Below are positions 1-64,000 of a DNA stretch of 64,000 nucleotides, piece by piece (within the stretch, counting starts at the first letter, position 1; every line of letters begins with the position of its first letter). Made by a program: the position numbers and the translations under genes. This stretch comes from Rikenella microfusus (GTDB lineage Bacteria > Bacteroidota > Bacteroidia > Bacteroidales > Tenuifilaceae): NCBI GenBank assembly GCA_020722565.1, contig DYKO01000004.1:65643-129642 (forward strand), given 5' to 3'. The notes under the pieces were generated by a model that was given only the letters and a program-made list of their open reading frames with translations, made no database searches and was not told the origin of the DNA.

Positions 1-600
1 CCCTTTCTGGAGGTTCGCCTACCGGCGGGGTTTACTCCGGAACAGGCGTTTCGGGCGACACCTTCGACCCCACTGCTGCGGGTGCTGGTAAGCATACCAT
101 TACCTACACCTACACCGATGGCTACGGATGCGTTAGCTCCGATACCGCCTCAATTGTTGTGAATGCTCTGCCAACCGTTACGCTGGCCAATTTTACCCCC
201 GTTTGTGTTGATGCCGCACCCTTTACCCTTTCTGGAGGTTCGCCTACCGGCGGGGTTTACTCCGGAACAGGCGTTTCGGGTGACACCTTCGATCCCGCTG
301 CTGCCGGTGCTGGTAAACATACCATTACCTACACCTACACCGATAGTAACGGATGCGTTAGCTCCGATACCGCCTCAATCGTTGTGAATGCTCTGCCAAC
401 CGTTACGCTGGCCGATTTTACCCCCGTTTGTGTTGATGCCGCACTCTTTACCCTTTCTGGCGGTTCGCCTACCGGCGGGGTTTACTCCGGAACAGGCGTT
501 TCGGGTGACACCTTCGATCCCGCTGCTGCCGGACCGGGTACCCATACCATCACCTACACTTACACCGATGGTTACGGATGTATAAATTCTGCTTCAAAAG
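1..600 (+). repeat. 225-bp tandem repeats, at least 2.7 units, coding
   Basis: The string CCCTTTCTGG starts at 1, 226 and 451, an exact 225-bp (75-codon) period. Units differ by only a few bases over most of their length, for example GGAGG against GGCGG after the shared start, and DGYGC against DSNGC codons. Similarity fades after about 590. The array runs off the left edge, so copy number is unknown. The in-frame period means units can be gained or lost without breaking the protein. Confidence 0.93.
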
Positions 601-1607
601 ATATACTGGTTAAACCGCTTCCCTCTGCCACCATTTCAACTGCCGATCCAACCGTATGGTGTGAGGGGACAACAATTGATGTTACATTTACTGCCGATGC
701 AGCTGATAGCTATCAGTGGCTATTGGCTGGATCACCAATTGATGGTGCTATCAATTCTACGCTTTCAGTATCACAGCCCGGAGATTACAGCATACTTGCA
801 ACTCTTAATGGTTGCAGTGCATCCGGTAATGTTATTACGGTTAGCGTAATTTCTGTACCAACAGTTTCAATTGAGACATCCGACCCATTAGACTGGTGCG
901 AAGGGGATCAAATAAGTGTAAACCTCAACGCAAATCCTTCGGGAGGTTCTGCTTACCAGTGGAAAAAGAATGGTGCAAACATAGAGGGAGCCACACAACC
1001 ACAGCTATTGGTAACTGAGGCAGGCATTTACTCTGTGGTGGCTACATTTGCCGGAGGCTGTAATGCCACATCAGGAGATGCTGAAGTGAAGGTTCATGCA
1101 CTCCCCACCGTTGACATTGCAACCGATACAATTAGAATTGACACTAACCAACAGCACACTCTTGATGCTGGACCAGGCTTTACATCGTACCTTTGGAGCG
1201 ATTCATCCACTGGGCAAACCCTTCTTGTTGATGGGACAATCCTGGGTGAAGGCATTTTCGAATTCTGGATTAGGGTTACCAATGAATTTGGTTGTTCAGC
1301 CAGCGATACCGCTGTTGTAAAAATTGGCAATACTAATTCTTTACCAGAAAATAGAGTCCTAAACATATCAATCTACCCCAATCCTACGGATGGTGAGATT
1401 AAAATCAGGATTACAGGTTTTATACCCGGTAGCTATAAGATGGAAATTTACAATGCCATTGGTAACCTAATCAAAAAACGAGAAGTTATATTACAATCGT
1501 ACGAAGTTGACATTCATGAAAATATGGAACGACTGCCTAAAGGACTATACTATATCCGATTTGGAAGTGACAAAAAGAATGTTGTACGAAAACTTATACT
1601 CGAATAG
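1..1607 (+). CDS. T9SS-secreted repeat adhesin, C-terminal part (5' truncated)
   Basis: The frame is already open at base 3, so the GTG at 159 is an internal codon; 534 codons of a longer gene lie in the window. The product looks like a large secreted surface protein. The first ~200 residues are nearly identical 75-residue Ig/PKD-like modules containing LSGGSPTGGVYSGTG and TYTYTD. Diverged Ig-like modules follow, two of which open with a WCEG motif. The last ~85 residues match a type A T9SS C-terminal sorting domain (YPNPT, YNAIGN, LPKGLYYIRF, final KLILE). In this family the tail directs export through the T9SS and is removed when the protein is anchored at the outer membrane. No enzymatic domain is visible in the part seen. 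A strong terminator follows 23 bp after the stop. Role as adhesin is inference from architecture. Confidence 0.9.
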   Translation, partial: LSGGSPTGGVYSGTGVSGDTFDPTAAGAGKHTITYTYTDGYGCVSSDTASIVVNALPTVTLANFTPVCVDAAPFTLSGGSPTGGVYSGTGVSGDTFDPAAAGAGKHTITYTYTDSNGCVSSDTASIVVNALPTVTLADFTPVCVDAALFTLSGGSPTGGVYSGTGVSGDTFDPAAAGPGTHTITYTYTDGYGCINSASKDILVKPLPSATISTADPTVWCEGTTIDVTFTADAADSYQWLLAGSPIDGAINSTLSVSQPGDYSILATLNGCSASGNVITVSVISVPTVSIETSDPLDWCEGDQISVNLNANPSGGSAYQWKKNGANIEGATQPQLLVTEAGIYSVVATFAGGCNATSGDAEVKVHALPTVDIATDTIRIDTNQQHTLDAGPGFTSYLWSDSSTGQTLLVDGTILGEGIFEFWIRVTNEFGCSASDTAVVKIGNTNSLPENRVLNISIYPNPTDGEIKIRITGFIPGSYKMEIYNAIGNLIKKREVILQSYEVDIHENMERLPKGLYYIRFGSDKKNVVRKLILE

Positions 1608-1630
1608 GATGCAAAAAGTTAACAACCCAA

Positions 1631-1657
1631 GCCGCCTGATGATTAGGCGGCTTTTTT
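1631..1657 (+). terminator. rho-independent terminator of the adhesin gene
   Basis: A perfect 7-bp stem, GCCGCCT pairing with AGGCGGC, encloses a 7-nt loop and is followed by six T residues. It sits 23 bp after the adhesin stop codon. Confidence 0.9.
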
Positions 1658-2043
1658 ACATCAACAATTAAACCAAGATTACGCATTAAGAAATAAAAGT
1701 GAAATTGGAGATCTTCCAAAACTATTACATAGCAAGGGTTACATCGATTTTAATTTTGAAAAATCTCTAATGCTACGCATTAGAAAAAATACAGAATAAG
1801 TTACTGGAGATTATGATTCTTAATTCGCATTGGGTAATTGGGGTTAAATACATCCAGATTAAACGCTAGGGATGTAATGAATTAATAATTAATTTGTTAG
1901 TTGCTCAATGCGTATTGGGGTTAATACTGACAAATCATTGATTTAGTCGACCTTTAGGGAAAATCGCATTAGCTAATGCGTAATTTGGATAAATTAATGG
2001 AATACAGTCAAACACCAAGAGGAAATGTCACAGAACCCAGGGT
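1658..2043. other. gene-free spacer with CGCATT/AATGCG words
   Basis: No credible reading frame. The hexamer CGCATT or its complement occurs at 1682, 1776, 1826, 1907, 1965 and 1975. One pair forms an 8-bp stem with a TAC loop at 1766-1784 (TCTAATGC / GCATTAGA); another forms the perfect 16-bp palindrome CGCATTAGCTAATGCG at 1965-1980. The phrase TTGGGGTTAA(A/T)AC is also shared around 1836 and 1915. On the minus strand the 1766-1784 hairpin is followed by T-rich sequence and could end transcription of the glycosyltransferase gene. Confidence 0.6.
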
Positions 2044-3144
2044 TTAGTACTTACCTGTAACCATTTTTATCATTTTAATATATTGATCCGCTATTGAACT
2101 CCATGAATAAAACATTTTTATTCGATTCCTAACGGCTTCAGCTTTTAGTTTACGTTCGTTTATATCTAATTGCTCAATAACCAAAATTTTTTCTAAAAGA
2201 TTTTCAGTTGAGGTAAAGTAAAAACCCAAATTACCAAGAACATCTCTGTTAAAAGGGTTATCGTGTGCAACAATACAACAACCACAGGCCATTGCTTCAA
2301 GTAACGAGGGATTTGTACCTCCTACCGAATGGCCATGAATGTAACCCTTGGAGTAGAAGCGAAGACTATTCAGCACTTCTTGATCGTAAATGGGTCCCAA
2401 AAATTTAACATTTTTCAGATAACCGTACCTATTTACAATTTTAAGGCCGTGGTTCGAATCGATGCGTCCAACCACAACGCAGTTTCTTGTTCCCTGTTCA
2501 AAAGCATTTAGAATTACTTCAATGCTATTTTCGGGTGTTAAACGTGTAACCAAAAGATAGTAGTCATCAAAGGGGACCAGCTGATTAACCTTGTCCCTTG
2601 AGGGTACATCTTCTAAGGGGTATGCTCCATAGGGAATATGAAAAAGTTCCCGATTATATTTCAATTTATAGTAATTAATTAATGCTCTATTGTCGCAAAC
2701 AAGTGCAGCCGACAAATTAAACGCCAGGGCCTCCGAGAGTCTCAGATAGAGTTTAGCCCAGAAACCCCATTTGGTACGGTGGTACTCAATTCCATCGGGA
2801 TTGGTTATTATTTTTTTTCTAAATGATTTTGAAAAGAATAACAGTGATGGAGCAAAGGAATGGCCACATTCCAAAATAACATCAACACTAGTATGTTTAG
2901 CCCAGCAAAGCGACCGAAAATCGTAAATCAGGGTTTGGATGTTCTGGGGGAAAAAGTTAGGCGTTCTCAACTCAACTCTAAAAATTCCAGAAAGGAGCTC
3001 ATGGTTTTGCCAAGTTAATGAGGGTTGGGTTACAAAAACAGTATGACCCTGGGCAGCAAAATGTTTTGAAATCTCCTCGGCAAATCGTTCAAAACCGCCA
3101 TAGCGGTTTGGTATACCCCTTGTACCAAGAATTGCAATTTTCAT
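2044..3144 (-). CDS. DUF1972 / GT4-type glycosyltransferase (rhamnosyltransferase-like)
   Basis: 366 residues. The N-terminal half is a DUF1972 domain opening with GTRGIPNRYGGFE at residues 7-19, the same arrangement as WchF/Cps2T beta-1,4-rhamnosyltransferases of capsule synthesis. The C-terminal half is a GT-B donor-binding domain with VTRLTPEN, the GRID loop and GGTNPSLLEAMACG, whose Glu normally contacts the sugar nucleotide. It probably transfers a sugar, perhaps rhamnose, to a lipid-linked oligosaccharide on the cytoplasmic face. Its ATG shares one base with the TGA of the upstream kinase gene, so it is probably translated by coupling. No other polysaccharide genes adjoin it, so its pathway cannot be named. 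The sugar is inference from family resemblance. Confidence 0.87.
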   Translation of the reverse strand: MKIAILGTRGIPNRYGGFERFAEEISKHFAAQGHTVFVTQPSLTWQNHELLSGIFRVELRTPNFFPQNIQTLIYDFRSLCWAKHTSVDVILECGHSFAPSLLFFSKSFRKKIITNPDGIEYHRTKWGFWAKLYLRLSEALAFNLSAALVCDNRALINYYKLKYNRELFHIPYGAYPLEDVPSRDKVNQLVPFDDYYLLVTRLTPENSIEVILNAFEQGTRNCVVVGRIDSNHGLKIVNRYGYLKNVKFLGPIYDQEVLNSLRFYSKGYIHGHSVGGTNPSLLEAMACGCCIVAHDNPFNRDVLGNLGFYFTSTENLLEKILVIEQLDINERKLKAEAVRNRIKMFYSWSSIADQYIKMIKMVTGKY

Positions 3145-4403
3145 CAGGTTCTACGCTCGTATCGGGGAATCGTAAAGTAGAAAGTAGAACCCACTCCTAC
3201 CTGACTGGTTACTCCAATGGTGCCGCCATTCTTTTCCACAAATTCCTTGCATAGTATTAAACCCAGTCCGGTTCCGCTTTCATCATTTGTTCCGGGAGTT
3301 GTTGGGTTGGAATCGATACGGAAAAGTTTATCCATAACATCAGGGGCAATTCCAACACCGGTATCCGAAACATTAATTCTGTATGTATCGCCCTGTGGGG
3401 TAACTTTTATAACTACTTCGCCTCCCGCCTTTGTGAACTTTAGAGCATTACTAATTAAATTACGTACCACTGTAGTAATCATGTTCACATCAAAAAAGCC
3501 AATATGTTCAACGGGATTATCCCAGTATAGGCTGATGCCCTTTTGCTGAGCCGTCCCTTTAAGAAGATCGATGGTATCGTGTATTATTGAACCAATGTTG
3601 GCCATTTGAGGTTTTGGCTCTAAACGCATAGTTTGCATCATCGACCATTGCAAAAGGTTCTCCAACAGGTTAAAGGTTTTATTAGAGTACTTGTAAAGCT
3701 GCTCAATAAACATCTGGAGGTTTTGTTGGTCGAAGTTTGAGAATTCCTTGGCCAAAAGTTCCGTAATGCTGAGCACTGTGCTAAAAGGGTTCCTTAAATC
3801 GTGTGCAATGATGGCAAAAAACTTATCCTTCATCTGGTTAAGTTGCTCAAGTTCCTTACGCTGTACCTCCAGTTCCTCTTTTTGTCGATTTATTTCAATA
3901 TTTTTGGCAGTAAGTTCGGCTTCAAGGATATTGTAATCTCTTAAACGCCAAACTAAGCCTAACAGCAAGGCCCTTGCAACTCTGGGATATCGGTATAAAA
4001 AGCCATAGAACTGTTCCTGATTTAATTTTAGGAGGCGAGTATCCTCTAAAGCAGTTACGGATGTAGAACGAGCAGATGAATCCAAAAGCGAGTACTCGCC
4101 AAAGTATTGATTAGGGCCAAATACTGCAAAAACATGATTATCAATATGCGCCTTTACCCTTCCACTTACCACCAAGTATAAGGCATAATCCCTATCGCCT
4201 TTATTGAATAGTACCTGATCCTTTTTAATCTCACAGGGCTCAAGGTTTTCAACTATTTTGCGCAGCACTTTCTCATCAATCTCTTTGAAAAGAAGTATTG
4301 ATTTGAGAATGTTAATCCTTTTAACAATTTCGTTGCTTTGCGCTTTTCCCGAAAACCAACTGAACCTGGCAGATATCAACATATTATTGAATATCAAATT
4401 CAT
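3144..4403 (-). CDS. cyclic-nucleotide-binding domain sensor histidine kinase
   Basis: 419 residues with no transmembrane segment, so cytoplasmic. Residues ~35-150 form a CRP-like cyclic-nucleotide-binding domain; FGEYSLLDSSARSTSV at ~101-116 matches the phosphate-binding cassette with its Glu and Arg. A charged coiled coil (~162-195) leads to a HisKA domain with AHDLRNPF (His201). The ATPase domain has the N box RNLISNALKF, G1 DTGVGIA and G2 GTGLGL, so the kinase looks complete. No response regulator lies nearby. The gene overlaps the glycosyltransferase start by one base. ATG at 4403 is used; Met8 is a possible alternative. Real ligand (cAMP, c-di-nucleotide or redox cofactor) cannot be read from sequence. 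Confidence 0.9.
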   Translation of the reverse strand: MNLIFNNMLISARFSWFSGKAQSNEIVKRINILKSILLFKEIDEKVLRKIVENLEPCEIKKDQVLFNKGDRDYALYLVVSGRVKAHIDNHVFAVFGPNQYFGEYSLLDSSARSTSVTALEDTRLLKLNQEQFYGFLYRYPRVARALLLGLVWRLRDYNILEAELTAKNIEINRQKEELEVQRKELEQLNQMKDKFFAIIAHDLRNPFSTVLSITELLAKEFSNFDQQNLQMFIEQLYKYSNKTFNLLENLLQWSMMQTMRLEPKPQMANIGSIIHDTIDLLKGTAQQKGISLYWDNPVEHIGFFDVNMITTVVRNLISNALKFTKAGGEVVIKVTPQGDTYRINVSDTGVGIAPDVMDKLFRIDSNPTTPGTNDESGTGLGLILCKEFVEKNGGTIGVTSQVGVGSTFYFTIPRYERRT

Positions 4404-4531
4404 AGCATCCTCAAGAATGCATTTTCTTCACTTAAATCCTTTAGCAATTTAAATAAAATTTTAATATGCCTTTAAGTGCCATCAAATTTTCGTAATATTG
4501 TGTTTGTGTTAATACGCAAAAATATGTAGCT

Positions 4532-6823
4532 ATGAAACTGTCGTTATCCATTCGGCAAAAAATTTTGATTTACATTCTTGGAAGCTCATTTCTGGTTTTT
4601 TCCATAGTTTTCTATATTATAAGTGCATCATCAAGGGAGCTGGCTTATGAGCAAGCTGTAAAGCTAACCGATAGCCAGGCCTTGCTCAATGCGCAAAAGA
4701 TTGAAAGCTGGATTAATGAGGATTTTGCCGTTACCCGTACGCTAGCATCTGCCTTTTTGGAGTACCGTCAATTACCTTTCGATCAGTGGCAGAAGCTTAT
4801 ACAAGCCATGTACAACCGGGTGATAAAAACAACTCCCCAAATTGATGCCTACTGGGATAGCTGGGAGCTGAGCAATCTTGATCCCAAATGGGATAAACCC
4901 TATGGCCGTTACTTCTACATAGTTTACCGACAGGATAACGCTTTCAAAACAAAGAGTGAACTTCGAAGCCTTAATGGTGATCCAGTTACCTACGAGAATA
5001 TGAAAAAGGCAGCAAATGAAATTGTTGTTGAACCCTATACATCGGAATTGCAAAGGGGGCAAATGATGACCACCCTCTCATCACCATTTATAGAAAATGG
5101 AAAATTTATAGGTTTACTCGGTGCCGACTTGATTCTTACCCGCTTTCAGAGTTTAGTGAATGACATTAAACCCTATCCCAACAGCTTTGCAATGCTTTTA
5201 TCAAATCAAGGAGTATTTTTAGCTCATCCCGATACAGCCATTTATAAAAAGAAAATTGAAGATGCTTTTCCTGATTTTAACGAAAAATATAAAGTGTTAA
5301 GCCAAATACAAAGGGGAAAGGCGTTTTCATTTACACACACTAATGCTCTTGGAGAAAAGATTTATTACACCTTTGCTCCAATTCATATAGGAAAAACCCA
5401 AACCCCATGGTCGTTAGGAGTTGCTGTTCCCATAACCGACATTTTGGCTAAAGCCAACCATAACTACAATTTGAGTTTTTTAATCACATTTTTTGGTTTG
5501 ATTATAATTATTGGAATTGTAATGTTGGTAAGTAAACAAATTACCAATCCAATCAGAACAATTACCCAGATACTTCAGGATGTAGCTAAGGGAAAAGTTT
5601 CGGAAAAATTGAATTTGAAAGTAAAAACACATGATGAAATTAGCATAATGGTGCAAGCGCTAAGTTCCTCAATCGAGGGTATTAGCCAAAAAACCGAATT
5701 TGCCCAACAAATAGGTTCCGGAAATCTAACCATTGATCTACCCCTACTTAGCAACGATGACCTTTTAGGGAAATCGCTATTAGAAATGCGCGATAATTTA
5801 AAAAGGGCACGAGAAGAAGATGAAAAGCGTAAAATAGAAGAGGGAAAAAAGCGTTGGACAAATGAGGGAATGGCCAGGTTTGGAGAAATTCTCAGGCAAA
5901 ACAATAATAACCTTACCCTACTAAGTGAGGAGCTTATTAAAAATTTGGTTTGGTACCTTAATACCTCGGTGGGCGGTGTATTTATCCTTAATGAGAATGC
6001 CGAAACCCACGAAAAAACATTTGACCTTGTGGCCATGTTTGCCTACGACCGAAATCGTTTAATGAAGCGCAGCTACCATTTTGCCGAAGGATTAATTGGT
6101 GCTTGTGCTGCAGAGCGTGATGCCATCATTCTAAAGGAAATTCCACAGGAATACATCGAAATTACCTCGGGACTTGGTGGTACAAATCCTAATTACATAA
6201 TTATTGTTCCTTTGATATTCGAAGATGAAGTTATGGGGGTAATTGAAATTGCCTCACTTCAGGAACTAAAGGATCACGAGGTAGATTTCCTGAAAGATTT
6301 AGCCAAAAGCATTGCATCGACACTTCATACAGTAAAGGTTAATACCCTAACCGCAGAGCTACTTATGAAATCAAAGGAGCAGGCTGAGGCTATGGCTGCT
6401 CAGGAAGAGGAAATGCGTCAGAACCTCGAGGAGCTTCAAGCCACACAAGAGGAAGCTGCCCGCAAATCTACAGAACTTGAAGGATTGGCAAACGCTCTTA
6501 ATGCCTCTGCATTTGTTATGGAATTTGATACTGGCGGATTCGTTACCAACCTAAACGATAGCTACCTTGAATTTTTAGGAACTCATAGAGATGATGTAAT
6601 TGGACTGCACTACGCCGATTCGTTTTTCCTTAGCGATGCCGATAAATTAGCTATGAATAAGATTTGGAAAGACATATTAAAAGGAATTACCCGAAAACAA
6701 AAAATTAAGGTAAAAGTCAAGGGACAAGAATTTTTGCTTTTGGAAAGTTACACCCCAATTTTTGACCACAGTGGTCAGATTGTAAAAATCCTTAAAATTG
6801 CAATGGATATTACCAGCGCCTAA
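4532..6823 (+). CDS. membrane sensor: Cache-HAMP-GAF-coiled coil-PAS, no output domain
   Basis: 763 residues. A first transmembrane helix (~12-34) is followed by a ~280-residue periplasmic double-Cache region (DAYWDSWELS, GLLGADLILTRF, FAPIHIGKTQTPW), a second helix (~312-334), HAMP (SKQITNPIRTITQ, ~335-390), a GAF domain (~450-600), a glutamate-rich coil (AQEEEMRQNLEELQATQEEA) and a PAS domain at the end. Proteins of this layout usually continue into a histidine kinase, cyclase or methyl-accepting domain; here the frame stops right after PAS. It may signal through a partner, such as the divergently encoded kinase whose gene starts 128 bp away; that pairing is inference. The 3' end overlaps the convergent DUF2797 gene by 4 bp. 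Confidence 0.9.
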   Translation: MKLSLSIRQKILIYILGSSFLVFSIVFYIISASSRELAYEQAVKLTDSQALLNAQKIESWINEDFAVTRTLASAFLEYRQLPFDQWQKLIQAMYNRVIKTTPQIDAYWDSWELSNLDPKWDKPYGRYFYIVYRQDNAFKTKSELRSLNGDPVTYENMKKAANEIVVEPYTSELQRGQMMTTLSSPFIENGKFIGLLGADLILTRFQSLVNDIKPYPNSFAMLLSNQGVFLAHPDTAIYKKKIEDAFPDFNEKYKVLSQIQRGKAFSFTHTNALGEKIYYTFAPIHIGKTQTPWSLGVAVPITDILAKANHNYNLSFLITFFGLIIIIGIVMLVSKQITNPIRTITQILQDVAKGKVSEKLNLKVKTHDEISIMVQALSSSIEGISQKTEFAQQIGSGNLTIDLPLLSNDDLLGKSLLEMRDNLKRAREEDEKRKIEEGKKRWTNEGMARFGEILRQNNNNLTLLSEELIKNLVWYLNTSVGGVFILNENAETHEKTFDLVAMFAYDRNRLMKRSYHFAEGLIGACAAERDAIILKEIPQEYIEITSGLGGTNPNYIIIVPLIFEDEVMGVIEIASLQELKDHEVDFLKDLAKSIASTLHTVKVNTLTAELLMKSKEQAEAMAAQEEEMRQNLEELQATQEEAARKSTELEGLANALNASAFVMEFDTGGFVTNLNDSYLEFLGTHRDDVIGLHYADSFFLSDADKLAMNKIWKDILKGITRKQKIKVKVKGQEFLLLESYTPIFDHSGQIVKILKIAMDITSA

Positions 6824-7638
6824 TGTGCAATGGTAATCTCAATGCTATAACCCGAATGGTTACGGATATTAATTACACGCCCCGTATCAAAAATCATGTA
6901 TTGCCCTTTTATTCCGGTTAGCACACCGCTAACAGTATTTTCTTTATCGAGGTTAACCGATTTAACCCTACTGGCAACTTGAGCAATAGGGTAGGTAATC
7001 CGGTAGAGGTTATCGTTCTCGGGAATATATTCATAGCCCTTACCATTGATAAATTCCAGTGCCTTAGCCTTTTCTGTTAAAAGATTGATTGGTATTTCGC
7101 CCAAATCGGTAAGCATGCGCTGCCATGCCGTTTTATCGGCAAAAATTTTCTTGAGCTCAACCTCTATCAAGCCCGCAGTGTAACGGTTTGGGGTCCGACA
7201 AATTTTAACGGTTAGCGTTGCCCCTTGATCCACCCAGCGTATGGGGATTTGGTGGTATCGGGTTACCCCTACTTTTAAACCACCCGTCCAAGCCAGATAA
7301 ACGTAGTGGTCAACCAAACAGTTTTTCCTTGCAAATTCCATGTCGCGCGCTATACCCTCGTGCGCCCTACAGAGTTCCGGTTTGAGCACACACTCCTCGG
7401 TTTCAGGAATAGCGATAAAACATGGGTAACAATATCCCTGCCCAAACGACTTGTTGGTTTTCCGACCACATTTAATACAATGTATTTCATTCAAATATTT
7501 AAGTGAAATATATTTTCCAATAGAGTGGTTAAGCTCCAACGTCGATGCTCCCAGTTCCAAAATATAAGAGGGTTTAACATTATACTCATCACCGATGTTA
7601 CCAAAATTCATCTTTTTAAGTGTACCCGATACTATCAT
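6820..7638 (-). CDS. DUF2797 family protein with Cys-rich knuckle
   Basis: 272 residues, function unknown. The centre carries Cys54-x2-Cys57, Cys70-x2-Cys73, Cys83, Cys90 and His93, an arrangement suited to one or two zinc sites. Directly after it, HYVYLAWTGGLKVGVTR and a downstream Arg (IRWVDQGA) resemble the YVY...KVGxT...R core of GIY-YIG/T5orf172 nuclease-like domains. That resemblance is mine and needs structure comparison. The family is recognised in Bacteroidota and Actinobacteria as conserved and uncharacterised. The gene stands alone, convergent with the Cache sensor (4-bp overlap); a dispersed repeat (7683-7829) lies just upstream of its ATG. Confidence 0.85.
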   Translation of the reverse strand: MIVSGTLKKMNFGNIGDEYNVKPSYILELGASTLELNHSIGKYISLKYLNEIHCIKCGRKTNKSFGQGYCYPCFIAIPETEECVLKPELCRAHEGIARDMEFARKNCLVDHYVYLAWTGGLKVGVTRYHQIPIRWVDQGATLTVKICRTPNRYTAGLIEVELKKIFADKTAWQRMLTDLGEIPINLLTEKAKALEFINGKGYEYIPENDNLYRITYPIAQVASRVKSVNLDKENTVSGVLTGIKGQYMIFDTGRVINIRNHSGYSIEITIAH

Positions 7639-7682
7639 ATTCTCTTCTCAAATTATGCATTCCCTAAAATTATGCCAATTAT

Positions 7683-7829
7683 CCCATCCGTACAAAATTT
7701 TAATAGCATTAAACACCAGAGCAGGTTATATATTTAACTTAAACACGAACCAATACACGAATAGAATACCCATATTTTGGCTCCGTCGAGCTCATAAAAA
7801 ACAATCGGTTATTCATCTGTGTATGTAAA
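7683..7829 (-). repeat. dispersed repeat, copy 1 (inverted relative to copy 2)
   Basis: Read on the minus strand this begins TTTACATACACAGATGAATA and ends with ATTAAAATTTT...GGATG. The same order of blocks occurs at 35940-36109: CACAGATGAATAA, then CGGAGCCAAAATAT, then CGTGTTTAA, then TAAC.TGCT, then ATTAAAATTTT and GGATG. The copies differ by point changes and by a ~20-bp hairpin block present only in copy 2. It lies 45 bp in front of the DUF2797 start codon and points at that gene. Confidence 0.85.
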
Positions 7830-8012
7830 CTGCATTGCATGAGTGTTTCATATAACAATCCCCAAAATTAGGGTTGGTTCGAATAAATCATTGAAAACTC
7901 TGCACCCCAATAATAAATAGGGTTTTACTACCCTAAAAAACTTATCAATTTAAAAGATCGCCTTAATTTATGTTAATAAAATATACATTGCTTTACATAG
8001 TACCAATTATTA

Positions 8013-8053
8013 TACTATATTTGTATTGATATATTACTATACGAAATATAGTA
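8013..8053. promoter_or_regulatory. probable PadR operator: TACTATA inverted repeats
   Basis: TACTATA occurs at 8013-8019 and 8035-8041, and its complement TATAGTA at 8047-8053. The outer arms form a perfect 10-bp inverted repeat (TACTATATTT / AAATATAGTA, 8013-8022 and 8044-8053); the inner pair is TACTATA-N5-TATAGTA. The array covers the -7 element of the operon that encodes a PadR regulator, which fits autorepression. Binding is inference. Confidence 0.6.
8016..8023 (+). promoter_or_regulatory. -7 element of the PspC-PadR-PspC operon
   Basis: TATATTTG matches the Bacteroidota TAnnTTTG element; a TTTA box at 7992-7995 lies 20 bp upstream in the -33 position. It overlaps the TACTATA array. 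Confidence 0.55.
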
Positions 8054-8134
8054 CAAGTTGATTACACGATATTTAACCATAATTTTCATTCATTTTGAAG
8101 GGAATAATTGAATTATCACTTAAAATTAAAAAAG

Positions 8135-8680
8135 ATGAAACGAACCATTTCAGCCAGCTTAAACGGGAAAGCATTCACGTTTGAGGACGATGCCTACTCA
8201 GCGCTTGAGCGCTACTTAAAACTGCTCGAAAAACATTTTGAAAAAGAGCAGGGAAAAGATGAACTGTTGAGCGATATAGAGAGCCGTATAGCCGAACACT
8301 TTGAAAATTTTCTAAAAGTCCCGGGTCAGGTTATCAACCTAAGTGAGGTAAAACGTGTGATTGGATTAATGGGTATGCCAAATGAAATTGACAGTGCTGA
8401 AACAAATTTAAGCAGTTTTAATGGGAAGAACTATTCAAAACTATACCGCGACGTTGAAAATAGAATTATTGGTGGTGTTTGTTCTGGTATGGGACATTAC
8501 TGGAGGGTTGACCCTATTTTGTTCCGTCTGCTTTTTGTGCTTCTGGCTATTTGGGGCGGAATGGGAATCCTGCTCTATATAGTACTTTGGGTAGTAGTGC
8601 CTCCGGCCATTACCCCGTCACAAAAATTAGAAATGAAGGGCGAGGTTATCAATATAGACAATATTAACCGCAAGAGCTAA
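8135..8680 (+). CDS. small PspC-domain membrane protein
   Basis: 181 residues from the ATG at 8135, chosen because the paralogue at 9053 starts with the matching MK.T sequence; an upstream TTG at 8108 would only add a non-conserved tail. Residues ~1-90 are a cytoplasmic helical module (FEDDAYSALERYLKLLEKHF, GMPNEID). Residues ~100-160 form the PspC domain, with IIGGVCSGMGHYWRVDP and a hydrophobic helix ending in VVVPPA. PspC domains in the phage-shock family sense envelope stress. It leads an operon with a PadR regulator 13 bp downstream and a longer paralogue after that. Confidence 0.88.
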   Translation: MKRTISASLNGKAFTFEDDAYSALERYLKLLEKHFEKEQGKDELLSDIESRIAEHFENFLKVPGQVINLSEVKRVIGLMGMPNEIDSAETNLSSFNGKNYSKLYRDVENRIIGGVCSGMGHYWRVDPILFRLLFVLLAIWGGMGILLYIVLWVVVPPAITPSQKLEMKGEVINIDNINRKS

Positions 8681-8693
8681 TAAATCAACAACT

Positions 8694-9032
8694 ATGGCAT
8701 CGGAAATTGAAAATGCAAAAGCGCAGATGCGCAAAGGGGTGCTAGAACTGTGCGTACTCACTGTGCTCTCACGTGGCGATGCGTATGCCAACGACTTGAT
8801 AAACAAACTTAAAGAGGCCAAAATGATAGTAGTAGAGGGGACCCTTTACCCGCTACTCACCCGTCAAAAAAACGCTGGGCTGCTCAGCTACCGCTGGGAG
8901 GAATCGCCCCAGGGCCCCCCAAGGAAGTACTATTCACTCACCGAAGAGGGTCGTAGCTACCTGAACGAGCTCTTATCGAGTTGGGATGAATTAGCTGAAA
9001 TGGTCAACTCCATTCGGAATAGCGAAAATTAA
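8694..9032 (+). CDS. PadR-family transcriptional regulator
   Basis: 112 residues with the winged-helix fold of PadR: LELCVLTVLSRGDAYAND, then EGTLYPLLTRQKNAGLL as recognition region, then the wing GPPRKYYSLTEEG, then a short dimerisation helix. It sits between two PspC genes, 13 bp after the first and 20 bp before the second, so it is co-transcribed with them. PadR proteins usually repress their own operon and bind short inverted repeats; the TACTATA array over the operon promoter is the obvious candidate site. The signal it answers to is unknown. Confidence 0.93.
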   Translation: MASEIENAKAQMRKGVLELCVLTVLSRGDAYANDLINKLKEAKMIVVEGTLYPLLTRQKNAGLLSYRWEESPQGPPRKYYSLTEEGRSYLNELLSSWDELAEMVNSIRNSEN

Positions 9033-9052
9033 CATTAATAAAACAAAGCCCT

Positions 9053-10600
9053 ATGAAACACACAGTAAATGTTAGTATTGGTGGATTCTCCTTTGTGCTG
9101 GAAGACGATGCCTACTCGCAGCTATCTGCCTATTTAAACGATATCAAAATTCGACTTGGGAATGACAGACTTGCTCAGGAAACGATTAACGATATAGAGA
9201 TCCGAGTTACTGAACTGTTATCGGAAAAAGTAAACACAGGGCAAGCGGTTACACTTGAAATAGTTGACCAAATAATTAATCAGATCGGGCGACCCGAGGA
9301 TATAACAGATGTATCGGGGGAGAATTTTAAACCTAAAAAGCCTAAGCGGTTCTATCGCGACCCTGATGGGTCAATAATTGCAGGGGTTTGCTCAGGGTTA
9401 GCTACGTACTTTAATGTTGATTCACTGGTATTCCGTATCATCTTTTTGGCCCTGATCTTTGCAAATGGGTTAGGCATTCTTTTATATTTTATACTATGGA
9501 TTGCTCTACCCAATGCCGTTACCCCTTTCCAAAAAATGGAAATGATGGGTGAAGGAATGAGTTTTGAAGAGATGGGGGAAAAGGTAAAGAGAGAATACGA
9601 AGAGGCTTCCGAACGCCTTAAGAAATCGAAAACTGGGAATTTTATACAAAAAATCTTTTCGCTCATAGGCCAAATTCTTCTGTATATTCTTAAAGCAGCA
9701 TTTATTGCTGTTAAAGCGATATCAATTTTAATTGGCGTTATTCTAATAATTGCAATGGTACTACTTTTTGTTGCATTTGTTGGAGCAACATTTTTCGGCA
9801 CCTACCTTTTAAACTCATCGATGGGGGAAATTGGATTATCGCTGAACCAAATTGTAACCTCGATGCTTGAAATTAGTAGTAGCTACTGGGTAACCATTCC
9901 TATCTTTCTGCTTTTTGCAATACCCATTCTTGCCCTTATCTACGCAGGTGTTCGAATAATTTTCCGATTTAAAGCAAAGGATGCCCTTTTAGGAATTATT
10001 GCAGCTGTTATTTGGGTTACATCGGTTGTGACCCTATCGCTTACCATATTTTACCAGGCAAGAAGCCTTGCGGTAAGAGAAAATGTTAAGACCACACAAA
10101 CCCTAAGAGTGTCGTCTAAAACAAAATTATTATATCTTAAAAGTTTTAACTACCCTATTGATAGCATCAACAATAGGGAACTATTAAATATTTTTGACAT
10201 GAAGTTGGTTGAAATTAATGGTGCCAAAAGACTTGTAGGCATACCTACGCTTTCCATAAAGAAAAGTGATGATGAATATCCTAGCATTGAGGTTGTTCGG
10301 CAGTCGAGGGGAATAAACCATATTACTGCCCGCTACAATGCCAAAGCCATTGATTACGGTATTACCTATAGCGACACCATAATTACTTTTGATCCGTTAT
10401 ACATTATGCCTCAGGACACCAAGTGGAAGAATCAAAAATTAACTATAAACCTTTACCTACCAGAAGGGTACGGTGTTTCCCTTGATAGCACCATGCTTGA
10501 TATACTCGGTGATAATCAGCCATTTAGCAGCTACTGGCCCGACGAAATGATTGGTAAAACCTGGGTTATGACTTACAGTGGGCTTAGGGTTAAACGATAA
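9053..10600 (+). CDS. PspC-domain multi-pass membrane protein
   Basis: 515 residues. The first ~90 residues repeat the helical module of the upstream gene (FVLEDDAYSQLSAYLNDIKI, IGRPEDI). PspC follows at ~100-165 (IIAGVCSGLATYFNVDSLVF, ILWIALPNA). Then come a charged linker (~170-200) and four hydrophobic stretches at roughly 205-240, 242-262, 285-305 and 315-335. A soluble beta-rich C-terminal domain (~345-515) resembles the adhesin-like tails often joined to PspC in Bacteroidota and is probably periplasmic. With the small PspC protein and PadR it forms a three-gene envelope-stress module; that role is inference. Confidence 0.9.
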   Translation: MKHTVNVSIGGFSFVLEDDAYSQLSAYLNDIKIRLGNDRLAQETINDIEIRVTELLSEKVNTGQAVTLEIVDQIINQIGRPEDITDVSGENFKPKKPKRFYRDPDGSIIAGVCSGLATYFNVDSLVFRIIFLALIFANGLGILLYFILWIALPNAVTPFQKMEMMGEGMSFEEMGEKVKREYEEASERLKKSKTGNFIQKIFSLIGQILLYILKAAFIAVKAISILIGVILIIAMVLLFVAFVGATFFGTYLLNSSMGEIGLSLNQIVTSMLEISSSYWVTIPIFLLFAIPILALIYAGVRIIFRFKAKDALLGIIAAVIWVTSVVTLSLTIFYQARSLAVRENVKTTQTLRVSSKTKLLYLKSFNYPIDSINNRELLNIFDMKLVEINGAKRLVGIPTLSIKKSDDEYPSIEVVRQSRGINHITARYNAKAIDYGITYSDTIITFDPLYIMPQDTKWKNQKLTINLYLPEGYGVSLDSTMLDILGDNQPFSSYWPDEMIGKTWVMTYSGLRVKR

Positions 10601-10622
10601 AAGAATAAAATTGACAAAAAAA

Positions 10623-10654
10623 TTTGTAAGCAAAAAAAATTACTATTACTTTTG
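10623..10654 (+). promoter_or_regulatory. promoter of tRNA-Gln
   Basis: TTTG at 10623-10626, 20 bp, then TACTTTTG at 10647-10654: full match to the Bacteroidota housekeeping consensus TTTG-N19/20-TAnnTTTG. It ends 24 bp before the mature tRNA. Confidence 0.85.
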
Positions 10655-10678
10655 CACCGCTTTAAACAGCAATAGGCT

Positions 10679-10749
10679 TGACCTATGGTGTAATGGTAGC
10701 ACAGCAGATTTTGGTTCTGTTAGTCTAGGTTCGAATCCTGGTAGGTCAA
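10679..10749 (+). tRNA. tRNA-Gln (anticodon TTG)
   Basis: A perfect 7-bp acceptor stem (TGACCTA / TAGGTCA), D arm GTGTAATGGTAGCAC, anticodon stem GCAGA/TCTGT with loop TTTTGGT giving anticodon TTG for CAA codons, and a T arm with loop TTCGAAT. The discriminator base is A; CCA is not encoded. It has its own promoter and terminator and stands alone. Confidence 0.96.
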
Positions 10750-10752
10750 CAA

Positions 10753-10780
10753 AACCTTGGTTTCTAAACCAAGGTTTTTT
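10753..10780. terminator. bidirectional terminator between tRNA-Gln and the MBOAT gene
   Basis: A perfect 10-bp stem AACCTTGGTT / AACCAAGGTT with a TCTA loop, flanked by A residues on the left and T residues on the right. It serves the tRNA on the plus strand and the MBOAT gene (stop at 10789) on the minus strand. Confidence 0.9.
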
Positions 10781-10788
10781 CTTTTAAA

Positions 10789-12258
10789 TTAAAATCGGAA
10801 ATATATAAACGGTTGCAGCTCAGAGGTTCGGAACTGGATGATAAGAACAACCAAAACTAGCGCAACTAAAACTTTGGCAGGGAATGGTAATGCAATATAT
10901 GCTCCTCGGGCTCTCTCTTTAATGGAAACAGGAAACCAATGTAAGATAAACCCTATTAACATCAATCCAAAAATATTTTTATATTCCGCAATAACCTTAA
11001 ACGTAAGGTTTGCTCCAAAATCGAAAACAATATGCCAAAGCATATCAAGAGCAGCGCTAAAATCAGCTGCTCTAAAAAATATCCAGGCGAAACAAACAAT
11101 ATGAAACGTAATTACTGCCTTTGCGAATCGAAAAAGGAATTGCGAATGGTGAATTTTTGTTTTTTTTAAACTTCCTATGGCTTTTTCAACAGCCAAACCC
11201 AAGCCATGAATGCCGCCCCAAACCACAAACTTTAGATGTGCGCCGTGCCATAAACCTCCCAGCAGCATGGTTACCATAAGGTTTAAGTAAGTTCGGAACC
11301 GCCCTTTTCGGTTCCCTCCTAAGGGAATGTAAAGGTAATCGCGCAGCCATGATGATAGTGAGATGTGCCAACGGTGCCAAAAATCGGTGAGGCTGGTTGC
11401 CTTATAGGGCGAATTGAAGTTAATGGGCAACCTAAAGCCCAGTAGAAGTGCAAGCCCAATGGCTATGTCGGTATAACCTGAAAAATCAGAGTAAATTTGG
11501 AGAGCATAACCATACATGGCCATCAAATTCTCAAAGCCTGTATAGGATAATGGATTGTCAAAAATTCTATCTACATAATTTACTGATAGATAGTCTGAAA
11601 TAATCATCTTTTTTATCAATCCTGCAAGAATAAGAAAAATGGCATGACCAAATTCCTGACGGGTTAGCGAATATTTTCGATAGATTTGCGGAATAAACTC
11701 GGCAGCTCTCACAATTGGCCCCGCTACCAGCTGGGGAAAAAATGAAACATAAAAGGCAAAATCGATAATGTTACTAATTGGAGCAACCTTTCCCCGGTAA
11801 ACATCAACGGTATAGCTGATGGTTTGAAAGGTATAAAATGAAATCCCCACGGGTAGGAAAATTGTTGAAGAATCGAAATTGCTTCCAGTTAGACTATTTG
11901 CCCAGAGGGCAAGATGATTTACAACCGTTAAATTTGTTCCCAGTATTAAGTTTATTGTATCCACCCAAAAGTAAGCATATTTAAAATAGGATAGCACCAG
12001 TAGGTTAATAGTTACGCTAAGCCCAACATAAAAACGAGACCAGTTGGAATTTTGCGATTTGGCAATCAAAATAGCTAGTGCATAATCGACCAGCGTTGAA
12101 AAAAGCAACAAAATAAAGAAAAGGCCGCTTGACTTAAAGTAAAAGAATAAGCTGAATATCAAAAGGTAAAAACTGCGAAAATTAATGCGTTGGTAAACGA
12201 ATGAATAACCAAAAAGCAAAACAGTAAAAAATGCCCAGAACGAGAGGTTTGTGAACAT
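10789..12258 (-). CDS. MBOAT-family membrane O-acyltransferase (AlgI-like)
   Basis: 489 residues from Met at 12258; an in-frame ATG at 12321, 5 bp after the upstream stop, would add 21 polar residues that the family lacks, but coupling makes it possible. Some ten or more hydrophobic segments are visible. The signature DFWHRWHISLSSWLRDYLYI and the invariant His of LWHGAH (~residue 335) are present. AlgI-type proteins move acyl groups, usually acetyl, across the inner membrane onto envelope polysaccharide or peptidoglycan. The two upstream genes encode SGNH enzymes that would complete transfer outside the membrane, as AlgJ/AlgX or PatB do. The substrate is not deducible. Confidence 0.92.
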   Translation of the reverse strand: MFTNLSFWAFFTVLLFGYSFVYQRINFRSFYLLIFSLFFYFKSSGLFFILLLFSTLVDYALAILIAKSQNSNWSRFYVGLSVTINLLVLSYFKYAYFWVDTINLILGTNLTVVNHLALWANSLTGSNFDSSTIFLPVGISFYTFQTISYTVDVYRGKVAPISNIIDFAFYVSFFPQLVAGPIVRAAEFIPQIYRKYSLTRQEFGHAIFLILAGLIKKMIISDYLSVNYVDRIFDNPLSYTGFENLMAMYGYALQIYSDFSGYTDIAIGLALLLGFRLPINFNSPYKATSLTDFWHRWHISLSSWLRDYLYIPLGGNRKGRFRTYLNLMVTMLLGGLWHGAHLKFVVWGGIHGLGLAVEKAIGSLKKTKIHHSQFLFRFAKAVITFHIVCFAWIFFRAADFSAALDMLWHIVFDFGANLTFKVIAEYKNIFGLMLIGFILHWFPVSIKERARGAYIALPFPAKVLVALVLVVLIIQFRTSELQPFIYFRF

Positions 12259-12326
12259 CAAGGAATCACCTTCGGTATAGGAACAGAAACGGGAAACGGT
12301 ATCGACTAAGTAGCTCGCCATAGCTA

Positions 12327-13520
12327 TTACTCAATAAAATTGCTATTATAAAGAGCAGTAAAAAGTAGGTTAGCCTGAAGTTGGTATCCCATAGTTGAAA
12401 GGTGAATTCCATCGGGTGCTGCCAGGCTTTGCTGCATCCACTTTTCAATACTACCACTTCCGCCCATTAGTGAATAAAAGTCCCAAACCGCAACGTTGCA
12501 ATACTCTGCACATCTACACATAATTTCCGAAACTTTATCGACATTCGGGTTGCTTTGAGAACTTTTTAGCAAATGATCATTGGGAGTGGTTAAAATAATT
12601 GCTGCATTATGTGCAGAACGCTTTATTCGGTCAATAATCAGCTGCAGCGATTTTGCGAATCTAACGCTGCTGAACTGGTTGCTATATGCGTTATTTGTAC
12701 CAAGAGTCAGAATAATCAAATTGGAATAAATGGTTTTGAGTTTTAAATCAAGCAAACGAGCATTAAGGTAAGCTATAGTTGTTGCTCCATTGAGGCCTGC
12801 TGTGCTTAAGGATAAAGATGCCTGTGTGTCCCAAAGGTACAATCCGCTAATGGCAATTTCAAAGTTAGCATTTGTATTCGGGGCGATACAAACGCTATCG
12901 ACAGCACTTTCAAATTCATATACTACATAATCATGTTTTTTTTCTATCAGCTTAGCTGGGTAATTTGAGTTAGCAACTGGCCAAACTTTACCCTTAAGGC
13001 TTTGATAAAATATACGGATACGGTTAAAACGGGTATCAGTTCCATTATCAGCGGAAACCCTAATCCAAAAAACTGTCTTGGGGTCAGAGGTTTGAACAAT
13101 GGCTCCACTCAATTCTGCATTTATAGGTTCCCTAGAACCGTTTATTTTATTAAAACTCCACTGCCCTAAATGCGATGATTTATAACCTACGGGATCATGT
13201 ATTTTTAAGATTGAATAGGGAAATACAAAACCTATTGAAGCAGGATCCCAACCAAAACGTTTGGCAAAAAGTTTCCGGAGCTCATCGGCAAAAAAACCAG
13301 CCTGAACATACGAATCGCCAATTTGAATAATGGATAAAGGTTTATAACCATCAAGAAAAATAGAAGGGTTAAAGTTAACCACCGCATTCCCATCAACATT
13401 AAATGGCAATATAGTTTTTACGTTAATTAAAGGCTTCTGTGTTAACATTAAGGGAAATAGCAAGCAAGTTATTGTAAACACACCCTTTACAATTCTCATT
13501 ATTTTAGCTGAAGTGATCAT
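12327..13520 (-). CDS. exported SGNH/GDSL hydrolase-like protein
   Basis: 397 residues with an N-terminal hydrophobic export signal (~9-25). SGNH blocks are all visible: QIGDSYVQAG with the nucleophile Ser, TLGTNNAYS with the block III Asn, and DGIHLSTMGY with the Asp and His of the catalytic triad. A ~120-residue insertion rich in beta structure lies between blocks I and III. It overlaps the preceding SGNH gene by 4 bp (ATGA) and is 5-68 bp from the MBOAT gene, so the three are one transcription unit. It probably acts as periplasmic O-acetyltransferase or esterase on the glycan fed by the MBOAT protein. Confidence 0.85.
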   Translation of the reverse strand: MITSAKIMRIVKGVFTITCLLFPLMLTQKPLINVKTILPFNVDGNAVVNFNPSIFLDGYKPLSIIQIGDSYVQAGFFADELRKLFAKRFGWDPASIGFVFPYSILKIHDPVGYKSSHLGQWSFNKINGSREPINAELSGAIVQTSDPKTVFWIRVSADNGTDTRFNRIRIFYQSLKGKVWPVANSNYPAKLIEKKHDYVVYEFESAVDSVCIAPNTNANFEIAISGLYLWDTQASLSLSTAGLNGATTIAYLNARLLDLKLKTIYSNLIILTLGTNNAYSNQFSSVRFAKSLQLIIDRIKRSAHNAAIILTTPNDHLLKSSQSNPNVDKVSEIMCRCAEYCNVAVWDFYSLMGGSGSIEKWMQQSLAAPDGIHLSTMGYQLQANLLFTALYNSNFIE

Positions 13521-15001
13521 CTTGCTATACCCTTATCAGAAGTGATAAATGATTCCGGTTGCGTTTCAGTAGAACTCCAACTCAAGTATTGGAGCAAAGA
13601 TTCTGATAATGCTTTCCCGAATAGCTGTGCTCCCCTATGCGTAAAATGTGTATAATCCTTGGTTGCCAGCGCAGGGCTGGCATTAACCCAATCGATAATA
13701 GCTCCCCTTCCTCCCATGGCACTTAATCCGTTCCAAAAATTTACGCCTTGTCTCAGAGCAGCACTACGTTGTGCATTAAGCACAAGCTCAACACTGGGAT
13801 AGGACTGAAGTAGGCCATCGATACGCGATACCATATCGGAAACCCCAACTACAAGTATGTCGGCTTTAGGAGCTATTTGCTTAAGGGTCACAATCTGGTT
13901 GCTCATCAAATCCTCATAATACTTGTAGTTCGACAAGTTTGCTGGTACCACATTAATCCCAAACTGAAGTATAACAAGACGAATATTAAGTTGCTCATAG
14001 AGCTGTGAGGCCAAATCTCTGTCGAGAGAGGAAAAGAAGTTGCCTGATGACCCCCTAATGGGTATGTTACAAACGCTTACGCCACTATTCGATTCGGCAA
14101 ACAGGCCGTAAAAGTTTACTTGCGATGGATTTTTGATTTCAACTTGAACTTTTGAGAATGCCGATGGTAGATTAGCAGAAATATGAGCAATTCCGTCAGT
14201 TTTAGAACAATCGGTTTGCTGAATTAGCGTTCCATCGGCATAAATATTAATGGTAAATGAAGAATCAGCTTTGCCGTAAAGTATTAATAATTTAGTAAAT
14301 AGTTGATATGATCTCACCCTAACATCAAACACCCTGCGAAACGAGGCTGATGGCTGCAATGTGGCAAAAGCCCCCAGTAAGCATTCCGACTTTTTGTTGC
14401 GTCCGGCATTCATAATCGATACATACCTCCAGTCATTGGAATAGTTAACTGAAATACCAGCGGGCATAGGGGTAGTAGTGGATAAGGGTAATAAGCCAAT
14501 GCCTTTCCCCCCGTAGCTGCGCTGAAGGCTACTGCGAAGTTCTGAAGTTACTCGGTCAACCTCTATCTGTGAATCCCCAAAATGAAGCACACGAACAACG
14601 GCATTGTTGTTATCAAGCGATTTCAGTGATTTGATAAAATTTGTGAGCTTTGAATTCGGGTTGTCCGATTCGATGCTAACCGCTGAAACCCCTAACTTTT
14701 TCAAAGTGGCTGATTCTTCATTTTTTTTAATTAAATGGCTATCAAGAACATTACTAGGTATCCTGATCATTGCATCGGAATGAGCACTAACTCTTTTTGA
14801 TGCAGTATCAAATTGCTCCTGTGCTACCAATAATAAAGTATCTCCTGTAATATGTTTGCGCTCACCGTTAAGTTCAGGAAGAGGGAATTGCACATCAGCA
14901 AAACCCAACCTAAGATTGCTTTGGGGCAAAACCGATGCTATTGCAAAATATAAGGCTGCAATCATAATCAGTAAAAGCAAAGCATGGTAGGGTTTACTCA
15001 T
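13517..15001 (-). CDS. exported SGNH/GDSL hydrolase-like protein, large form
   Basis: 494 residues from the ATG at 15001 (a TTG three codons earlier is less likely). One N-terminal membrane anchor or signal (~8-25) precedes a ~110-residue low-conservation region. Then come HFGDSQIEVD (nucleophile Ser), LQFGINVVP (block III) and DYTHFTHRGAQLFG (Asp and His). So the triad looks intact, as in its partner. First gene of the SGNH-SGNH-MBOAT operon. Two SGNH proteins beside one MBOAT protein suggest either two transfer steps or transferase plus esterase; sequence alone cannot decide. Confidence 0.83.
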   Translation of the reverse strand: MSKPYHALLLLIMIAALYFAIASVLPQSNLRLGFADVQFPLPELNGERKHITGDTLLLVAQEQFDTASKRVSAHSDAMIRIPSNVLDSHLIKKNEESATLKKLGVSAVSIESDNPNSKLTNFIKSLKSLDNNNAVVRVLHFGDSQIEVDRVTSELRSSLQRSYGGKGIGLLPLSTTTPMPAGISVNYSNDWRYVSIMNAGRNKKSECLLGAFATLQPSASFRRVFDVRVRSYQLFTKLLILYGKADSSFTINIYADGTLIQQTDCSKTDGIAHISANLPSAFSKVQVEIKNPSQVNFYGLFAESNSGVSVCNIPIRGSSGNFFSSLDRDLASQLYEQLNIRLVILQFGINVVPANLSNYKYYEDLMSNQIVTLKQIAPKADILVVGVSDMVSRIDGLLQSYPSVELVLNAQRSAALRQGVNFWNGLSAMGGRGAIIDWVNASPALATKDYTHFTHRGAQLFGKALSESLLQYLSWSSTETQPESFITSDKGIAR

Positions 15002-15209
15002 TTTATGCAATAATCTTTTTTTAATCTACAAATATTATTTTATCAACGTACAAAAAATGTAAATATGAACAAAAAGTTAATGAAATCAGATAATAGGGAT
15101 TTAAATGTAACTTATTTTGATAAAAAATGTATATTGGGAGTCAATTAAAGTTTATCAGGCTTGTTTTTTAAAGTGATAGTTAGTAATTTACAATGATTTT
15201 TTTTGGGGT

Positions 15210-15566
15210 ATGTTAAAAGTTCTGCATAATCCACGCTGTGCTACTAGTCGCAAAGGGTTGGAATACCTACGTTCTAGAACTGATAAATTTGAAATAATTC
15301 ATTATTTAAATCAAGGACTAACCATCGAAACCATTAAAGAAATTTTTCTAAAATCGAATCTAAAACCCATTGATTTGGTTAGGACACAGGAAAGTTACTA
15401 CAAAAAGTACCTAAAGGGGAAAAGTTTTACACAGGAGGAATGGATAAACATTATAAAAGAAAATCCTAAATTGCTTAAGCGTCCAATTATTATTGGGAAA
15501 TACCGAGCAGTTATAGGCGATCTTCCTGAAAATATTGAAAATATACTAACTACAATTGAGCCATGA
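15210..15566 (+). CDS. ArsC-family thioredoxin-fold reductase-like protein
   Basis: 118 residues, full length for ArsC/Spx/YffB. The active-site loop is HNPRCATSRKG with the catalytic Cys at ~11, and the distal part keeps the RPII motif and the IGDLPENI tail that matches the GRPPE region of arsenate reductases. It may reduce arsenate or another thiol substrate, but no ars operon genes adjoin it, and many family members have no proven role. The TGA overlaps the ATG of the CAP-protein gene by 4 bp, so the two are co-translated. Confidence 0.88.
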   Translation: MLKVLHNPRCATSRKGLEYLRSRTDKFEIIHYLNQGLTIETIKEIFLKSNLKPIDLVRTQESYYKKYLKGKSFTQEEWINIIKENPKLLKRPIIIGKYRAVIGDLPENIENILTTIEP

Positions 15567-16417
15567 TGCGATTTATTAGACCATTACTGATATTTGTTTT
15601 TACGGGATTTGCCATCCATGTTTTATTGGCACAAAATGCCGATTTGATTAACATGGAAAGGGAAATTCTTAAAATGGTAAATGAGCATAGAAGGTCTATT
15701 GGGAAAGGAGAATTAGTATTTAACGATTATATAAGGAAAGAGGCATATACCCACTCTTTAAATATGGCCAATGGAAAGATTCCCTTTAGCCATAAGGGAT
15801 TCGATGAGCGGTTTAATCGGTTAAGTGGATTCTTAGATATTACACAGGGTGCCGAGAACATTGCCAATGGCCCGCTAAATGCCAAGCATATAGTAAGCGG
15901 ATGGCTGGCAAGCCCTGCTCATAGAATGAATATTGAAGACGATTTTAACCTAACGGGTATTGGAATTGCCCAAGCTCCAAATGGAAGCTACTTTTACACC
16001 CAAATCTTTGTTCGTAGCGCCGAAAAGCCCAAAGTGGTTCCAACTGAATATGAGGCAGAGCTATTACGTTTGATAAACGAGCATCGCTACAAACTTGATC
16101 TAAAGCCCATAAAAAATGATGAGACCATACACGCCGAAGCACTAAAATACTCTCAACTCATGGCAGCCGGTAAGGCACCCATTGGCCCTCCCAGTTTTGA
16201 TAGCCCCATTAAATCGCTTTTACGTAAGTTTAACGCCTCAAAAATGGTGGAACTTATTGGATACGATTACATCAAGCCAAAGGATCTTTTTGATTCGTGG
16301 TTAACAAGCACCAAGCAGCGCGATATAATAGAGGGGAACTACAATCTTACAGGAATAGGTGTGGTACAATCGGCCGATGGAAAAGTTTTTGTCACACAGG
16401 TTTTTCTGCTTCAGTAA
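15563..16417 (+). CDS. secreted protein with two CAP (SCP/PR-1) domains
   Basis: 284 residues. A signal peptide (~1-23, ending near LLAQ) precedes two tandem CAP domains. Domain 1 (~30-150) keeps the cavity residues: SHKG His, GAEN Glu and the His of SPAHRMNI. Domain 2 (~155-284) keeps the fold landmarks (INEHR, LTGIGVVQS, VTQVF) but has APIGPPSF where the first His is expected and TKQRD where the second is, so its site is degenerate. Bacterial CAP proteins are exported and mostly of unknown activity. Coupled to the ArsC-family gene; fumarase follows 20 bp later. Confidence 0.9.
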   Translation: MMRFIRPLLIFVFTGFAIHVLLAQNADLINMEREILKMVNEHRRSIGKGELVFNDYIRKEAYTHSLNMANGKIPFSHKGFDERFNRLSGFLDITQGAENIANGPLNAKHIVSGWLASPAHRMNIEDDFNLTGIGIAQAPNGSYFYTQIFVRSAEKPKVVPTEYEAELLRLINEHRYKLDLKPIKNDETIHAEALKYSQLMAAGKAPIGPPSFDSPIKSLLRKFNASKMVELIGYDYIKPKDLFDSWLTSTKQRDIIEGNYNLTGIGVVQSADGKVFVTQVFLLQ

Positions 16418-16437
16418 CCTAAACAATTCAAATTGAT

Positions 16438-18060
16438 ATGGCAGCACCAGAATTCTTCTATCAGGAAAGGTATTCGATTGAAACCGATGATACTGAGTAC
16501 TATCTGTTAACCAAGGAGTTTGTGTCAACTTCAACCTTTGAGGGGACAGAAATCCTGAAGGTGCATCCGGAGGGGTTGGCCTTTCTGGCCCGAACCGCCA
16601 TGCACGATATCTCATTTTTTTACCGTACCAAGCATGTGGAACAAATTGCAGCAATTCTGAATGATCCGGAAGCCAGTAAAAACGATAAGTTTGTCGCGTT
16701 AGTACTACTAAGAAACGCTGAAATTGCAGCAAAGGGAATTCTACCACTTTGTCAGGATACCGGTACTGCTACCGTATTTGCAAAAAAAGGGCAACAGGTT
16801 TGGACCAATGCAAATGATCACGAAGCCCTGTCAAAAGGAATCTACAAAACCTATACTGAGGAGAACCTACGTTACTCTCAGACCGTACCCCTTGACATGT
16901 ACACCGAAAAAAACTCGGGTACCAATTTGCCCGCTCAAATCGACATATATTCCACTCACGGTAACCAGTATGAATTCTTATTCATTGCCAAAGGGGGAGG
17001 ATCGGCAAATAAAAGCATGCTATTTCAGGAAAGCAAGGCACTTCTAAATCCCGAAAAACTGGAATCCTTTCTGCTCGATAAAATTAAGAATCTGGGCACG
17101 GCTGCATGCCCTCCCTATCACATAGCCATTGTAATTGGCGGAACATCGGCCGAGGAAACCCTCAAAATAGTTAAACTTGCATCGGCAAAATATTTGGACA
17201 ATTTGCCGACCGAAGGTAACATTCATGGTAGAGCTTTTCGCGACAGAGCACTAGAGGAAAAGATTTTAAAATCGGCAAATAGCATTGGCATTGGTGCCCA
17301 GTTTGGAGGAAAATATCTGGCACTTGATGTTAGAATTATTCGGTTGCCCCGCCACGGCGCTTCCTGTCCGGTTGGAATTGGAGTATCGTGTATTGCCGAT
17401 CGCAACATCAAGGCTAAAATAAACCGCGAGGGTATCTGGCTCGAAAAATTAGAGAAAAATCCTGGAAGATTTATTCCCGACTCTTGGCGTAAAGCTGTTG
17501 AAAACGAAGCGATACAAATTGATTTGAACCAGCCCATGCCGCAAATACTTTCTGAGCTCACCAAGTATCCTGTTGGTACAAGGTTATCGCTTACCGGTCC
17601 CATTATAGTGGCTCGCGATATAGCTCATGCAAAGTTAAAAGAGCGACTCGACAAGGGAGAGGGCTTACCCGAGTACCTAAAAAATCATCCTATTTACTAC
17701 GCAGGTCCGGCCAAAACGCCTGCGGGTATGCCCTCAGGTTCTTTTGGACCTACCACTGCTGGTAGAATGGATTCCTATGTAAATCTTTTCCAGTCGCATG
17801 GAGCCAGTCTGATAATGATTGCCAAGGGCAACCGTAGCCAGGCAGTAACCGATGCCTGCCATAAATACGGGGGTTTTTACCTGGGAAGCATTGGTGGCCC
17901 CGCTGCCGTATTGGCACAGGAAAACATTAAAAAGGTAGAACTAATCGAATTTCCTGAACTAGGGATGGAGGCAGTTTACCGCATTGAGGTTGAGAACTTC
18001 CCTGCTTTTATTCTTGTAGATGATAAGGGTAACGATTTTTACAAACAGATTTTGAAATAA
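16438..18060 (+). CDS. fumA: fumarate hydratase, class I (single chain)
   Basis: 540 residues, matching the one-chain iron-sulfur fumarases FumA/FumB. It interconverts fumarate and malate in the citric acid cycle or its reductive branch. The three 4Fe-4S ligands are visible as Cys105 (LPLCQDTGT), Cys224 (TAACPPYH) and Cys318 (GVSCIAD), the same numbering as in E. coli FumA. The C-terminal swivel domain carries [20 protein letters not shown] and SIGGPAA. Oxygen-sensitive enzyme, suggesting a low-oxygen lifestyle. Separated by 20 bp from the CAP gene and ended by a strong bidirectional terminator. FumA and FumB cannot be told apart here. Confidence 0.96.
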
Positions 18061-18112
18061 GGGGATAGAATCATCAATCCGTCACCAATTAAAGAATCAG
18101 ATTTTGTTGTAT

Positions 18113-18149
18113 AAAAAAATGAGGCTGCAGTAGGCAGCCTCATTTTTTA
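18113..18149. terminator. bidirectional terminator between fumA and a lipoprotein gene
   Basis: Stem ATGAGGCTGC / GCAGCCTCAT, 10 perfect pairs with AGTAG loop, extended by A6/T6 tracts on either side. It ends fumA and the convergent gene whose stop is at 18163. Confidence 0.92.
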
Positions 18150-18162
18150 TAAGTTAACCTTG

Positions 18163-18975
18163 CTATATTAGAGCATTACGAACCTTAGTAATATCCTCCA
18201 TAATTTTTTGGAACTGCTCATTGGTAAGGGTTTCGCCTACAACTTGGTTATAGAGCTCATTAACCGGGTTAAGCAAGTCGATAATTTCCTTTACCTCAGG
18301 CATATCAGCACGAGCATTCATCAACGCCATAAGTTTAGCCAACGAAGTCTTCTGATTGGCTAAAATTCTAATGAACTCAGTATTATCGCGACTGGTAAGG
18401 GCAATTTGGGATGTGATATATACCCCTTCAATCCAGCTACCAGCTACAACAAGCAACGATAGGCTTTCCTTCTGGTTTTCAACCAACAACTTATAGGTAT
18501 CGTAGAATGAGTCGGTAATTATAACGATTAATGAGTCCTTGTTGTCGATGTTTTTTTCAACCTTTTCTGCTAACTGCTGGTTAAACCCGGTTCCAATATT
18601 CAACTCATCGATTAGCTGCTTGGAAACCCTCATGTAGTTCATGGTTTCCTGTTTCATTTGGTAGATTGTGGAATAAGCCAGGTCAGCACCGTATATGCCC
18701 AGGTTAATTGCTTTTGACTTTTCAGTAAGGTACCTACCAGCGTTATCAACTGGATTACAAATGCCTATAATAAAACTTGCACCTGCCTTATTTATTAATT
18801 GTATAACCTCAAATGAAGTAGGAATTGGGTATTTTGTCAGCTCTCCAAATGTTTGCTCCTTTGAAGTGGATTGAATATCTTCAACTTCGCGAGCCTGACG
18901 GTTGCCACAACTCATAGTGGATAACGATATCAGTGCAATAAGTAGCACCACTAAAATGTTTTTAGGCTTTTTCAT
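18163..18975 (-). CDS. conserved lipoprotein of unknown function
   Basis: 270 residues from the ATG at 18975 (MKKPKN); an ATG seven codons earlier gives a worse signal. A hydrophobic signal ends in LSTMSCGN, a lipoprotein-like Cys, so the mature protein is probably lipid-anchored in the envelope. The rest is predicted mostly helical, with NLGIYGADLAYSTIYQMKQE as the most distinctive stretch. I do not recognise a named domain; similar helical lipoproteins are common in Bacteroidota. It is monocistronic between dnaG and the shared terminator, with a -7 element at 19026-19033. Confidence 0.8.
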   Translation of the reverse strand: MKKPKNILVVLLIALISLSTMSCGNRQAREVEDIQSTSKEQTFGELTKYPIPTSFEVIQLINKAGASFIIGICNPVDNAGRYLTEKSKAINLGIYGADLAYSTIYQMKQETMNYMRVSKQLIDELNIGTGFNQQLAEKVEKNIDNKDSLIVIITDSFYDTYKLLVENQKESLSLLVVAGSWIEGVYITSQIALTSRDNTEFIRILANQKTSLAKLMALMNARADMPEVKEIIDLLNPVNELYNQVVGETLTNEQFQKIMEDITKVRNALI

Positions 18976-19025
18976 GGCTATTATTAGTTTATTCATAAAC
19001 TTTATTATTTCTTTGGTAAAGTTAG

Positions 19026-19033
19026 CAAAACTA
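19026..19033 (-). promoter_or_regulatory. -7 element of the 18163-18975 lipoprotein gene
   Basis: Minus-strand TAGTTTTG matches TAnnTTTG and lies 50 bp before the chosen ATG. No clear -33 box. Confidence 0.45.
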
Positions 19034-19070
19034 TTTCAAGTAACAAGAAAAGGGTTTAAAAGTTGATGAA

Positions 19071-21011
19071 TTATAAAATAACCCGATCCAGATCTTTCGA
19101 CATACGATTCATCAATTCGTTAAGTTCCCTAAGTCGTAATAGTAGCTGATTGGTTTCCTCCACTTGATCGGCACTCAACTTGCTCAACTCGTTATTGATG
19201 TTTTTGATAGCCATTTTAAGCACTTTGCTTTTATAAACTTGAATCGCCCTGGGTATGGCGTTTTGTAAAAAGTATTTACCATCAGAAACGTCGGCATTGT
19301 GCTTTTCCCAAATTCGACTTAAGGTGTATTTTTCAGTTAATAGATCAACCGCAAGGCGGCTAATGTCAGTATCCATATGGTTTGTAAAGTAGCGGTTATC
19401 CATATCGGCATTATACTTCATGAACTTAATGTATTCATCAAAGAGTTTTCGATAGGTAAGATTTTGGAATTCCAAATCATCGTTTAGTATCTCCTCAATG
19501 ATGAATTGAGCCACCGTAATGTTGATTTCAGAAATGCCATCTTCTAGCTTTTGGGAATAAAGCACTTGATCGCCATAGTTTAAGAGAAACTTTACAATCT
19601 CCTTTTCCTGTTCCTCGCAAACAATACCTGAAACGTATGCGGGTATTTTGGTTGAGTCATGTACACGCACCGATTCATTTTTCTCGTGCTGAAGGAGTTG
19701 CTCCATACGGCTACGCCGCTGTTTACCAACTTCGGAGTAAAGAACATCCTCACCGATATCCATTAATTTGGCGCACTCCTTAATGTAAACCGCCCGAATT
19801 ACCTGATCGGGGATGACACTTATTGAGCGGACAATATCGGTAATAAGGTTGGCACGTTTTACCGGATCGTTTTGGGCTTCACCCAGCAGTAGGCGGGTTT
19901 TAAACTTAATAAAATCAGTTTCGTTTTGGCGAATGTAATCCAGGACCTCGGATGCGCTGTGCGTTTGGGCATAGCTATCGGGGTCTTCGCCAACGGGCAT
20001 AAGTACCACCTGTACATTTAGCGCTTCCTCCAGAATCATGTCGATACCCCTAAGCGAGGCTTTAATGCCTGCAGCATCGCCATCGTAGAGAATGGTAACA
20101 TTTGGGGTAAAGCGTTTAATCAGCTTAATCTGATCCTGCGTGAGCGATGTTCCTGAGCTAGCCACCACATTCTCGATTCCGGTTTGATGAAGCGAAATAA
20201 CATCGGTGTATCCCTCAACCAAAAAGCACTTGTTCTCCTGAACAATGCTTTTTTTGGCATGATAGATACCATACAATACCTCGCTTTTGTGGTACACCTC
20301 ACTCTCGGGGCTATTCAGGTACTTGGCAACCTTTTTATCGGTTTTGAGCACCCTGCCGCCAAAACCAATAACCCGGCCGCTAATGCTGTGAATAGGAAAC
20401 ATAACCCTACCGGCAAAACGGTCAAATGTAGTACCATCGTCGCGCTTAATGGTGAGCCCCGTCTTAATTAGGTAATCAAGTTTGTAGCCATCGCGCAGGG
20501 CGCTCTGTGTAAAGGCATCGCGCTGATCAAGGCAGTAGCCCAATTGGAATTTTTCAATGATGTGATCCTTAAACCCCCTTTCACGGAAGTAGGCCATGGC
20601 AATGGTTTTGCCGTCGGAGTGCTTATGTAAAATATCGGAAAAGTATCGTTGAGCATATGAGTTAATAACCATAAGGCTTTCGCGCTCATTGCGTTTTTCC
20701 AACTCCTCGGGGGTAGCCTCTTTTTCCTCAATCTCAATATTGTACTTCTTGGCCAAAAACCTTAGTGCCTCAACATAGTTGAGCCGCTCGTGCTCCATAA
20801 TAAAATTTACAACATTGCCGCCTTTTCCGCAACCAAAACATTTGAAAATACCCTTTGATTGGTTAACTATAAATGAAGGAGTTTTTTCGTTGTGAAACGG
20901 ACAAAGCCCTATGTAGTTAACCCCACGCTTACGCAAGGTTACAAACTCCTTAACCACATCAACAATGTCAGCTGCGGCAATTATTTTATCAACAGTATGC
21001 TGATCAATCAT
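19071..21011 (-). CDS. dnaG: DNA primase
   Basis: 646 residues. Synthesises RNA primers at the replication fork together with DnaB helicase. The N-terminal CHC2 zinc finger has Cys37, His40, Cys58 and Cys61. The core has the EGYTDV Toprim Glu motif and the LYDGDAAG Asp motif. The C-terminal ~200 residues are the helicase-interacting region, less conserved. No rpoD or rpsU homologue follows, unlike the classic macromolecular-synthesis operon; the gene stands alone. Start ATG at 21011 gives the usual MIDQHTVDKI opening. Confidence 0.98.
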   Translation of the reverse strand: MIDQHTVDKIIAAADIVDVVKEFVTLRKRGVNYIGLCPFHNEKTPSFIVNQSKGIFKCFGCGKGGNVVNFIMEHERLNYVEALRFLAKKYNIEIEEKEATPEELEKRNERESLMVINSYAQRYFSDILHKHSDGKTIAMAYFRERGFKDHIIEKFQLGYCLDQRDAFTQSALRDGYKLDYLIKTGLTIKRDDGTTFDRFAGRVMFPIHSISGRVIGFGGRVLKTDKKVAKYLNSPESEVYHKSEVLYGIYHAKKSIVQENKCFLVEGYTDVISLHQTGIENVVASSGTSLTQDQIKLIKRFTPNVTILYDGDAAGIKASLRGIDMILEEALNVQVVLMPVGEDPDSYAQTHSASEVLDYIRQNETDFIKFKTRLLLGEAQNDPVKRANLITDIVRSISVIPDQVIRAVYIKECAKLMDIGEDVLYSEVGKQRRSRMEQLLQHEKNESVRVHDSTKIPAYVSGIVCEEQEKEIVKFLLNYGDQVLYSQKLEDGISEINITVAQFIIEEILNDDLEFQNLTYRKLFDEYIKFMKYNADMDNRYFTNHMDTDISRLAVDLLTEKYTLSRIWEKHNADVSDGKYFLQNAIPRAIQVYKSKVLKMAIKNINNELSKLSADQVEETNQLLLRLRELNELMNRMSKDLDRVIL

Positions 21012-21150
21012 TTACTAATACTTGTACCTACACAAACACATGGTAAAGATAACATAAGTTGATTTTAAAGTTCGACATTTAACAATTAGGTTTTCAACAG
21101 CTGCTTAATAGCTGCAAAAACATAGCAAAGCGTTACAGTTAAAAGAACAA

Positions 21151-21181
21151 AAATCCCGCTTGGGTTATTAAAGCGGGATTT
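21151..21181 (-). terminator. terminator of lpdA
   Basis: Stem AAATCCCGCTT / AAGCGGGATTT, 11 perfect pairs with a 9-nt loop; on the minus strand it is followed by a T-rich tract. It lies 20 bp after the lpdA stop. Confidence 0.9.
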
Positions 21182-21201
21182 TATTTGAATTAGGTATTTA
21201 G

Positions 21202-22590
21202 TTAAATATGAATGACTTCGCCATAAGCAGCAGCAGCGGCCTCCATTATGGCTTCGCTCATGGTTGGATGCGGGTGTATGCTCTTAATTAGTTCATGGCC
21301 AGTGGTTTCAAGATTGCGAGCTACAACCAACTCGGCAATCATTTCGGTAACATTCCCCCCTACCATATGTGCACCCAACAGCTCACCGTATTTGGCATCG
21401 AAAATAAGTTTGACAAAACCATCGCGATTACCAGCAGCGGTGGCTTTTCCGGAAGCAGTGAATGGGAATTTACCCACTTTAATTTCATAGCCAGCATCAC
21501 GGGCAGTCTTCTCGCTCATGCCCACGCTCGAAACCTCTGGTGTGGTATAGGTACAACCGGGAATGTTCTTATAATTAATGGGGTGAGGATTTAGCCCGGC
21601 TATTTTTTCAACACAAGTTATTCCCTCGGCTGAGGCAACGTGGGCTAATGCGGGACCGGGAATAATATCGCCAATGGCGTAAATGCCTTCAACATTGGTT
21701 CGGTAAAATTCATCGACCTTAACCTTGCCGTTTTCTATGGCAACACCAAGTGCTTCAAGTCCAATACCTTCAATATTTGTAGTGATGCCCACTGCAGAAA
21801 GCACTACTTCGGCATCAACAACTTCGGCACCCTTTTTGGTTTGAATTGTAACCCGACACAGCTCGCCTGAAGTGTCAACAGATTCAACTAAAGCTTCAGT
21901 TTTAACTGTTATGCCTGCCTTTTTAAAGGCCCTTTCCAGTGTTTTACTTACCTCTTCATCTTCGAGTGGTACAATATTGGGCATATACTCTACCAGAGTA
22001 ACCTTTGTGCCAATGGCATTGTAGAAGTATGCAAACTCGCTACCTATGGCACCCGAGCCCACAACTACCATTGAAGCGGGTTGCTTGGGGAGCGTTAATG
22101 CCTGACGATAGCCAATTACTTTTACGCTATCCTGTTTCAGATTGGGCAGTTCGCGTGAGCGTGCACCAGTGGCAAGAATTATGTGCTTGGCTGTATAATC
22201 GCTTTGGGAGCCATCAACAGCCGTTACATTTACAGTGTGATTATCCTTCAACTTACCAAACCCCGATAAAACAGTGATGTTGTTTTTCTTAAACAAAAAC
22301 TGAATACCCTTGCTCATGGCATCAGCAACACTGCGGCTTCGGGAAATCATTTTCTCAAAATCGGGCTTTACATCTGCAGCCACCACACCATATTCGGAAG
22401 CATGCGTAGCATATTCGTAAACTTGTGCACTTTTTAAAAGCGCCTTGGTGGGTATGCAACCCCAGTTTAGGCAAATACCGCCCAGGTTTTCCTTTTCCAC
22501 AACTGCCACTTTCATTCCAAGTTGACTAGCCCGAATTGCAGCCACATAGCCCCCCGGGCCGCTACCTATTACTATAAGATCAAAATTCAT
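21202..22590 (-). CDS. lpdA: dihydrolipoyl dehydrogenase
   Basis: 462 residues from the ATG at 22590, which puts the FAD-binding GSGPGG at residues 9-14; an in-frame start eight codons earlier is unlikely. It reoxidises dihydrolipoamide of 2-oxoacid dehydrogenase or glycine cleavage complexes using NAD. The redox disulfide is Cys40/Cys45 (GGICLNWGCIPTK), the NAD site is VVGSGAIGSE, and the active-site base lies in SIHPHPTMSE near the C terminus. Partner subunits are not in the window. A TAATTTTG element is at 22612-22619. Confidence 0.97.
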   Translation of the reverse strand: MNFDLIVIGSGPGGYVAAIRASQLGMKVAVVEKENLGGICLNWGCIPTKALLKSAQVYEYATHASEYGVVAADVKPDFEKMISRSRSVADAMSKGIQFLFKKNNITVLSGFGKLKDNHTVNVTAVDGSQSDYTAKHIILATGARSRELPNLKQDSVKVIGYRQALTLPKQPASMVVVGSGAIGSEFAYFYNAIGTKVTLVEYMPNIVPLEDEEVSKTLERAFKKAGITVKTEALVESVDTSGELCRVTIQTKKGAEVVDAEVVLSAVGITTNIEGIGLEALGVAIENGKVKVDEFYRTNVEGIYAIGDIIPGPALAHVASAEGITCVEKIAGLNPHPINYKNIPGCTYTTPEVSSVGMSEKTARDAGYEIKVGKFPFTASGKATAAGNRDGFVKLIFDAKYGELLGAHMVGGNVTEMIAELVVARNLETTGHELIKSIHPHPTMSEAIMEAAAAAYGEVIHI

Positions 22591-22611
22591 ATGTTCAATA
22601 TTTAAGTTTTT

Positions 22612-22619
22612 CAAAATTA
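22612..22619 (-). promoter_or_regulatory. -7 element of lpdA
   Basis: Minus-strand TAATTTTG matches TAnnTTTG, 22 bp before the ATG. Confidence 0.5.
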
Positions 22620-23557
22620 CTGTTTAATCTGAAAATTGTAATGAGCCACTTTCCAATTAAAAAATAGTTGTTACTTAAAACCAGCATAAAATGCTTTTGT
22701 TCATAAAACACTAAAATGACTGATTCAATAGGATCAAAGTTATCCAACTAAATCGAGCACGATTGACTAACTAATCAATATGAAAAAATGTTAAAAAACT
22801 GATTATCTGGCATATGTAAATAATTTCTGCTTAGGATATTTACAAGACCATGTATCGGAATACCATACACCTGCGAAATTATTATGTAGCACCAAATTGA
22901 AAAATATATGAATGTAAACAAAATTGATTTTTCAGCATTTCTGACACATTCGCTCCAAAACATTCTTTTCTCACTTTAGCAAATAAATTGAATTGGAATA
23001 TTTTTTAACTGTTTTCTTACATCTATTTTATAATGACAGACCTACAAAATTATTCGATTAATGGTTATCATGTTAATATTCATGCATATATGGACACACA
23101 TTAGAGCCTGTACTAAAAAATTGAGCGATTATTGGTGAAAGTACAAAAATTGAACTTGGTTTTTTTAGGTTTATCCCAACTTATGCTACTGCATGTGTTT
23201 TGACCATTTAGCAGCGGTTGAGAATGGTAATGAGATGGTGTGGAAGAATTTATTGCTTTCAATGCCTCTGCGATGTTATTAATACGGTTATCTTGGTTTT
23301 TAGGATGTAATTTAGCAGGCACAAAAAGATAGGTTGCTAATATGAAACTGCAAACAAATCAGTAATTTTTATAGAATACCATAGGGGGGGGTACTTAAAA
23401 TAATTGGTTGCAATAAAACCATATTGAAAACACTCCTTAAGAATCCCATTTAGGTAAACAATTATTGCGGCTCAGAGTTAATAGTAATGTTTTTTTAAAA
23501 AGTAGGCTCTATTGTTGTTAGTTAGGGATTAAAAGGTTTATGAACATCAAAAAAGAC
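22620..23557. other. gene-poor AT-rich region
   Basis: About 940 bp without a credible gene. The right half contains a ~410-bp inverted-repeat-bounded element (23102-23511). The left half (22620-23101) holds only short chance frames. Confidence 0.7.
23102..23511. mobile_element. decayed insertion element or MITE with terminal inverted repeats
   Basis: The left end reads TAGAGCCTGTACTAAAAAA from 23102; the right end, read inward from 23511 on the minus strand, is TAGAGCCTACTTTTTAAAAA. The first eight bases are identical and the ACT and A-tract also match after a small gap. Inside, a minus-strand 69-codon frame (23113-23322) ends 4 bp inside the left end region, as transposase frames often do, but shows no family motif I recognise. 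A run of eight G residues sits at 23384-23391. No intact transposase. Confidence 0.45.
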
Positions 23558-24442
23558 TCACTCAGTAACGATTACCAAATATTTTGAAACCGACCAGAAC
23601 TTCTGATAATCATTAATTCTCAGTTCGGTTACAAATCCCTTGTCATTGGTTAATATGCTGTAGGAATCAACTGGGTGCGTGGTAATTATCCTAATCTTTT
23701 CCCCCGAAATGGGAATACTCGTGATTTTGGTGATATCGATCCGTTCGAAATACTGCTGGTTAAAATCGGCTTTCATTTTCGAAGTTTTGCCGATGCCCAG
23801 AAAACCTCCTGTTTTGTCAATTACCCTATTTTCAAAAAGTTCCTTGGATGTGCCAATGGCGTACCAGGCGGTGTTAAGCCGCTGGTTTTGGTTTTGTAAT
23901 TTAACATTTAGTTCCACCTTTTCCTCCGTAAGGGTATCGATACGCGAATTTAGCTGCGTTACAGTAATGTTGAGCAGAGCCAGATTGGCCCTAAGCATTA
24001 CTATTTCTTGCTCCTTTCCCTCCATTTTCTGGGTAATAGTGGCCAGCATTCGTTCAAACTCAGCTACCTTAAGATTAGCATCGCGCAGCTTCTTTCTAAG
24101 CAATGCAATGGTTTGCCGGTTCTTATCCATTAGCATGTATATAGTTTGGATGTCCTCATCAATTTGCTGTCGAACATCGGGTTTTAACTCATAACCGGCA
24201 ATGCTGCTTTTACTAATAGCTTGTTCCTTCTGTTTTATTGTGTTAAGGTTTTGCTCAACATCGCTTAAAAAAGCAAAAAATTGATTTATAGTTGAGTCTT
24301 TTAAACGAGCTTCGGTCCGGAGTGCCTCGTTTTCGCGAGTTAACAATTCGATTTTCTTTTTATCGGTGCTACTGCACGAAAACAGTATAATCCCCACCAT
24401 TAATAGTATGATGATTCGATTAGAAACCTGCAGGAATTTCAT
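23558..24442 (-). CDS. coiled-coil lipoprotein of unknown function
   Basis: 294 residues from the ATG at 24442 (a TTG eight codons earlier is less likely). A signal with the lipobox ILFSCSS puts the mature N terminus at a lipidated Cys (~20). Residues ~25-190 are rich in heptads (LTRENEALRTEARL, IVMLRANLALLNITVTQLNS), predicting a long coiled coil. A small beta-rich domain closes the protein (ENRVIDKTGGFLGIGKTSK, ITTHPVDSY). Family members occur in Bacteroidota without assigned function; the layout suggests an envelope scaffold. Stands alone beside a gene-poor region. Confidence 0.82.
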   Translation of the reverse strand: MKFLQVSNRIIILLMVGIILFSCSSTDKKKIELLTRENEALRTEARLKDSTINQFFAFLSDVEQNLNTIKQKEQAISKSSIAGYELKPDVRQQIDEDIQTIYMLMDKNRQTIALLRKKLRDANLKVAEFERMLATITQKMEGKEQEIVMLRANLALLNITVTQLNSRIDTLTEEKVELNVKLQNQNQRLNTAWYAIGTSKELFENRVIDKTGGFLGIGKTSKMKADFNQQYFERIDITKITSIPISGEKIRIITTHPVDSYSILTNDKGFVTELRINDYQKFWSVSKYLVIVTE

Positions 24443-24602
24443 CACTAAAGGTTTAAGAAAATTCAATGCAAGATATTAAAAACTTTGATAATCAATTTAA
24501 AAAATTAACACCTTTAATTATTAGTTTCTTATACAATCCCCTAAATAATATTATATAATTTTTTATTAGCTAAACATTTAAAGCAACTTTCAACAAAAAT
24601 CA

Positions 24603-24610
24603 TATATTTG
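24603..24610 (+). promoter_or_regulatory. -7 element of the P1/PLC-like gene
   Basis: TATATTTG matches TAnnTTTG and lies 29 bp before the ATG; a TTTA at 24577-24580 is a weak -33 candidate. Confidence 0.5.
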
Positions 24611-24639
24611 GCTTAATTATTAAACCCAAACAATTCAAG

Positions 24640-25983
24640 ATGAAAAGATACTATTTTGGAATAGCCACAATTGCCATATTATGGGGTATGCTTATAGCAC
24701 CCGTAAAAGTTAAGGCATGGTCGGAACATCCACTTTTAGCTTATCCGGTTCTCAGCAGCATACCCGACTTAGTAAAACAAAAGAACATTGAGGCGCAAAG
24801 CCTTAAGGCTTTCCTGATTAAAGAGGAAGCTGGATTAGCTAAAATACTTAAGCAGTATGAGGATTGGGCCATACTAAATCTTCCCAACTATGCTCCGCTT
24901 CCCTCTGAGCTGTATTTCACCCCCACCGGAAATCCCGATGATATTGTGCTTCGTTTTCTAACAGCAATCCGATTAAACCCAAACGCGAAGCTGAGGCTAT
25001 ACCTTCATTTGCTTCCAAATCAGGGAATCGGCGACAGGCAAACGCTCAACCCAACAGAGTTAACAACCCTAAAGGATGTAAGCATTATGCTTCAAACTCG
25101 ATATGTAGAATTGAAGGAAGGCGAACTGGTAAGCCCACTTGATGTTCTATGCACCGCTAACGATGAGCCCGATTATGGCTTCGACCTGGGATTGTTTGAA
25201 GATAACAATACTGATTATGGCAAACGCTATGGCTTTGGTCCGCAACCATTTGGTGACCCCAAGTTGGAATATGGCAGTCAAGCTCCCTTCCACATGGGTT
25301 TTTACCATGAGGCCAAGATTGTTTACACCTTTGGACCATTTCTAAAGCACACATACCCGGAGTACCGAATCAGCCTTTTTAAGGCACTATCGGAGTATGC
25401 CTTTTCAACTGGGAATCCCTACTGGGGTTGGCGTTTTATGGGCTGGGGCATGCACTATATGGGCGATATGTCGATGCCCTACCATACCGCACCGTTGCCC
25501 GGTATGAGCGCTGCCCGTATGATCTGGATTAATTTGAAAGCCATATTGGGTTTCCCAAAAAGCAAAAATAATGCGGTTCAACTTGTTTCCAACAAACATT
25601 CAGTGTTAGAACAATTTCAATGGCTTGTCGTACGCGAGGCATACAACAATTACGAAAACAGTGCACTTATTGCTGTACTAAAAGAAAACGTTCCTGTTGT
25701 TCCCTATAACAACGATTTTGTCAGGAATGTGGCAACGGCAGAATCGGTAAAGCGAGGCAAAATGGTCGATAAAGCATTAAAAAGGTACTGTCCGCCACTT
25801 TTAGTTAAAGATCCAAATTTTGAGGCCAGCAAATCGAAGGAACTAGATAATCTGCTTAATGAAATTAGGGCATTCAAGGGTAACGAGGGGATCGAGCAGC
25901 TTATGAGCCTGCTAACAGAAATGATGCGCTCCTACAATATGTATCTAAAAAGCTACTATGTTTCCATCGTTTCAAAATCGTAA
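24640..25983 (+). CDS. exported S1/P1 nuclease / phospholipase C-fold protein
   Basis: 447 residues. A signal peptide ends near VKAWSEHP, leaving a Trp at or next to the mature N terminus, as in zinc-dependent phospholipase C and P1 nuclease, where that residue is a zinc ligand. The second hallmark is GMHYMGDMSMPYHTAPLPG, with the HxxxD...PxH spacing of the three-zinc site. Between them are His-containing helices. It probably cleaves a phosphodiester in the periplasm or outside the cell. Substrate (nucleic acid or phospholipid) is undetermined. Single gene with its own promoter. Confidence 0.8.
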   Translation: MKRYYFGIATIAILWGMLIAPVKVKAWSEHPLLAYPVLSSIPDLVKQKNIEAQSLKAFLIKEEAGLAKILKQYEDWAILNLPNYAPLPSELYFTPTGNPDDIVLRFLTAIRLNPNAKLRLYLHLLPNQGIGDRQTLNPTELTTLKDVSIMLQTRYVELKEGELVSPLDVLCTANDEPDYGFDLGLFEDNNTDYGKRYGFGPQPFGDPKLEYGSQAPFHMGFYHEAKIVYTFGPFLKHTYPEYRISLFKALSEYAFSTGNPYWGWRFMGWGMHYMGDMSMPYHTAPLPGMSAARMIWINLKAILGFPKSKNNAVQLVSNKHSVLEQFQWLVVREAYNNYENSALIAVLKENVPVVPYNNDFVRNVATAESVKRGKMVDKALKRYCPPLLVKDPNFEASKSKELDNLLNEIRAFKGNEGIEQLMSLLTEMMRSYNMYLKSYYVSIVSKS

Positions 25984-26037
25984 GTCAACCTACTTAAATC
26001 AATATTTTTTATCTTTACGCCCGAAAAAGATAAAGGA

Positions 26038-26748
26038 ATGCTAAGATATACGCGAATTCTTCTTAAATTAAGTGGCGAGGCCCTGATGGGCGACGATAAG
26101 TATGGTATTAATACCGATATCCTTAATAGCTATGCCAAGCAGATTAAAGAGGTTGCCGATATTGGGGTTGAAATAGGTATAGTTATAGGTGGTGGTAACA
26201 TCTTCAGGGGGTTAAGCGGGGTTTCAAAGGGATTTGACCGTGTTAAGGGCGATCAAATGGGTATGTTGGCCACCGTAATAAACAGCTTAGCGCTACAATC
26301 GGCCATTGAAGGACAAGGAGGTAAAGCAAAGGTATATACAGCTACCAAAATGGAGCCAGTTGGAGAACTTTATACCAAAGCAAAAGTGCTTGAAGGGTTT
26401 AAGCAGGGTTATGTAGCCATAATTGCAGGCGGAACTGGTAATCCCTTTTTCACCACCGATACCGCATCGGCCCTACGAGGGGTTGAGATTGAGGCTGAAG
26501 TACTACTCAAGGGAACCCGCGTGGATGGAGTTTACACAACCGATCCGGAAAAGGATAAATCTGCCAGAAAGTTTGATGAGCTTACCTTTACTCAAGCCTA
26601 TGAACAGAAGTTAAAGGTAATGGATTTGACGGCCTTTACCATGTGCAGCGAGAACAACCTCCCCATTTTGGTTTTTGACATGAATACGCAAGGAAACCTG
26701 ATGAGGGTTGTTAAGGGCGATAAAATTGGATCATTGGTTAGGAATTAG
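26038..26748 (+). CDS. pyrH: UMP kinase
   Basis: 236 residues, usual length. Phosphorylates UMP to UDP in pyrimidine nucleotide synthesis; the bacterial enzyme belongs to the amino-acid kinase fold. Motifs: LLKLSGEALMG at the N terminus, GIVIGGGNIFRG for UMP binding, GGTGNPFFTTDTA and DGVYTTDPEKD for ATP binding. A TATCTTTA element (26010-26017) resembles a -7 box and would give a very short leader. frr follows 33 bp downstream, a conserved pairing. Confidence 0.97.
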   Translation: MLRYTRILLKLSGEALMGDDKYGINTDILNSYAKQIKEVADIGVEIGIVIGGGNIFRGLSGVSKGFDRVKGDQMGMLATVINSLALQSAIEGQGGKAKVYTATKMEPVGELYTKAKVLEGFKQGYVAIIAGGTGNPFFTTDTASALRGVEIEAEVLLKGTRVDGVYTTDPEKDKSARKFDELTFTQAYEQKLKVMDLTAFTMCSENNLPILVFDMNTQGNLMRVVKGDKIGSLVRN

Positions 26749-26781
26749 TACTTTTACTCAAATAACATAAAACCAATCATT

Positions 26782-27348
26782 ATGAATCCCGACGAAGCAA
26801 TAAAGGTTATAGATAGTGCCGAAAACAAAATGAAAAAGGCCATTGAACATTTGGAAAATGAATTAAGGGTTGTAAGAGCAGGGAGAGCTAATCCGGCGTT
26901 GCTCTCAGGTGTTATGGTCGATTACTATGGAACCCTAACTCCACTTTCGCAGGTAGCCAGCGTTGGTAGCCCCGACGCCCGAACCATTGTGGTTCAACCC
27001 TGGGAAAAAAAGATGATTGATCCCATTGAAAAGGCCATAATGGCAGCAAACCTTGGGTTTAACCCTCAAAATAACGGCGAATCGATTCGTATTATGGTGC
27101 CGCCCCTAACCGAAGAGCGCCGTAAGGAACTGGTTAAACAGGTAAAACACGAAGGGGAAACCGCCAGGGTTAGCATTCGTAACGCCCGTCGCGATGCCAT
27201 TGAAGAAATAAAAAAATTGCAAAAGAATGGTTTGCCCGAAGATGCAGCCAAGGATGCCGAAGCCAAAGTTCAAAAGATAACTGATACCTACAATAAAAAA
27301 GTTGACGAAATACTTGAAAAAAAGGAAAAGGAAATACTCACCGTTTAG
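26782..27348 (+). CDS. frr: ribosome recycling factor
   Basis: 188 residues, standard length for RRF, which with EF-G splits post-termination ribosomes. Conserved strings are LRVVRAGRANPALL near residue 30, VQPWEKKMI, and PPLTEERRKELVKQVK with a following helix RVSIRNARRDA. Helical three-bundle plus small beta domain as expected. Downstream of pyrH in one unit; a probable terminator is at 27375-27403. Confidence 0.97.
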   Translation: MNPDEAIKVIDSAENKMKKAIEHLENELRVVRAGRANPALLSGVMVDYYGTLTPLSQVASVGSPDARTIVVQPWEKKMIDPIEKAIMAANLGFNPQNNGESIRIMVPPLTEERRKELVKQVKHEGETARVSIRNARRDAIEEIKKLQKNGLPEDAAKDAEAKVQKITDTYNKKVDEILEKKEKEILTV

Positions 27349-27374
27349 CAACTTATATCTATATTCTATAATTT

Positions 27375-27403
27375 AAAGCTGATTCAAGTAACGAATCAAC
27401 TTT
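27375..27403 (+). terminator. probable terminator after frr
   Basis: Stem AAAGCTGATTC / GAATCAACTTT with one mismatch in 11 pairs and a 7-nt loop, then TATTATTTC. The weak T tract keeps confidence moderate. Confidence 0.5.
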
Positions 27404-27500
27404 ATTATTTCAATGTTTAACTATAATTTGAATTTTAAGAGTCCCCTAATCAACCCATGAAACCCGAATTTAACCACCAGCCAATTAAAACCCAGATTGT

Positions 27501-28382
27501 TTATCTATCGCTAATATCCTTTACTTTCTGAGCCACATCATTTAGGAGCCAAACAGGCGTTGAGGTAGCACCGCTAATGCCAATGCTTTGGGCTTCTGCA
27601 AACCATTCGGGCTTTACCTCTTCGGGTTCATTTACCATATAGCTCCTTGTATTGGCACTCAAGCAGGCCTGAAATAGCATTTTGCCATTGGAACTGTGGG
27701 TACCGCTTACAAAAATCATTACATCGTGTTGACGGGCGAACTCAATTAAATGAGGTTTTCGATTTGATACCTGTCCGCAAATTGTATTATTCACTTTTAG
27801 CCTGATTTCACCATTAGAGCCAGCAGTGGCCATACGCTTACGGATTTCATCAACTATTTGTTTGTAATTGTCGGGTTCCATGGTGGTTTGTGAAAACACC
27901 TCAATGGGGCGACTGTAATCTAACCCATTCAGATCGGTGAAATCCTGAACCACAATGGCACGGTTATTGGTTTGCCCTAGCAATCCTATTACTTCGGCAT
28001 GTCCTTTCTTGCCGTATATAACCACTGTGCCTTTTTTTGCCTCCATTTTCAGCCAGGCACTTTTAACCCGTTGCTGTAGCCCAAGCACAACGGGGCAGGT
28101 AGCATCAACCAGTTTAACCCCATGCAGCTCCGCCAGTTGATAGGTTGAGGGAGGCTCACCGTGAGCCCTGAGTAGAACACTTTGTCCTGCAAGATTGGAC
28201 AAGTCATTATGCTTAATAGTCTTCATACCCATTTTACGGAGGCGCTCATTCTCTATTTCGTTGTGCACAATTTCACCAAGACAGTTCACCCCTTCGCCCC
28301 TAGATAGCAGTTCTTCTGCCTTTTCTATTGCTCTTATTACTCCAAAGCAGAATCCAGCATGCGAATCAATATCAATAATCAT
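27501..28382 (-). CDS. ispH: 4-hydroxy-3-methylbut-2-enyl diphosphate reductase
   Basis: 293 residues. Last step of the MEP isoprenoid pathway, giving IPP and DMAPP. The three iron-sulfur ligands are Cys12 (AGFCFGV), Cys96 (DATCPVV) and Cys202 (NTICGQVSNR). The substrate His/Glu set appears in EIVHN, RAHG and SQTTMEPDNY. ispG is also in this window (53449), so the organism uses the MEP route. Lies 46 bp after cmk on the same strand. Confidence 0.97.
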   Translation of the reverse strand: MIIDIDSHAGFCFGVIRAIEKAEELLSRGEGVNCLGEIVHNEIENERLRKMGMKTIKHNDLSNLAGQSVLLRAHGEPPSTYQLAELHGVKLVDATCPVVLGLQQRVKSAWLKMEAKKGTVVIYGKKGHAEVIGLLGQTNNRAIVVQDFTDLNGLDYSRPIEVFSQTTMEPDNYKQIVDEIRKRMATAGSNGEIRLKVNNTICGQVSNRKPHLIEFARQHDVMIFVSGTHSSNGKMLFQACLSANTRSYMVNEPEEVKPEWFAEAQSIGISGATSTPVWLLNDVAQKVKDISDR

Positions 28383-28428
28383 TTTTAATAACCCTTTTCA
28401 TAAATTAACAATATAAGCTGTTAAATGT

Positions 28429-29118
28429 TTATACGATTAATTGGTTAACCATACTTTCAACCCAGGCCATCTGCTCTTCAATGGTCATATTGGTATTATC
28501 CAGCACAAGGGCATCGGGAGCCTGCCGGAGAGGAGCAATATCCCTGTTCTGGTCAATGTAATCGCGTTCCTCAATGTTACGAAGTACATCTTTCAAAGAA
28601 ATATCGATGCCCTTATCCCTAAGTTCCTTTAGCCGACGCTGAGCCCTTACAACCGGATCTGCTGTCATAAATATTTTGAGTTCGGCATCAGGAAAAACAA
28701 CGGTGCCAATATCGCGGCCATCCATAACAATTCCCTTTGATTTGCCCAGCTCGCGCTGTAGCTCAACAAGTCTTTCGCGAACCTCAGGTATGGCTGCAAC
28801 CAAGCTTACATTATTGGCCACCTCGGGGCTTCGAATTTCATTTTCAACAACTTTTCCGTTCAGAGTAGTAGCATATACCCCTTTTTCAGGGTCATAGGAA
28901 AAGCCTATTCTGATGCTGTTTAGCAAATCTTTTAGATTTGAACTATCCACCCCACCGTTATGTATTAATTCGCGCTGAAGCAGCTCAAGTGTTACTGCCC
29001 TATACATGGCTCCGCTATCGATATACAGGTAATTCAAACGTTTAGCAATTGCTTTAGCAAAAGTACTTTTCCCACACGACGAGAACCCGTCAATAGCTAT
29101 CACTATCTTTCTGTCCAT
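28429..29118 (-). CDS. cmk: cytidylate kinase
   Basis: 229 residues from the ATG at 29118 (a TTG one codon earlier is an alternative). Phosphorylates CMP and dCMP. The P loop is DGFSSCGKST, followed by YIDSGAMYRAVTLE and MDGRDIGTVVFPDA for nucleotide binding and a lid region RDYIDQNRDIAPL. It lies between porQ and ispH, all on the minus strand with gaps of 72 and 46 bp. Confidence 0.97.
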   Translation of the reverse strand: MDRKIVIAIDGFSSCGKSTFAKAIAKRLNYLYIDSGAMYRAVTLELLQRELIHNGGVDSSNLKDLLNSIRIGFSYDPEKGVYATTLNGKVVENEIRSPEVANNVSLVAAIPEVRERLVELQRELGKSKGIVMDGRDIGTVVFPDAELKIFMTADPVVRAQRRLKELRDKGIDISLKDVLRNIEERDYIDQNRDIAPLRQAPDALVLDNTNMTIEEQMAWVESMVNQLIV

Positions 29119-29190
29119 CAATATAAAAATAAAATGATTACGTAATATTCTCGATTGCTAAGGTAGTAAAAAACTCAACCCATTAAGGAT

Positions 29191-30222
29191 TTACCGCCAG
29201 TATCGAAGATTAGTGGTGATTGCAAAATGGTTAGTTGAACCAGTAATATGGTAGGTTGCCCGGCTAAAACTGATATCGTATTTTTTAAGATGCAAACCAA
29301 TCCCCCAGCTAAATCCCACCATGGCAAGACGCTCCTCTACTTTAAGTTCTTTACGACGTTGGTAGTTATATCCTAATTGAATGCTGAAACTTTTTAAGGG
29401 TATAAATTCAATTCCAGCAATTACGTGGCTTATTAACTCGCGCCCCACCCTATCTACCATATTTGCTTGCGATTTTTCAGTACCATCGCTAAGACTAACA
29501 TTTTTAATGGATGATGAATAGTATAAATTCATATTTTGTAGCTGGTGAAGGGTTACAATAAAACGAAACGGAGCATGGGCTAACTTTTTGCTGGCTCCAG
29601 CCACAATTTCAAAGGGGATTCCCTCATGTATGCCAGGTGAATAGGGCTTAATTACAAAACCAATATTTTTTAAAGTAAACCCTGCTGAAAACAAGAGGTT
29701 TGACGATTGGTAAGCACCACCAATATCGGCTATGAGGCCAAATGAGGAATAGCGCTCCAGATGGGAGTAAACAGGGCGAATACTTGTTCCTACTCTGAAA
29801 TTTGAATCCAAATAGTAGCAGTACGATACAGAAAACGCCATATCGGCACCGGTAAAGGTACCGGTAATTACACCCGACTCATTAGCTTCTACGAAGCTAC
29901 CGTAGTTCACGCCCTGCAATCCCAAACCAATTGTACTACGTTTAAATAATTTGATGACATATGCTAATGATGCATAATTTACACCTGCGTAGTAACGGGT
30001 AAAGTATAAATTTGCTGCTTGATTGAGAGAGGAATCAATGAGGGCTGGATTTTGTAATATCAAGGAGATATCAGGATTATCAGAAGCAACAACTTTACCT
30101 CCAAGCGCAGCGGCCCTGCCGGAAAAGGGCAAATTCAGAAATTGGTAAGTAGCTGAACCCCCGCTTTGTCCTAAAAGGAGTTGCGTTAGCAAAAGCATTA
30201 TAAAAAGAGGTACTATACGCAT
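29191..30222 (-). CDS. porQ: type IX secretion system protein PorQ
   Basis: 343 residues from the ATG at 30222; the frame also has a TTG at 30237, but MRIVPLFIMLLLTQLLLGQ is a clean signal peptide. The mature protein is a predicted outer-membrane beta-barrel of the PorV/PorQ (FadL-like) group: it opens with TYQFLNLPFSGRAAALGGK and NPDISLILQNPALID, and ends in an aromatic residue pair (RYWR). PorQ works with PorZ, PorU and PorV in the attachment step that processes C-terminal sorting domains. The adhesin at 1-1607 and the protease at 36683 are probable clients. Its place next to cmk and ispH recalls the Porphyromonas gingivalis order, from memory. Confidence 0.88.
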   Translation of the reverse strand: MRIVPLFIMLLLTQLLLGQSGGSATYQFLNLPFSGRAAALGGKVVASDNPDISLILQNPALIDSSLNQAANLYFTRYYAGVNYASLAYVIKLFKRSTIGLGLQGVNYGSFVEANESGVITGTFTGADMAFSVSYCYYLDSNFRVGTSIRPVYSHLERYSSFGLIADIGGAYQSSNLLFSAGFTLKNIGFVIKPYSPGIHEGIPFEIVAGASKKLAHAPFRFIVTLHQLQNMNLYYSSSIKNVSLSDGTEKSQANMVDRVGRELISHVIAGIEFIPLKSFSIQLGYNYQRRKELKVEERLAMVGFSWGIGLHLKKYDISFSRATYHITGSTNHFAITTNLRYWR

Positions 30223-30281
30223 GGGTAACGGTATCAAAGCGTAAAGCTACATTTTTTTAATGAAACGGGGATAATGAATAC

Positions 30282-31268
30282 TTATTGCAACGAAGCAACC
30301 TCTAATAATGTGCTCTTACGTTTGGGTTCAGGAATCGAAAAGTGATCACCTATTACAACATTAAGGGACTGAGGTAAAATGGTGAATCGCAAAGGGGTTT
30401 CGCCTAACGATTCGCCATCAACTTCGAGGCCAACCGAAGGAATGCTCATAACCTCAACAGTTTTACCTCGCAAACCCACAACTTTTGAATGCCGCAGAAT
30501 AGTTCCGTTATAGAGCCTGTGGACGTTTGCCAGAACGTTAAGCTTACTAATCCGCTTAATAATGGTTACATCGTACAAACCATCATCGGATAGAGCAAGG
30601 GGTACCTGCATCATTCCTGCCCCATTGTAACGACAAATGCCAATGGTGAGGCTGAACACCTTATCCTGGAAGTGATGCCCATCAACATTTACATTGATAC
30701 GGGTAGATCTGTAACGAATTAGGGCCTTTACAAGACTGAGAATGTAAAGCAGTGCACCTCGTTTACCAAGATCCTTCAATCGGTTGGTGCGACGCGCCAC
30801 TTCGGCATCAAAACCCACGCCAGCGGCATTAACAAAGTATCGCCTATGCCTGATACTTGACTCATAATACTCCACCACACCAACATCCTGCCGGAAAACC
30901 TGGCATGCCTTTATGGCCTTAACGCACTCTTCGTAATTATGGGGTATCTGGTACATCCGAAACCAATCGTTCCCGGTACCCACGCCAATCACCCCTACTG
31001 TAATCAACAAAGGATCAACTTGTTGCTGAATAAAAATGCCATTAACCACCTCGTTCAACGTTCCGTCACCACCAACGGCGATAATGTTTCGATAGCCATT
31101 TTTAATGGCCTGAATGGTTAATTCAACAGCATGATACTTATACTCAGTAAATGCATGTGCATACCTGAGATCGTACCTATTAAGGAGCCGGCTAATCTTT
31201 GGCCAATCAAGCACTCCCTTCCCTCCCCCGGCTCGAGGGTTAACCACAACAAACCAACTTGTATCCAA
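30282..31268 (-). CDS. diacylglycerol/lipid kinase family protein (YegS/DgkB-like)
   Basis: 328 residues. The catalytic domain opens with VVNPRAGGGKG, followed by VGGDGTLNEVVNGI for ATP binding and GVGTGNDWFRM. The C-terminal beta-sandwich contains VSIPSVGLEVDGESLGETP. Members phosphorylate diacylglycerol or related lipids at the inner membrane. The only start in frame before the conserved domain is TTG at 31268, since a TAA stands 6 codons upstream; this places VVNPRAGG at residue 8 as is usual. A TATATTTG -7 element at 31299-31306 fits that start. Confidence 0.93.
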   Translation of the reverse strand: MDTSWFVVVNPRAGGGKGVLDWPKISRLLNRYDLRYAHAFTEYKYHAVELTIQAIKNGYRNIIAVGGDGTLNEVVNGIFIQQQVDPLLITVGVIGVGTGNDWFRMYQIPHNYEECVKAIKACQVFRQDVGVVEYYESSIRHRRYFVNAAGVGFDAEVARRTNRLKDLGKRGALLYILSLVKALIRYRSTRINVNVDGHHFQDKVFSLTIGICRYNGAGMMQVPLALSDDGLYDVTIIKRISKLNVLANVHRLYNGTILRHSKVVGLRGKTVEVMSIPSVGLEVDGESLGETPLRFTILPQSLNVVIGDHFSIPEPKRKSTLLEVASLQ

Positions 31269-31298
31269 TCGGTTAAAATTTTAACATCGAATCCAGTG

Positions 31299-31306
31299 CA
31301 AATATA
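31299..31306 (-). promoter_or_regulatory. -7 element of the lipid kinase gene
   Basis: Minus-strand TATATTTG, exact TAnnTTTG, 30 bp before the TTG start; it supports a start at 31268. Confidence 0.55.
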
Positions 31307-31480
31307 ATTAACAATGTTAAAATTCACTTCACACACGTAAAAAGGTTTTGGGTTTACCAAATGAATTTCTATTTTTGCGGTAATCGCTAGCAAGCGGGGT
31401 TGTTAACAACTTGTTGATAACGGAGCCGTAAATGTTCATATTCAATGTAATCAAGTTGGCAACCCAAAGTAAAGGAACGT

Positions 31481-31488
31481 TATTTTTG
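31481..31488 (+). promoter_or_regulatory. -7 element of the parAB operon
   Basis: TATTTTTG matches TAnnTTTG; TTGG at 31456-31459 lies 21 bp upstream as possible -33 box. The ATG of parA is 23 bp downstream. Confidence 0.6.
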
Positions 31489-31511
31489 ACCCTTGTTAAA
31501 ACTCAAAAAAA

Positions 31512-32312
31512 ATGGCAAAAGTAATTGCATTGGCTAACCAAAAGGGTGGTGTAGGTAAAACCACTACTGCAATAAACCTATCAGCTAGTTTGGCAGTACT
31601 TGAGAAAAAGGTATTACTAATTGATGCTGATCCCCAGGCTAACGCCACTTCGGGAACAGGATTCGATTTACGCAACATTAAAACCAGCGTTTACGAATGC
31701 CTGATAGACGATGTTAACCCTAAAAATATTATACTCAACAGCGAAATCAATGGCTTAGACCTTATACCCTCACACATCGATTTGGTAGGAGCTGAAATTG
31801 AAATGCTCAACATGCCTAATCGGGAAAAAATATTAAAAGGGATTATTGATAAGGTAAAAGATGATTACGACTTTGTTCTTATTGATTGTTCCCCCTCGCT
31901 GGGACTAATTACGGTTAATGCCCTCACCGCTGCCGATTCAGTTATAATACCCGTTCAGTGCGAGTATTTTGCACTTGAAGGCCTTGGCAAGTTACTCAAT
32001 ACCATTAAAATTATTCAAACCCGTTTAAACACAGAGCTACAGATAGAGGGATTTCTGCTTACCATGTATGACCCAAGGTTGAGGCTCTCGAACCAGGTAG
32101 TTGAGGAAGTACGCAAACACTTTCAGCAAATGGTGTTCGAAACCATTATTCAGCGTAATATCAAACTAAGCGAGGCCCCCAGTTACGGTAAACCTGTTAT
32201 CCTTTACGATGCCGCATCAACCGGTTCGGCCAACTACATCAACCTTGCCCGTGAGCTGTTGCAAAAAAATAACATGACCGCTGTTGACAGTAATAGTAAA
32301 ATTGTGGAATAA
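31512..32312 (+). CDS. parA: chromosome-partitioning ATPase ParA/Soj
   Basis: 266 residues. The deviant Walker A is NQKGGVGKTTT (signature Lys11, Lys16), followed by LLIDADPQANATSG and DFVLIDCSPSLG. It is the DNA-binding ATPase that moves ParB-parS complexes and helps segregate origins. Standard length for the chromosomal type, which has no N-terminal HTH. parB follows 19 bp downstream, then a DUF5683 gene, an order common in Bacteroidota. Confidence 0.97.
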   Translation: MAKVIALANQKGGVGKTTTAINLSASLAVLEKKVLLIDADPQANATSGTGFDLRNIKTSVYECLIDDVNPKNIILNSEINGLDLIPSHIDLVGAEIEMLNMPNREKILKGIIDKVKDDYDFVLIDCSPSLGLITVNALTAADSVIIPVQCEYFALEGLGKLLNTIKIIQTRLNTELQIEGFLLTMYDPRLRLSNQVVEEVRKHFQQMVFETIIQRNIKLSEAPSYGKPVILYDAASTGSANYINLARELLQKNNMTAVDSNSKIVE

Positions 32313-32331
32313 GTAGAAGGAGTGATTTACC

Positions 32332-33234
32332 ATGTCAAAAAAGATGGCATTAGGCAAGGGGCTAGGGGCACTTATAGAGGATGCCTCTGATCCTACCCGT
32401 TATTCTGAGCCAAAACCGGAAAAGCAGGTGGCGTCGGAACTAGTTAACGAAATTGAGATTGAGAAGGTTGATGTTAACCCCTTTCAGCCTCGCACCCAAT
32501 TCGACGAAGAGGCTCTAAAAGAACTTGCCGAATCAATTGCCAAATTGGGGATTATTCAGCCCCTTACGGTAAGAGCTGTTGATGGTCGATTCCAGTTAAT
32601 ATCGGGGGAACGACGCCTTAGGGCGGCAAAACTTGCGGGATTAAAAACCGTTCCGGCCTTCACCCGAACTGCCGATGACCAGGGAATGCTTGAAATGGCT
32701 CTGGTTGAGAATATCCAACGAGAAGATCTTAACGCTATTGAGGTAGCCATAAGCTACCAACGCCTTATCGACGAGTGCAACCTTACCCAAGAAACCCTTT
32801 CGGAACGCGTTGGAAAGAAAAGAGCAACCGTATCAAACTACCTGAGGCTACTAAAGTTACCCGCCGAAATACAACTCGGTATAAGTCAAAACCTCATAAG
32901 CATGGGGCATGCCCGTGCTTTGATTACAATCGAAGACCCTAAGGCTCAACTTGATATCTACCACCAAACCATAAACGAAGGGTTATCGGTACGGAGGGTT
33001 GAGGAGCTAGCCCGAATGGCCACTGAACCCAAACAAACAAGCCTTTCTGCACCAAAAACAAAGGCTAATCTTGGCGAACAAGAAATAGTGCTTAAGGAAC
33101 ATTTAATTAATCGCCTTGGATTAAGAGCCAATGTAAAACCGGGAACTAAAGGCGATGGCAAAATAGTAATATCCTACAATAATCAGGCAGAACTAGAAGC
33201 AATTCTGGAGAAGTTTATTAGGATTGAAGAATAA
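32332..33234 (+). CDS. parB: chromosome-partitioning protein ParB
   Basis: 300 residues. The N-terminal CTP-binding domain has VNPFQPRTQFDEEAL, GIIQPLTVR and the GERRLRAAK box; the HTH is LSERVGKKRATVSNYLRLLK; a C-terminal dimerisation domain follows a linker rich in Lys and Thr. ParB binds parS, loads as a sliding clamp and recruits ParA and SMC. The MALGKGLGALI opening is typical. No canonical parS 16-mer was seen in the window. Confidence 0.97.
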   Translation: MSKKMALGKGLGALIEDASDPTRYSEPKPEKQVASELVNEIEIEKVDVNPFQPRTQFDEEALKELAESIAKLGIIQPLTVRAVDGRFQLISGERRLRAAKLAGLKTVPAFTRTADDQGMLEMALVENIQREDLNAIEVAISYQRLIDECNLTQETLSERVGKKRATVSNYLRLLKLPAEIQLGISQNLISMGHARALITIEDPKAQLDIYHQTINEGLSVRRVEELARMATEPKQTSLSAPKTKANLGEQEIVLKEHLINRLGLRANVKPGTKGDGKIVISYNNQAELEAILEKFIRIEE

Positions 33235-33253
33235 AATATCTGTGTTGAAGCTG

Positions 33254-34165
33254 ATGCATGGCTTTTTAGTTTTCTTTACTGGCCGACAAGGACTCCTCCG
33301 CATGTCGGCCATTATGGTTTTAGTTTGTGGGGTAACGTTTTTCACCTCTGGGCAGTCCCAAATAACCAACCTTGCAACCATCAAAAAAAATGATTTAACA
33401 ACCAGAATTTGGTTGGGTTCTCAACTTTTACCCGGTTACGGGCAGATTTACAACAGGCAATACTGGAAAATTCCAGTGTTTTACGCCGGAATGGGCAGCA
33501 TGGCTTACTTTGGCTATCACAAAAACAGCGATTTTAAAAGATATCAACGAATTTACCAGCAGCTACCCACATACGATCCTGTACGTGAGTCAATCAAAAT
33601 CAAGGCGGAGGAAAACCGACAGCAACGCAACCTATTTTATGCTGCCGCAACTGCTTTTTATCTGGCTAGTGTTTCGGATGCCATACTTGTTTACAATCGT
33701 TCAAACCACTCCCCGGCTGCTGCTACTATTCTATCAACTTTAGTACCGGGTATGGGACAAGCCTACAATGGTGCGTATTGGAAGATTCCTGTTATTTATG
33801 GGGGACTATCTACACTTTACTTCATGACCGATTGGAATAACAGGGGTTATGACCGTTTTAAAACAGCGCTTATCAGTTTAATAGACGGTGATCCCAACAC
33901 TATTGACGAGTTTAACGGCACACGAACAGAGGATGAGCTCCGTTACTACATGGATTCGTACCGTAGAAACCGCGATTTAAGCATATTGGGGCTTGCTGCA
34001 GTTTACGTTCTTAATATCATTGATGCCAACGTAGATGGCTACCTTTATGATTGGAACGTTGACGATAACCTGGCATTCAAAGTTGAACCATCGGTTTTTA
34101 ATACAAATTTGGACTACACACAAGTTACACCTGCATTCGGATTTACCTGTAGGGTAACATTTTAG
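33254..34165 (+). CDS. DUF5683 envelope protein
   Basis: 303 residues from the ATG at 33254, 19 bp after the parB stop; a TTG at 33224 inside parB and an ATG at 33302 are alternatives. A hydrophobic N terminus ending in FFTSGQSQ is a probable signal sequence. Two similar blocks, PGYGQIYNRQYWKIPVFYAG and PGMGQAYNGAYWKIPVIYGG, occur ~105 residues apart, each beginning a hydrophobic segment. So the protein looks internally duplicated and membrane associated. DUF5683 genes follow parAB and precede lytic transglycosylases in many Bacteroidota; function is unknown, but the setting suggests envelope or division work. Confidence 0.87.
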   Translation: MHGFLVFFTGRQGLLRMSAIMVLVCGVTFFTSGQSQITNLATIKKNDLTTRIWLGSQLLPGYGQIYNRQYWKIPVFYAGMGSMAYFGYHKNSDFKRYQRIYQQLPTYDPVRESIKIKAEENRQQRNLFYAAATAFYLASVSDAILVYNRSNHSPAAATILSTLVPGMGQAYNGAYWKIPVIYGGLSTLYFMTDWNNRGYDRFKTALISLIDGDPNTIDEFNGTRTEDELRYYMDSYRRNRDLSILGLAAVYVLNIIDANVDGYLYDWNVDDNLAFKVEPSVFNTNLDYTQVTPAFGFTCRVTF

Positions 34166-34473
34166 TCATTAACTTAAAAAACTTTTACCTGTATATCATT
34201 TTACACCCTATCCGTTTAAAACCCCACCTGAACCGATAAAGTCCGATGGACAATGAATATAATTTTCTAATTATATTAAAAAAATGCAAAGTTGTAAAGA
34301 GTGCTATTACTTTGCCCGAACTAATTTGAACACTTGAACTTAATATTTATTTTCCCAAATAAACAAAGGGATTTTGCAATGCAGCTAAGAGTACCTCCCT
34401 TTACTTTTAGGTTTTTTTAATTTGCATTCTTAAGTAAACATGATTATGTTTGCACTAAAGCGAAATAAAAACC
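34166..34473. other. upstream region of the transglycosylase gene
   Basis: 308 bp without a gene. It carries a full consensus promoter (34421-34452). A 7-bp stem AAAGGGA / TCCCTTT (34365-34371, 34396-34402) with a 24-nt loop precedes a T-rich stretch, but is too weak to call a terminator or small RNA. Confidence 0.6.
34421..34452 (+). promoter_or_regulatory. promoter of the MltD-like gene
   Basis: TTTG at 34421-34424, 20 bp, TATGTTTG at 34445-34452: full match to the Bacteroidota housekeeping promoter. The ATG lies 21 bp further on. Confidence 0.85.
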
Positions 34474-35796
34474 ATGAAAAAGTTAAAACGATTAGTGCTG
34501 CTAATTTTCATAGGTATCGTGGCAGAGGGGTCTCAAGCACAGAACAACCAATTACTCCTGCAAAATGATTCGGTAATGCAACAAGAGGAACTGGAGCAAA
34601 TGGACAGTTTGCTTCATAAATGGTATATCCAGCAACCCAACGACGATAATAACCTGGTAGTTAACATTGAGGATGACAGCATTGATGGCAGTGGAACACC
34701 AGACTCCTTCTACATTAAACGCCTGCAAAGCATCAACTCGCTCATCGACCTGCCCTACAATCAGATTATCAGGAACTTTATTAAGGCCTATACAGAAAAG
34801 AAACGAGACAAGGTAGAGGTGATGCTGGGGCTTACCAACTACTATTTCCCATTATTTGAAGAAATACTTGACCAATACCAGCTACCACAGGAGCTGCGAT
34901 TTTTACCGGTTATTGAATCAGCCCTTAATCCCCGTGCCATTTCACGAGCCGGTGCTACTGGACTGTGGCAGTTTATGTATGGCACTGGTCGTCGCTACAA
35001 TCTTACCATAAACTCCTTTATTGATGAGCGCCGCGATCCCATAGCCTCCACCCATGCCGCCTGCCGTTTTCTGAAAGATCTCTACACCATTTATGGCGAC
35101 TGGACGCTGGTGATTGCTGCCTATAACTGCGGCCCTGGCAATGTTAATAAAGCTATTCGACGCTCTGGCGGGAAAAAGAACTATTGGGATATTTACTACT
35201 ACCTCCCCCGCGAAACCCGCGGCTATGTTCCTGCCTTTATTGCAGCCAACTACACCTATCATTTTTACAAGGACCACAATCTTGAGCCAAAGCCCATAAC
35301 CTTCCCCCCTATTACCGATACCATTATGGTTAATGACATGCTTCATCTCAAGCAAATTGCCGAAGTACTTGATTTTCCCATTGAAATGCTTCGCGATTTA
35401 AACCCGCAGTACAAGATGGATATTATTCCTGCTAAAGGACGTTCCCATACACTTCGCCTACCCAATGAACTGGTTGGCCCATTTCTTGACAGAGAAAAAG
35501 AGATTTACGCCTATAAGGATAGTATTTTTTTCAACCAGAATATACTAATCTCTCCCAATAAGTTCACCGCATCGTACCAGTATGAAATACCTGCAGGATC
35601 AATCAGGTATGTTTACAGGGTAAAAAATGGTGATGTACTGGGTTCTATTGCTGAAAGGTACAATGTATCGATACGTCAAATTAAGGAATGGAATAACCTT
35701 CACCGAAATCTCATCAGGATTGGACAAAAACTTGTTATATATGTTCCCGAAAGAACAGCTGCCCGCATGGGCATTGCTCATGATAAAAAATCGTAA
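34474..35796 (+). CDS. mltD: membrane-bound lytic murein transglycosylase with LysM (MltD-like)
   Basis: 440 residues. Signal peptide ~1-22. The SLT domain (~125-270) has catalytic Glu148 in LPVIESALNP, then SRAGATGLWQFMYGTGRRY and AAYNCGPGNV. It cleaves the MurNAc-GlcNAc bond of peptidoglycan with formation of anhydro-MurNAc. A LysM domain at ~375-420 (VKNGDVLGSIAERYNVS, IKEWNNL) binds glycan chains. One LysM is seen, fewer than in E. coli MltD. No lipobox, so secreted or loosely bound rather than lipidated. Own promoter and terminator. Confidence 0.93.
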   Translation: MKKLKRLVLLIFIGIVAEGSQAQNNQLLLQNDSVMQQEELEQMDSLLHKWYIQQPNDDNNLVVNIEDDSIDGSGTPDSFYIKRLQSINSLIDLPYNQIIRNFIKAYTEKKRDKVEVMLGLTNYYFPLFEEILDQYQLPQELRFLPVIESALNPRAISRAGATGLWQFMYGTGRRYNLTINSFIDERRDPIASTHAACRFLKDLYTIYGDWTLVIAAYNCGPGNVNKAIRRSGGKKNYWDIYYYLPRETRGYVPAFIAANYTYHFYKDHNLEPKPITFPPITDTIMVNDMLHLKQIAEVLDFPIEMLRDLNPQYKMDIIPAKGRSHTLRLPNELVGPFLDREKEIYAYKDSIFFNQNILISPNKFTASYQYEIPAGSIRYVYRVKNGDVLGSIAERYNVSIRQIKEWNNLHRNLIRIGQKLVIYVPERTAARMGIAHDKKS

Positions 35797-36104
35797 TTTG
35801 ATTTTAATCAATTTTAATTGTTGTATGACAAACGGAAGCATCCGTTTGTACTTTTTTATTATTTAATCATAGCGTAACTCTAAGCTATTAGTTTAATTTG
35901 CTGCCAAATGATTTTTTTGTAAATTTCCATGTAAGGCAATTTACATATACACAGATGAATAATCGTGGAGTTTTTACGACTTTGGCGGAGCCAAAATATT
36001 GGTGTTTGCCTACGGCAAACCCTTCAGGGTTTATAGAGTATAAGTGCGTGTTTAAATTAAAAACATAACTTGCTGGTTTTTATAATATTAAAATTTTTAT
36101 TCGG
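35797..36104. other. intergenic region with terminator and repeat copy 2
   Basis: 308 bp. It holds the mltD terminator (35828-35857) and then the dispersed repeat (35940-36109), which fills the space up to the next start codon. Confidence 0.8.
35828..35857 (+). terminator. terminator of the MltD-like gene
   Basis: Stem ACAAACGGA / TCCGTTTGT, 9 perfect pairs with an AGCA loop, then AC and six T residues. Confidence 0.88.
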
Positions 36105-36109
36105 ATGAA
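35940..36109 (+). repeat. dispersed repeat, copy 2, reaching a start codon
   Basis: Same block order as 7683-7829 in the opposite orientation: CACAGATGAATAA (35950), GGCGGAGCCAAAATAT (35984), CGTGTTTAA (36048), TAACTTGCT, ATTAAAATTTT and finally GGATG, whose ATG is the start of the gene at 36105. Copy 2 has an extra hairpin, GTTTGCC-TAC-GGCAAAC at 36004-36020, followed by AACCC-TTCA-GGGTT. Confidence 0.85.
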
Positions 36110-36650
36110 AAAAGTTATATTAGGTTCATTACTGTGTATTGCAGCGCTTTCGTGTGTCACATCGCAAAAAGCAAGTCATATTATTGCAGACAAGAACAAG
36201 ATTCCTTTAATTGAATACTTCACAATAGTTGAGGGGGAAGCCCTATCAGGAACGCCATTCCCCGGCAGAAGAATTGACTCGCCCGGATATTCATTCGACT
36301 CTACCTCAAAAGTTTTAGATATCTACCGAAATTCATCTGTAGATACAGCAAACGTTATACTTTTTCTGGGCCTGGGAAAAGCACTTAAGGGCACCGCCGG
36401 ACAAGGTGTTTCGAGCAATATAGTTTCGATTTCCAATCTTCCCTACTCGCTGGGAGAACTAGTTATATACAGAATTACTGACAATAGCGTAGGCCTAACT
36501 TTCAAAGAAAAATCAATTAATCTTTTGACAGGCCAAAACTACTCCCAAACAGAAACACATATTGATACATTGGTTAATAACACAATCATTAAAACCAAAA
36601 CAACCTGGCGTATATTGCACAGGGGATTCGTTGATATGGTTAAAAGGTAA
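36105..36650 (+). CDS. small exported (lipo)protein of unknown function
   Basis: 181 residues. MKKVILGSLLCIAALSCVTS is a signal with a lipoprotein-like Cys at ~17. The mature part is predicted beta-rich and contains EYFTIVEGEALSGTPFPGRR and a C-terminal RILHRGFVDMVKR. I recognise no family. The ATG lies in the last bases of a dispersed repeat, so its promoter probably lies inside that repeat. The T9SS metalloprotease gene begins 32 bp after its stop, so the two may be one operon, and a link such as lipoprotein partner of the protease is possible but unproven. Confidence 0.78.
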   Translation: MKKVILGSLLCIAALSCVTSQKASHIIADKNKIPLIEYFTIVEGEALSGTPFPGRRIDSPGYSFDSTSKVLDIYRNSSVDTANVILFLGLGKALKGTAGQGVSSNIVSISNLPYSLGELVIYRITDNSVGLTFKEKSINLLTGQNYSQTETHIDTLVNNTIIKTKTTWRILHRGFVDMVKR

Positions 36651-36682
36651 TTTTTCAGGTATTAGCAATTTTTTTCAGGACA

Positions 36683-39091
36683 ATGAGAACAAAACTAAGA
36701 TTAAAGTTATGGTTTGCAGTACTTCTATATGGATTGGCTATAAACCTTACAATTGGAGTTCCGGTAAGGTATCTCCCCATGGTAATTTACCAACCCGATG
36801 GTACCAAAATTGAGTGTTTTGCCAGTGGCGATGAGTTCCATAACTGGCTCCACGATGCCGATGGTTATACCATTATGCAGCATCCCCAAACGGGATACTA
36901 CGTTTATGCCATAAGGGGAAAGGAAAAACTTATACCCAGTAAAATTGTTGTTGGAAAGGGAAAACCCTCCTCGTTAAAAGGGATAGAGCCCTTTTTAAAT
37001 ATCTCAAAAGAGGAGTATATTGCCAAACGGCAGAGCAAAAGGGTTAATAACAGATTCCTTACACTAAATCCAAGCAAAACTGCAAGTGGCGTTGCCCCTC
37101 TAAAAACTAAGGATGGTGAGATTTTGAACAATATCGTTATTTTCATTCGATTTGCCGACGACAATGTGGGAAACGAGCCTTTTGAATATTACCAGAACAT
37201 ATATAACGGAGCAACACAATCGGTAAGCGATTACTACACCAGCGTTTCGTATAACAAGTTCACGGTAAACACTATATTCTACCCTACACCCAACAGTAAC
37301 ACAGTTATTTGGTATCAAGATTCTCAAAACCGAAATTACTATCGACCCTATAATGCTTCAACGAATCCAAGTGGATATGACCCCGAAGATAACAGCTATA
37401 CAAGTACAAAAAGTCAAACATACCGTGAGCACACCCTGTTAAAGAATGCCGTTGAAGCTGTGGCTAACAATATTCCTTCGGATCTCAATATCGACATTAA
37501 CAACGATGGATATGTAGATGTTGTTTCGTTTATTATAGCAGGAACTAACGATTCATGGAACGACCTGCTTTGGCCCCACCAGTGGAGCCTCTGGAGTAAA
37601 ACAGCATATATAAATGGGAAGCAGGTAGGCGATTATACCCTTCAGCTACAGTTTTTTGGAAACTCGCGTATAGATTTGGGAACCCTTTGTCACGAAATGT
37701 TTCACGTCATTGGAGCACCCGACCTATACCATTACGATGACAATCTAAACCTTTCGGCAGTTGGCATTTGGGATATAATGGAGGGTACTGGAAGCACACC
37801 CCAGAATATGGGTTCATACATGAAATACCTATACGGTGGCTGGATTGATACTATCCCAATCATTAGCCAATCGGGCACCTATACACTAAATCCTCTTTCA
37901 ACAAGCGCAACTGATAACTCCTTTATTATACCATCGCCAAACACCCATGCCGATTACTTTTTGGTTGAGTACCGTAAACGCGAGGCATATGATGCCAGCT
38001 TACCCAACGATGGTATGCTGGTTTACCGTATCAACTCTCACCTCGAAGGTATAGGAAATGCCGATGGTCCACCCGATGAGGTTTACGTTTACCGCCCCGG
38101 TGGTACCCTTACCCAAAACGGCACAATTAGCTCCGCAACCTTTAACGCTAGCTATAACCGAACAGCTATTAATGATAATACAAACCCCCGCAGTTTTTTG
38201 TCGGATGGAAGCAATGGCGGCCTAAATATCTCAAATGTTTCCGCTGCAAATGCAACTATTTCCTTTAATGCCCAAATCGATTTTGACCCATGGATTGTTT
38301 TAAAAAACGACAGGGGCTATGGCTCTGCCATTGGAAATGGAGCAACAACAATGACAGTTGCAACACGGTTTACCGCTGCAGACTTAACCAATCATGTAGG
38401 TAAATACATCAAGAAGATTGATTTTTACATAAATGGAAGTGATGGCCAAAAAGTAACATCTAACGAAATAGTTAAAATTTGGGAAGATGGTAGCTTTGGC
38501 AACCCCGGAACACTTGTATATTCGCAAAGCCCCTCAGCAGAGGTCAAAATTGACCAATGGACCACCCACAATGTAAAAACTCCGGTTGAGATTAAGGCAG
38601 GCAAGGAGTACTGGGTTGGTTATACCGCAACAGCCTCAAGTGGCTATCCGTTTGCAACAGACCGAGGCCCCATGTTAGAGGGTAAGGGAGGATGGATTAA
38701 TACCGGCAATCAGTGGGCTCAAATAAAAGATTTAAATTCCAGCCTTAACTATAACTTCCTAATACGAGCCATTATTGCCAATTCAACTACCAATGCCGCT
38801 AAAATCAACAACCCTTCATTTGAGGTTTCGGTTTTTCCCAATCCGGTTAGTTGCAATGCTAGCATCTTGTTTAAATCACCAAATGCTGCATACATAGAAG
38901 TAGAAATTATCAATGCAATGGGGCAAAAAGTTTCCTCCCCCATAAAAGTATGGATTAACGAAGGTCAAACTCAAATACCCATCAACCTAAATAATCTACC
39001 TACAGGGTTTTACCTATTGAGATTCAAATTTAGTGGTAGCAACTCTATTCAGAAATATGAGCAAAAAGTAGTCCGTATAAATAAAATTTAA
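36683..39091 (+). CDS. M6-family metalloprotease with T9SS sorting domain
   Basis: 802 residues. Signal peptide ~1-25, then a pro-region (~30-150, LPMVIYQPDGTKIECFASGD), then the peptidase. The zinc site is HEMFHVIGAPD: His337, Glu338, His341 and a downstream Asp347, matching the HExxHxxGxxD of M6 (immune inhibitor A) peptidases. A beta-sandwich region with FYINGSDGQKV and KAGKEYWVGYTA follows (~535-700). The last ~85 residues are a type A sorting domain (VFPNPVSCNA, INAMGQKV, NLPTGFYLLRF). It is thus probably exported by the T9SS, to which PorQ of this window belongs, and anchored at the surface to degrade proteins. Confidence 0.93.
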   Translation: MRTKLRLKLWFAVLLYGLAINLTIGVPVRYLPMVIYQPDGTKIECFASGDEFHNWLHDADGYTIMQHPQTGYYVYAIRGKEKLIPSKIVVGKGKPSSLKGIEPFLNISKEEYIAKRQSKRVNNRFLTLNPSKTASGVAPLKTKDGEILNNIVIFIRFADDNVGNEPFEYYQNIYNGATQSVSDYYTSVSYNKFTVNTIFYPTPNSNTVIWYQDSQNRNYYRPYNASTNPSGYDPEDNSYTSTKSQTYREHTLLKNAVEAVANNIPSDLNIDINNDGYVDVVSFIIAGTNDSWNDLLWPHQWSLWSKTAYINGKQVGDYTLQLQFFGNSRIDLGTLCHEMFHVIGAPDLYHYDDNLNLSAVGIWDIMEGTGSTPQNMGSYMKYLYGGWIDTIPIISQSGTYTLNPLSTSATDNSFIIPSPNTHADYFLVEYRKREAYDASLPNDGMLVYRINSHLEGIGNADGPPDEVYVYRPGGTLTQNGTISSATFNASYNRTAINDNTNPRSFLSDGSNGGLNISNVSAANATISFNAQIDFDPWIVLKNDRGYGSAIGNGATTMTVATRFTAADLTNHVGKYIKKIDFYINGSDGQKVTSNEIVKIWEDGSFGNPGTLVYSQSPSAEVKIDQWTTHNVKTPVEIKAGKEYWVGYTATASSGYPFATDRGPMLEGKGGWINTGNQWAQIKDLNSSLNYNFLIRAIIANSTTNAAKINNPSFEVSVFPNPVSCNASILFKSPNAAYIEVEIINAMGQKVSSPIKVWINEGQTQIPINLNNLPTGFYLLRFKFSGSNSIQKYEQKVVRINKI

Positions 39092-39146
39092 TTTACTTGG
39101 CATGTGTTTTGTTAGTATAAAAAACACAAACTAAGCCTATTTAATC

Positions 39147-39701
39147 ATGAAAAAAATAATAGTATCGGCAATTCTGATTATCCTAGCCCTACCAATGGTT
39201 GCTCAGGACAAACCCTATGTTTCGGGAGAACCCAATGTAGTTAAGGTTAATACTTTGAGCTTACTGGTTGGAACCGGTTCAATATTCTATGAACGAAAGT
39301 TGTCCGATAACCTTTCGGGTCAGCTAGGCGTAGGCTATCTTAGCTACAAGATTAATGATTCAAAATTTTCCGGTCTTATTCTTACCCCAGAGGTTAGGTT
39401 TTATCCAAAAAATAATGCTATTGATGGATTTTACCTTGCTCCATACTTCAGGTATCAAAACTTTCAGCTTAGTAATACTGAAACCAACGATAAGGGGACC
39501 TATAGCAACTATGGCGGAGGTTTAGCCATTGGTCGTCAGTGGATTACCAATTCTGGTTTTACCATGGACCTTTTCTTTGGTGGTCACTACAGCAAGGGTA
39601 ACATCAGCACAGAGGAAGGGTCTAGCGGCAATAACTTTGACGTTGCCAAGTTTGAAGGTTTCAGAATGAGAATTGGGTTTTCTATTGGTTTTGCATTCTA
39701 A
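39147..39701 (+). CDS. outer-membrane beta-barrel protein (DUF3575-like)
   Basis: 184 residues with a clear signal peptide ending in LPMVAQ. The rest alternates polar and hydrophobic residues as transmembrane strands do (GTGSIFYERKLSDNLSGQLG, TPEVRFYP, GFYLAPYFRYQNF) and ends in Phe (GFSIGFAF), the usual outer-membrane insertion signal. It resembles DUF3575 small barrels of unknown function. It follows the protease by 55 bp and may be co-transcribed; a bidirectional terminator closes the unit. Confidence 0.85.
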   Translation: MKKIIVSAILIILALPMVAQDKPYVSGEPNVVKVNTLSLLVGTGSIFYERKLSDNLSGQLGVGYLSYKINDSKFSGLILTPEVRFYPKNNAIDGFYLAPYFRYQNFQLSNTETNDKGTYSNYGGGLAIGRQWITNSGFTMDLFFGGHYSKGNISTEEGSSGNNFDVAKFEGFRMRIGFSIGFAF

Positions 39702-39720
39702 TCAAAGTATGCAAAATAAG

Positions 39721-39750
39721 AAAGAGCTGCCCGTGGGCAGCTCTTTTTTT
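39721..39750. terminator. bidirectional terminator between the barrel gene and pgi
   Basis: Stem AAAGAGCTGCC / GGCAGCTCTTT around a short CGTG loop, with T residues on the plus side. The pgi stop codon overlaps the last bases. Confidence 0.88.
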
Positions 39751-41092
39751 ATACTCCAAGGCGTTTTCGTAATGCCTTGCCCTTCTCTTCAAAACCTGGT
39801 TTACCTAGTAGTGCAAACATATTCTTTTTATAGGCCTCAACCCCAGGCTGATCGAATGGATTAACCTCAATGGTATATCCACTTATGGCGCAGGCACGTT
39901 CGAAGAAATACATTAAATACCCAATCCAGTATTCGCTAAGCTCAGGTATGCTAATCTGAATGCATGGAACCCCACCGTCGTTATGAGCGGCAATGGTGCC
40001 CAATTCAGCCATATGATTTACTTCCGACAGTCGTTTTCCGGTAAGGAAATTAAGCTGATCGAGATTTTCGGGATCGTTGGGGATGGTTAAATGCCGCTTG
40101 GGATTGTCAACGGAAACCACGGTTTCAAAAATAAATCTTTCGCCCTCTTGAATGTACTGCCCCATGGAGTGCAGGTCGGTTGTAAAGTCAACTCCTGCGG
40201 GAAAGATTCCCTTATTCTCCTTACCCTCGCTTTCGCCAAAAAGTTGTTTCCACCACTCAGTGAGGAAATGCAGCTTAGGGGTGTAGTTCACCATAATCTC
40301 CACCTTTTTACCCTTAGCGTAAAGTACATTACGGGCAGCGGCATACAGACATGAAGGATTGTTTTCAAAGGGGACATTGGCCGATGTATCCTGCATGGCT
40401 TTTCGGGCTCCATCAACGAATCTTCTTATATCAAAACCAGCAATTGCAATGGGCAGTAAGCCTACTGGAGTAAGCACTGAGTAGCGCCCTCCAACATCAT
40501 CGGGAATAACAAAGGTGCGATAGCCTTCGCTATCAGCCAGTTTCCTAAGCGCCCCCTTGCTTTTATCGGTTATGGCCACAATCCTTGCGGCAGCCTCGGT
40601 TTTACCAAATTTACTCTCAAGGTGCTGTTTCAGCAACCTAAATGTTATGGCGGGTTCAGTGGTTGTACCGGATTTTGAAATCACCACAATTGAGTAGGTA
40701 TGCTTATCGAGTAGTCTTAGCAGTTCCGCGTGAAAATCCTCGCAAATGCTATTCCCGGCAAATATGACCTTTGTTCCACCATTTTCAAACATGGCGAAGC
40801 TGCTTCCCAATGCTTCAATTACTGCCTTAGCACCTAGGTAGGAGCCACCAATACCAACTACTACAACAAATTCGCTTTTTGCACCTAGGTCTGCAGCTAC
40901 CTTTTCGATACTTTTGAGCAAATCATCATTGATTTCAGCAGGTAGGGTAACCCAACCCAAAAAATCGTTTCCCTTTCCGCTTTTTTCCTCCACCATTTTC
41001 TGACAATTACTTATTTTCTCCTTAAGAGAAAACACCTCATTGCTGGTGACGAACTGATAAATGTTGTTCAGCTTTACTTGAAGGTTACTCAT
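39749..41092 (-). CDS. pgi: glucose-6-phosphate isomerase
   Basis: 447 residues, the shorter form found in Bacteroidota, Firmicutes and others rather than the ~550-residue E. coli type. It interconverts glucose 6-phosphate and fructose 6-phosphate. Visible motifs are the SIS-domain VVGIGGSYLGAKAVIEA, SKSGTTTEPAITFR, PDDVGGRYSVLTPVG, and QLFGESEGK with the catalytic Glu region. Single gene; no other glycolytic gene adjoins. Confidence 0.97.
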   Translation of the reverse strand: MSNLQVKLNNIYQFVTSNEVFSLKEKISNCQKMVEEKSGKGNDFLGWVTLPAEINDDLLKSIEKVAADLGAKSEFVVVVGIGGSYLGAKAVIEALGSSFAMFENGGTKVIFAGNSICEDFHAELLRLLDKHTYSIVVISKSGTTTEPAITFRLLKQHLESKFGKTEAAARIVAITDKSKGALRKLADSEGYRTFVIPDDVGGRYSVLTPVGLLPIAIAGFDIRRFVDGARKAMQDTSANVPFENNPSCLYAAARNVLYAKGKKVEIMVNYTPKLHFLTEWWKQLFGESEGKENKGIFPAGVDFTTDLHSMGQYIQEGERFIFETVVSVDNPKRHLTIPNDPENLDQLNFLTGKRLSEVNHMAELGTIAAHNDGGVPCIQISIPELSEYWIGYLMYFFERACAISGYTIEVNPFDQPGVEAYKKNMFALLGKPGFEEKGKALRKRLGV

Positions 41093-41154
41093 CTTTATTT
41101 AATGTTTGCGTTAAAATTCATTTTAATTATTGTTTAGGTTAACTTCTAGAAAAT

Positions 41155-41346
41155 TTACCAATAAAAATTTTCTGGCATAACCTGAAGATGTTTTTGTGAG
41201 ACCCTAGGTTTACTGCATCGGCACTTTATCTTTCGGGTTTTGTCAACCTTTACGCTTTTAGGGGTTGCCCTATGGGTACAGGAATCCGCTAGCAGAAGTA
41301 ATACACCCACCATGAATATGTAAGCTATCGTTGAAAGTTTTATCAT
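41155..41346 (-). CDS. small lipoprotein, 63 residues
   Basis: MIKLSTIAYIFMVGVLLLLADSC reads as a signal with Cys at ~23, and the mature part is short, basic and Cys-containing (KIKCRCSKPRV). It starts with ATG, shows a proper signal, and fills the gap between pgi and rlmN without overlap, so it is more than a chance frame. The stop is 63 bp before the pgi start on the same strand. No family recognised; function unknown. Confidence 0.5.
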   Translation of the reverse strand: MIKLSTIAYIFMVGVLLLLADSCTHRATPKSVKVDKTRKIKCRCSKPRVSQKHLQVMPENFYW

Positions 41347-41486
41347 CTCGATGCGAATTTACAAAGAAATATTTACTGTTAACCTATTCATTTTTCTTAT
41401 TCATTAGAGCAAATTGCATCCTTCTGCTGTTTTAAACCGATTGCTATGCACATTATCAATATTAAAAAAATCACATTAACAAAAGT

Positions 41487-41494
41487 TAAATTTG
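41487..41494 (+). promoter_or_regulatory. -7 element of rlmN
   Basis: TAAATTTG matches TAnnTTTG. Transcription would begin ~15 nt before the ATG at 41516, which argues for that start over the upstream in-frame codon at 41492. Confidence 0.6.
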
Positions 41495-41515
41495 CATATT
41501 GTTTTTACTTGTAGT

Positions 41516-42547
41516 ATGATTGAAAAGAAGCCATTAACCGGACTTACCTCAAAAGAGCTATCGGCACTGGCCACTGTGCTTGGTGCTCCAGGTGAATACG
41601 GTTATGTCATCGCTAAATGGATTTACCGCAAAAGGGCAAAATCACTCTCAGAGATAAATGATTTACCCAAAAGAATCCTGAAAGAATTGGAGCAAGAAGG
41701 ATATGAAATCAGCAATGCTATAGGAATTGATAGTTTTCCTGGTACCGATGGTTCCACTCGATACCTCTTAACAAATCCCAATGGGCAGTACTATGAATCC
41801 GTATTCATGGATAATGGTAAGCGAAAAACACTTTGCGTCTCCAGCCAATCGGGGTGCAGAATGGGTTGCCGGTTCTGTATGACCGGAAGCATAGGTTTTA
41901 TGGGGAATTTGGATACCAGTAGCATAGTTGATCAGGTATTGGTTGTCCCCGAAAGTAAAAGCATTAACCGATTGGTTATAATGGGTATGGGTGAGCCATT
42001 CGACAATTACGATGCTATTGAAAAAGCGCTGGAAATATTTACTGCCAACTGGGGGCTTGCCCTAGGAAAGGCAAATATCACACTATCTACCGTAGGAATT
42101 GCAAATAAACTTGAACCTTTTCTAAGCAAGCAGCCCTGCAACCTTGCCATTAGCTTACATTCGCCATTTCCTGAGGAACGGGCAATGCTGATGCCGGTTG
42201 AAAATAGCAGCCCAATTGAGAGAGTAATAGATATTTTGAAGAGGTATCCACTTAAAAAGCCCGTGAGGCTATCGTTTGAATACGTAGCCCTAAGCGGTAT
42301 AAACACCAGCGAGGAGCATGCCAAAGCAATTGCAGCGCTACTAAAAGGCTTGAAGTATCATTTAAATATTATTCCCTGGAACGAGCATCCCGCAGCCCAA
42401 TTTAATAAGCCCGAAAAAGAGGAGCTCTATAGGTTTACCTCCTGGCTAAACCAAAACGGTGTGCTCTGGACTATTCGTCATTCAAAGGGAAATGAAACGG
42501 GAGCAGCTTGCGGCCAAATGGCCGGCAAATGGCAAAGCACTAGTTAA
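41516..42547 (+). CDS. rlmN: 23S rRNA (adenine(2503)-C(2))-methyltransferase
   Basis: 343 residues from the ATG at 41516. Radical-SAM enzyme that methylates A2503 of 23S rRNA and also tRNA. Cluster ligands are Cys114, Cys118 and Cys121 in SGCRMGCRFC. The two extra cysteines used in the ping-pong methyl transfer are seen as Cys332 (GAACGQ, the methylated one) and Cys107 (TLCVSSQ). MGMGEPFDNYD is the SAM-binding GEP motif. Cfr-type resistance enzymes have the same core, but the length and the RlmN-like tail favour RlmN. Confidence 0.94.
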   Translation: MIEKKPLTGLTSKELSALATVLGAPGEYGYVIAKWIYRKRAKSLSEINDLPKRILKELEQEGYEISNAIGIDSFPGTDGSTRYLLTNPNGQYYESVFMDNGKRKTLCVSSQSGCRMGCRFCMTGSIGFMGNLDTSSIVDQVLVVPESKSINRLVIMGMGEPFDNYDAIEKALEIFTANWGLALGKANITLSTVGIANKLEPFLSKQPCNLAISLHSPFPEERAMLMPVENSSPIERVIDILKRYPLKKPVRLSFEYVALSGINTSEEHAKAIAALLKGLKYHLNIIPWNEHPAAQFNKPEKEELYRFTSWLNQNGVLWTIRHSKGNETGAACGQMAGKWQSTS

Positions 42548-42856
42548 AATTAATAATCATTTACTGTTTCAGCAGTTCCTGTGTGCTTCCCAAAATCAAA
42601 TTGACAAACTAAAAAAATTTTCACACACAGCAAGCATATCAATTGCTTGACGCTGCAAATCTTTTACATTCACACTTCTAACCCCCAAAGGTACAGCATC
42701 CACAAAATTCTATAGTAAAGCACCATCAACGTTACAACAAAGACAATAACTAATGGCAATGCCATCATACTTTCACTATTCAGAAAAAATCCTTTCCATA
42801 TTTTTTTAATAGCTGCAAGGCGAATGGCATCCTATTTTCACAATTCTCCTCCCCAA
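42548..42856. other. gene-free spacer after rlmN
   Basis: No credible gene in the first 300 bp; the remainder up to yihY holds the decayed membrane frame at 42857-43105. Confidence 0.6.
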
Positions 42857-43105
42857 TCAATTTTTACCTGTATTGCTCTGAATATTTATTAAGATGATAT
42901 AAAGGAATATAACCATCAAATCCCTGCGCAATAGTAATAGCGTAAGAAGTAGTACAAATCAAACAGTTAGCGAATAAATAAATATATTTAAAGAACTAGT
43001 TTGAGCCTGCATGGCTTCCCCATCGGCTTTAAACCTATTGCTCTGTAATTTTGTAATTATGAATAAACTCCAGGCACTTACTATAAAGAATAAAGCCAGA
43101 GCCAA
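42857..43105 (-). pseudogene. decayed small membrane-protein gene with in-frame TGA
   Basis: On the minus strand a frame from a TTG at 43105 encodes ALALFFIVSAWSLFII (one transmembrane helix), a polar stretch TKLQSNRFKADGEAMQAQ, then IFIYSLTV, a TGA at 42961-42959, and continues in the same frame with FVLLLTLLLLRRDL, MVIFLYIILINI and a TGA at 42859. The hydrophobic pattern runs across the first TGA, which falls in the middle of what would be one helix, so the gene is probably broken there. No ATG start; a frameshift in the T run at 43106-43110 may have removed a start. Either a pseudogene or a 48-residue remnant peptide. Confidence 0.4.
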
Positions 43106-43131
43106 AAATTTTCACTGGTAAACCCGTTAAC

Positions 43132-44487
43132 CTACACGTTTTTTAGTAGTGTTTTTGATGTGAGTTCGGCGTACCGTTCGTTAAAAGCATCGCAAACCTT
43201 TCGAATATTTACCATTTCGGGGATATTGGGCTCAAGGTCGTAGCCATGGTTATCGATTTTATCCTCAACATAAGCAAGCGTAAGATTTTCGACATGAAGG
43301 GCAGGCTGATAGGCATAATTTTTATTATTGGCTTGCACAACCTCATTAACCAAGCCACAGTCAATCATGATATCGAGCAGGTTGCGCATTAATCGTTGAG
43401 GAATTTGTAGGCTCTTGGAAAGTTCCAAGGAGGTAAGGGGTTTCTCGCCGTTTACAAATCGTTTGACAATTATGCTAAGTAACAGAATGGCCAACATTTT
43501 ACGGCTTCGGTGGCTAATATAGGTTGTTTCCTTCTCAAACTCATACATATCGACATTTTGGTAGGCAAATGAAATCTCGGCACCAAATAGAACCAGCAGC
43601 CAGCTGGTTTGCAACCAAATAAGAAAAAGTGGTAATGCCGCAAAACTACCATATATGGCATTGTAACGCGACACGCCAACTTGAAGCGTTATATAAACCC
43701 ATTGCAAAATAACATATCCAGAACCAGCTATAATTCCAGCAATTATTCCTGAAGGGTACGAAACCTTTGTATTGGGAATCGAAATATAAATGAAGCTGAA
43801 CAGGATCCAGATTAGCAGGTAGGGAATTAACTGAAACAAATCGATTATAAAAGGGCTAATATAGCTTACCACTTCGTGCTTCTCGGCAATTGTAGTAACC
43901 GTAGTTGCCAGGTAGATATGAATACTGCTGGAGGCAATAAGCAGTATGGGTGCAATAAGCATAATTGAAAGGTAATCAGTAAATTTGCGTATCCACGTAC
44001 GGGGCTTCTCTATCTGCCAGATATCGTTAAAGGCATGCTCAATACTGGAAAGCACATTAATTACCGACCAGAAAAGCACAACAACACCAATCCCGGCAAT
44101 AATTCCACCACCGGTACGGGCGAGTAGCGAGTTTGCAAATTCTATTACACGGGTCATTACCTCTTCCTGCCCCTTAAATTGGGTTTTTATTTGATCTTCA
44201 AGATAGCGATCGAAACCGAAACCCTTGGCAATACCAAAGGCCATAGCAAAAACAGGCACAATGGACATTAGCGTATAGTAGGTTAATGCTGACGCCTTGA
44301 TAATTACCTTGTCCTCATAAAAGCCCCGCAAAGCGATGAGCAAAACCCGCAAGTACTTAAAGGGCCACTTGAGTTTGGGCGGGAGCTCATCGAGATGCAT
44401 TCGCCATATATCGTGTAAAATAAATTTTTGGATTCGCTGAAACCAATCCCAAATTTTTTTAAAGAAAACAATCTTTTTCATTTGCAT
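43132..44487 (-). CDS. YihY/BrkB-family membrane protein with C-terminal winged helix
   Basis: 451 residues from the ATG at 44487 (a TTG at 44508 and an ATG at 44481 are alternatives). The YihY domain spans ~60-330, with KASALTYYTLMSIVPVFAMA, about six transmembrane segments and the SIEHAFNDIWQ and RYNAIYGSFAALPLFLIWLQ motifs. The last ~100 residues are a soluble helix-turn-helix-like domain (LTSLELSKSLQIPQRLMRNL) similar to that of Rrf2-like modules. Once called ribonuclease BN, the family is now seen as an inner-membrane protein of unknown job. dprA ends 27 bp upstream. Confidence 0.92.
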   Translation of the reverse strand: MQMKKIVFFKKIWDWFQRIQKFILHDIWRMHLDELPPKLKWPFKYLRVLLIALRGFYEDKVIIKASALTYYTLMSIVPVFAMAFGIAKGFGFDRYLEDQIKTQFKGQEEVMTRVIEFANSLLARTGGGIIAGIGVVVLFWSVINVLSSIEHAFNDIWQIEKPRTWIRKFTDYLSIMLIAPILLIASSSIHIYLATTVTTIAEKHEVVSYISPFIIDLFQLIPYLLIWILFSFIYISIPNTKVSYPSGIIAGIIAGSGYVILQWVYITLQVGVSRYNAIYGSFAALPLFLIWLQTSWLLVLFGAEISFAYQNVDMYEFEKETTYISHRSRKMLAILLLSIIVKRFVNGEKPLTSLELSKSLQIPQRLMRNLLDIMIDCGLVNEVVQANNKNYAYQPALHVENLTLAYVEDKIDNHGYDLEPNIPEMVNIRKVCDAFNERYAELTSKTLLKNV

Positions 44488-44514
44488 CGCTTTTAGTTTA
44501 CCAAACAAAAAACG

Positions 44515-45639
44515 TTAACTATTCTTAAGGCCAAAAACCTTACCAGGCTTACTAAGCACCGCTCCGCTAAATTCCAGGTTAAGTAGCAACGATAATACCT
44601 TTGAAACCGGTAAGCCCGTCGCCAGAGCAATCAAATCAACGTTTTTTTCACCATTGTTCTTTAAGAAATCTAGAATTTTTTGTTCTTCTAGAGAGAAACT
44701 ACTAAAATCAATGGTAAATTGCTTAACCTGGGGGCTATTTGTTGAAGGTTTCCAACCCAGGTAGAACTCTAAATCATCGGCGGACTCAATGAGTGCTGCC
44801 TTGTTTTGTTTTATAAGCATATTGCAGCCCTGTGAATAAATAGCATCCACATTACCAGGAACAGCAAAGACATCGCGATTATAGGAGTTAGCAATATCGG
44901 CGGTAACCAGAGCCCCACCCTCAAGAGCACTTTCCACAACAATGGTGGCATCGGCTAACCCAGCAATAATACGGTTGCGGCGTAAAAAGTTTTTTCTGTC
45001 GAAAAGTGTTTCCGAAATGAAATCGGTTACAAGAGCACCCTTTCCCACAATATTGCGAGCAATATTTCGATGAACCGAAGGGTAAATGGTATTAAGCCCA
45101 TGTCCCAGAACTGCAATGGTGGGCAAATCATTTTTTAGGGCTGCCTTATGGGCAGTAATGTCGATTCCATAGGCCAAACCGCTAACCACTATAGCATTGT
45201 AACCTTTTTGAGCAATGCCTGAGATTATTTCCTCACATACATGCTTTCCATATGCTGTAGCTTTTCGTGTTCCAACAACGCTTATTATCTTATCGGCATT
45301 GAAATTTATATCACAGTTGCTTTTCACGTAAAGGATTACCGGACCATCCTCGCACTGCCTGAGGCGCTCAGGGTAATCGGAATCGGTAAAGTAGAGGGGA
45401 CGAATTTTGTATCGTTCAATAAATTCTACCTCCTTTTCGGCCAGCGAAAGCACCTGCTGAGTTACCACCTGGTGTGCAATGGTTTCACCAATTCCCGGTA
45501 TCTTGAGAAGGGCATTTTTCGATTGTTTAAAAACCATCTCGGCGCTACCACAGTATGCAATTAAACGCTTAGTAGTAATGCTGCCAACCTTGGGAATTAG
45601 CTCTATTGCTATCCGGTATATTAACTCATTATTAGCCAT
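44515..45639 (-). CDS. dprA: DNA-processing protein DprA
   Basis: 374 residues. Loads RecA on incoming single-stranded DNA during natural transformation. An N-terminal helix-hairpin-helix region (KIPGIGETIA) precedes the Rossmann-like core with VGTRKATAYGK, VSGLAYGIDITAHKAAL and VLGHGLNTIYP, and EGGALVTADIA. A C-terminal winged helix (~315-370, EEQKILDFLKNNGEKNVDLI) closes it. DprA is widespread also in species not known to be competent. The small membrane gene upstream ends 12 bp before it. Confidence 0.96.
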   Translation of the reverse strand: MANNELIYRIAIELIPKVGSITTKRLIAYCGSAEMVFKQSKNALLKIPGIGETIAHQVVTQQVLSLAEKEVEFIERYKIRPLYFTDSDYPERLRQCEDGPVILYVKSNCDINFNADKIISVVGTRKATAYGKHVCEEIISGIAQKGYNAIVVSGLAYGIDITAHKAALKNDLPTIAVLGHGLNTIYPSVHRNIARNIVGKGALVTDFISETLFDRKNFLRRNRIIAGLADATIVVESALEGGALVTADIANSYNRDVFAVPGNVDAIYSQGCNMLIKQNKAALIESADDLEFYLGWKPSTNSPQVKQFTIDFSSFSLEEQKILDFLKNNGEKNVDLIALATGLPVSKVLSLLLNLEFSGAVLSKPGKVFGLKNS

Positions 45640-45651
45640 TAAAAAATATTT

Positions 45652-46122
45652 TTAAAGGCTCTCGAGCGCTTTTATTAGATTATCGTACTGCTTGCCAGTA
45701 AGCGAAACCACCGAAACGGGGGGATACTTCATTATTTTGTTTCCCTTTTTAACGTAGATGATTAGCTCACGCCTCGGCCATTTCCGAACAATTTCGTACT
45801 TGTAAAATTCGGAGAGCGAAACTTCAATGGATATTTTTTCCCCGCCCCAGGGGTGTAGCTTAAAGGTTCGTATTGTCAACTTCCCGCCTTCATCGTTATA
45901 TGAAAAGTAAGCGGCCCCCTGCCAAATAAAATAGGCAAAAAACATCATATATGCGGCAATAACTATAGCAAATAGCCAATTTTGATTTATACCAATAACA
46001 TTTTCAACAATATCGGCCACCGAAGTAAGCAGCATCAACACTATTATGACTATTACCACCACTGCCATAACCAATTTCAGGGAATGCAATCCATAAACGG
46101 TATCCTGATTATCGAACTTCAT
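45652..46122 (-). CDS. small membrane protein of unknown function
   Basis: 156 residues. Two hydrophobic helices (~15-37 and ~48-70) are followed by a soluble beta-rich part (FSYNDEGGKLTIRTF, RRELIIYVKKG) that recalls bacterial PH-like domains, though I cannot assign it. It lies between the proline-dehydrogenase-like gene (stop 11 bp upstream) and dprA (12 bp downstream), so it is probably co-transcribed with both. Confidence 0.75.
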   Translation of the reverse strand: MKFDNQDTVYGLHSLKLVMAVVVIVIIVLMLLTSVADIVENVIGINQNWLFAIVIAAYMMFFAYFIWQGAAYFSYNDEGGKLTIRTFKLHPWGGEKISIEVSLSEFYKYEIVRKWPRRELIIYVKKGNKIMKYPPVSVVSLTGKQYDNLIKALESL

Positions 46123-46133
46123 TTTATCAAGCT

Positions 46134-47315
46134 TTAATTATTGTACTCAAATTTTCGTTGGCGCAGCTCTTTTCTTATTGAGTAGTACTTTTCAGCAAAA
46201 ATATTGGTTAACGAGGGATCGATGAGGTAGAGATTCCGAAGATATCCGATAAATTCATCATTATTGCAAAGGGGAACAATCTGAGCCGTACGGTAACCCC
46301 TGGCAGCCAAATTTGAACTGATATGGTCTGTCATTCCATATCTTTGGGAAATTACAATACGATTGCAGGTTGGACTAATACCCATGCTCTCCATAAGCGA
46401 GGCAAGGTAAAGCAAGTTATCGAGGTTATGGCTGATTATAAAGATTGAAAGATTATCAATATTATTTAGCAAATACTTGCTAACCTCATAAAATGTTCTT
46501 TTAATTAATTGATAGCTTTTACAAACATAGTTGTTCTGGAAATCACGGTCTAATTCATTGGGGCCTTTTTTCATAACTTGTTTAGGATGATAATCTTCGG
46601 ACATGTACTTAGCAATTGCAATACCTGGAGTAAACCCTTTACTATTTGAACTTTGAACTAGCTGAACAATATTTTGGAGTGAATTGGCATGACACAACTG
46701 GAATAATTGAAATACCGTAACATTTTCGGTATTATATTTAGCCATAAACTCTTGAGTTATTGCTTGTAATGCAGAAGAACAACTTGACAGCATTGTGTAA
46801 TAAACTATAGAGACTCCATTAGTGGAAGCTTTTAAGCAAAGTTCATTGCAAAAGTTTGAAAATTTGGTAAACTGCTCACCATCCTGCTTATTCAACAAGC
46901 CATCGCTTGAAACGAGTTTCAAAACACGGGGATCAATAAAGTCTTCAGCCTTAATCATTACGTGCGAAAAACCCGTAACATCTACTTTTTTTATATCATC
47001 AAGAAGTTTAAAAACGTATTGTTCGTTAGTGTAGGTTGAACCAACGGGCTGTAAACAGCTATATAAACGCTGTTGGTAGCCGTGTGTAATTATTTTTTTT
47101 ATGTCCTGAATAGAATTGCTACACGACATCTTTCGGGCTATATATTTTGAAGGGAATCCATCAAGTATCCTGATAAAAGACAAAACTGATATAATAAATA
47201 AAAAAAATTTTGCAGAATACTTTCCAGAAAGTATGAAATATAGAATAGCTTCAAATCTCAACTTTAATTTGCTATGTTGAGAATAAACCTGCTCAGTAGC
47301 ATAAAAGGAAAACAT
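46134..47315 (-). CDS. divergent proline-dehydrogenase-like protein, catalytic residues lost
   Basis: 393 residues from the ATG at 47315, which matches where Bacteroidota proline dehydrogenases begin (a start 16 codons earlier is possible). The barrel pattern is recognisable: NVTVFQLFQLCH for NTYQLYR, ISHNLDNLLYL for the THN strand, ISQRYGMTDHISSNLA for SQLYGMSDNISFNLA. But the KLVRGAY strand reads GIAIAKYM, the DAE(E) strand reads SIVYYTM, and the proline-binding YLIRRAEEN reads YLRNLYLID. FAD and proline binding are therefore doubtful. It may be an inactive paralogue with another role. Codon use is more AT-rich than in its neighbours. First gene of a run with the membrane protein and dprA. 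Confidence 0.7.
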   Translation of the reverse strand: MFSFYATEQVYSQHSKLKLRFEAILYFILSGKYSAKFFLFIISVLSFIRILDGFPSKYIARKMSCSNSIQDIKKIITHGYQQRLYSCLQPVGSTYTNEQYVFKLLDDIKKVDVTGFSHVMIKAEDFIDPRVLKLVSSDGLLNKQDGEQFTKFSNFCNELCLKASTNGVSIVYYTMLSSCSSALQAITQEFMAKYNTENVTVFQLFQLCHANSLQNIVQLVQSSNSKGFTPGIAIAKYMSEDYHPKQVMKKGPNELDRDFQNNYVCKSYQLIKRTFYEVSKYLLNNIDNLSIFIISHNLDNLLYLASLMESMGISPTCNRIVISQRYGMTDHISSNLAARGYRTAQIVPLCNNDEFIGYLRNLYLIDPSLTNIFAEKYYSIRKELRQRKFEYNN

Positions 47316-47555
47316 AAATGAGCTATTTATATTCAAAAATACTATATTTTTACAATATAGCATAAAGTATCTATTTTACTAATTTGCAATCACTAGATTA
47401 AACTATTTATATCAATTTAGATTAAACTTAAATACCATTGTAGAATAAAATGAAACACCAATTTACTAATTAAGGATGTTCCATGTGCTCAATAAAGACA
47501 ACTAAAACTAAAAATATAAAGTATTAATAATTAGCCAACTAAATGTTTTATACGA

Positions 47556-50500
47556 ATGAAAAAAATAGTTCTTGTTATTCTCAACATTTGGGTTTTGCTA
47601 ACCGTTTCGGCTCAAAATGGAGCGGAATGGTACCGCTACCCCAGCATCTCGCCCGACGGGAAAACAATTGCCTTTGTTTACAAGGGTGATATTTACACAG
47701 TTCCCACCACGGGTGGAAAAGCAACTGCAATCACTACCCACCCCGCCCACGACTTTATGCCGGTTTGGAGTAAAAACGGGGAGAAAATTGCATTCGCATC
47801 GAACCGTTACGGCAACATGGACATATTTTTAGCTGCGGCAAGCGGCGGAGAGCTAAAACGGCTCACCTTCCACTCTGTAGATGAGTATCCTTACTCATTT
47901 ACCTCCAACGATATGGCCATTATTTTTGGCGCAACCCGACACGACCCCTCACCCAGCAGGCTTTACCCCACATTATCGCAACCTGAATTGTACCTTGTAC
48001 CCATTACCGGTGGCATAGTCAAACAGGTGCTACCCGTTCCGGCTGAAGCCGTTTCGGTATCAGGGAATGGATTGTTTTTTGCCTTTCACGACAAAAAAGG
48101 TGGCGAAAATGAATGGCGAAAGCACCATCAGTCGAGCATTGCCCGCGATATATGGTTGTATGATGTCCATAACCAAAAGTACACCCAGCTCACAACATTT
48201 AAGGGTGAAGACCGAAATCCCGTTTTTGCACCTGATAACACGCAGCTTTACTTTTTAAGAGAAGACAACGGGAACTTTAACGTTTACTCTCTATCCATCG
48301 GTAACCCCAACGATATTAAACAGGTAACCTTTTTTAAAACTCATCCGGTACGCTTTTTAAGTATTAGCAGCAATGGCATACTTTGCTTTAGCTTTGATGG
48401 TTCTATCTATATTAAACATGGCTCAGAGGAACCAAAAGAGGTTAGCATTACTATTAGCAACGATGTTGTTCAAAATCCCGAAAAACTTGTGTATCTTAAC
48501 GAAAGCATCCGCGAGGTTGCAGCTTCACCCGATGGCAAAGAAGTGGCATTTATTGCCCGTGGCGAGGTGTTTATTACCTCTACCGAGGGCTCTTTCACAA
48601 AGCGAATAACGCAAACTGCCGAACAGGAACGTTTTGTATCGTTTATGCCTAATGGCAAAAGTTTGATTTACGCCAGCGAACGCAATGGGAAATGGCAAAT
48701 TTTTAAGGCTTCAAAAATTCGTGAAGACGAACCCTTCTTTTTTGCATCAACATTAATAAAAGAGGAACCCCTAATTGCGAACGACCATGACAATTACCAG
48801 CCACTCCCATCGCCCGATGGAAAGAAGTTGGCCTTTATAGAGGATCGCACCACACTAAAGGTAATGGATTTAACCACTCAATCAACAGTCACCCTGCTCA
48901 CCTCAAATGAGCTCTACTACATGAGCGACGGTAACCAGTATTTTACATGGAGCCCCGATAGCAAATGGCTTCTGGTTGAATATACTCCAACCATGTCGAA
49001 CCAGGAGGTTATTGCATTACCAACCGATGGCAGTAAGCCATTTATAAATCTTACTCAGAACGGATACGACGATTACAGCCCGCGTTGGGCAAACGGGGGA
49101 AAGCAGGTACTTTGGCTATCAACCCGCGATGGAATGCGTAGCTATGCCAATAGCGGTGAGCGTCAATCGGATATTTACACACTTTTTCTTACCCGCAAAA
49201 GTTGGGATAGATATAAGCTCACCAAAGATGAGTATAACCTTTTGAAAGCCATAGAGGAAAAACAAAAAGAGTCAGAAAAAGCAAAGCAAACAAAGGACTC
49301 TAAAAACGTTAAAAAGGATAAGGGCAAAGATAAAACCCAAACCGACAGCAGTTTGAAATTTGATTTTGACGGACTGGAGTATCGTTTGGCTCGCCTTACC
49401 ACATCATCGGCCGATATAACCGATGCACTACTTAGCACCGATGGAGAAACCCTTTACTACATTGCTCGTTTCGATAAAGGCTACAACATCTGGTCCATGA
49501 ATATTCGAGAAAAGGAAGCAAAAATGATCATCAACCTCGATGCCGAAAATGCGCGTTTCTATACCGATAGTGCCCAGAAAAATGTTTTTGTGCTGGCCGA
49601 CGGAAAAATCCAAAAGGTTGACTTTGAAAAGGCAAAAGTGGAACCTTTAAAGATTAGGGCTGTGGCTACAATCAATACCGATGCTGAACGCAATGCCATG
49701 TTTGACCACGTAGCAAACAGAACCCGCAAGGGATTCTATACCCCAACCTATCATGGTGTGGATTGGAATGCCATGGCGCAACACTACAAACAGTTTCTTC
49801 CACATATTAGCAACGGATACGAATTTGCCGAGCTGCTCAGCGAGCTACTGGGGGAACTAAATGTTTCGCACTCAGGCGCCCGTTACTACCACTCCGACCC
49901 CAATGCCGATCAAACCTCATCGCTTGGAATCATCCCCGATTTATCGTACAGCGGCAATGGTATAAAAATATCCGAAATACTAATTGGTGGTCCACTCGAC
50001 AAAAATGATTTAAACATCAAACCGGGTTCTATAATTACTGCCATCGATGGTGAACCAATTGCACAGAATAGGGACTGGGCCTACTACCTAAACCGTAAGG
50101 CAAATACCTTTACGCTGCTCACCCTACTTGAACCAGGCTCAACTGGCGAACGTCAGGTTACCGTTAAACCCATCAGCCTTTCGCAGGAAGCATCACTACT
50201 TTATCGTCGTTGGGTAAAGCGTAATGCCGACGAGGTAGAAAACCTCAGTGGTGGTACCCTTGGATACGTCCACATCCCCGGCATGAGCGATGGCCCCTAT
50301 CGTAACATTTACGGCGAAATGATGGGCAAGTACTACAACCGAAAGGGAATTATTGTGGATACCCGTTTTAATGGTGGAGGCGACCTGGTGTCGGATTTGG
50401 CAATGTTCTTTACCGGCACACAGTTCATTGAATACCATAATCATATCAGGCAACTTGGCGCCGAACCAACGTTCCGTTGGACAAAGCCCACAGTAGCTCT

Positions 50501-50807
50501 TGTTAACGAAGCAAACTACAGCGATGGCAGCTGCTTTGCCTGTGGTTACCAACAACTGGGTATTGGAAAACTAATCGGCATGCCCGTTCCCGGAACTTGT
50601 AGCTTTGCCGGATGGGAAACTCTTCAGGATGGTCAGGTGCGCTGGGGAATGGTTCCGGTTAGTGCAAAGGATATGAAAGGGCAATGGATGGAAAACATCG
50701 AAACCGTTCCCGATTTAGTTATTATGAACGAACCTTCTACTGCCCCATATGGACGTGACCAGCAACTTGAGGCAGCAGTTAAGGAGCTGATGTCTATTTC
50801 TCAATAA
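47556..50807 (+). CDS. tricorn-type S41 protease with N-terminal beta-propeller
   Basis: 1083 residues. Signal peptide ~1-19. Residues ~20-560 are WD40/PD40 propeller repeats (YPSISPDGKTIAF, PVWSKNGEKIAFASNRYGN). A Lys/Glu-rich spacer (~575-600), then a second propeller part and the core: YHGVDWNAM with the catalytic His, a PDZ domain (~790-860, SLGIIPDLSYSGNGIKISEI), and an S41 domain with DTRFNGGGDL and NEANYSDGSCF whose Ser is the nucleophile. It trims peptides in the periplasm. The signal peptide distinguishes it from archaeal cytosolic tricorn. Single gene with a bidirectional terminator. Confidence 0.94.
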   Translation: MKKIVLVILNIWVLLTVSAQNGAEWYRYPSISPDGKTIAFVYKGDIYTVPTTGGKATAITTHPAHDFMPVWSKNGEKIAFASNRYGNMDIFLAAASGGELKRLTFHSVDEYPYSFTSNDMAIIFGATRHDPSPSRLYPTLSQPELYLVPITGGIVKQVLPVPAEAVSVSGNGLFFAFHDKKGGENEWRKHHQSSIARDIWLYDVHNQKYTQLTTFKGEDRNPVFAPDNTQLYFLREDNGNFNVYSLSIGNPNDIKQVTFFKTHPVRFLSISSNGILCFSFDGSIYIKHGSEEPKEVSITISNDVVQNPEKLVYLNESIREVAASPDGKEVAFIARGEVFITSTEGSFTKRITQTAEQERFVSFMPNGKSLIYASERNGKWQIFKASKIREDEPFFFASTLIKEEPLIANDHDNYQPLPSPDGKKLAFIEDRTTLKVMDLTTQSTVTLLTSNELYYMSDGNQYFTWSPDSKWLLVEYTPTMSNQEVIALPTDGSKPFINLTQNGYDDYSPRWANGGKQVLWLSTRDGMRSYANSGERQSDIYTLFLTRKSWDRYKLTKDEYNLLKAIEEKQKESEKAKQTKDSKNVKKDKGKDKTQTDSSLKFDFDGLEYRLARLTTSSADITDALLSTDGETLYYIARFDKGYNIWSMNIREKEAKMIINLDAENARFYTDSAQKNVFVLADGKIQKVDFEKAKVEPLKIRAVATINTDAERNAMFDHVANRTRKGFYTPTYHGVDWNAMAQHYKQFLPHISNGYEFAELLSELLGELNVSHSGARYYHSDPNADQTSSLGIIPDLSYSGNGIKISEILIGGPLDKNDLNIKPGSIITAIDGEPIAQNRDWAYYLNRKANTFTLLTLLEPGSTGERQVTVKPISLSQEASLLYRRWVKRNADEVENLSGGTLGYVHIPGMSDGPYRNIYGEMMGKYYNRKGIIVDTRFNGGGDLVSDLAMFFTGTQFIEYHNHIRQLGAEPTFRWTKPTVALVNEANYSDGSCFACGYQQLGIGKLIGMPVPGTCSFAGWETLQDGQVRWGMVPVSAKDMKGQWMENIETVPDLVIMNEPSTAPYGRDQQLEAAVKELMSISQ

Positions 50808-50835
50808 TCATTCAAATTGTTTGAGCACATAACTT

Positions 50836-50868
50836 AATGAAAACCCCGAATAAATTGGGGTTTTCATT
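50836..50868. terminator. bidirectional terminator after the tricorn gene
   Basis: Stem AATGAAAACCCC / GGGGTTTTCATT, 12 perfect pairs with a 9-nt loop, 28 bp after the tricorn stop and 67 bp after the permease stop on the other strand. Confidence 0.85.
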
Positions 50869-50935
50869 ATTTATAGAGAAGCAGGAATTCATTAACGGCT
50901 AATTATAGTAAACAAGATTTTTAATGAAAACTTAC

Positions 50936-52159
50936 TTACTGCGGCTTAACTTCCAGAATTCTTTTGGTAATTATCCTAACGGGAAACCGGGAGGCTAAAT
51001 ATCCTATGGTTATTACAGCTATTAAAATAATGGCTAAATCGGTAAGTTGCACCTCAACGGGGTAGGCATCGATAATAAAGTTTCCACGCCCTTCCAGCTT
51101 TATCAACTTAAAGTTGATTTGAAGCCAACAGGTGAAAAGTCCCAGTAGTATTCCAATGATACTCCCTCCTATCGAAATTAACATCCCTTCAAAAAGAAAA
51201 ATTTTTTGAATGAATTGGTTGCTGGCACCAAGGCTCTTAAGAGTTTCCACATCGCTCCGTTTATCAATTATCAGCATTGATAATGAGCCCACAATATTGA
51301 ATGAAGCAATAACTAAAATTAGTACAAGTATTAGCGCTATGGTAAACTTTTCGGACTTCATGGTTCGGTAGAGCGACTCATTCTGCTGGTAACGGTCCAG
51401 TACCCTGAAACCACTCCCTAAAATCATTTCTACCTCACTCTTTAAGCGTTTAGCATTAGCATTCGAATTTAGATTGATTTCTACTGCGCTCACAGTTACT
51501 GAATCGTAGGCCAGAAGTGAGCGGGCAAATTCAACCGGCACTATTACGTAGCGGGCATCAAACTCCTGTTCAATAGCAAATACCCCCGATGGCATAATAA
51601 CCTTTCGGTTAAAAGCCCTATCGAGCGAAATGCTTCGTCCCCTTTGGGGTATGTAAATGCTTAATGGATCAAAATGGGCCAAATTGGCATTCAGGTAATA
51701 GGCAACCCCTTCGCCCATGACAGCCATGGGCTGGCTTCCCCGCCAAAGTTTAAATTCACCATCAATAATCTTACTGGTCAAACCGGTGAACTCAGAAAAG
51801 TTCAGGCTAACGCCCTTGATTACACCAATATGCTGCTTACCGCGATAGCGAAAAAGTGCATTTTCCTCAAGCACCTCGGCAAAAACTGCAACATCTGGTA
51901 GCTTACGAACTCTTTCAAAAGGCAAAGAATCAATTCTGAAAACCTTTCCCTCAACGGGGACAATCTTCAAGTCTGCATCAATGTTTGAATACAACTGGGC
52001 AATAAGCGAATCAAACCCGTTGAACACCGATAGAACCACCACAAGGGCAGTAACCCCTGTAGCCACTCCAATAACTGAAATTATAGAGATGATATTTATG
52101 ATGTTGTGCGATTTCTTGGCAAACAGGTACCTACGAGCTATGTAAAGAGCCACATTCAT
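50936..52159 (-). CDS. FtsX-like ABC transporter permease (LolC/LolE-like)
   Basis: 407 residues. One transmembrane helix near residues 20-45 (SIISVIGVATGVTALVVVLS), a periplasmic MacB-type domain (~45-265) and three C-terminal helices (~275-400): the four-helix layout of LolC/LolE. The opening IARRYLFAKKSHNIINIISI is typical of Bacteroidota lipoprotein-releasing permeases. It would extract outer-membrane lipoproteins from the inner membrane with a LolD ATPase, not encoded here. Start 5 bp after the methyltransferase stop; rbfA heads the operon. Confidence 0.9.
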   Translation of the reverse strand: MNVALYIARRYLFAKKSHNIINIISIISVIGVATGVTALVVVLSVFNGFDSLIAQLYSNIDADLKIVPVEGKVFRIDSLPFERVRKLPDVAVFAEVLEENALFRYRGKQHIGVIKGVSLNFSEFTGLTSKIIDGEFKLWRGSQPMAVMGEGVAYYLNANLAHFDPLSIYIPQRGRSISLDRAFNRKVIMPSGVFAIEQEFDARYVIVPVEFARSLLAYDSVTVSAVEINLNSNANAKRLKSEVEMILGSGFRVLDRYQQNESLYRTMKSEKFTIALILVLILVIASFNIVGSLSMLIIDKRSDVETLKSLGASNQFIQKIFLFEGMLISIGGSIIGILLGLFTCWLQINFKLIKLEGRGNFIIDAYPVEVQLTDLAIILIAVITIGYLASRFPVRIITKRILEVKPQ

Positions 52160-52164
52160 TTTTC

Positions 52165-52935
52165 TTAAATTTTACGAGCAATGTAGAGAATCTCATCCTT
52201 GGGCAATGCGTACCGTTCCACCTCGGCAACCGAAAGTTGCTTTACAAAATCATCCTCAAGAACATCAAAACCGGCAGATTTGAGACGCTGCGCATAATCT
52301 CTGCCGTAAAGCCTTAGGTGGTCGCGTTGCTGGTAATACTTTTCTCGAAGCTCTGGGGTATTGTATTCTGGATTCTCGAGTGTATGTTCCATGTTCAAGT
52401 CCATGGGAACCTGTAAAATAGCAAAACCGCTGGGTTTGAGAACGCGCAAAATTTCATGCATGGCTTGCAGGTCATTGTCAACATGTTCCAGAACGTGGTT
52501 GCACATAACCACATCAAATGAGCTATCGGGGAAGGGCATTTGCTGAACATCGAGCTTCACATCGGCCCAAGGCGATACCAGGTCGGCCGTAATGTAGTCA
52601 ATATTTTTTAATTTCCTGAAAGGCTTTATAAAACAATACTCCGGTGCAACGTGTAGCATCCGAAGGGATGCCTCAAAAAAATCGGTTCGGGTTTTTAGAT
52701 ATAGCCAAATGAGTCGATGGCGCTCCAGCGACATGGAATTTGGGGCAAGTGCATTCTTCCTTACCACCAAACGGCCATAGGGCAATAACTTGCGGTACTT
52801 TACACCATCAATCGGATCTTCAAAACGATTTCCCCTGTAAAATAAGCCTATAACCTTTAGAAAAAAAGCAGCAAACAGTTGTAGATAGTGCCTGGGAATA
52901 AACCGGGTTACAAGCGATACAATTCTGCTAATCAT
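52165..52935 (-). CDS. class I SAM-dependent methyltransferase
   Basis: 256 residues. The methyltransferase core is at ~105-205: LHVAPEYCFIKPF where motif I would be, DVKLDVQQMPFPDSSFDVV, CNHVLEHVDNDLQAMHEILR and VLKPSGFAILQVP (motifs II to IV of Methyltransf_11). Motif I lacks the usual GxGxG. The N-terminal ~75 residues are hydrophobic and basic, perhaps membrane-associated, and rich in arginine. The substrate is unknown. It sits between rbfA and the Lol-like permease with gaps of 12 and 5 bp, so operon membership is likely. Confidence 0.88.
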   Translation of the reverse strand: MISRIVSLVTRFIPRHYLQLFAAFFLKVIGLFYRGNRFEDPIDGVKYRKLLPYGRLVVRKNALAPNSMSLERHRLIWLYLKTRTDFFEASLRMLHVAPEYCFIKPFRKLKNIDYITADLVSPWADVKLDVQQMPFPDSSFDVVMCNHVLEHVDNDLQAMHEILRVLKPSGFAILQVPMDLNMEHTLENPEYNTPELREKYYQQRDHLRLYGRDYAQRLKSAGFDVLEDDFVKQLSVAEVERYALPKDEILYIARKI

Positions 52936-52947
52936 GGGTATGAACGG

Positions 52948-53286
52948 TTACTCCTTTAATAGGCGATCGATGTTTTCGATGTAGTCCAGCGAATCATCTA
53001 CATAAAATATCAGTTCAGGAATAACCCGAAGCTGATGCCTAACCCGTTTTCCTAGCTCGCCTCGAAGAAAACGTGCGCTCTCTCTTATTAGCTCAATGGT
53101 TTTATTGCTATCGGTTGATGGAAATATGCTAACGTACACTTTTGCAACACCCAAATCGGGGCTAACCCTTACCTGTGTAACAGTTATCATTTTAGCAGGG
53201 AAACGCACTGCCCCCTCGCGCTGAAAAATTTCTCCCAGTTCCTTTTGCAGCAATCGGCTAACCTTTTGTAATCGGGTTCCTTCCAT
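52948..53286 (-). CDS. rbfA: ribosome-binding factor A
   Basis: 112 residues from the ATG at 53286; a GTG at 53301 is an alternative. KH-domain protein that helps mature the 5' end of 16S rRNA in the 30S subunit. RLQKVSRLLQKELGEIFQRE at the start, VTVTQVRVSPDLGVAKVYVS-like core (ITVTQVRVSPDLGVAKVYVS) and LRVIPELIFYVDDSLDY at the end are the family pattern. First gene of a three-gene operon. Confidence 0.95.
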   Translation of the reverse strand: MEGTRLQKVSRLLQKELGEIFQREGAVRFPAKMITVTQVRVSPDLGVAKVYVSIFPSTDSNKTIELIRESARFLRGELGKRVRHQLRVIPELIFYVDDSLDYIENIDRLLKE

Positions 53287-53448
53287 ATCGATATTTTTCA
53301 CAAATATAGCTTGTTTTAAAGTAGCTTCATTTTAATTCTGCTAATAAGGGGTAAACCATTATTGAATAAAAAGCTTACTTTGCATTTGTTTTTTGAACCC
53401 TTTACGTTTTTTAGGGATTCATATCTTGATTTACAGAATAGAATAAAA

Positions 53449-55329
53449 ATGAGCTACATCAAGAACTTTTCCGAATATACCCGACGCAAGGCCGACGAGG
53501 TAATGGTAGGTACTACCCCATTGGGGGGTAAAAATCCCGTAAGGGTTCAGACCATGACTACCACCGATACCAACAATACGCAGGCTACCATTGAACAATG
53601 TATCAAAACTATCGAGGCTGGAGCTGAGTATGTTCGCATTACCACACAGGGTACCCGCGAGGCAGCTAATTTGGCAAACATCAAGCAGGAATTGGTTAAC
53701 CGTGGTTATAATGTACCACTGGTAGCGGATGTTCATTTTAATCCAGCAGCAGCCCTTGAGGCTGCAAAGCATGTGGAAAAGGTACGCATCAACCCTGGTA
53801 ATTTTGTTGACCCGCGCGCCAAATTTGAAACCATAAGTTATACCAACGAGGAGTATCAGGCGGAGCTATACAAGATTGAGGAAAAGTTGCTTCCACTGAT
53901 TGAGCAATGCCGCAAGCGCAATGTGGCCATACGTATTGGGGTTAACCATGGCTCGCTTTCAGACAGAATTATGAGTCGTTTCGGCGATACCCCTGCCGGA
54001 ATGGTGGAATCGGCCATGGAGTTTCTCAGAATATTCCGTAGGCATAACTTCAACCAACTGGTTATCTCAATGAAATCGAGTAATACACGGGTTATGGTGC
54101 AAGCCGTTCGATTGCTTGTTGATACCATGGAAAGCGAGGACATGCACTACCCGCTTCACCTTGGTGTAACCGAAGCTGGCGATGGTGAAGATGGCCGTAT
54201 AAAATCAGCAGTGGGTATAGGCTCTTTGCTTGCCGATGGCATTGGCGATACCATAAGGGTATCGCTAACCGAAGACCCCGAAAACGAGATTCCCGTTGCC
54301 AAAAAACTGGTCGGCTACTTTGAAGAGAGAAAAACCAATCCGCCAATACGACCCATTACTGAACTCCCATACAACCCCTATGAATACAGCCATAGAGAAA
54401 TCATTCAGGGGTTATCTGTAGGAGGGAAACAACCCCCGGTGGTTCTGGCAAGGGTTGATGCCCCCATTACCCCATCAACCCTTGAACAGTGGGGCTGGTA
54501 CTTCAACACAACTGATAACTGCTGGAACAGAACCGATGCTGCCCCCGATCTCTTTTTAATACCCGAATATAAACCAGATATCGATGTCTTTAAAGGACTT
54601 CCCATAGTATCGAAGCACACCCCTGAAATGAAATTGATGACCGTGGATGAATACCTAAACAATAATCACATCGGTAGCTCTATTATCAACATATGTTACA
54701 ATGACATATGGAATAGCTATTTAACCTCAAAGCTAAAGGTTGATAGCCAAGCAATTTTGCTCATTTCAACATCTAATGCAAATGGTTTTGCCGAGCAGCG
54801 TGCCGCTGTTATTGAGCTGATGCGGCAAGGCATAACCGCACCAATAATTGCAATCCGCAGCTACATTGATTCCGACAGGGAACTATTTCAACTAAAGGCA
54901 GCATCGGATTTTGGAGGACTACTTATTGATGGCCTAATTGATGGTGTAATGATTGAAGCACCCAATCAAAATCCACAAACAGTTACTTCAACAGCCTTCG
55001 CCATTTTACAAGCTGCCCGAACCCGAATAACCAAAACAGAGTATATCTCTTGCCCCGGCTGTGGCCGTACGCTATTTGGCCTACAGCAAACGCTGCAAAA
55101 GGTTCGAAACGCAACTTCGCACCTCAAAGGCCTAAAAATTGGAGTAATGGGCTGCATCGTAAATGGCCCCGGCGAAATGGCCGATGCCGACTACGGCTAT
55201 GTGGGTGCCGGACCCGGTCGCATTACCCTTTACAAGGGCAAAAAGGTGGTCAAGAAAAACATTCCAGAGGAAGAGGCTATTGATGAGCTTATCAACCTTA
55301 TAAAAGAAAACGACGATTGGGGGGATTAA
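53449..55329 (+). CDS. ispG: 4-hydroxy-3-methylbut-2-en-1-yl diphosphate synthase (large form)
   Basis: 626 residues from the ATG at 53449 (a TTG 29 codons upstream only adds a poor tail). Penultimate step of the MEP pathway. The TIM barrel opens with VGTTPLGGKNPVRVQTMTTT; the iron-sulfur ligands are Cys535 and Cys538 (CPGCGRTLFG) and Cys569 (GCIVNGPGE). Bacterial two-domain IspG has ~370-430 residues; the extra ~230 residues between barrel and cluster domain are the central domain seen in plant, Chlamydia and Bacteroidota enzymes. MFS gene ends 7 bp after it on the other strand. Confidence 0.97.
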   Translation: MSYIKNFSEYTRRKADEVMVGTTPLGGKNPVRVQTMTTTDTNNTQATIEQCIKTIEAGAEYVRITTQGTREAANLANIKQELVNRGYNVPLVADVHFNPAAALEAAKHVEKVRINPGNFVDPRAKFETISYTNEEYQAELYKIEEKLLPLIEQCRKRNVAIRIGVNHGSLSDRIMSRFGDTPAGMVESAMEFLRIFRRHNFNQLVISMKSSNTRVMVQAVRLLVDTMESEDMHYPLHLGVTEAGDGEDGRIKSAVGIGSLLADGIGDTIRVSLTEDPENEIPVAKKLVGYFEERKTNPPIRPITELPYNPYEYSHREIIQGLSVGGKQPPVVLARVDAPITPSTLEQWGWYFNTTDNCWNRTDAAPDLFLIPEYKPDIDVFKGLPIVSKHTPEMKLMTVDEYLNNNHIGSSIINICYNDIWNSYLTSKLKVDSQAILLISTSNANGFAEQRAAVIELMRQGITAPIIAIRSYIDSDRELFQLKAASDFGGLLIDGLIDGVMIEAPNQNPQTVTSTAFAILQAARTRITKTEYISCPGCGRTLFGLQQTLQKVRNATSHLKGLKIGVMGCIVNGPGEMADADYGYVGAGPGRITLYKGKKVVKKNIPEEEAIDELINLIKENDDWGD

Positions 55330-55336
55330 ATTTGCA

Positions 55337-56704
55337 CTACTCCTTATTTCGGGCTAACGATGCCCATATACCGAATAAACTTAAAGCGGCAAAAACTGCT
55401 AAGGTTGTGCCTGCTACCCAAATGAACGGCTTAAAGTAAGCAGGCGTTATGCTGTTTTTTCCCATGTAGATATGCAGTATCATACTGGCAATGCCCATGC
55501 TGAACATTTGTCCCACCATACGCATGGTTGCTACAGTTCCCGATGCCAGCCCCATATGCTGCCTATCAACCGAGCCCATAATGGCATTAGTATTTGGCGA
55601 TGAGAAAAGTCCAAAGCCTATGCCTACCAGCAGCAATACTGAACCTATGTAGAAGGTTGATGTTTGTAAGCCAATTGGCGTTAGCAATGCTAAGCCTATG
55701 GCAATAATGCCCATACCGACCGAAGCAATTTTACCGGGATTATACCTATCGGACAGGGCTCCCGACCATGAGGCAACAAGTGCCATGGCCAACGGTTGAA
55801 TTACCAGCAGCATCCCCGCCCCACGTGGGCTTAACCCTTTTATGTACTGAAGATAAAGGCTGAGTATAAATGTAATGGCAAATGTGGTGGCATAGTTAAT
55901 GAGCGCAGCCAGATTGGAAAGTGCAAAAAGCCTGTTACCAACAAAGAGATTAACGTTAAAAAGCGGCACATCGGAACGAATTTGCCAGCGGATAAAAACT
56001 GCCATACCAGCAATCCCCAAGAAAGTAATCAAAATGGCATACGATTTTGGCAGCTGCGAAAAACCATACATCAGGGCAAACATTGACAGTACAAAAACAA
56101 CCGAACTTAACATATCGAATCGTTGGCAACGGGCCTCGGCCCATTCACCCTTAATGGTGGAAATGGCAATGGCAACGGCAGGTATTCCCATAATTGCCGG
56201 CACGTAAAACAGGCTTCGCCAACCCCATGCCTCTATGAGCATGCCACCCAAAATGGGTGCAGCCGATAATCCCACGTAAACCGCGGTTACATTCAAACCA
56301 ATAGCTCTACCCCTCATGTTTGTTGGGTAAACCGATGTTATAAGGGCAATGCTGGTGGCAAACATCATGGAGCTGCCTACACCCTGTAGGGCACGAAAAA
56401 CAATAAGCAAAACACCGGAATCCACAAAGGCAGCCATTAGTGATGATAGGGCCAACACAACATTTCCAATAAAGAATATGCGTTTTCGCCCTGTAATATC
56501 GGCCAATTTCCCAAACGGGACCAAAAACACAGCCGATGAAATAAGGTAAGCCATGGTTACCCAGCTCAGCCCCACAGCGTTAAGGTCAAATTCACGCCCT
56601 ATAACTGGTAGGGCAAGGTTAACCGCCGCCCCTATAAAGGGAGTAATAAACGAAGTAAACATTACAAGCGCCAGAACCACCCGGTGCTCAATATTATTAT
56701 CCAT
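55337..56704 (-). CDS. MFS transporter, multidrug-exporter type (DHA2/EmrB-like)
   Basis: 455 residues from the ATG at 56704; the GTG two codons earlier is an alternative. Twelve to fourteen hydrophobic segments. The loop motif GKLADITGRKRIF matches MFS motif A and LQGVGSSMMFATSIAL is motif C of antiporters. The opening LALVMFTSFITPFIGAAVNLALPVI is the DHA2 pattern. It probably exports a drug-like or metabolic compound in exchange for protons. No regulator gene adjoins. Single gene. Confidence 0.93.
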   Translation of the reverse strand: MDNNIEHRVVLALVMFTSFITPFIGAAVNLALPVIGREFDLNAVGLSWVTMAYLISSAVFLVPFGKLADITGRKRIFFIGNVVLALSSLMAAFVDSGVLLIVFRALQGVGSSMMFATSIALITSVYPTNMRGRAIGLNVTAVYVGLSAAPILGGMLIEAWGWRSLFYVPAIMGIPAVAIAISTIKGEWAEARCQRFDMLSSVVFVLSMFALMYGFSQLPKSYAILITFLGIAGMAVFIRWQIRSDVPLFNVNLFVGNRLFALSNLAALINYATTFAITFILSLYLQYIKGLSPRGAGMLLVIQPLAMALVASWSGALSDRYNPGKIASVGMGIIAIGLALLTPIGLQTSTFYIGSVLLLVGIGFGLFSSPNTNAIMGSVDRQHMGLASGTVATMRMVGQMFSMGIASMILHIYMGKNSITPAYFKPFIWVAGTTLAVFAALSLFGIWASLARNKE

Positions 56705-57139
56705 AACCACTTCCTTCTACCATAAGGCTACAAAAATATCCCTTTTTAGTTAACTATAGCTACATACCAAATTGGTGCTGATCTTTATATTGAAATTAAT
56801 TTGCTTTTGGATGCCAACTGTTAAATGATTTAATATTACTGTTTAAATAAAGTTAGTTTTTTTACTTGACCATGGTATAGATTTATTCGATTAACTGGTT
56901 GCTCTCATCCATTCCTTGGATGCACAAAACTAAAACACTCAATTCTGGTGGTGCTTCTGCCCTTAGCCGTGTAACTTATCCTTTGAGGAATCAACGATAC
57001 AGGGCAAGGTTATACCTAACGTATTAGTGCCCATCGCCGTTTAGTCATTTTCTTTGGCTTTTTTAAACGTTCAGCTTACTTCAGGTACTGTTATTTTATA
57101 CTTTTGAATACATACATTGGTAAATATTATCATAGCAAT
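56705..57139. other. gene-free region between two divergent genes
   Basis: 435 bp between the MFS gene (minus) and the DUF3784 gene (plus). A 35-codon plus-strand frame at 56920-57027 (MHKTKTLNSGG...) is present but has no homologue I know and no supporting signal. No terminator or promoter is clear; base composition from ~56900 to 57070 is less AT-rich than the rest. Confidence 0.55.
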
Positions 57140-57862
57140 ATGGCAATTTTTAACTTCGTTTTTGGACTTTCCCTCATAGGAATTGGGTTTTTGGTAAGGC
57201 ATGTCCCCAATTCCATTGCAGGTTACAATACCATGTCCGCAGAGGAAAAGAAAAAGGTTGATATCAATGGCCTGTCGTGCTACATGCAGAGGGTATTTGT
57301 AGCAATGGGGCTTACCATAATTGGCGGGTATCCGCTTCTGCACTGGATTGGGCTAACCATTATTGCTCAAAGCCTTAGCATTATTGTGTCGTTTCCCGGT
57401 GTCGGCCTAATCCTAATCAAATCAAGAAAATACGACAAAAACCAAACGGGCAAGGGTCGCTACATTGTACCGGCTATTGCAGCGGTAGCCTTGATGTCGA
57501 TCATCGGTTATGGGCTGTACCCCACCAGTATACGCATTAATAATGACCAAATTGAATTCTCGGGAATGTATGGTACCAAAATCAAAGTAAATGAAATAGA
57601 AAAGTTAGAACTATTGAATAAGCTACCCCAAATAGTTTTGCGCACCAATGGTTTTAGCATGGGCAACGTTAACAAGGGTTATTTTAATGTCGATAGCCTG
57701 GGGAGGTGTCGCCTTCTGGTTAACACTTTGAACTCACCACTGGTAGCTATAACACAAAAAAATAACCTGAAGTTAATTTTTAACTTACCTGATAGTATCA
57801 AAACAATAGAAATTTACAGGAAAATTGAGCAACTGGTAAACCAGCGAAAGTTACGCCAATAG
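57140..57862 (+). CDS. DUF3784-like membrane protein
   Basis: 240 residues from the ATG at 57140 (the frame has a TTG at 57104). The N-terminal ~90 residues have the DUF3784 pattern: IAGYNTMSAEEKKKVDINGL between hydrophobic helices. A further helix (~108-128, YIVPAIAAVALMSIIGYGLY) precedes a soluble PH-like beta domain (~130-240, INNDQIEFSGMYGTKIKVNE). Function unknown; possibly a sensor or lipid-contact protein of the inner membrane. Its last 12 bases overlap the convergent gene at 57851. Confidence 0.82.
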   Translation: MAIFNFVFGLSLIGIGFLVRHVPNSIAGYNTMSAEEKKKVDINGLSCYMQRVFVAMGLTIIGGYPLLHWIGLTIIAQSLSIIVSFPGVGLILIKSRKYDKNQTGKGRYIVPAIAAVALMSIIGYGLYPTSIRINNDQIEFSGMYGTKIKVNEIEKLELLNKLPQIVLRTNGFSMGNVNKGYFNVDSLGRCRLLVNTLNSPLVAITQKNNLKLIFNLPDSIKTIEIYRKIEQLVNQRKLRQ

Positions 57863-58363
57863 CACCTTAATCCTGTTCAGTTCCTTTTGTAAACGTTTAT
57901 CGGCATTTCGGGAAAAACCAATTAATGGGAAAATTATCACTTTAACTCTGCCATTAGGGAGCCAGTATGCAACACCACAAATATCCCATTTGTTTAGAGG
58001 GCTATTTGTATAAAACTTAACCGCCCGTCCATCGGTAGAAACTCTGGCTATCTTGTAAAGTAGAGAAAACTTTTTGACAAATAAATCCGAACTGCTGAGA
58101 TTGGCAACCACCTCATCGGTTAAAGCATGGCCATAGGTGGGTTCATTAAAAGTATCAGAATCGATGTACCTAATGTTTCCCTTAACGATAAGCCACATAA
58201 AACTGCCATAAATCAGAGTAAAAAAAATGCTACCAAAAATGAAACTTATTATATTTTTAATTTCATGCTGTATTAGGACATCAATTGCAAATCGTACAAG
58301 GAAAACAGCAACAAAATAAATAGCTGTAACCACAATAATATTGATAAAGAACATTCGTTTCAT
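57851..58363 (-). CDS. small membrane protein of unknown function
   Basis: 170 residues from the ATG at 58363 (a TTG three codons earlier also opens the frame). Two hydrophobic helices (~5-30 and ~38-62), then a soluble domain with WLIVKGNIRYIDSDTFNEPTY and WDICGVAYWLPNGRVKVIIF. I do not recognise a family. Transcribed after the DUF3267 gene (18-bp gap) and convergent with the DUF3784 gene, whose end it overlaps by 12 bp. Confidence 0.75.
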   Translation of the reverse strand: MKRMFFINIIVVTAIYFVAVFLVRFAIDVLIQHEIKNIISFIFGSIFFTLIYGSFMWLIVKGNIRYIDSDTFNEPTYGHALTDEVVANLSSSDLFVKKFSLLYKIARVSTDGRAVKFYTNSPLNKWDICGVAYWLPNGRVKVIIFPLIGFSRNADKRLQKELNRIKVLLA

Positions 58364-58381
58364 TTTTTTCAATTTTTATCT

Positions 58382-58939
58382 CTAATATTTAAAAACAATA
58401 AATCCAATTTCATTGGGATGGTCAAGGAACAAACAATTGGAAGAATACCTTAACACCCTAATTATCATCATAAAATCTCCTATAGCTGCCGTTGTTAGAA
58501 AAACCGAAACAAACAATAACCAACCATTTGCGGTAATCCACGATACCAGCATGGGAATAATGCCTGTTCCCAAACCGGGCATTAAACCACCGAGTAGATA
58601 CTGCCATCTTTTAAGTGGCTCAAGGCATTGGCAGTATGGTGTAAGGTATTGCCATTTAATACCAAATTTAATCGATTTTATGCCCTTTTGGGTAAATGCT
58701 GCCCATGTTAAGCCATGCAATAACTCATGAAGGACAATAGTAACTAAGAGCCCGACAAAAAAGTAAAGCTGATGCCTCCCTAAAAAAACGATACCCTGAA
58801 CTAAAGGCTTAAGGCCGTTAAGCAAAATAAATGGCAAAAAACCAGCTATAGCAATAGGGATAAGTAGCATCAGTGCTTTTTGATTGGCTTTGCCAACGGG
58901 TATTACCTCTTCGATGCTACTGCTATTATTAATATTCAT
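58382..58939 (-). CDS. DUF3267 membrane metalloprotease-like protein
   Basis: 185 residues from the ATG at 58939; the frame extends 20 codons upstream without family support. It has four hydrophobic segments. The second region carries VLHELLHGL, an HExxH zinc motif with the invariant helix following (TWAAFTQKGIKSIKFGI), and GLMPGLGTGIIP downstream, as in DUF3267/site-2-protease-like proteins. A third zinc ligand is not obvious. It may cleave a membrane substrate. Tandem with the small membrane gene at 57851-58363, 74 bp after the ECF-operon barrel gene. Confidence 0.85.
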   Translation of the reverse strand: MNINNSSSIEEVIPVGKANQKALMLLIPIAIAGFLPFILLNGLKPLVQGIVFLGRHQLYFFVGLLVTIVLHELLHGLTWAAFTQKGIKSIKFGIKWQYLTPYCQCLEPLKRWQYLLGGLMPGLGTGIIPMLVSWITANGWLLFVSVFLTTAAIGDFMMIIRVLRYSSNCLFLDHPNEIGFIVFKY

Positions 58940-59013
58940 GGCTTGGTATAAGTAATGCAAAAATAAAAAAAACGAACCTGCTGTTCGATCCCTTTGCAAC
59001 TCAAAAAATCATA

Positions 59014-60084
59014 CTAATCGAACGGAACCAAAACCAGGCCAACCGCAAACGGGTATAGCTCAGGACCTTTCCCCTTTTCGAAGAGCTGAACCGGGTAGTA
59101 GTTGGCAAACAGCCTTATTCCCTTATAGCCCATACGAGCGGTAAGCCCATAGCGAAGCGTGGAAATGTTAAAATCGCTACGATTTTTATCCTTACGGCGT
59201 GTGCCGTCGTCGTAAACCACCTTGGTGTGAGAACCTAACCTAACTCCACCAATTATCCCTGCCGATATGTAAAGCCTATCCTTGCGCTTTTCGCCCATGG
59301 GCAGTTGAAATTCCAGGAGTAAGGGCAACATTAGGTGCAACATGGTAAGTTTGGCTTTATCTACACGGTATCCCGCATCAATGTAACTGCTATCCACCAC
59401 TGTAACGCCATTCCCAACCTTAAGGGATATTGGATTTGAGAAGTGGTAGTCGTTAAACTCAAGGCCCAACCCGGTAACCAGCCCAGCCTTGTTGGTTCCA
59501 AAACCTATGCTGTACTGAGTAAAGTTGATATTGGTATTCCACGAGCGTTCCTGCTTTAGGTCTAACCAGGCTATGTCGCCACTCTGAACCATTGACTGGT
59601 TTTTATCCATAAATCCATTAACACCAAATTCAACACCCGACCAGTGTCCCTTAAACTTTTTCACCTCTTTATAGGTAACTATTTCATCCTTTTTATCCTG
59701 TTCTGGAATCTCAATGATGGTCTTGTCCTTTGAGTCAACAATGACCATTTTCTTTTTACCAAGCCTAACCACAACGGTATCGCCTTTTGCTGCCCTAACG
59801 GTATCGCCCGATATGTTTACCCATACCATCTGGTTGGGGTCAACCGACATTGCTTGAGTTGATGTAACAGTATCAACACGCTCCTCCACTATGGTGTCGC
59901 CATCTGTAACTTTAACACTCTTCTTGATAGTAACAATAACCGGAGCTTTTTCGGAAGAATCCTTTTCATTTTGCAATTTCAAAGTATCGGAGCCCTCAAG
60001 GCTACGAAGAACCTGCTCCTCATTTTGCCCGTAAAGTGTTATCGCAACGGTGCACAACAGTGCAAAAAGTAAACCTCTTTTCAT
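59014..60084 (-). CDS. outer-membrane beta-barrel protein of an ECF operon
   Basis: 356 residues from the ATG at 60084 (MKRGLLFALLCTVAITLYG is the signal peptide; upstream starts only add a tail). The first ~130 mature residues are acidic/Thr-rich, with VVIVKKS-like repeats and an unusual number of short beta strands (GDTVVVRLGKKKMVIVDSKD). The rest is a predicted barrel of the PorT-like type (WSGVEFGVNGFMD, FSNPISLKVGNG, LRYGLTARMGYKGIRLFA) ending in VPFD. Third gene of a sigma/anti-sigma/OMP operon; such OMPs often are stress or envelope targets. 74 bp separate it from the anti-sigma gene. Confidence 0.82.
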   Translation of the reverse strand: MKRGLLFALLCTVAITLYGQNEEQVLRSLEGSDTLKLQNEKDSSEKAPVIVTIKKSVKVTDGDTIVEERVDTVTSTQAMSVDPNQMVWVNISGDTVRAAKGDTVVVRLGKKKMVIVDSKDKTIIEIPEQDKKDEIVTYKEVKKFKGHWSGVEFGVNGFMDKNQSMVQSGDIAWLDLKQERSWNTNINFTQYSIGFGTNKAGLVTGLGLEFNDYHFSNPISLKVGNGVTVVDSSYIDAGYRVDKAKLTMLHLMLPLLLEFQLPMGEKRKDRLYISAGIIGGVRLGSHTKVVYDDGTRRKDKNRSDFNISTLRYGLTARMGYKGIRLFANYYPVQLFEKGKGPELYPFAVGLVLVPFD

Positions 60085-60158
60085 GATTTTATTAGTGTAT
60101 TGGTTTAACATTCGGTTGTTTACCATACGACGCCCGAATGCATAAATTGTTACATGTT

Positions 60159-61151
60159 TTATTCTTCTTTAGGTGAAATAGTTGCAGAAAGAGCCAACAG
60201 TTTCGATTCTACGATTATGCGTTTGGTTTGGTCGGGGTTTACCTTAACCTCAACATCTATCCCCACACCTTTGGCAAGACGCCTCAAACCCATTGCTGCT
60301 AAATCGGATAGGGTTAACTCGCGTGCCGAGGCCGAAGCTGTGTAGATCTTCACAGAAATATCATTTCGGAGATGCAGTTCATTTTGCACTGGGCCTTGGG
60401 GTATATCCGAAATCGGTTTAGGCAGCTGCATAGCTAATGGCTGGAGTGTTGAATTATCTATGTAAGTTGAATTGTGGTCTTCCTTAACGGTTTTGATTTC
60501 ATCCCTTTTACTCCTAATGTTTTGATGCTGCACTTTTTTTGAGGTAGCTTCTTCCTGATCAGCTAAAGGTAGTGAACTCTGCAATTGGGATTGCTCTATA
60601 GCAACGGGGCTTTGATTGGCCATCATTTCGGGGCTTTCAACCATTTGCCGACTAAATATGAGTGAACCAATAAGGAATAGCAGCACAACTGCTGCAGCAA
60701 CAGCCGAAGCTACATAAATCTGCCTAAGGGTAACAACTCGTCCAGAGCGTTTCAGCGGCTCCTTTTGCTGAAAACTTATAACTTCAGGAATTAGTTTTGT
60801 TGCGTAGTATATTGACAGCAACTTTCTTATAGGTTGATACCTGTTTTTGATGTCCTTTAGTAGATCGCTCTCCGATGGAGTAATATCGCCTTCAAATTCA
60901 GCAATGCAAAGGTAATCGGCTTGGGAAATATCGGGTTGGGGCAAGCTGCCGCTGCGTTTAAGCATTTCCTTGGGGTAGGAAAACTCTACTTGTTCGGCTT
61001 CAAGTTTCATTTCTGAGAGGTCTTCGGCCTCATAGGCAATATCGGGATTTTGCTTGAGGAAAAACATCAACTCCTCCTTCAGTTCAGGGCTGAGGGCACC
61101 ATCGATAAAATCAATCAGGTAAATCTCGTAGTTATTTCGGGTAATTGTCAT
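60159..61151 (-). CDS. anti-sigma factor
   Basis: 330 residues. A cytoplasmic N-terminal part (~1-145, LIDFIDGALSPELKEELMFF) lacks the His-x3-Cys-x2-Cys zinc motif but resembles ASD-like anti-sigma domains. A single transmembrane helix (~148-168, AVAAAVVLLFLIGSLIF) leads to a periplasmic Ser/Gln-rich region (~170-330). It begins 4 bp after the sigma-factor stop, so the two are coupled. It would hold the ECF sigma factor at the membrane until an envelope signal arrives. The signal is unknown. Confidence 0.87.
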   Translation of the reverse strand: MTITRNNYEIYLIDFIDGALSPELKEELMFFLKQNPDIAYEAEDLSEMKLEAEQVEFSYPKEMLKRSGSLPQPDISQADYLCIAEFEGDITPSESDLLKDIKNRYQPIRKLLSIYYATKLIPEVISFQQKEPLKRSGRVVTLRQIYVASAVAAAVVLLFLIGSLIFSRQMVESPEMMANQSPVAIEQSQLQSSLPLADQEEATSKKVQHQNIRSKRDEIKTVKEDHNSTYIDNSTLQPLAMQLPKPISDIPQGPVQNELHLRNDISVKIYTASASARELTLSDLAAMGLRRLAKGVGIDVEVKVNPDQTKRIIVESKLLALSATISPKEE

Positions 61152-61155
61152 ATTC

Positions 61156-61638
61156 CTAAATTATATTATCGATGCTCACCAGCTGTTCCTTCAGAAAAAA
61201 CCTTGCCCGGTAGATATAAACCTTAACCTGAGAGCCGCTAAGTCCTGTTATCTCAGCAATTTCATCGTACGAGTACCCTTCGTAATCACGAAGCAGGAGA
61301 ACAGCCTTTTGAATGTCGGGAAGCTTTTCAATGGCACGGTTAACCACCTCATGGGCATCGGAGTATCCAATTGAAGTTGATGTTTCATGAACACCTTCGG
61401 CATACTCATGCTTCCGCTTTTCCTTTCGGATGGTATCAATGGCCTCATGGTAAACCGATGTAAATAGGTACGATTTAGCCTTTGCGAATTCAACGTTTTG
61501 ATGGTGCCGCCAAAACTTTTCAAAGCAATCCTGAACCGCGTCCATTGCCAGGTCTTCAGACCTTAGCATCTTGAGCGCAAAGCGGTAAATGCCATCGGAG
61601 TAGAAATCAACACAGGTGTTAAATTCCTCTACTGTCAT
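61156..61638 (-). CDS. ECF RNA polymerase sigma factor
   Basis: 160 residues. Region 2 has DAVQDCFEKFW and AKSYLFTSVYHEAIDTIRKE; region 4 has LPDIQKAVLLLRDYEGYSYDEIAEITG and SQVKVYIYRARFFLKEQL. It belongs to the sigma-70 ECF group of Bacteroidota, near sigma factors that control envelope functions. The anti-sigma gene follows by 4 bp. The ECF-like promoter at 61674-61699 suggests it activates its own transcription. Confidence 0.94.
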   Translation of the reverse strand: MTVEEFNTCVDFYSDGIYRFALKMLRSEDLAMDAVQDCFEKFWRHHQNVEFAKAKSYLFTSVYHEAIDTIRKEKRKHEYAEGVHETSTSIGYSDAHEVVNRAIEKLPDIQKAVLLLRDYEGYSYDEIAEITGLSGSQVKVYIYRARFFLKEQLVSIDNII

Positions 61639-61673
61639 TAATCGGTACCCGTATCATCAATATTCAAAAGTAC

Positions 61674-61699
61674 GACGCTTTACTTTAACAAAAGTTACA
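61674..61699 (-). promoter_or_regulatory. candidate ECF-type promoter of the sigma factor operon
   Basis: On the minus strand TGTAAC (61699-61694), 16 bp, CGTC (61677-61674). This matches the AAC...CGTC pattern of many ECF promoters. A housekeeping-like -7 element TACTTTTG (61672-61665) follows at once, so basal and autoactivated transcription may both occur. Confidence 0.5.
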
Positions 61700-61754
61700 G
61701 GTTGTCATCAAAAAAATGTATTTTTCAAAAATTTCTATTTTCTAAAGCGATAGC

Positions 61755-61762
61755 TACCTTTG
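61755..61762 (+). promoter_or_regulatory. -7 element of purD
   Basis: TACCTTTG matches TAnnTTTG, with TTTC at 61732-61735 19 bp upstream as -33 box. It lies 18 bp before the ATG and supports that start. Confidence 0.6.
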
Positions 61763-61780
61763 CAAACAAACCTACGGCAA

Positions 61781-63076
61781 ATGGCTAACAAGTTAAACGT
61801 TTTACTGCTTGGATCAGGTGGGCGTGAACATGCCCTGGCATGGAAAATTGCACAAAGCCCCTGGCTTGAAAAGCTATACATTGCCCCAGGCAACCCTGGC
61901 ACAATGCAGCATGGCGAAAACGTAAATATCAACCCACTGAGTTTTGAAGCAGTTAAAGCATTTTGTATCGACAAAAGCATAAACCTACTTGTTGTTGGGC
62001 CTGAGGAACCGTTGGTTAAGGGTATTCACGATTCGTTTGCTACCGACGAAAGGGTAAACCATATTATAGTTATTGGGCCCCAACAACAAGGGGCAATGCT
62101 TGAAGGGAGCAAAGATTTTGCCAAGGCATTTATGGCTCGCCATGGCATTCCCACTGCTCACTACCAAACCTTTACCAATGGCACCTTTGAACAGGCCAAA
62201 CAATTTCTTAGAACACTAAAACCCCCATATGTTCTAAAAGCCGACGGCCTTGCTGCCGGAAAAGGAGTGGTTATTGTAAATTCATATGATGAGGCCAGCA
62301 CTACTCTCGCCGAATTTTTTGGAGGGAAATTTGGCGATGCCAGCCGCAAGGTGGTTATTGAAGAGTTTCTGAGTGGTATAGAGCTATCGGTATTTGTACT
62401 AACCGATGGCAATTCGTACCTGATACTCCCCGAAGCCAAGGATTATAAGCGTGTTGGCATTGGCGACACGGGCCCGAATACTGGAGGAATGGGAACTATT
62501 TCACCGGTACCATTTGCCACATCAAACTTTTTGAATAAGGTAGAAGAGCAGATTGTTAAGCCTACCATCCACGGATTAAAATCGGATGGCATTCCCTACT
62601 GTGGCTTCATTTTTATAGGCCTAATGAATGTAAATGGCAATCCCTACGTAATTGAGTATAATGTTCGCATGGGCGACCCCGAAACCGAAGTGGTGATGCC
62701 GCGCATCAAAACCGACCTACTTGAAATGTTAGAAGCATGCGGCAATGGAAAATTGGACAAAGTAAAACTCGAAATATCACAACAAACTGCCAGTACCGTG
62801 GTTATTGTATCGGGTGGGTATCCCGGTACCTATGAAAAGTATAAAGATATTAGGATTGATACAGCAGTTCCCCAAGGGGCTATTTTATTCCATTCCGGAA
62901 CAGCCTTAAGAGATGGGAAACCGATAACCTCTGGTGGTAGAGTTTTTGCCTGCACTGGTAGGGGTAACAGTATTAATGAAGCGCTTAATTGTTCCTACTC
63001 GTTGGTTAATTGCATATATTTTGATGCAATGTACTACCGAAACGATATTGGGAAGGATTTACTCAATTACTTTTAA
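61781..63076 (+). CDS. purD: phosphoribosylamine-glycine ligase
   Basis: 431 residues from the ATG at 61781; the in-frame codon at 61760 overlaps the promoter and is not used. Second step of purine synthesis: phosphoribosylamine plus glycine and ATP to GAR. The N-terminal domain opens with VLLLGSGGREHALAW; the ATP-grasp region has LKADGLAAGKGVVI and EYNVRMGDPETEV with metal-binding residues. DUF6427 gene follows by 9 bp. Confidence 0.97.
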   Translation: MANKLNVLLLGSGGREHALAWKIAQSPWLEKLYIAPGNPGTMQHGENVNINPLSFEAVKAFCIDKSINLLVVGPEEPLVKGIHDSFATDERVNHIIVIGPQQQGAMLEGSKDFAKAFMARHGIPTAHYQTFTNGTFEQAKQFLRTLKPPYVLKADGLAAGKGVVIVNSYDEASTTLAEFFGGKFGDASRKVVIEEFLSGIELSVFVLTDGNSYLILPEAKDYKRVGIGDTGPNTGGMGTISPVPFATSNFLNKVEEQIVKPTIHGLKSDGIPYCGFIFIGLMNVNGNPYVIEYNVRMGDPETEVVMPRIKTDLLEMLEACGNGKLDKVKLEISQQTASTVVIVSGGYPGTYEKYKDIRIDTAVPQGAILFHSGTALRDGKPITSGGRVFACTGRGNSINEALNCSYSLVNCIYFDAMYYRNDIGKDLLNYF

Positions 63077-63085
63077 TTTCTGGGT

Positions 63086-64000
63086 ATGGTACTAAACTCA
63101 CTGCGCAAAAACACTTTTCTGGTTGCCCTGCTTTTTATCCTAATTTTTATTGGTACCTGGCTACAAACCATAACCGGAAAAATCGCCTCCTACTCCTCCC
63201 TTGCCGATAGTTTTCCCCTACCAATCTTTAAAATAATTTCTAATATTTTCCCTAAAAACAACACCCTTCCCCAAATTTCAGCACTGGTTCTTTCCATAGT
63301 TTTAGGGCTTCTTATACTAAACCTAACCAACAAGTTCATTCTACTTAAAAGCCGTACCTATTTGCCATTTCTCTTCTACCTGCTCACTTCATCGGCATTT
63401 ATTCCCATACAGAAGTTTAATCCCGCACTGTTAGCTTCAATATTTATTTTTCTGGCAATTGACCATGTAATGGCTACCTACCAAAAACGTAACCCGCTCG
63501 ATAACATTTTCCGTGCCGGCCTTTCAATCGGTATAGCATCACTTATTTATGCCCCATCGGTTTCAGTTGGTATTTGGTCACTTTTTGCCTTGCTAACCCT
63601 ACGGACGTTTGATATTAGGGAATGGTTCGTGCTGCTATTTGCCTTTACTGTTCCCTGGCTTTTTGTTCTACTCTTTTACTTTGCGCTCAGCATCGATTTT
63701 AATACTCTTATTACAACTTTTATAACCAACCTCATTGTTCCCTTTGAACCCACAAGCGACCCAATAGCATTTTATATATTTATTTCGTTTTTGGGCTTAC
63801 CCTTTATGGTAGCACTTTTAAGGGTTGTCCCCAATTTATCATCGCAAAAGATTGCCATCCGACGCTACTTTACTATTCTCATTCAGTTGTTTTTGTTGAT
63901 TATTCTAACATTTATTTTGATACCCTCCTGTTCCTATGAGATTTTTTATCTACTGGCCATTCCTGCTAGTTTTATTTACTCATCATACTTTGTAGAAGCA
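63086..64000 (+). CDS. DUF6427-like membrane protein (3' truncated by window edge)
   Basis: The frame from the ATG at 63086 is open for 305 codons to the end of the window. It encodes a polytopic membrane protein with roughly seven hydrophobic segments, beginning MVLNSLRKNTFLVALLFILI and passing LILNLTNKFILLKSRTYLPF and DHVMATYQKRNPLDNIFRAG. The pattern fits DUF6427, an uncharacterised Bacteroidota family often next to purine or pyrimidine genes. It starts 9 bp after purD and is surely co-transcribed. Function unknown. Confidence 0.85.
   Translation, partial: MVLNSLRKNTFLVALLFILIFIGTWLQTITGKIASYSSLADSFPLPIFKIISNIFPKNNTLPQISALVLSIVLGLLILNLTNKFILLKSRTYLPFLFYLLTSSAFIPIQKFNPALLASIFIFLAIDHVMATYQKRNPLDNIFRAGLSIGIASLIYAPSVSVGIWSLFALLTLRTFDIREWFVLLFAFTVPWLFVLLFYFALSIDFNTLITTFITNLIVPFEPTSDPIAFYIFISFLGLPFMVALLRVVPNLSSQKIAIRRYFTILIQLFLLIILTFILIPSCSYEIFYLLAIPASFIYSSYFVEA

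Follow-up and report, generated by a model that had tools for sequence, protein, structure and literature searches.

The TACTATA repeats ahead of the pspC1-padR-pspC2 operon most likely mark an operator through which PadR regulates its own operon; judging from the sequence, this operator is laid out as two separate sites (O1 and O2) and not as three nested words. We consider it very probable that the operon's own PadR binds both sites and places pspC1-padR-pspC2 under negative feedback; the HAAS-like PspC proteins would be the likely sensors. The features on which this reading is based are listed below, with positions counted in the window, i.e., the whole 64-kb stretch of DNA that was analysed, which belongs to a 2.84-Mb draft genome (G000).

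7984-8002, plus strand: predicted operator O1, TACATTGCTTTACATAGTA, spanning the -33 region (about -44 to -26)
7993-7995, plus strand: -33-like TTA in the O1 spacer; most aligned relatives have TTG (alignment columns 9-11)
8013-8019, plus strand: third TACTATA, overlapping the -7 box and probably incidental
8016-8023, plus strand: -7 promoter box, TATATTTG, with the transcription start predicted near 8028
8035-8053, plus strand: predicted operator O2, TACTATACGAAATATAGTA, an exact TACT-N11-AGTA at about +8 to +26
8135-8680, plus strand: PspC1 (Pfam PspC, 6e-23), with a HAAS-like N-terminus at about 8213-8386
8694-9032, plus strand: PadR regulator of 112 aa, the size of subfamily 2 (Pfam PadR, 6.6e-18)
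9053-10600, plus strand: PspC2, with a HAAS-like N-terminus (about 9128-9304) and PspC, LiaI-LiaF-TM and Toast-rack domains (Pfam)

A word search of the window located TACTATA at 8013-8019 and 8035-8041 on the plus strand and at 8047-8053 on the minus strand. The segment 8035-8053 reads exactly TACTATA-CGAAA-TATAGTA, and the 10-bp inverted pair TACTATATTT/AAATATAGTA (8013-8022 versus 8044-8053) is perfect; a repeat search lists this pair in a longer form of 13 nt at 92%. Chance levels come from 5000 dinucleotide-shuffled versions of the intergenic segment (7639-8134). Three TACTATA words fell inside 41 bp in 1/5000 shuffles and TACTATA-N5-TATAGTA appeared in 0/5000, showing that the repeats reported in the original prediction, whose coordinates are exact, are real and not a product of chance. 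Any perfect 7-N5-7 palindrome was found in 542/5000 shuffles, so that palindromy alone is weak and it is the TACTATA word itself that counts. Across the whole window the word is mildly over-represented, with 14 copies against 8.5 expected (at least 14 in 4/100 shuffles).

Comparison among genomes establishes the predicted operators, their conservation, their geometry and their link to padR. Of 40 kin genomes, 31 encode a PadR relative at E ≤ 1e-5; in 30 of these the match reaches E ≤ 1e-38, in the other (G038) only 4e-7. Orthologues of padR were found in 120/198 genomes sampled from the order (E ≤ 1e-25). We assembled 210 loci from 30 kin genomes, 80 named contigs and an order sample of 100, the named contigs being the best 80 of at least 590, with titles chiefly of Bacteroidales, Flavobacteriales and unplaced Bacteroidota. 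Four loci were dropped as near-duplicates, leaving 206 non-redundant loci, and a site was called where the 1400 bp preceding padR contained TACTATG-N5-CATAGTA with no more than 2 of its 14 positions mismatched. This 19-bp palindrome is present at 173/206 orthologous loci, comprising 17/19 loci of the window's family and 156/187 others (24 of these exact), while eight control patterns of similar make-up matched 0/19 family loci and 0-7/187 of the rest. By locus source, the site was present in 8/9, 64/79 and 84/99. At two mismatches or fewer it was absent from 33/206 loci, one of which (L161) offered only 46 upstream bases to search; the profile and spacing counts given below exclude the 31/187 non-family loci whose sites exceed two mismatches. 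The original prediction had proposed looking for half-sites upstream of orthologous operons, and these counts bear it out.

Outside the family, the sites converge on a 25-bp palindromic consensus, TAGTACTATG-TATTG-CATAGTACTA, whose TATTG spacer provides the -33 TTG, and the operator also occurs in loci titled Flavobacteriales or Flavobacteriaceae. The site precedes the leading gene of the padR operon, whichever gene that is: the padR start lies within 150 bp of the site at 66/173 loci, and elsewhere pspC1 or another small gene leads. At L109 (Aequorivita), L121 (Flagellimonas) and L144 (Bacteroidia), the padR operon opens with the gene for a small hydrophobic protein, probably a membrane protein, in place of pspC1.

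The promoter that these sites flank is of the Bacteroidota type. TATATTTG occurs at the matching offset in 18/19 family loci, and a TANN(Y)TTTG box lies 9-18 bp past the site in 166/173 site-bearing loci. Because the -7 box has been placed at -12 to -5 relative to the start (PMC9723704), we derive a predicted start near 8028 and the positions of O1 and O2 listed above. The published -33 element for sigma-ABfr is TTTG (PMC7366714), and RNA-seq data of Flavobacterium johnsoniae yielded no -33 element (cited in PMC7366714). A scan with the Sigma-70 consensus gave 10 matches versus 9.9 in shuffles, i.e., no excess.

O1 differs from TACTATG-N5-CATAGTA at 2/14 positions, its right half CATAGTA being perfect; measured against TACT-N11/12-AGTA, the left end is TACA and the right AGTA is kept. 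It sits 13 bp ahead of TATATTTG, and aligned relatives share both the position and the gap. O2 starts exactly 51 bp past the start of O1. A symmetric operator profile that ignores the spacer, built from the 156 loci of other families only and thus excluding the window's family, ranked O1 first (score 17.1) and O2 second (9.1) over the 64 kb, with position 43647 next (8.8). O2 is therefore not exceptional by score alone, and the case for it rests on position. A left half-site at +51 from O1 is found in 18/19 family loci against a background of 0.23 loci per offset, and the right half-site of O2 is conserved in 9/19 against 0.10; that the right half is kept in just 9/19 would speak against a two-operator reading of autorepression. 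In the window's genome the 25-bp form is absent at three mismatches or fewer and the 19-bp form at one or fewer, and O1 is among seven places within one mismatch of a degenerate motif form. By sequence, O1 is a weakened copy with a degenerate left side, and O2 is unusually complete. A compensation of weak O1 by strong O2 among family loci was not significant (ρ = -0.38, P = 0.11; ρ = -0.36, P = 0.18 with four similar loci dropped). We also considered an RNA hairpin formed by O2 but do not favour it, since the best conserved of the sites, O1, is located before the predicted start.

The original prediction had joined the three half-sites into one array. A single nested operator of three TACTATA half-sites over the -7 box would account for the rarity of three words inside 41 bp, but we regard it as improbable: the word at 8013 does not fit the register, 2/19 family loci have a left half-site at its offset (+29 from O1), its operator-profile rank over the 64-kb window is 166 (374 with 3 flanking bases), and the conserved positions are better explained by O1. 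Only 8035-8053 is operator-like, and the TACTATA at 8013 is probably incidental. Hence the defined operator once placed at 8013-8053 stands for 8035-8053, which is O2, but that interval missed the principal operator: TACATTGCTTTACATAGTA (O1), the most conserved promoter element, ends 11 bp upstream of it. Chance repeats in an AT-rich leader, a reading that could appeal to the frequency of perfect 7-N5-7 palindromes in shuffles, can practically be dismissed, since relatives repeat these words at the same positions and with the same spacing (173/206 loci).

The site also tracks padR itself. With up to three mismatches, the 25-bp site was found in 71/89 genomes with padR versus 4/59 without it (P = 8e-20, from 148 genomes counted as independent although they are not), while a reversed control pattern showed no link to padR (25/89 versus 12/59, P = 0.34). 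Among the matches listed, 37/39 sites with at most two mismatches lay within 1.6 kb upstream of padR. Because the site follows padR across genomes and not one particular first gene, PadR is the likely binder. Two sites of the 25-bp type with 2 mismatches lie away from padR (G131:C301:7494-7518 and G062:C12:8388-8412) and are possible second targets. For the window's genome, a wider regulon was sought with a loose palindrome (two mismatches), which gave 218 matches versus 271 for the reversed control, and with a second palindrome form (150 versus 183); the loose palindrome being no commoner than its control, no regulon is readable from it. Another exact TACTAT-N7-ATAGTA lies unlinked at G000:C1:4634-4652, and a search with the -33 core across the family returned scattered unlinked matches (27 genomes).

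The PadR of the window is the only match to its own sequence in the genome at E ≤ 0.01 and, as a PadR winged helix in a protein of about 110 aa, falls into subfamily 2. Its nearest solved relative is PDB 5h20 (E = 1.7e-41; residues 5-111 aligned to 3-109 of 5h20), which we take to be BF2549 of Bacteroides fragilis; the likeness to BF2549 thus lies in 5h20 being the closest solved PadR relative. At two loci whose PadR is 91% and 90% identical to 5h20, the operator starts 53-54 bp before padR. Y31 and Y52 are invariant in 20/20 aligned orthologues and, matched by inspection and not by an alignment with LftR, appear to correspond to the signature DNA-contacting tyrosines Y28 and Y48 of LftR (PMC6457526).

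No PspC match other than PspC1 and PspC2 was found in the window's genome at E ≤ 0.001. PspA, whose presence in a genome defines the classical PspA-based Psp response, was not called there, with PF04012 below its cut-off (best 29.4 versus 33.9 bits). In Pfam, both N-termini match HAAS best (E = 0.0049 for PspC1 and 0.006 for PspC2), at scores under the Pfam cut-off (17.6 and 17.3 versus 27 bits). Homologous N-termini of both proteins were sampled as well: of 53 hand-chosen for spread from 123 text-pattern N-termini (48 PspC1, 75 PspC2), 49 matched HAAS at E ≤ 1, the best at 1.3e-10. The structural model of the PspC2 N-terminus (mean pLDDT 83) comprises a beta-hairpin and helices at 18-35, 39-59, 68-78 and 81-85 around G79-R-P81, to be compared with the three helices and the kink at GxP by which HAAS is recognised; Foldseek returned no PDB match for this HAAS-like model at E ≤ 0.001.

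In the surroundings of the operon, a divergent DUF2797 gene adjoins it (window 6820-7638, Pfam 4e-84), an inverted repeat TAGGGT-N6-ACCCTA that is terminator-like on the minus strand lies upstream of the operators (7918-7935), and just downstream of pspC2 a tRNA-Gln (TTG) is directly followed by a terminator-like 12-pair hairpin (10679-10778).

Since both PspC proteins have HAAS-like N-termini, the operon fits the HAAS-PadR dyad, which was proposed from gene neighbourhoods as an alternative to two-component systems (PMC11237479). A HAAS domain, sub-threshold in the window's own proteins, is encoded beside a stand-alone PadR gene, and the dyad as described likewise has stand-alone PadR beside HAAS, PspC, LiaI-LiaF-TM and Toast-rack, without pspA (PMC11237479). 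That study concerns proteins, and the words operator, palindrome and autoregulation are absent from its text. A related arrangement is found in Listeria monocytogenes, where LltR-lmo0600-lmo0601 combines, in one autorepressed operon, a PadR with a membrane protein of the HAAS superfamily, to which DUF1700 belongs (PMC11237479), and with a DUF4097 member (PMC6624303). In the lltR* mutant, the PadR, DUF1700 and DUF4097 genes of this operon rose 151-, 118- and 107-fold, respectively (PMC6624303). LltR-lmo0600-lmo0601 differs in gene order, and the main text describing it has no mention of PspC (PMC6624303).

The closest precedent for the operators is cdPadR1 of Clostridioides difficile, a subfamily-2 protein whose own promoter carries two TACT-N11/12-AGTA repeats that it binds in gel shifts (PMC5050560). 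As in the window, one inverted repeat overlaps the predicted promoter and the other is closer to the gene, and the padR promoter here carries the same motif, exact in O2 and with TACA at the left of O1. The cdPadR1 copies are closer together, 52 and 25 bp ahead of the gene, and the motif was reported upstream of 100 genes (PMC5050560), whereas here it precedes nearly only the padR operon among the matches listed. LmrR, LadR and the classical PadR resemble the window's system in family and in repression at their own or neighbouring promoters, but their motif is ATGT-N8-ACAT (PMC4517056), versus TACT-N11-AGTA. In listings and selected passages of open-licence papers, the BF2549 paper not among them, we recognised no earlier report of this PadR operator in Bacteroidota.

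These comparisons support PadR binding and autorepression, although by analogy. The palindromes could bind PadR as an activator or dual regulator instead of a plain repressor, as some PadR-like proteins act positively, e.g., PrhP of Ralstonia. We consider this unlikely, because a protein bound over the -33 region (O1) or past the predicted start (O2) usually blocks polymerase, and because LftR, LltR and LstR are autorepressors (PMC6624303). It is very unlikely that the site belongs to another regulator that merely happens to target the pspC1-padR-pspC2 operon, since the presence of the site tracks padR, it precedes padR operons whatever their first gene, and its motif equals that bound by cdPadR1 (PMC5050560). 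Autoregulation by PadR, as originally proposed, is well supported by the 173/206 loci with the site, by its association with padR and by the like motif of cdPadR1 (PMC5050560).

The spacing of O1 and O2 may be part of a broader pattern. Half-sites recur at -17 and +17 of the full site in 98 and 96 of the 156 non-family loci, and this recurrence gives rise to the 25-bp palindrome. Farther half-sites prefer multiples of 17 (73/2496 positions versus 169/38688 others), with the +51 position contributing 34 of the 73, and periods of 16, 18, 19, 20 and 21 gave no excess in the same loci. Counting one representative per promoter cluster, an extra half-site in register was found in 28/91 clusters versus 3-13 for other residues, and a full second operator in register in only 1 of the 91. 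The O2 offset of +51 equals 3 × 17. Tentatively, the operators may belong to a 17-bp lattice along which PadR dimers load side by side; if so, array length would tune repression strength between lineages.

Under the favoured autorepression by PadR, a PadR dimer would bind each of the two 19-bp operators flanking the promoter, at the -33 region (O1) and just past the start (O2), and bound PadR would block RNA polymerase, so that negative feedback would hold expression of pspC1-padR-pspC2 down. With their HAAS-like domains, the PspC membrane proteins would be the likely sensors. The PspC, HAAS-like and Toast-rack domains lead us to infer an envelope-stress circuit, in which a membrane stress signal would make the HAAS domain act on PadR, PadR would leave the DNA and the operon would be derepressed.

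PadR self-control is a known kind of switch, to which our results would add a widely conserved operator together with a second site specific to the family. This provides a precise predicted operator for a widespread regulator, padR being found in more than half of the genomes sampled from the order. A short reporter promoter now offers a way to test the proposed HAAS-PadR dyad, for which the case was made from neighbouring genes (PMC11237479), and a Bacteroidota promoter of the -33/-7 type is linked to a PadR motif bound in a Clostridioides.
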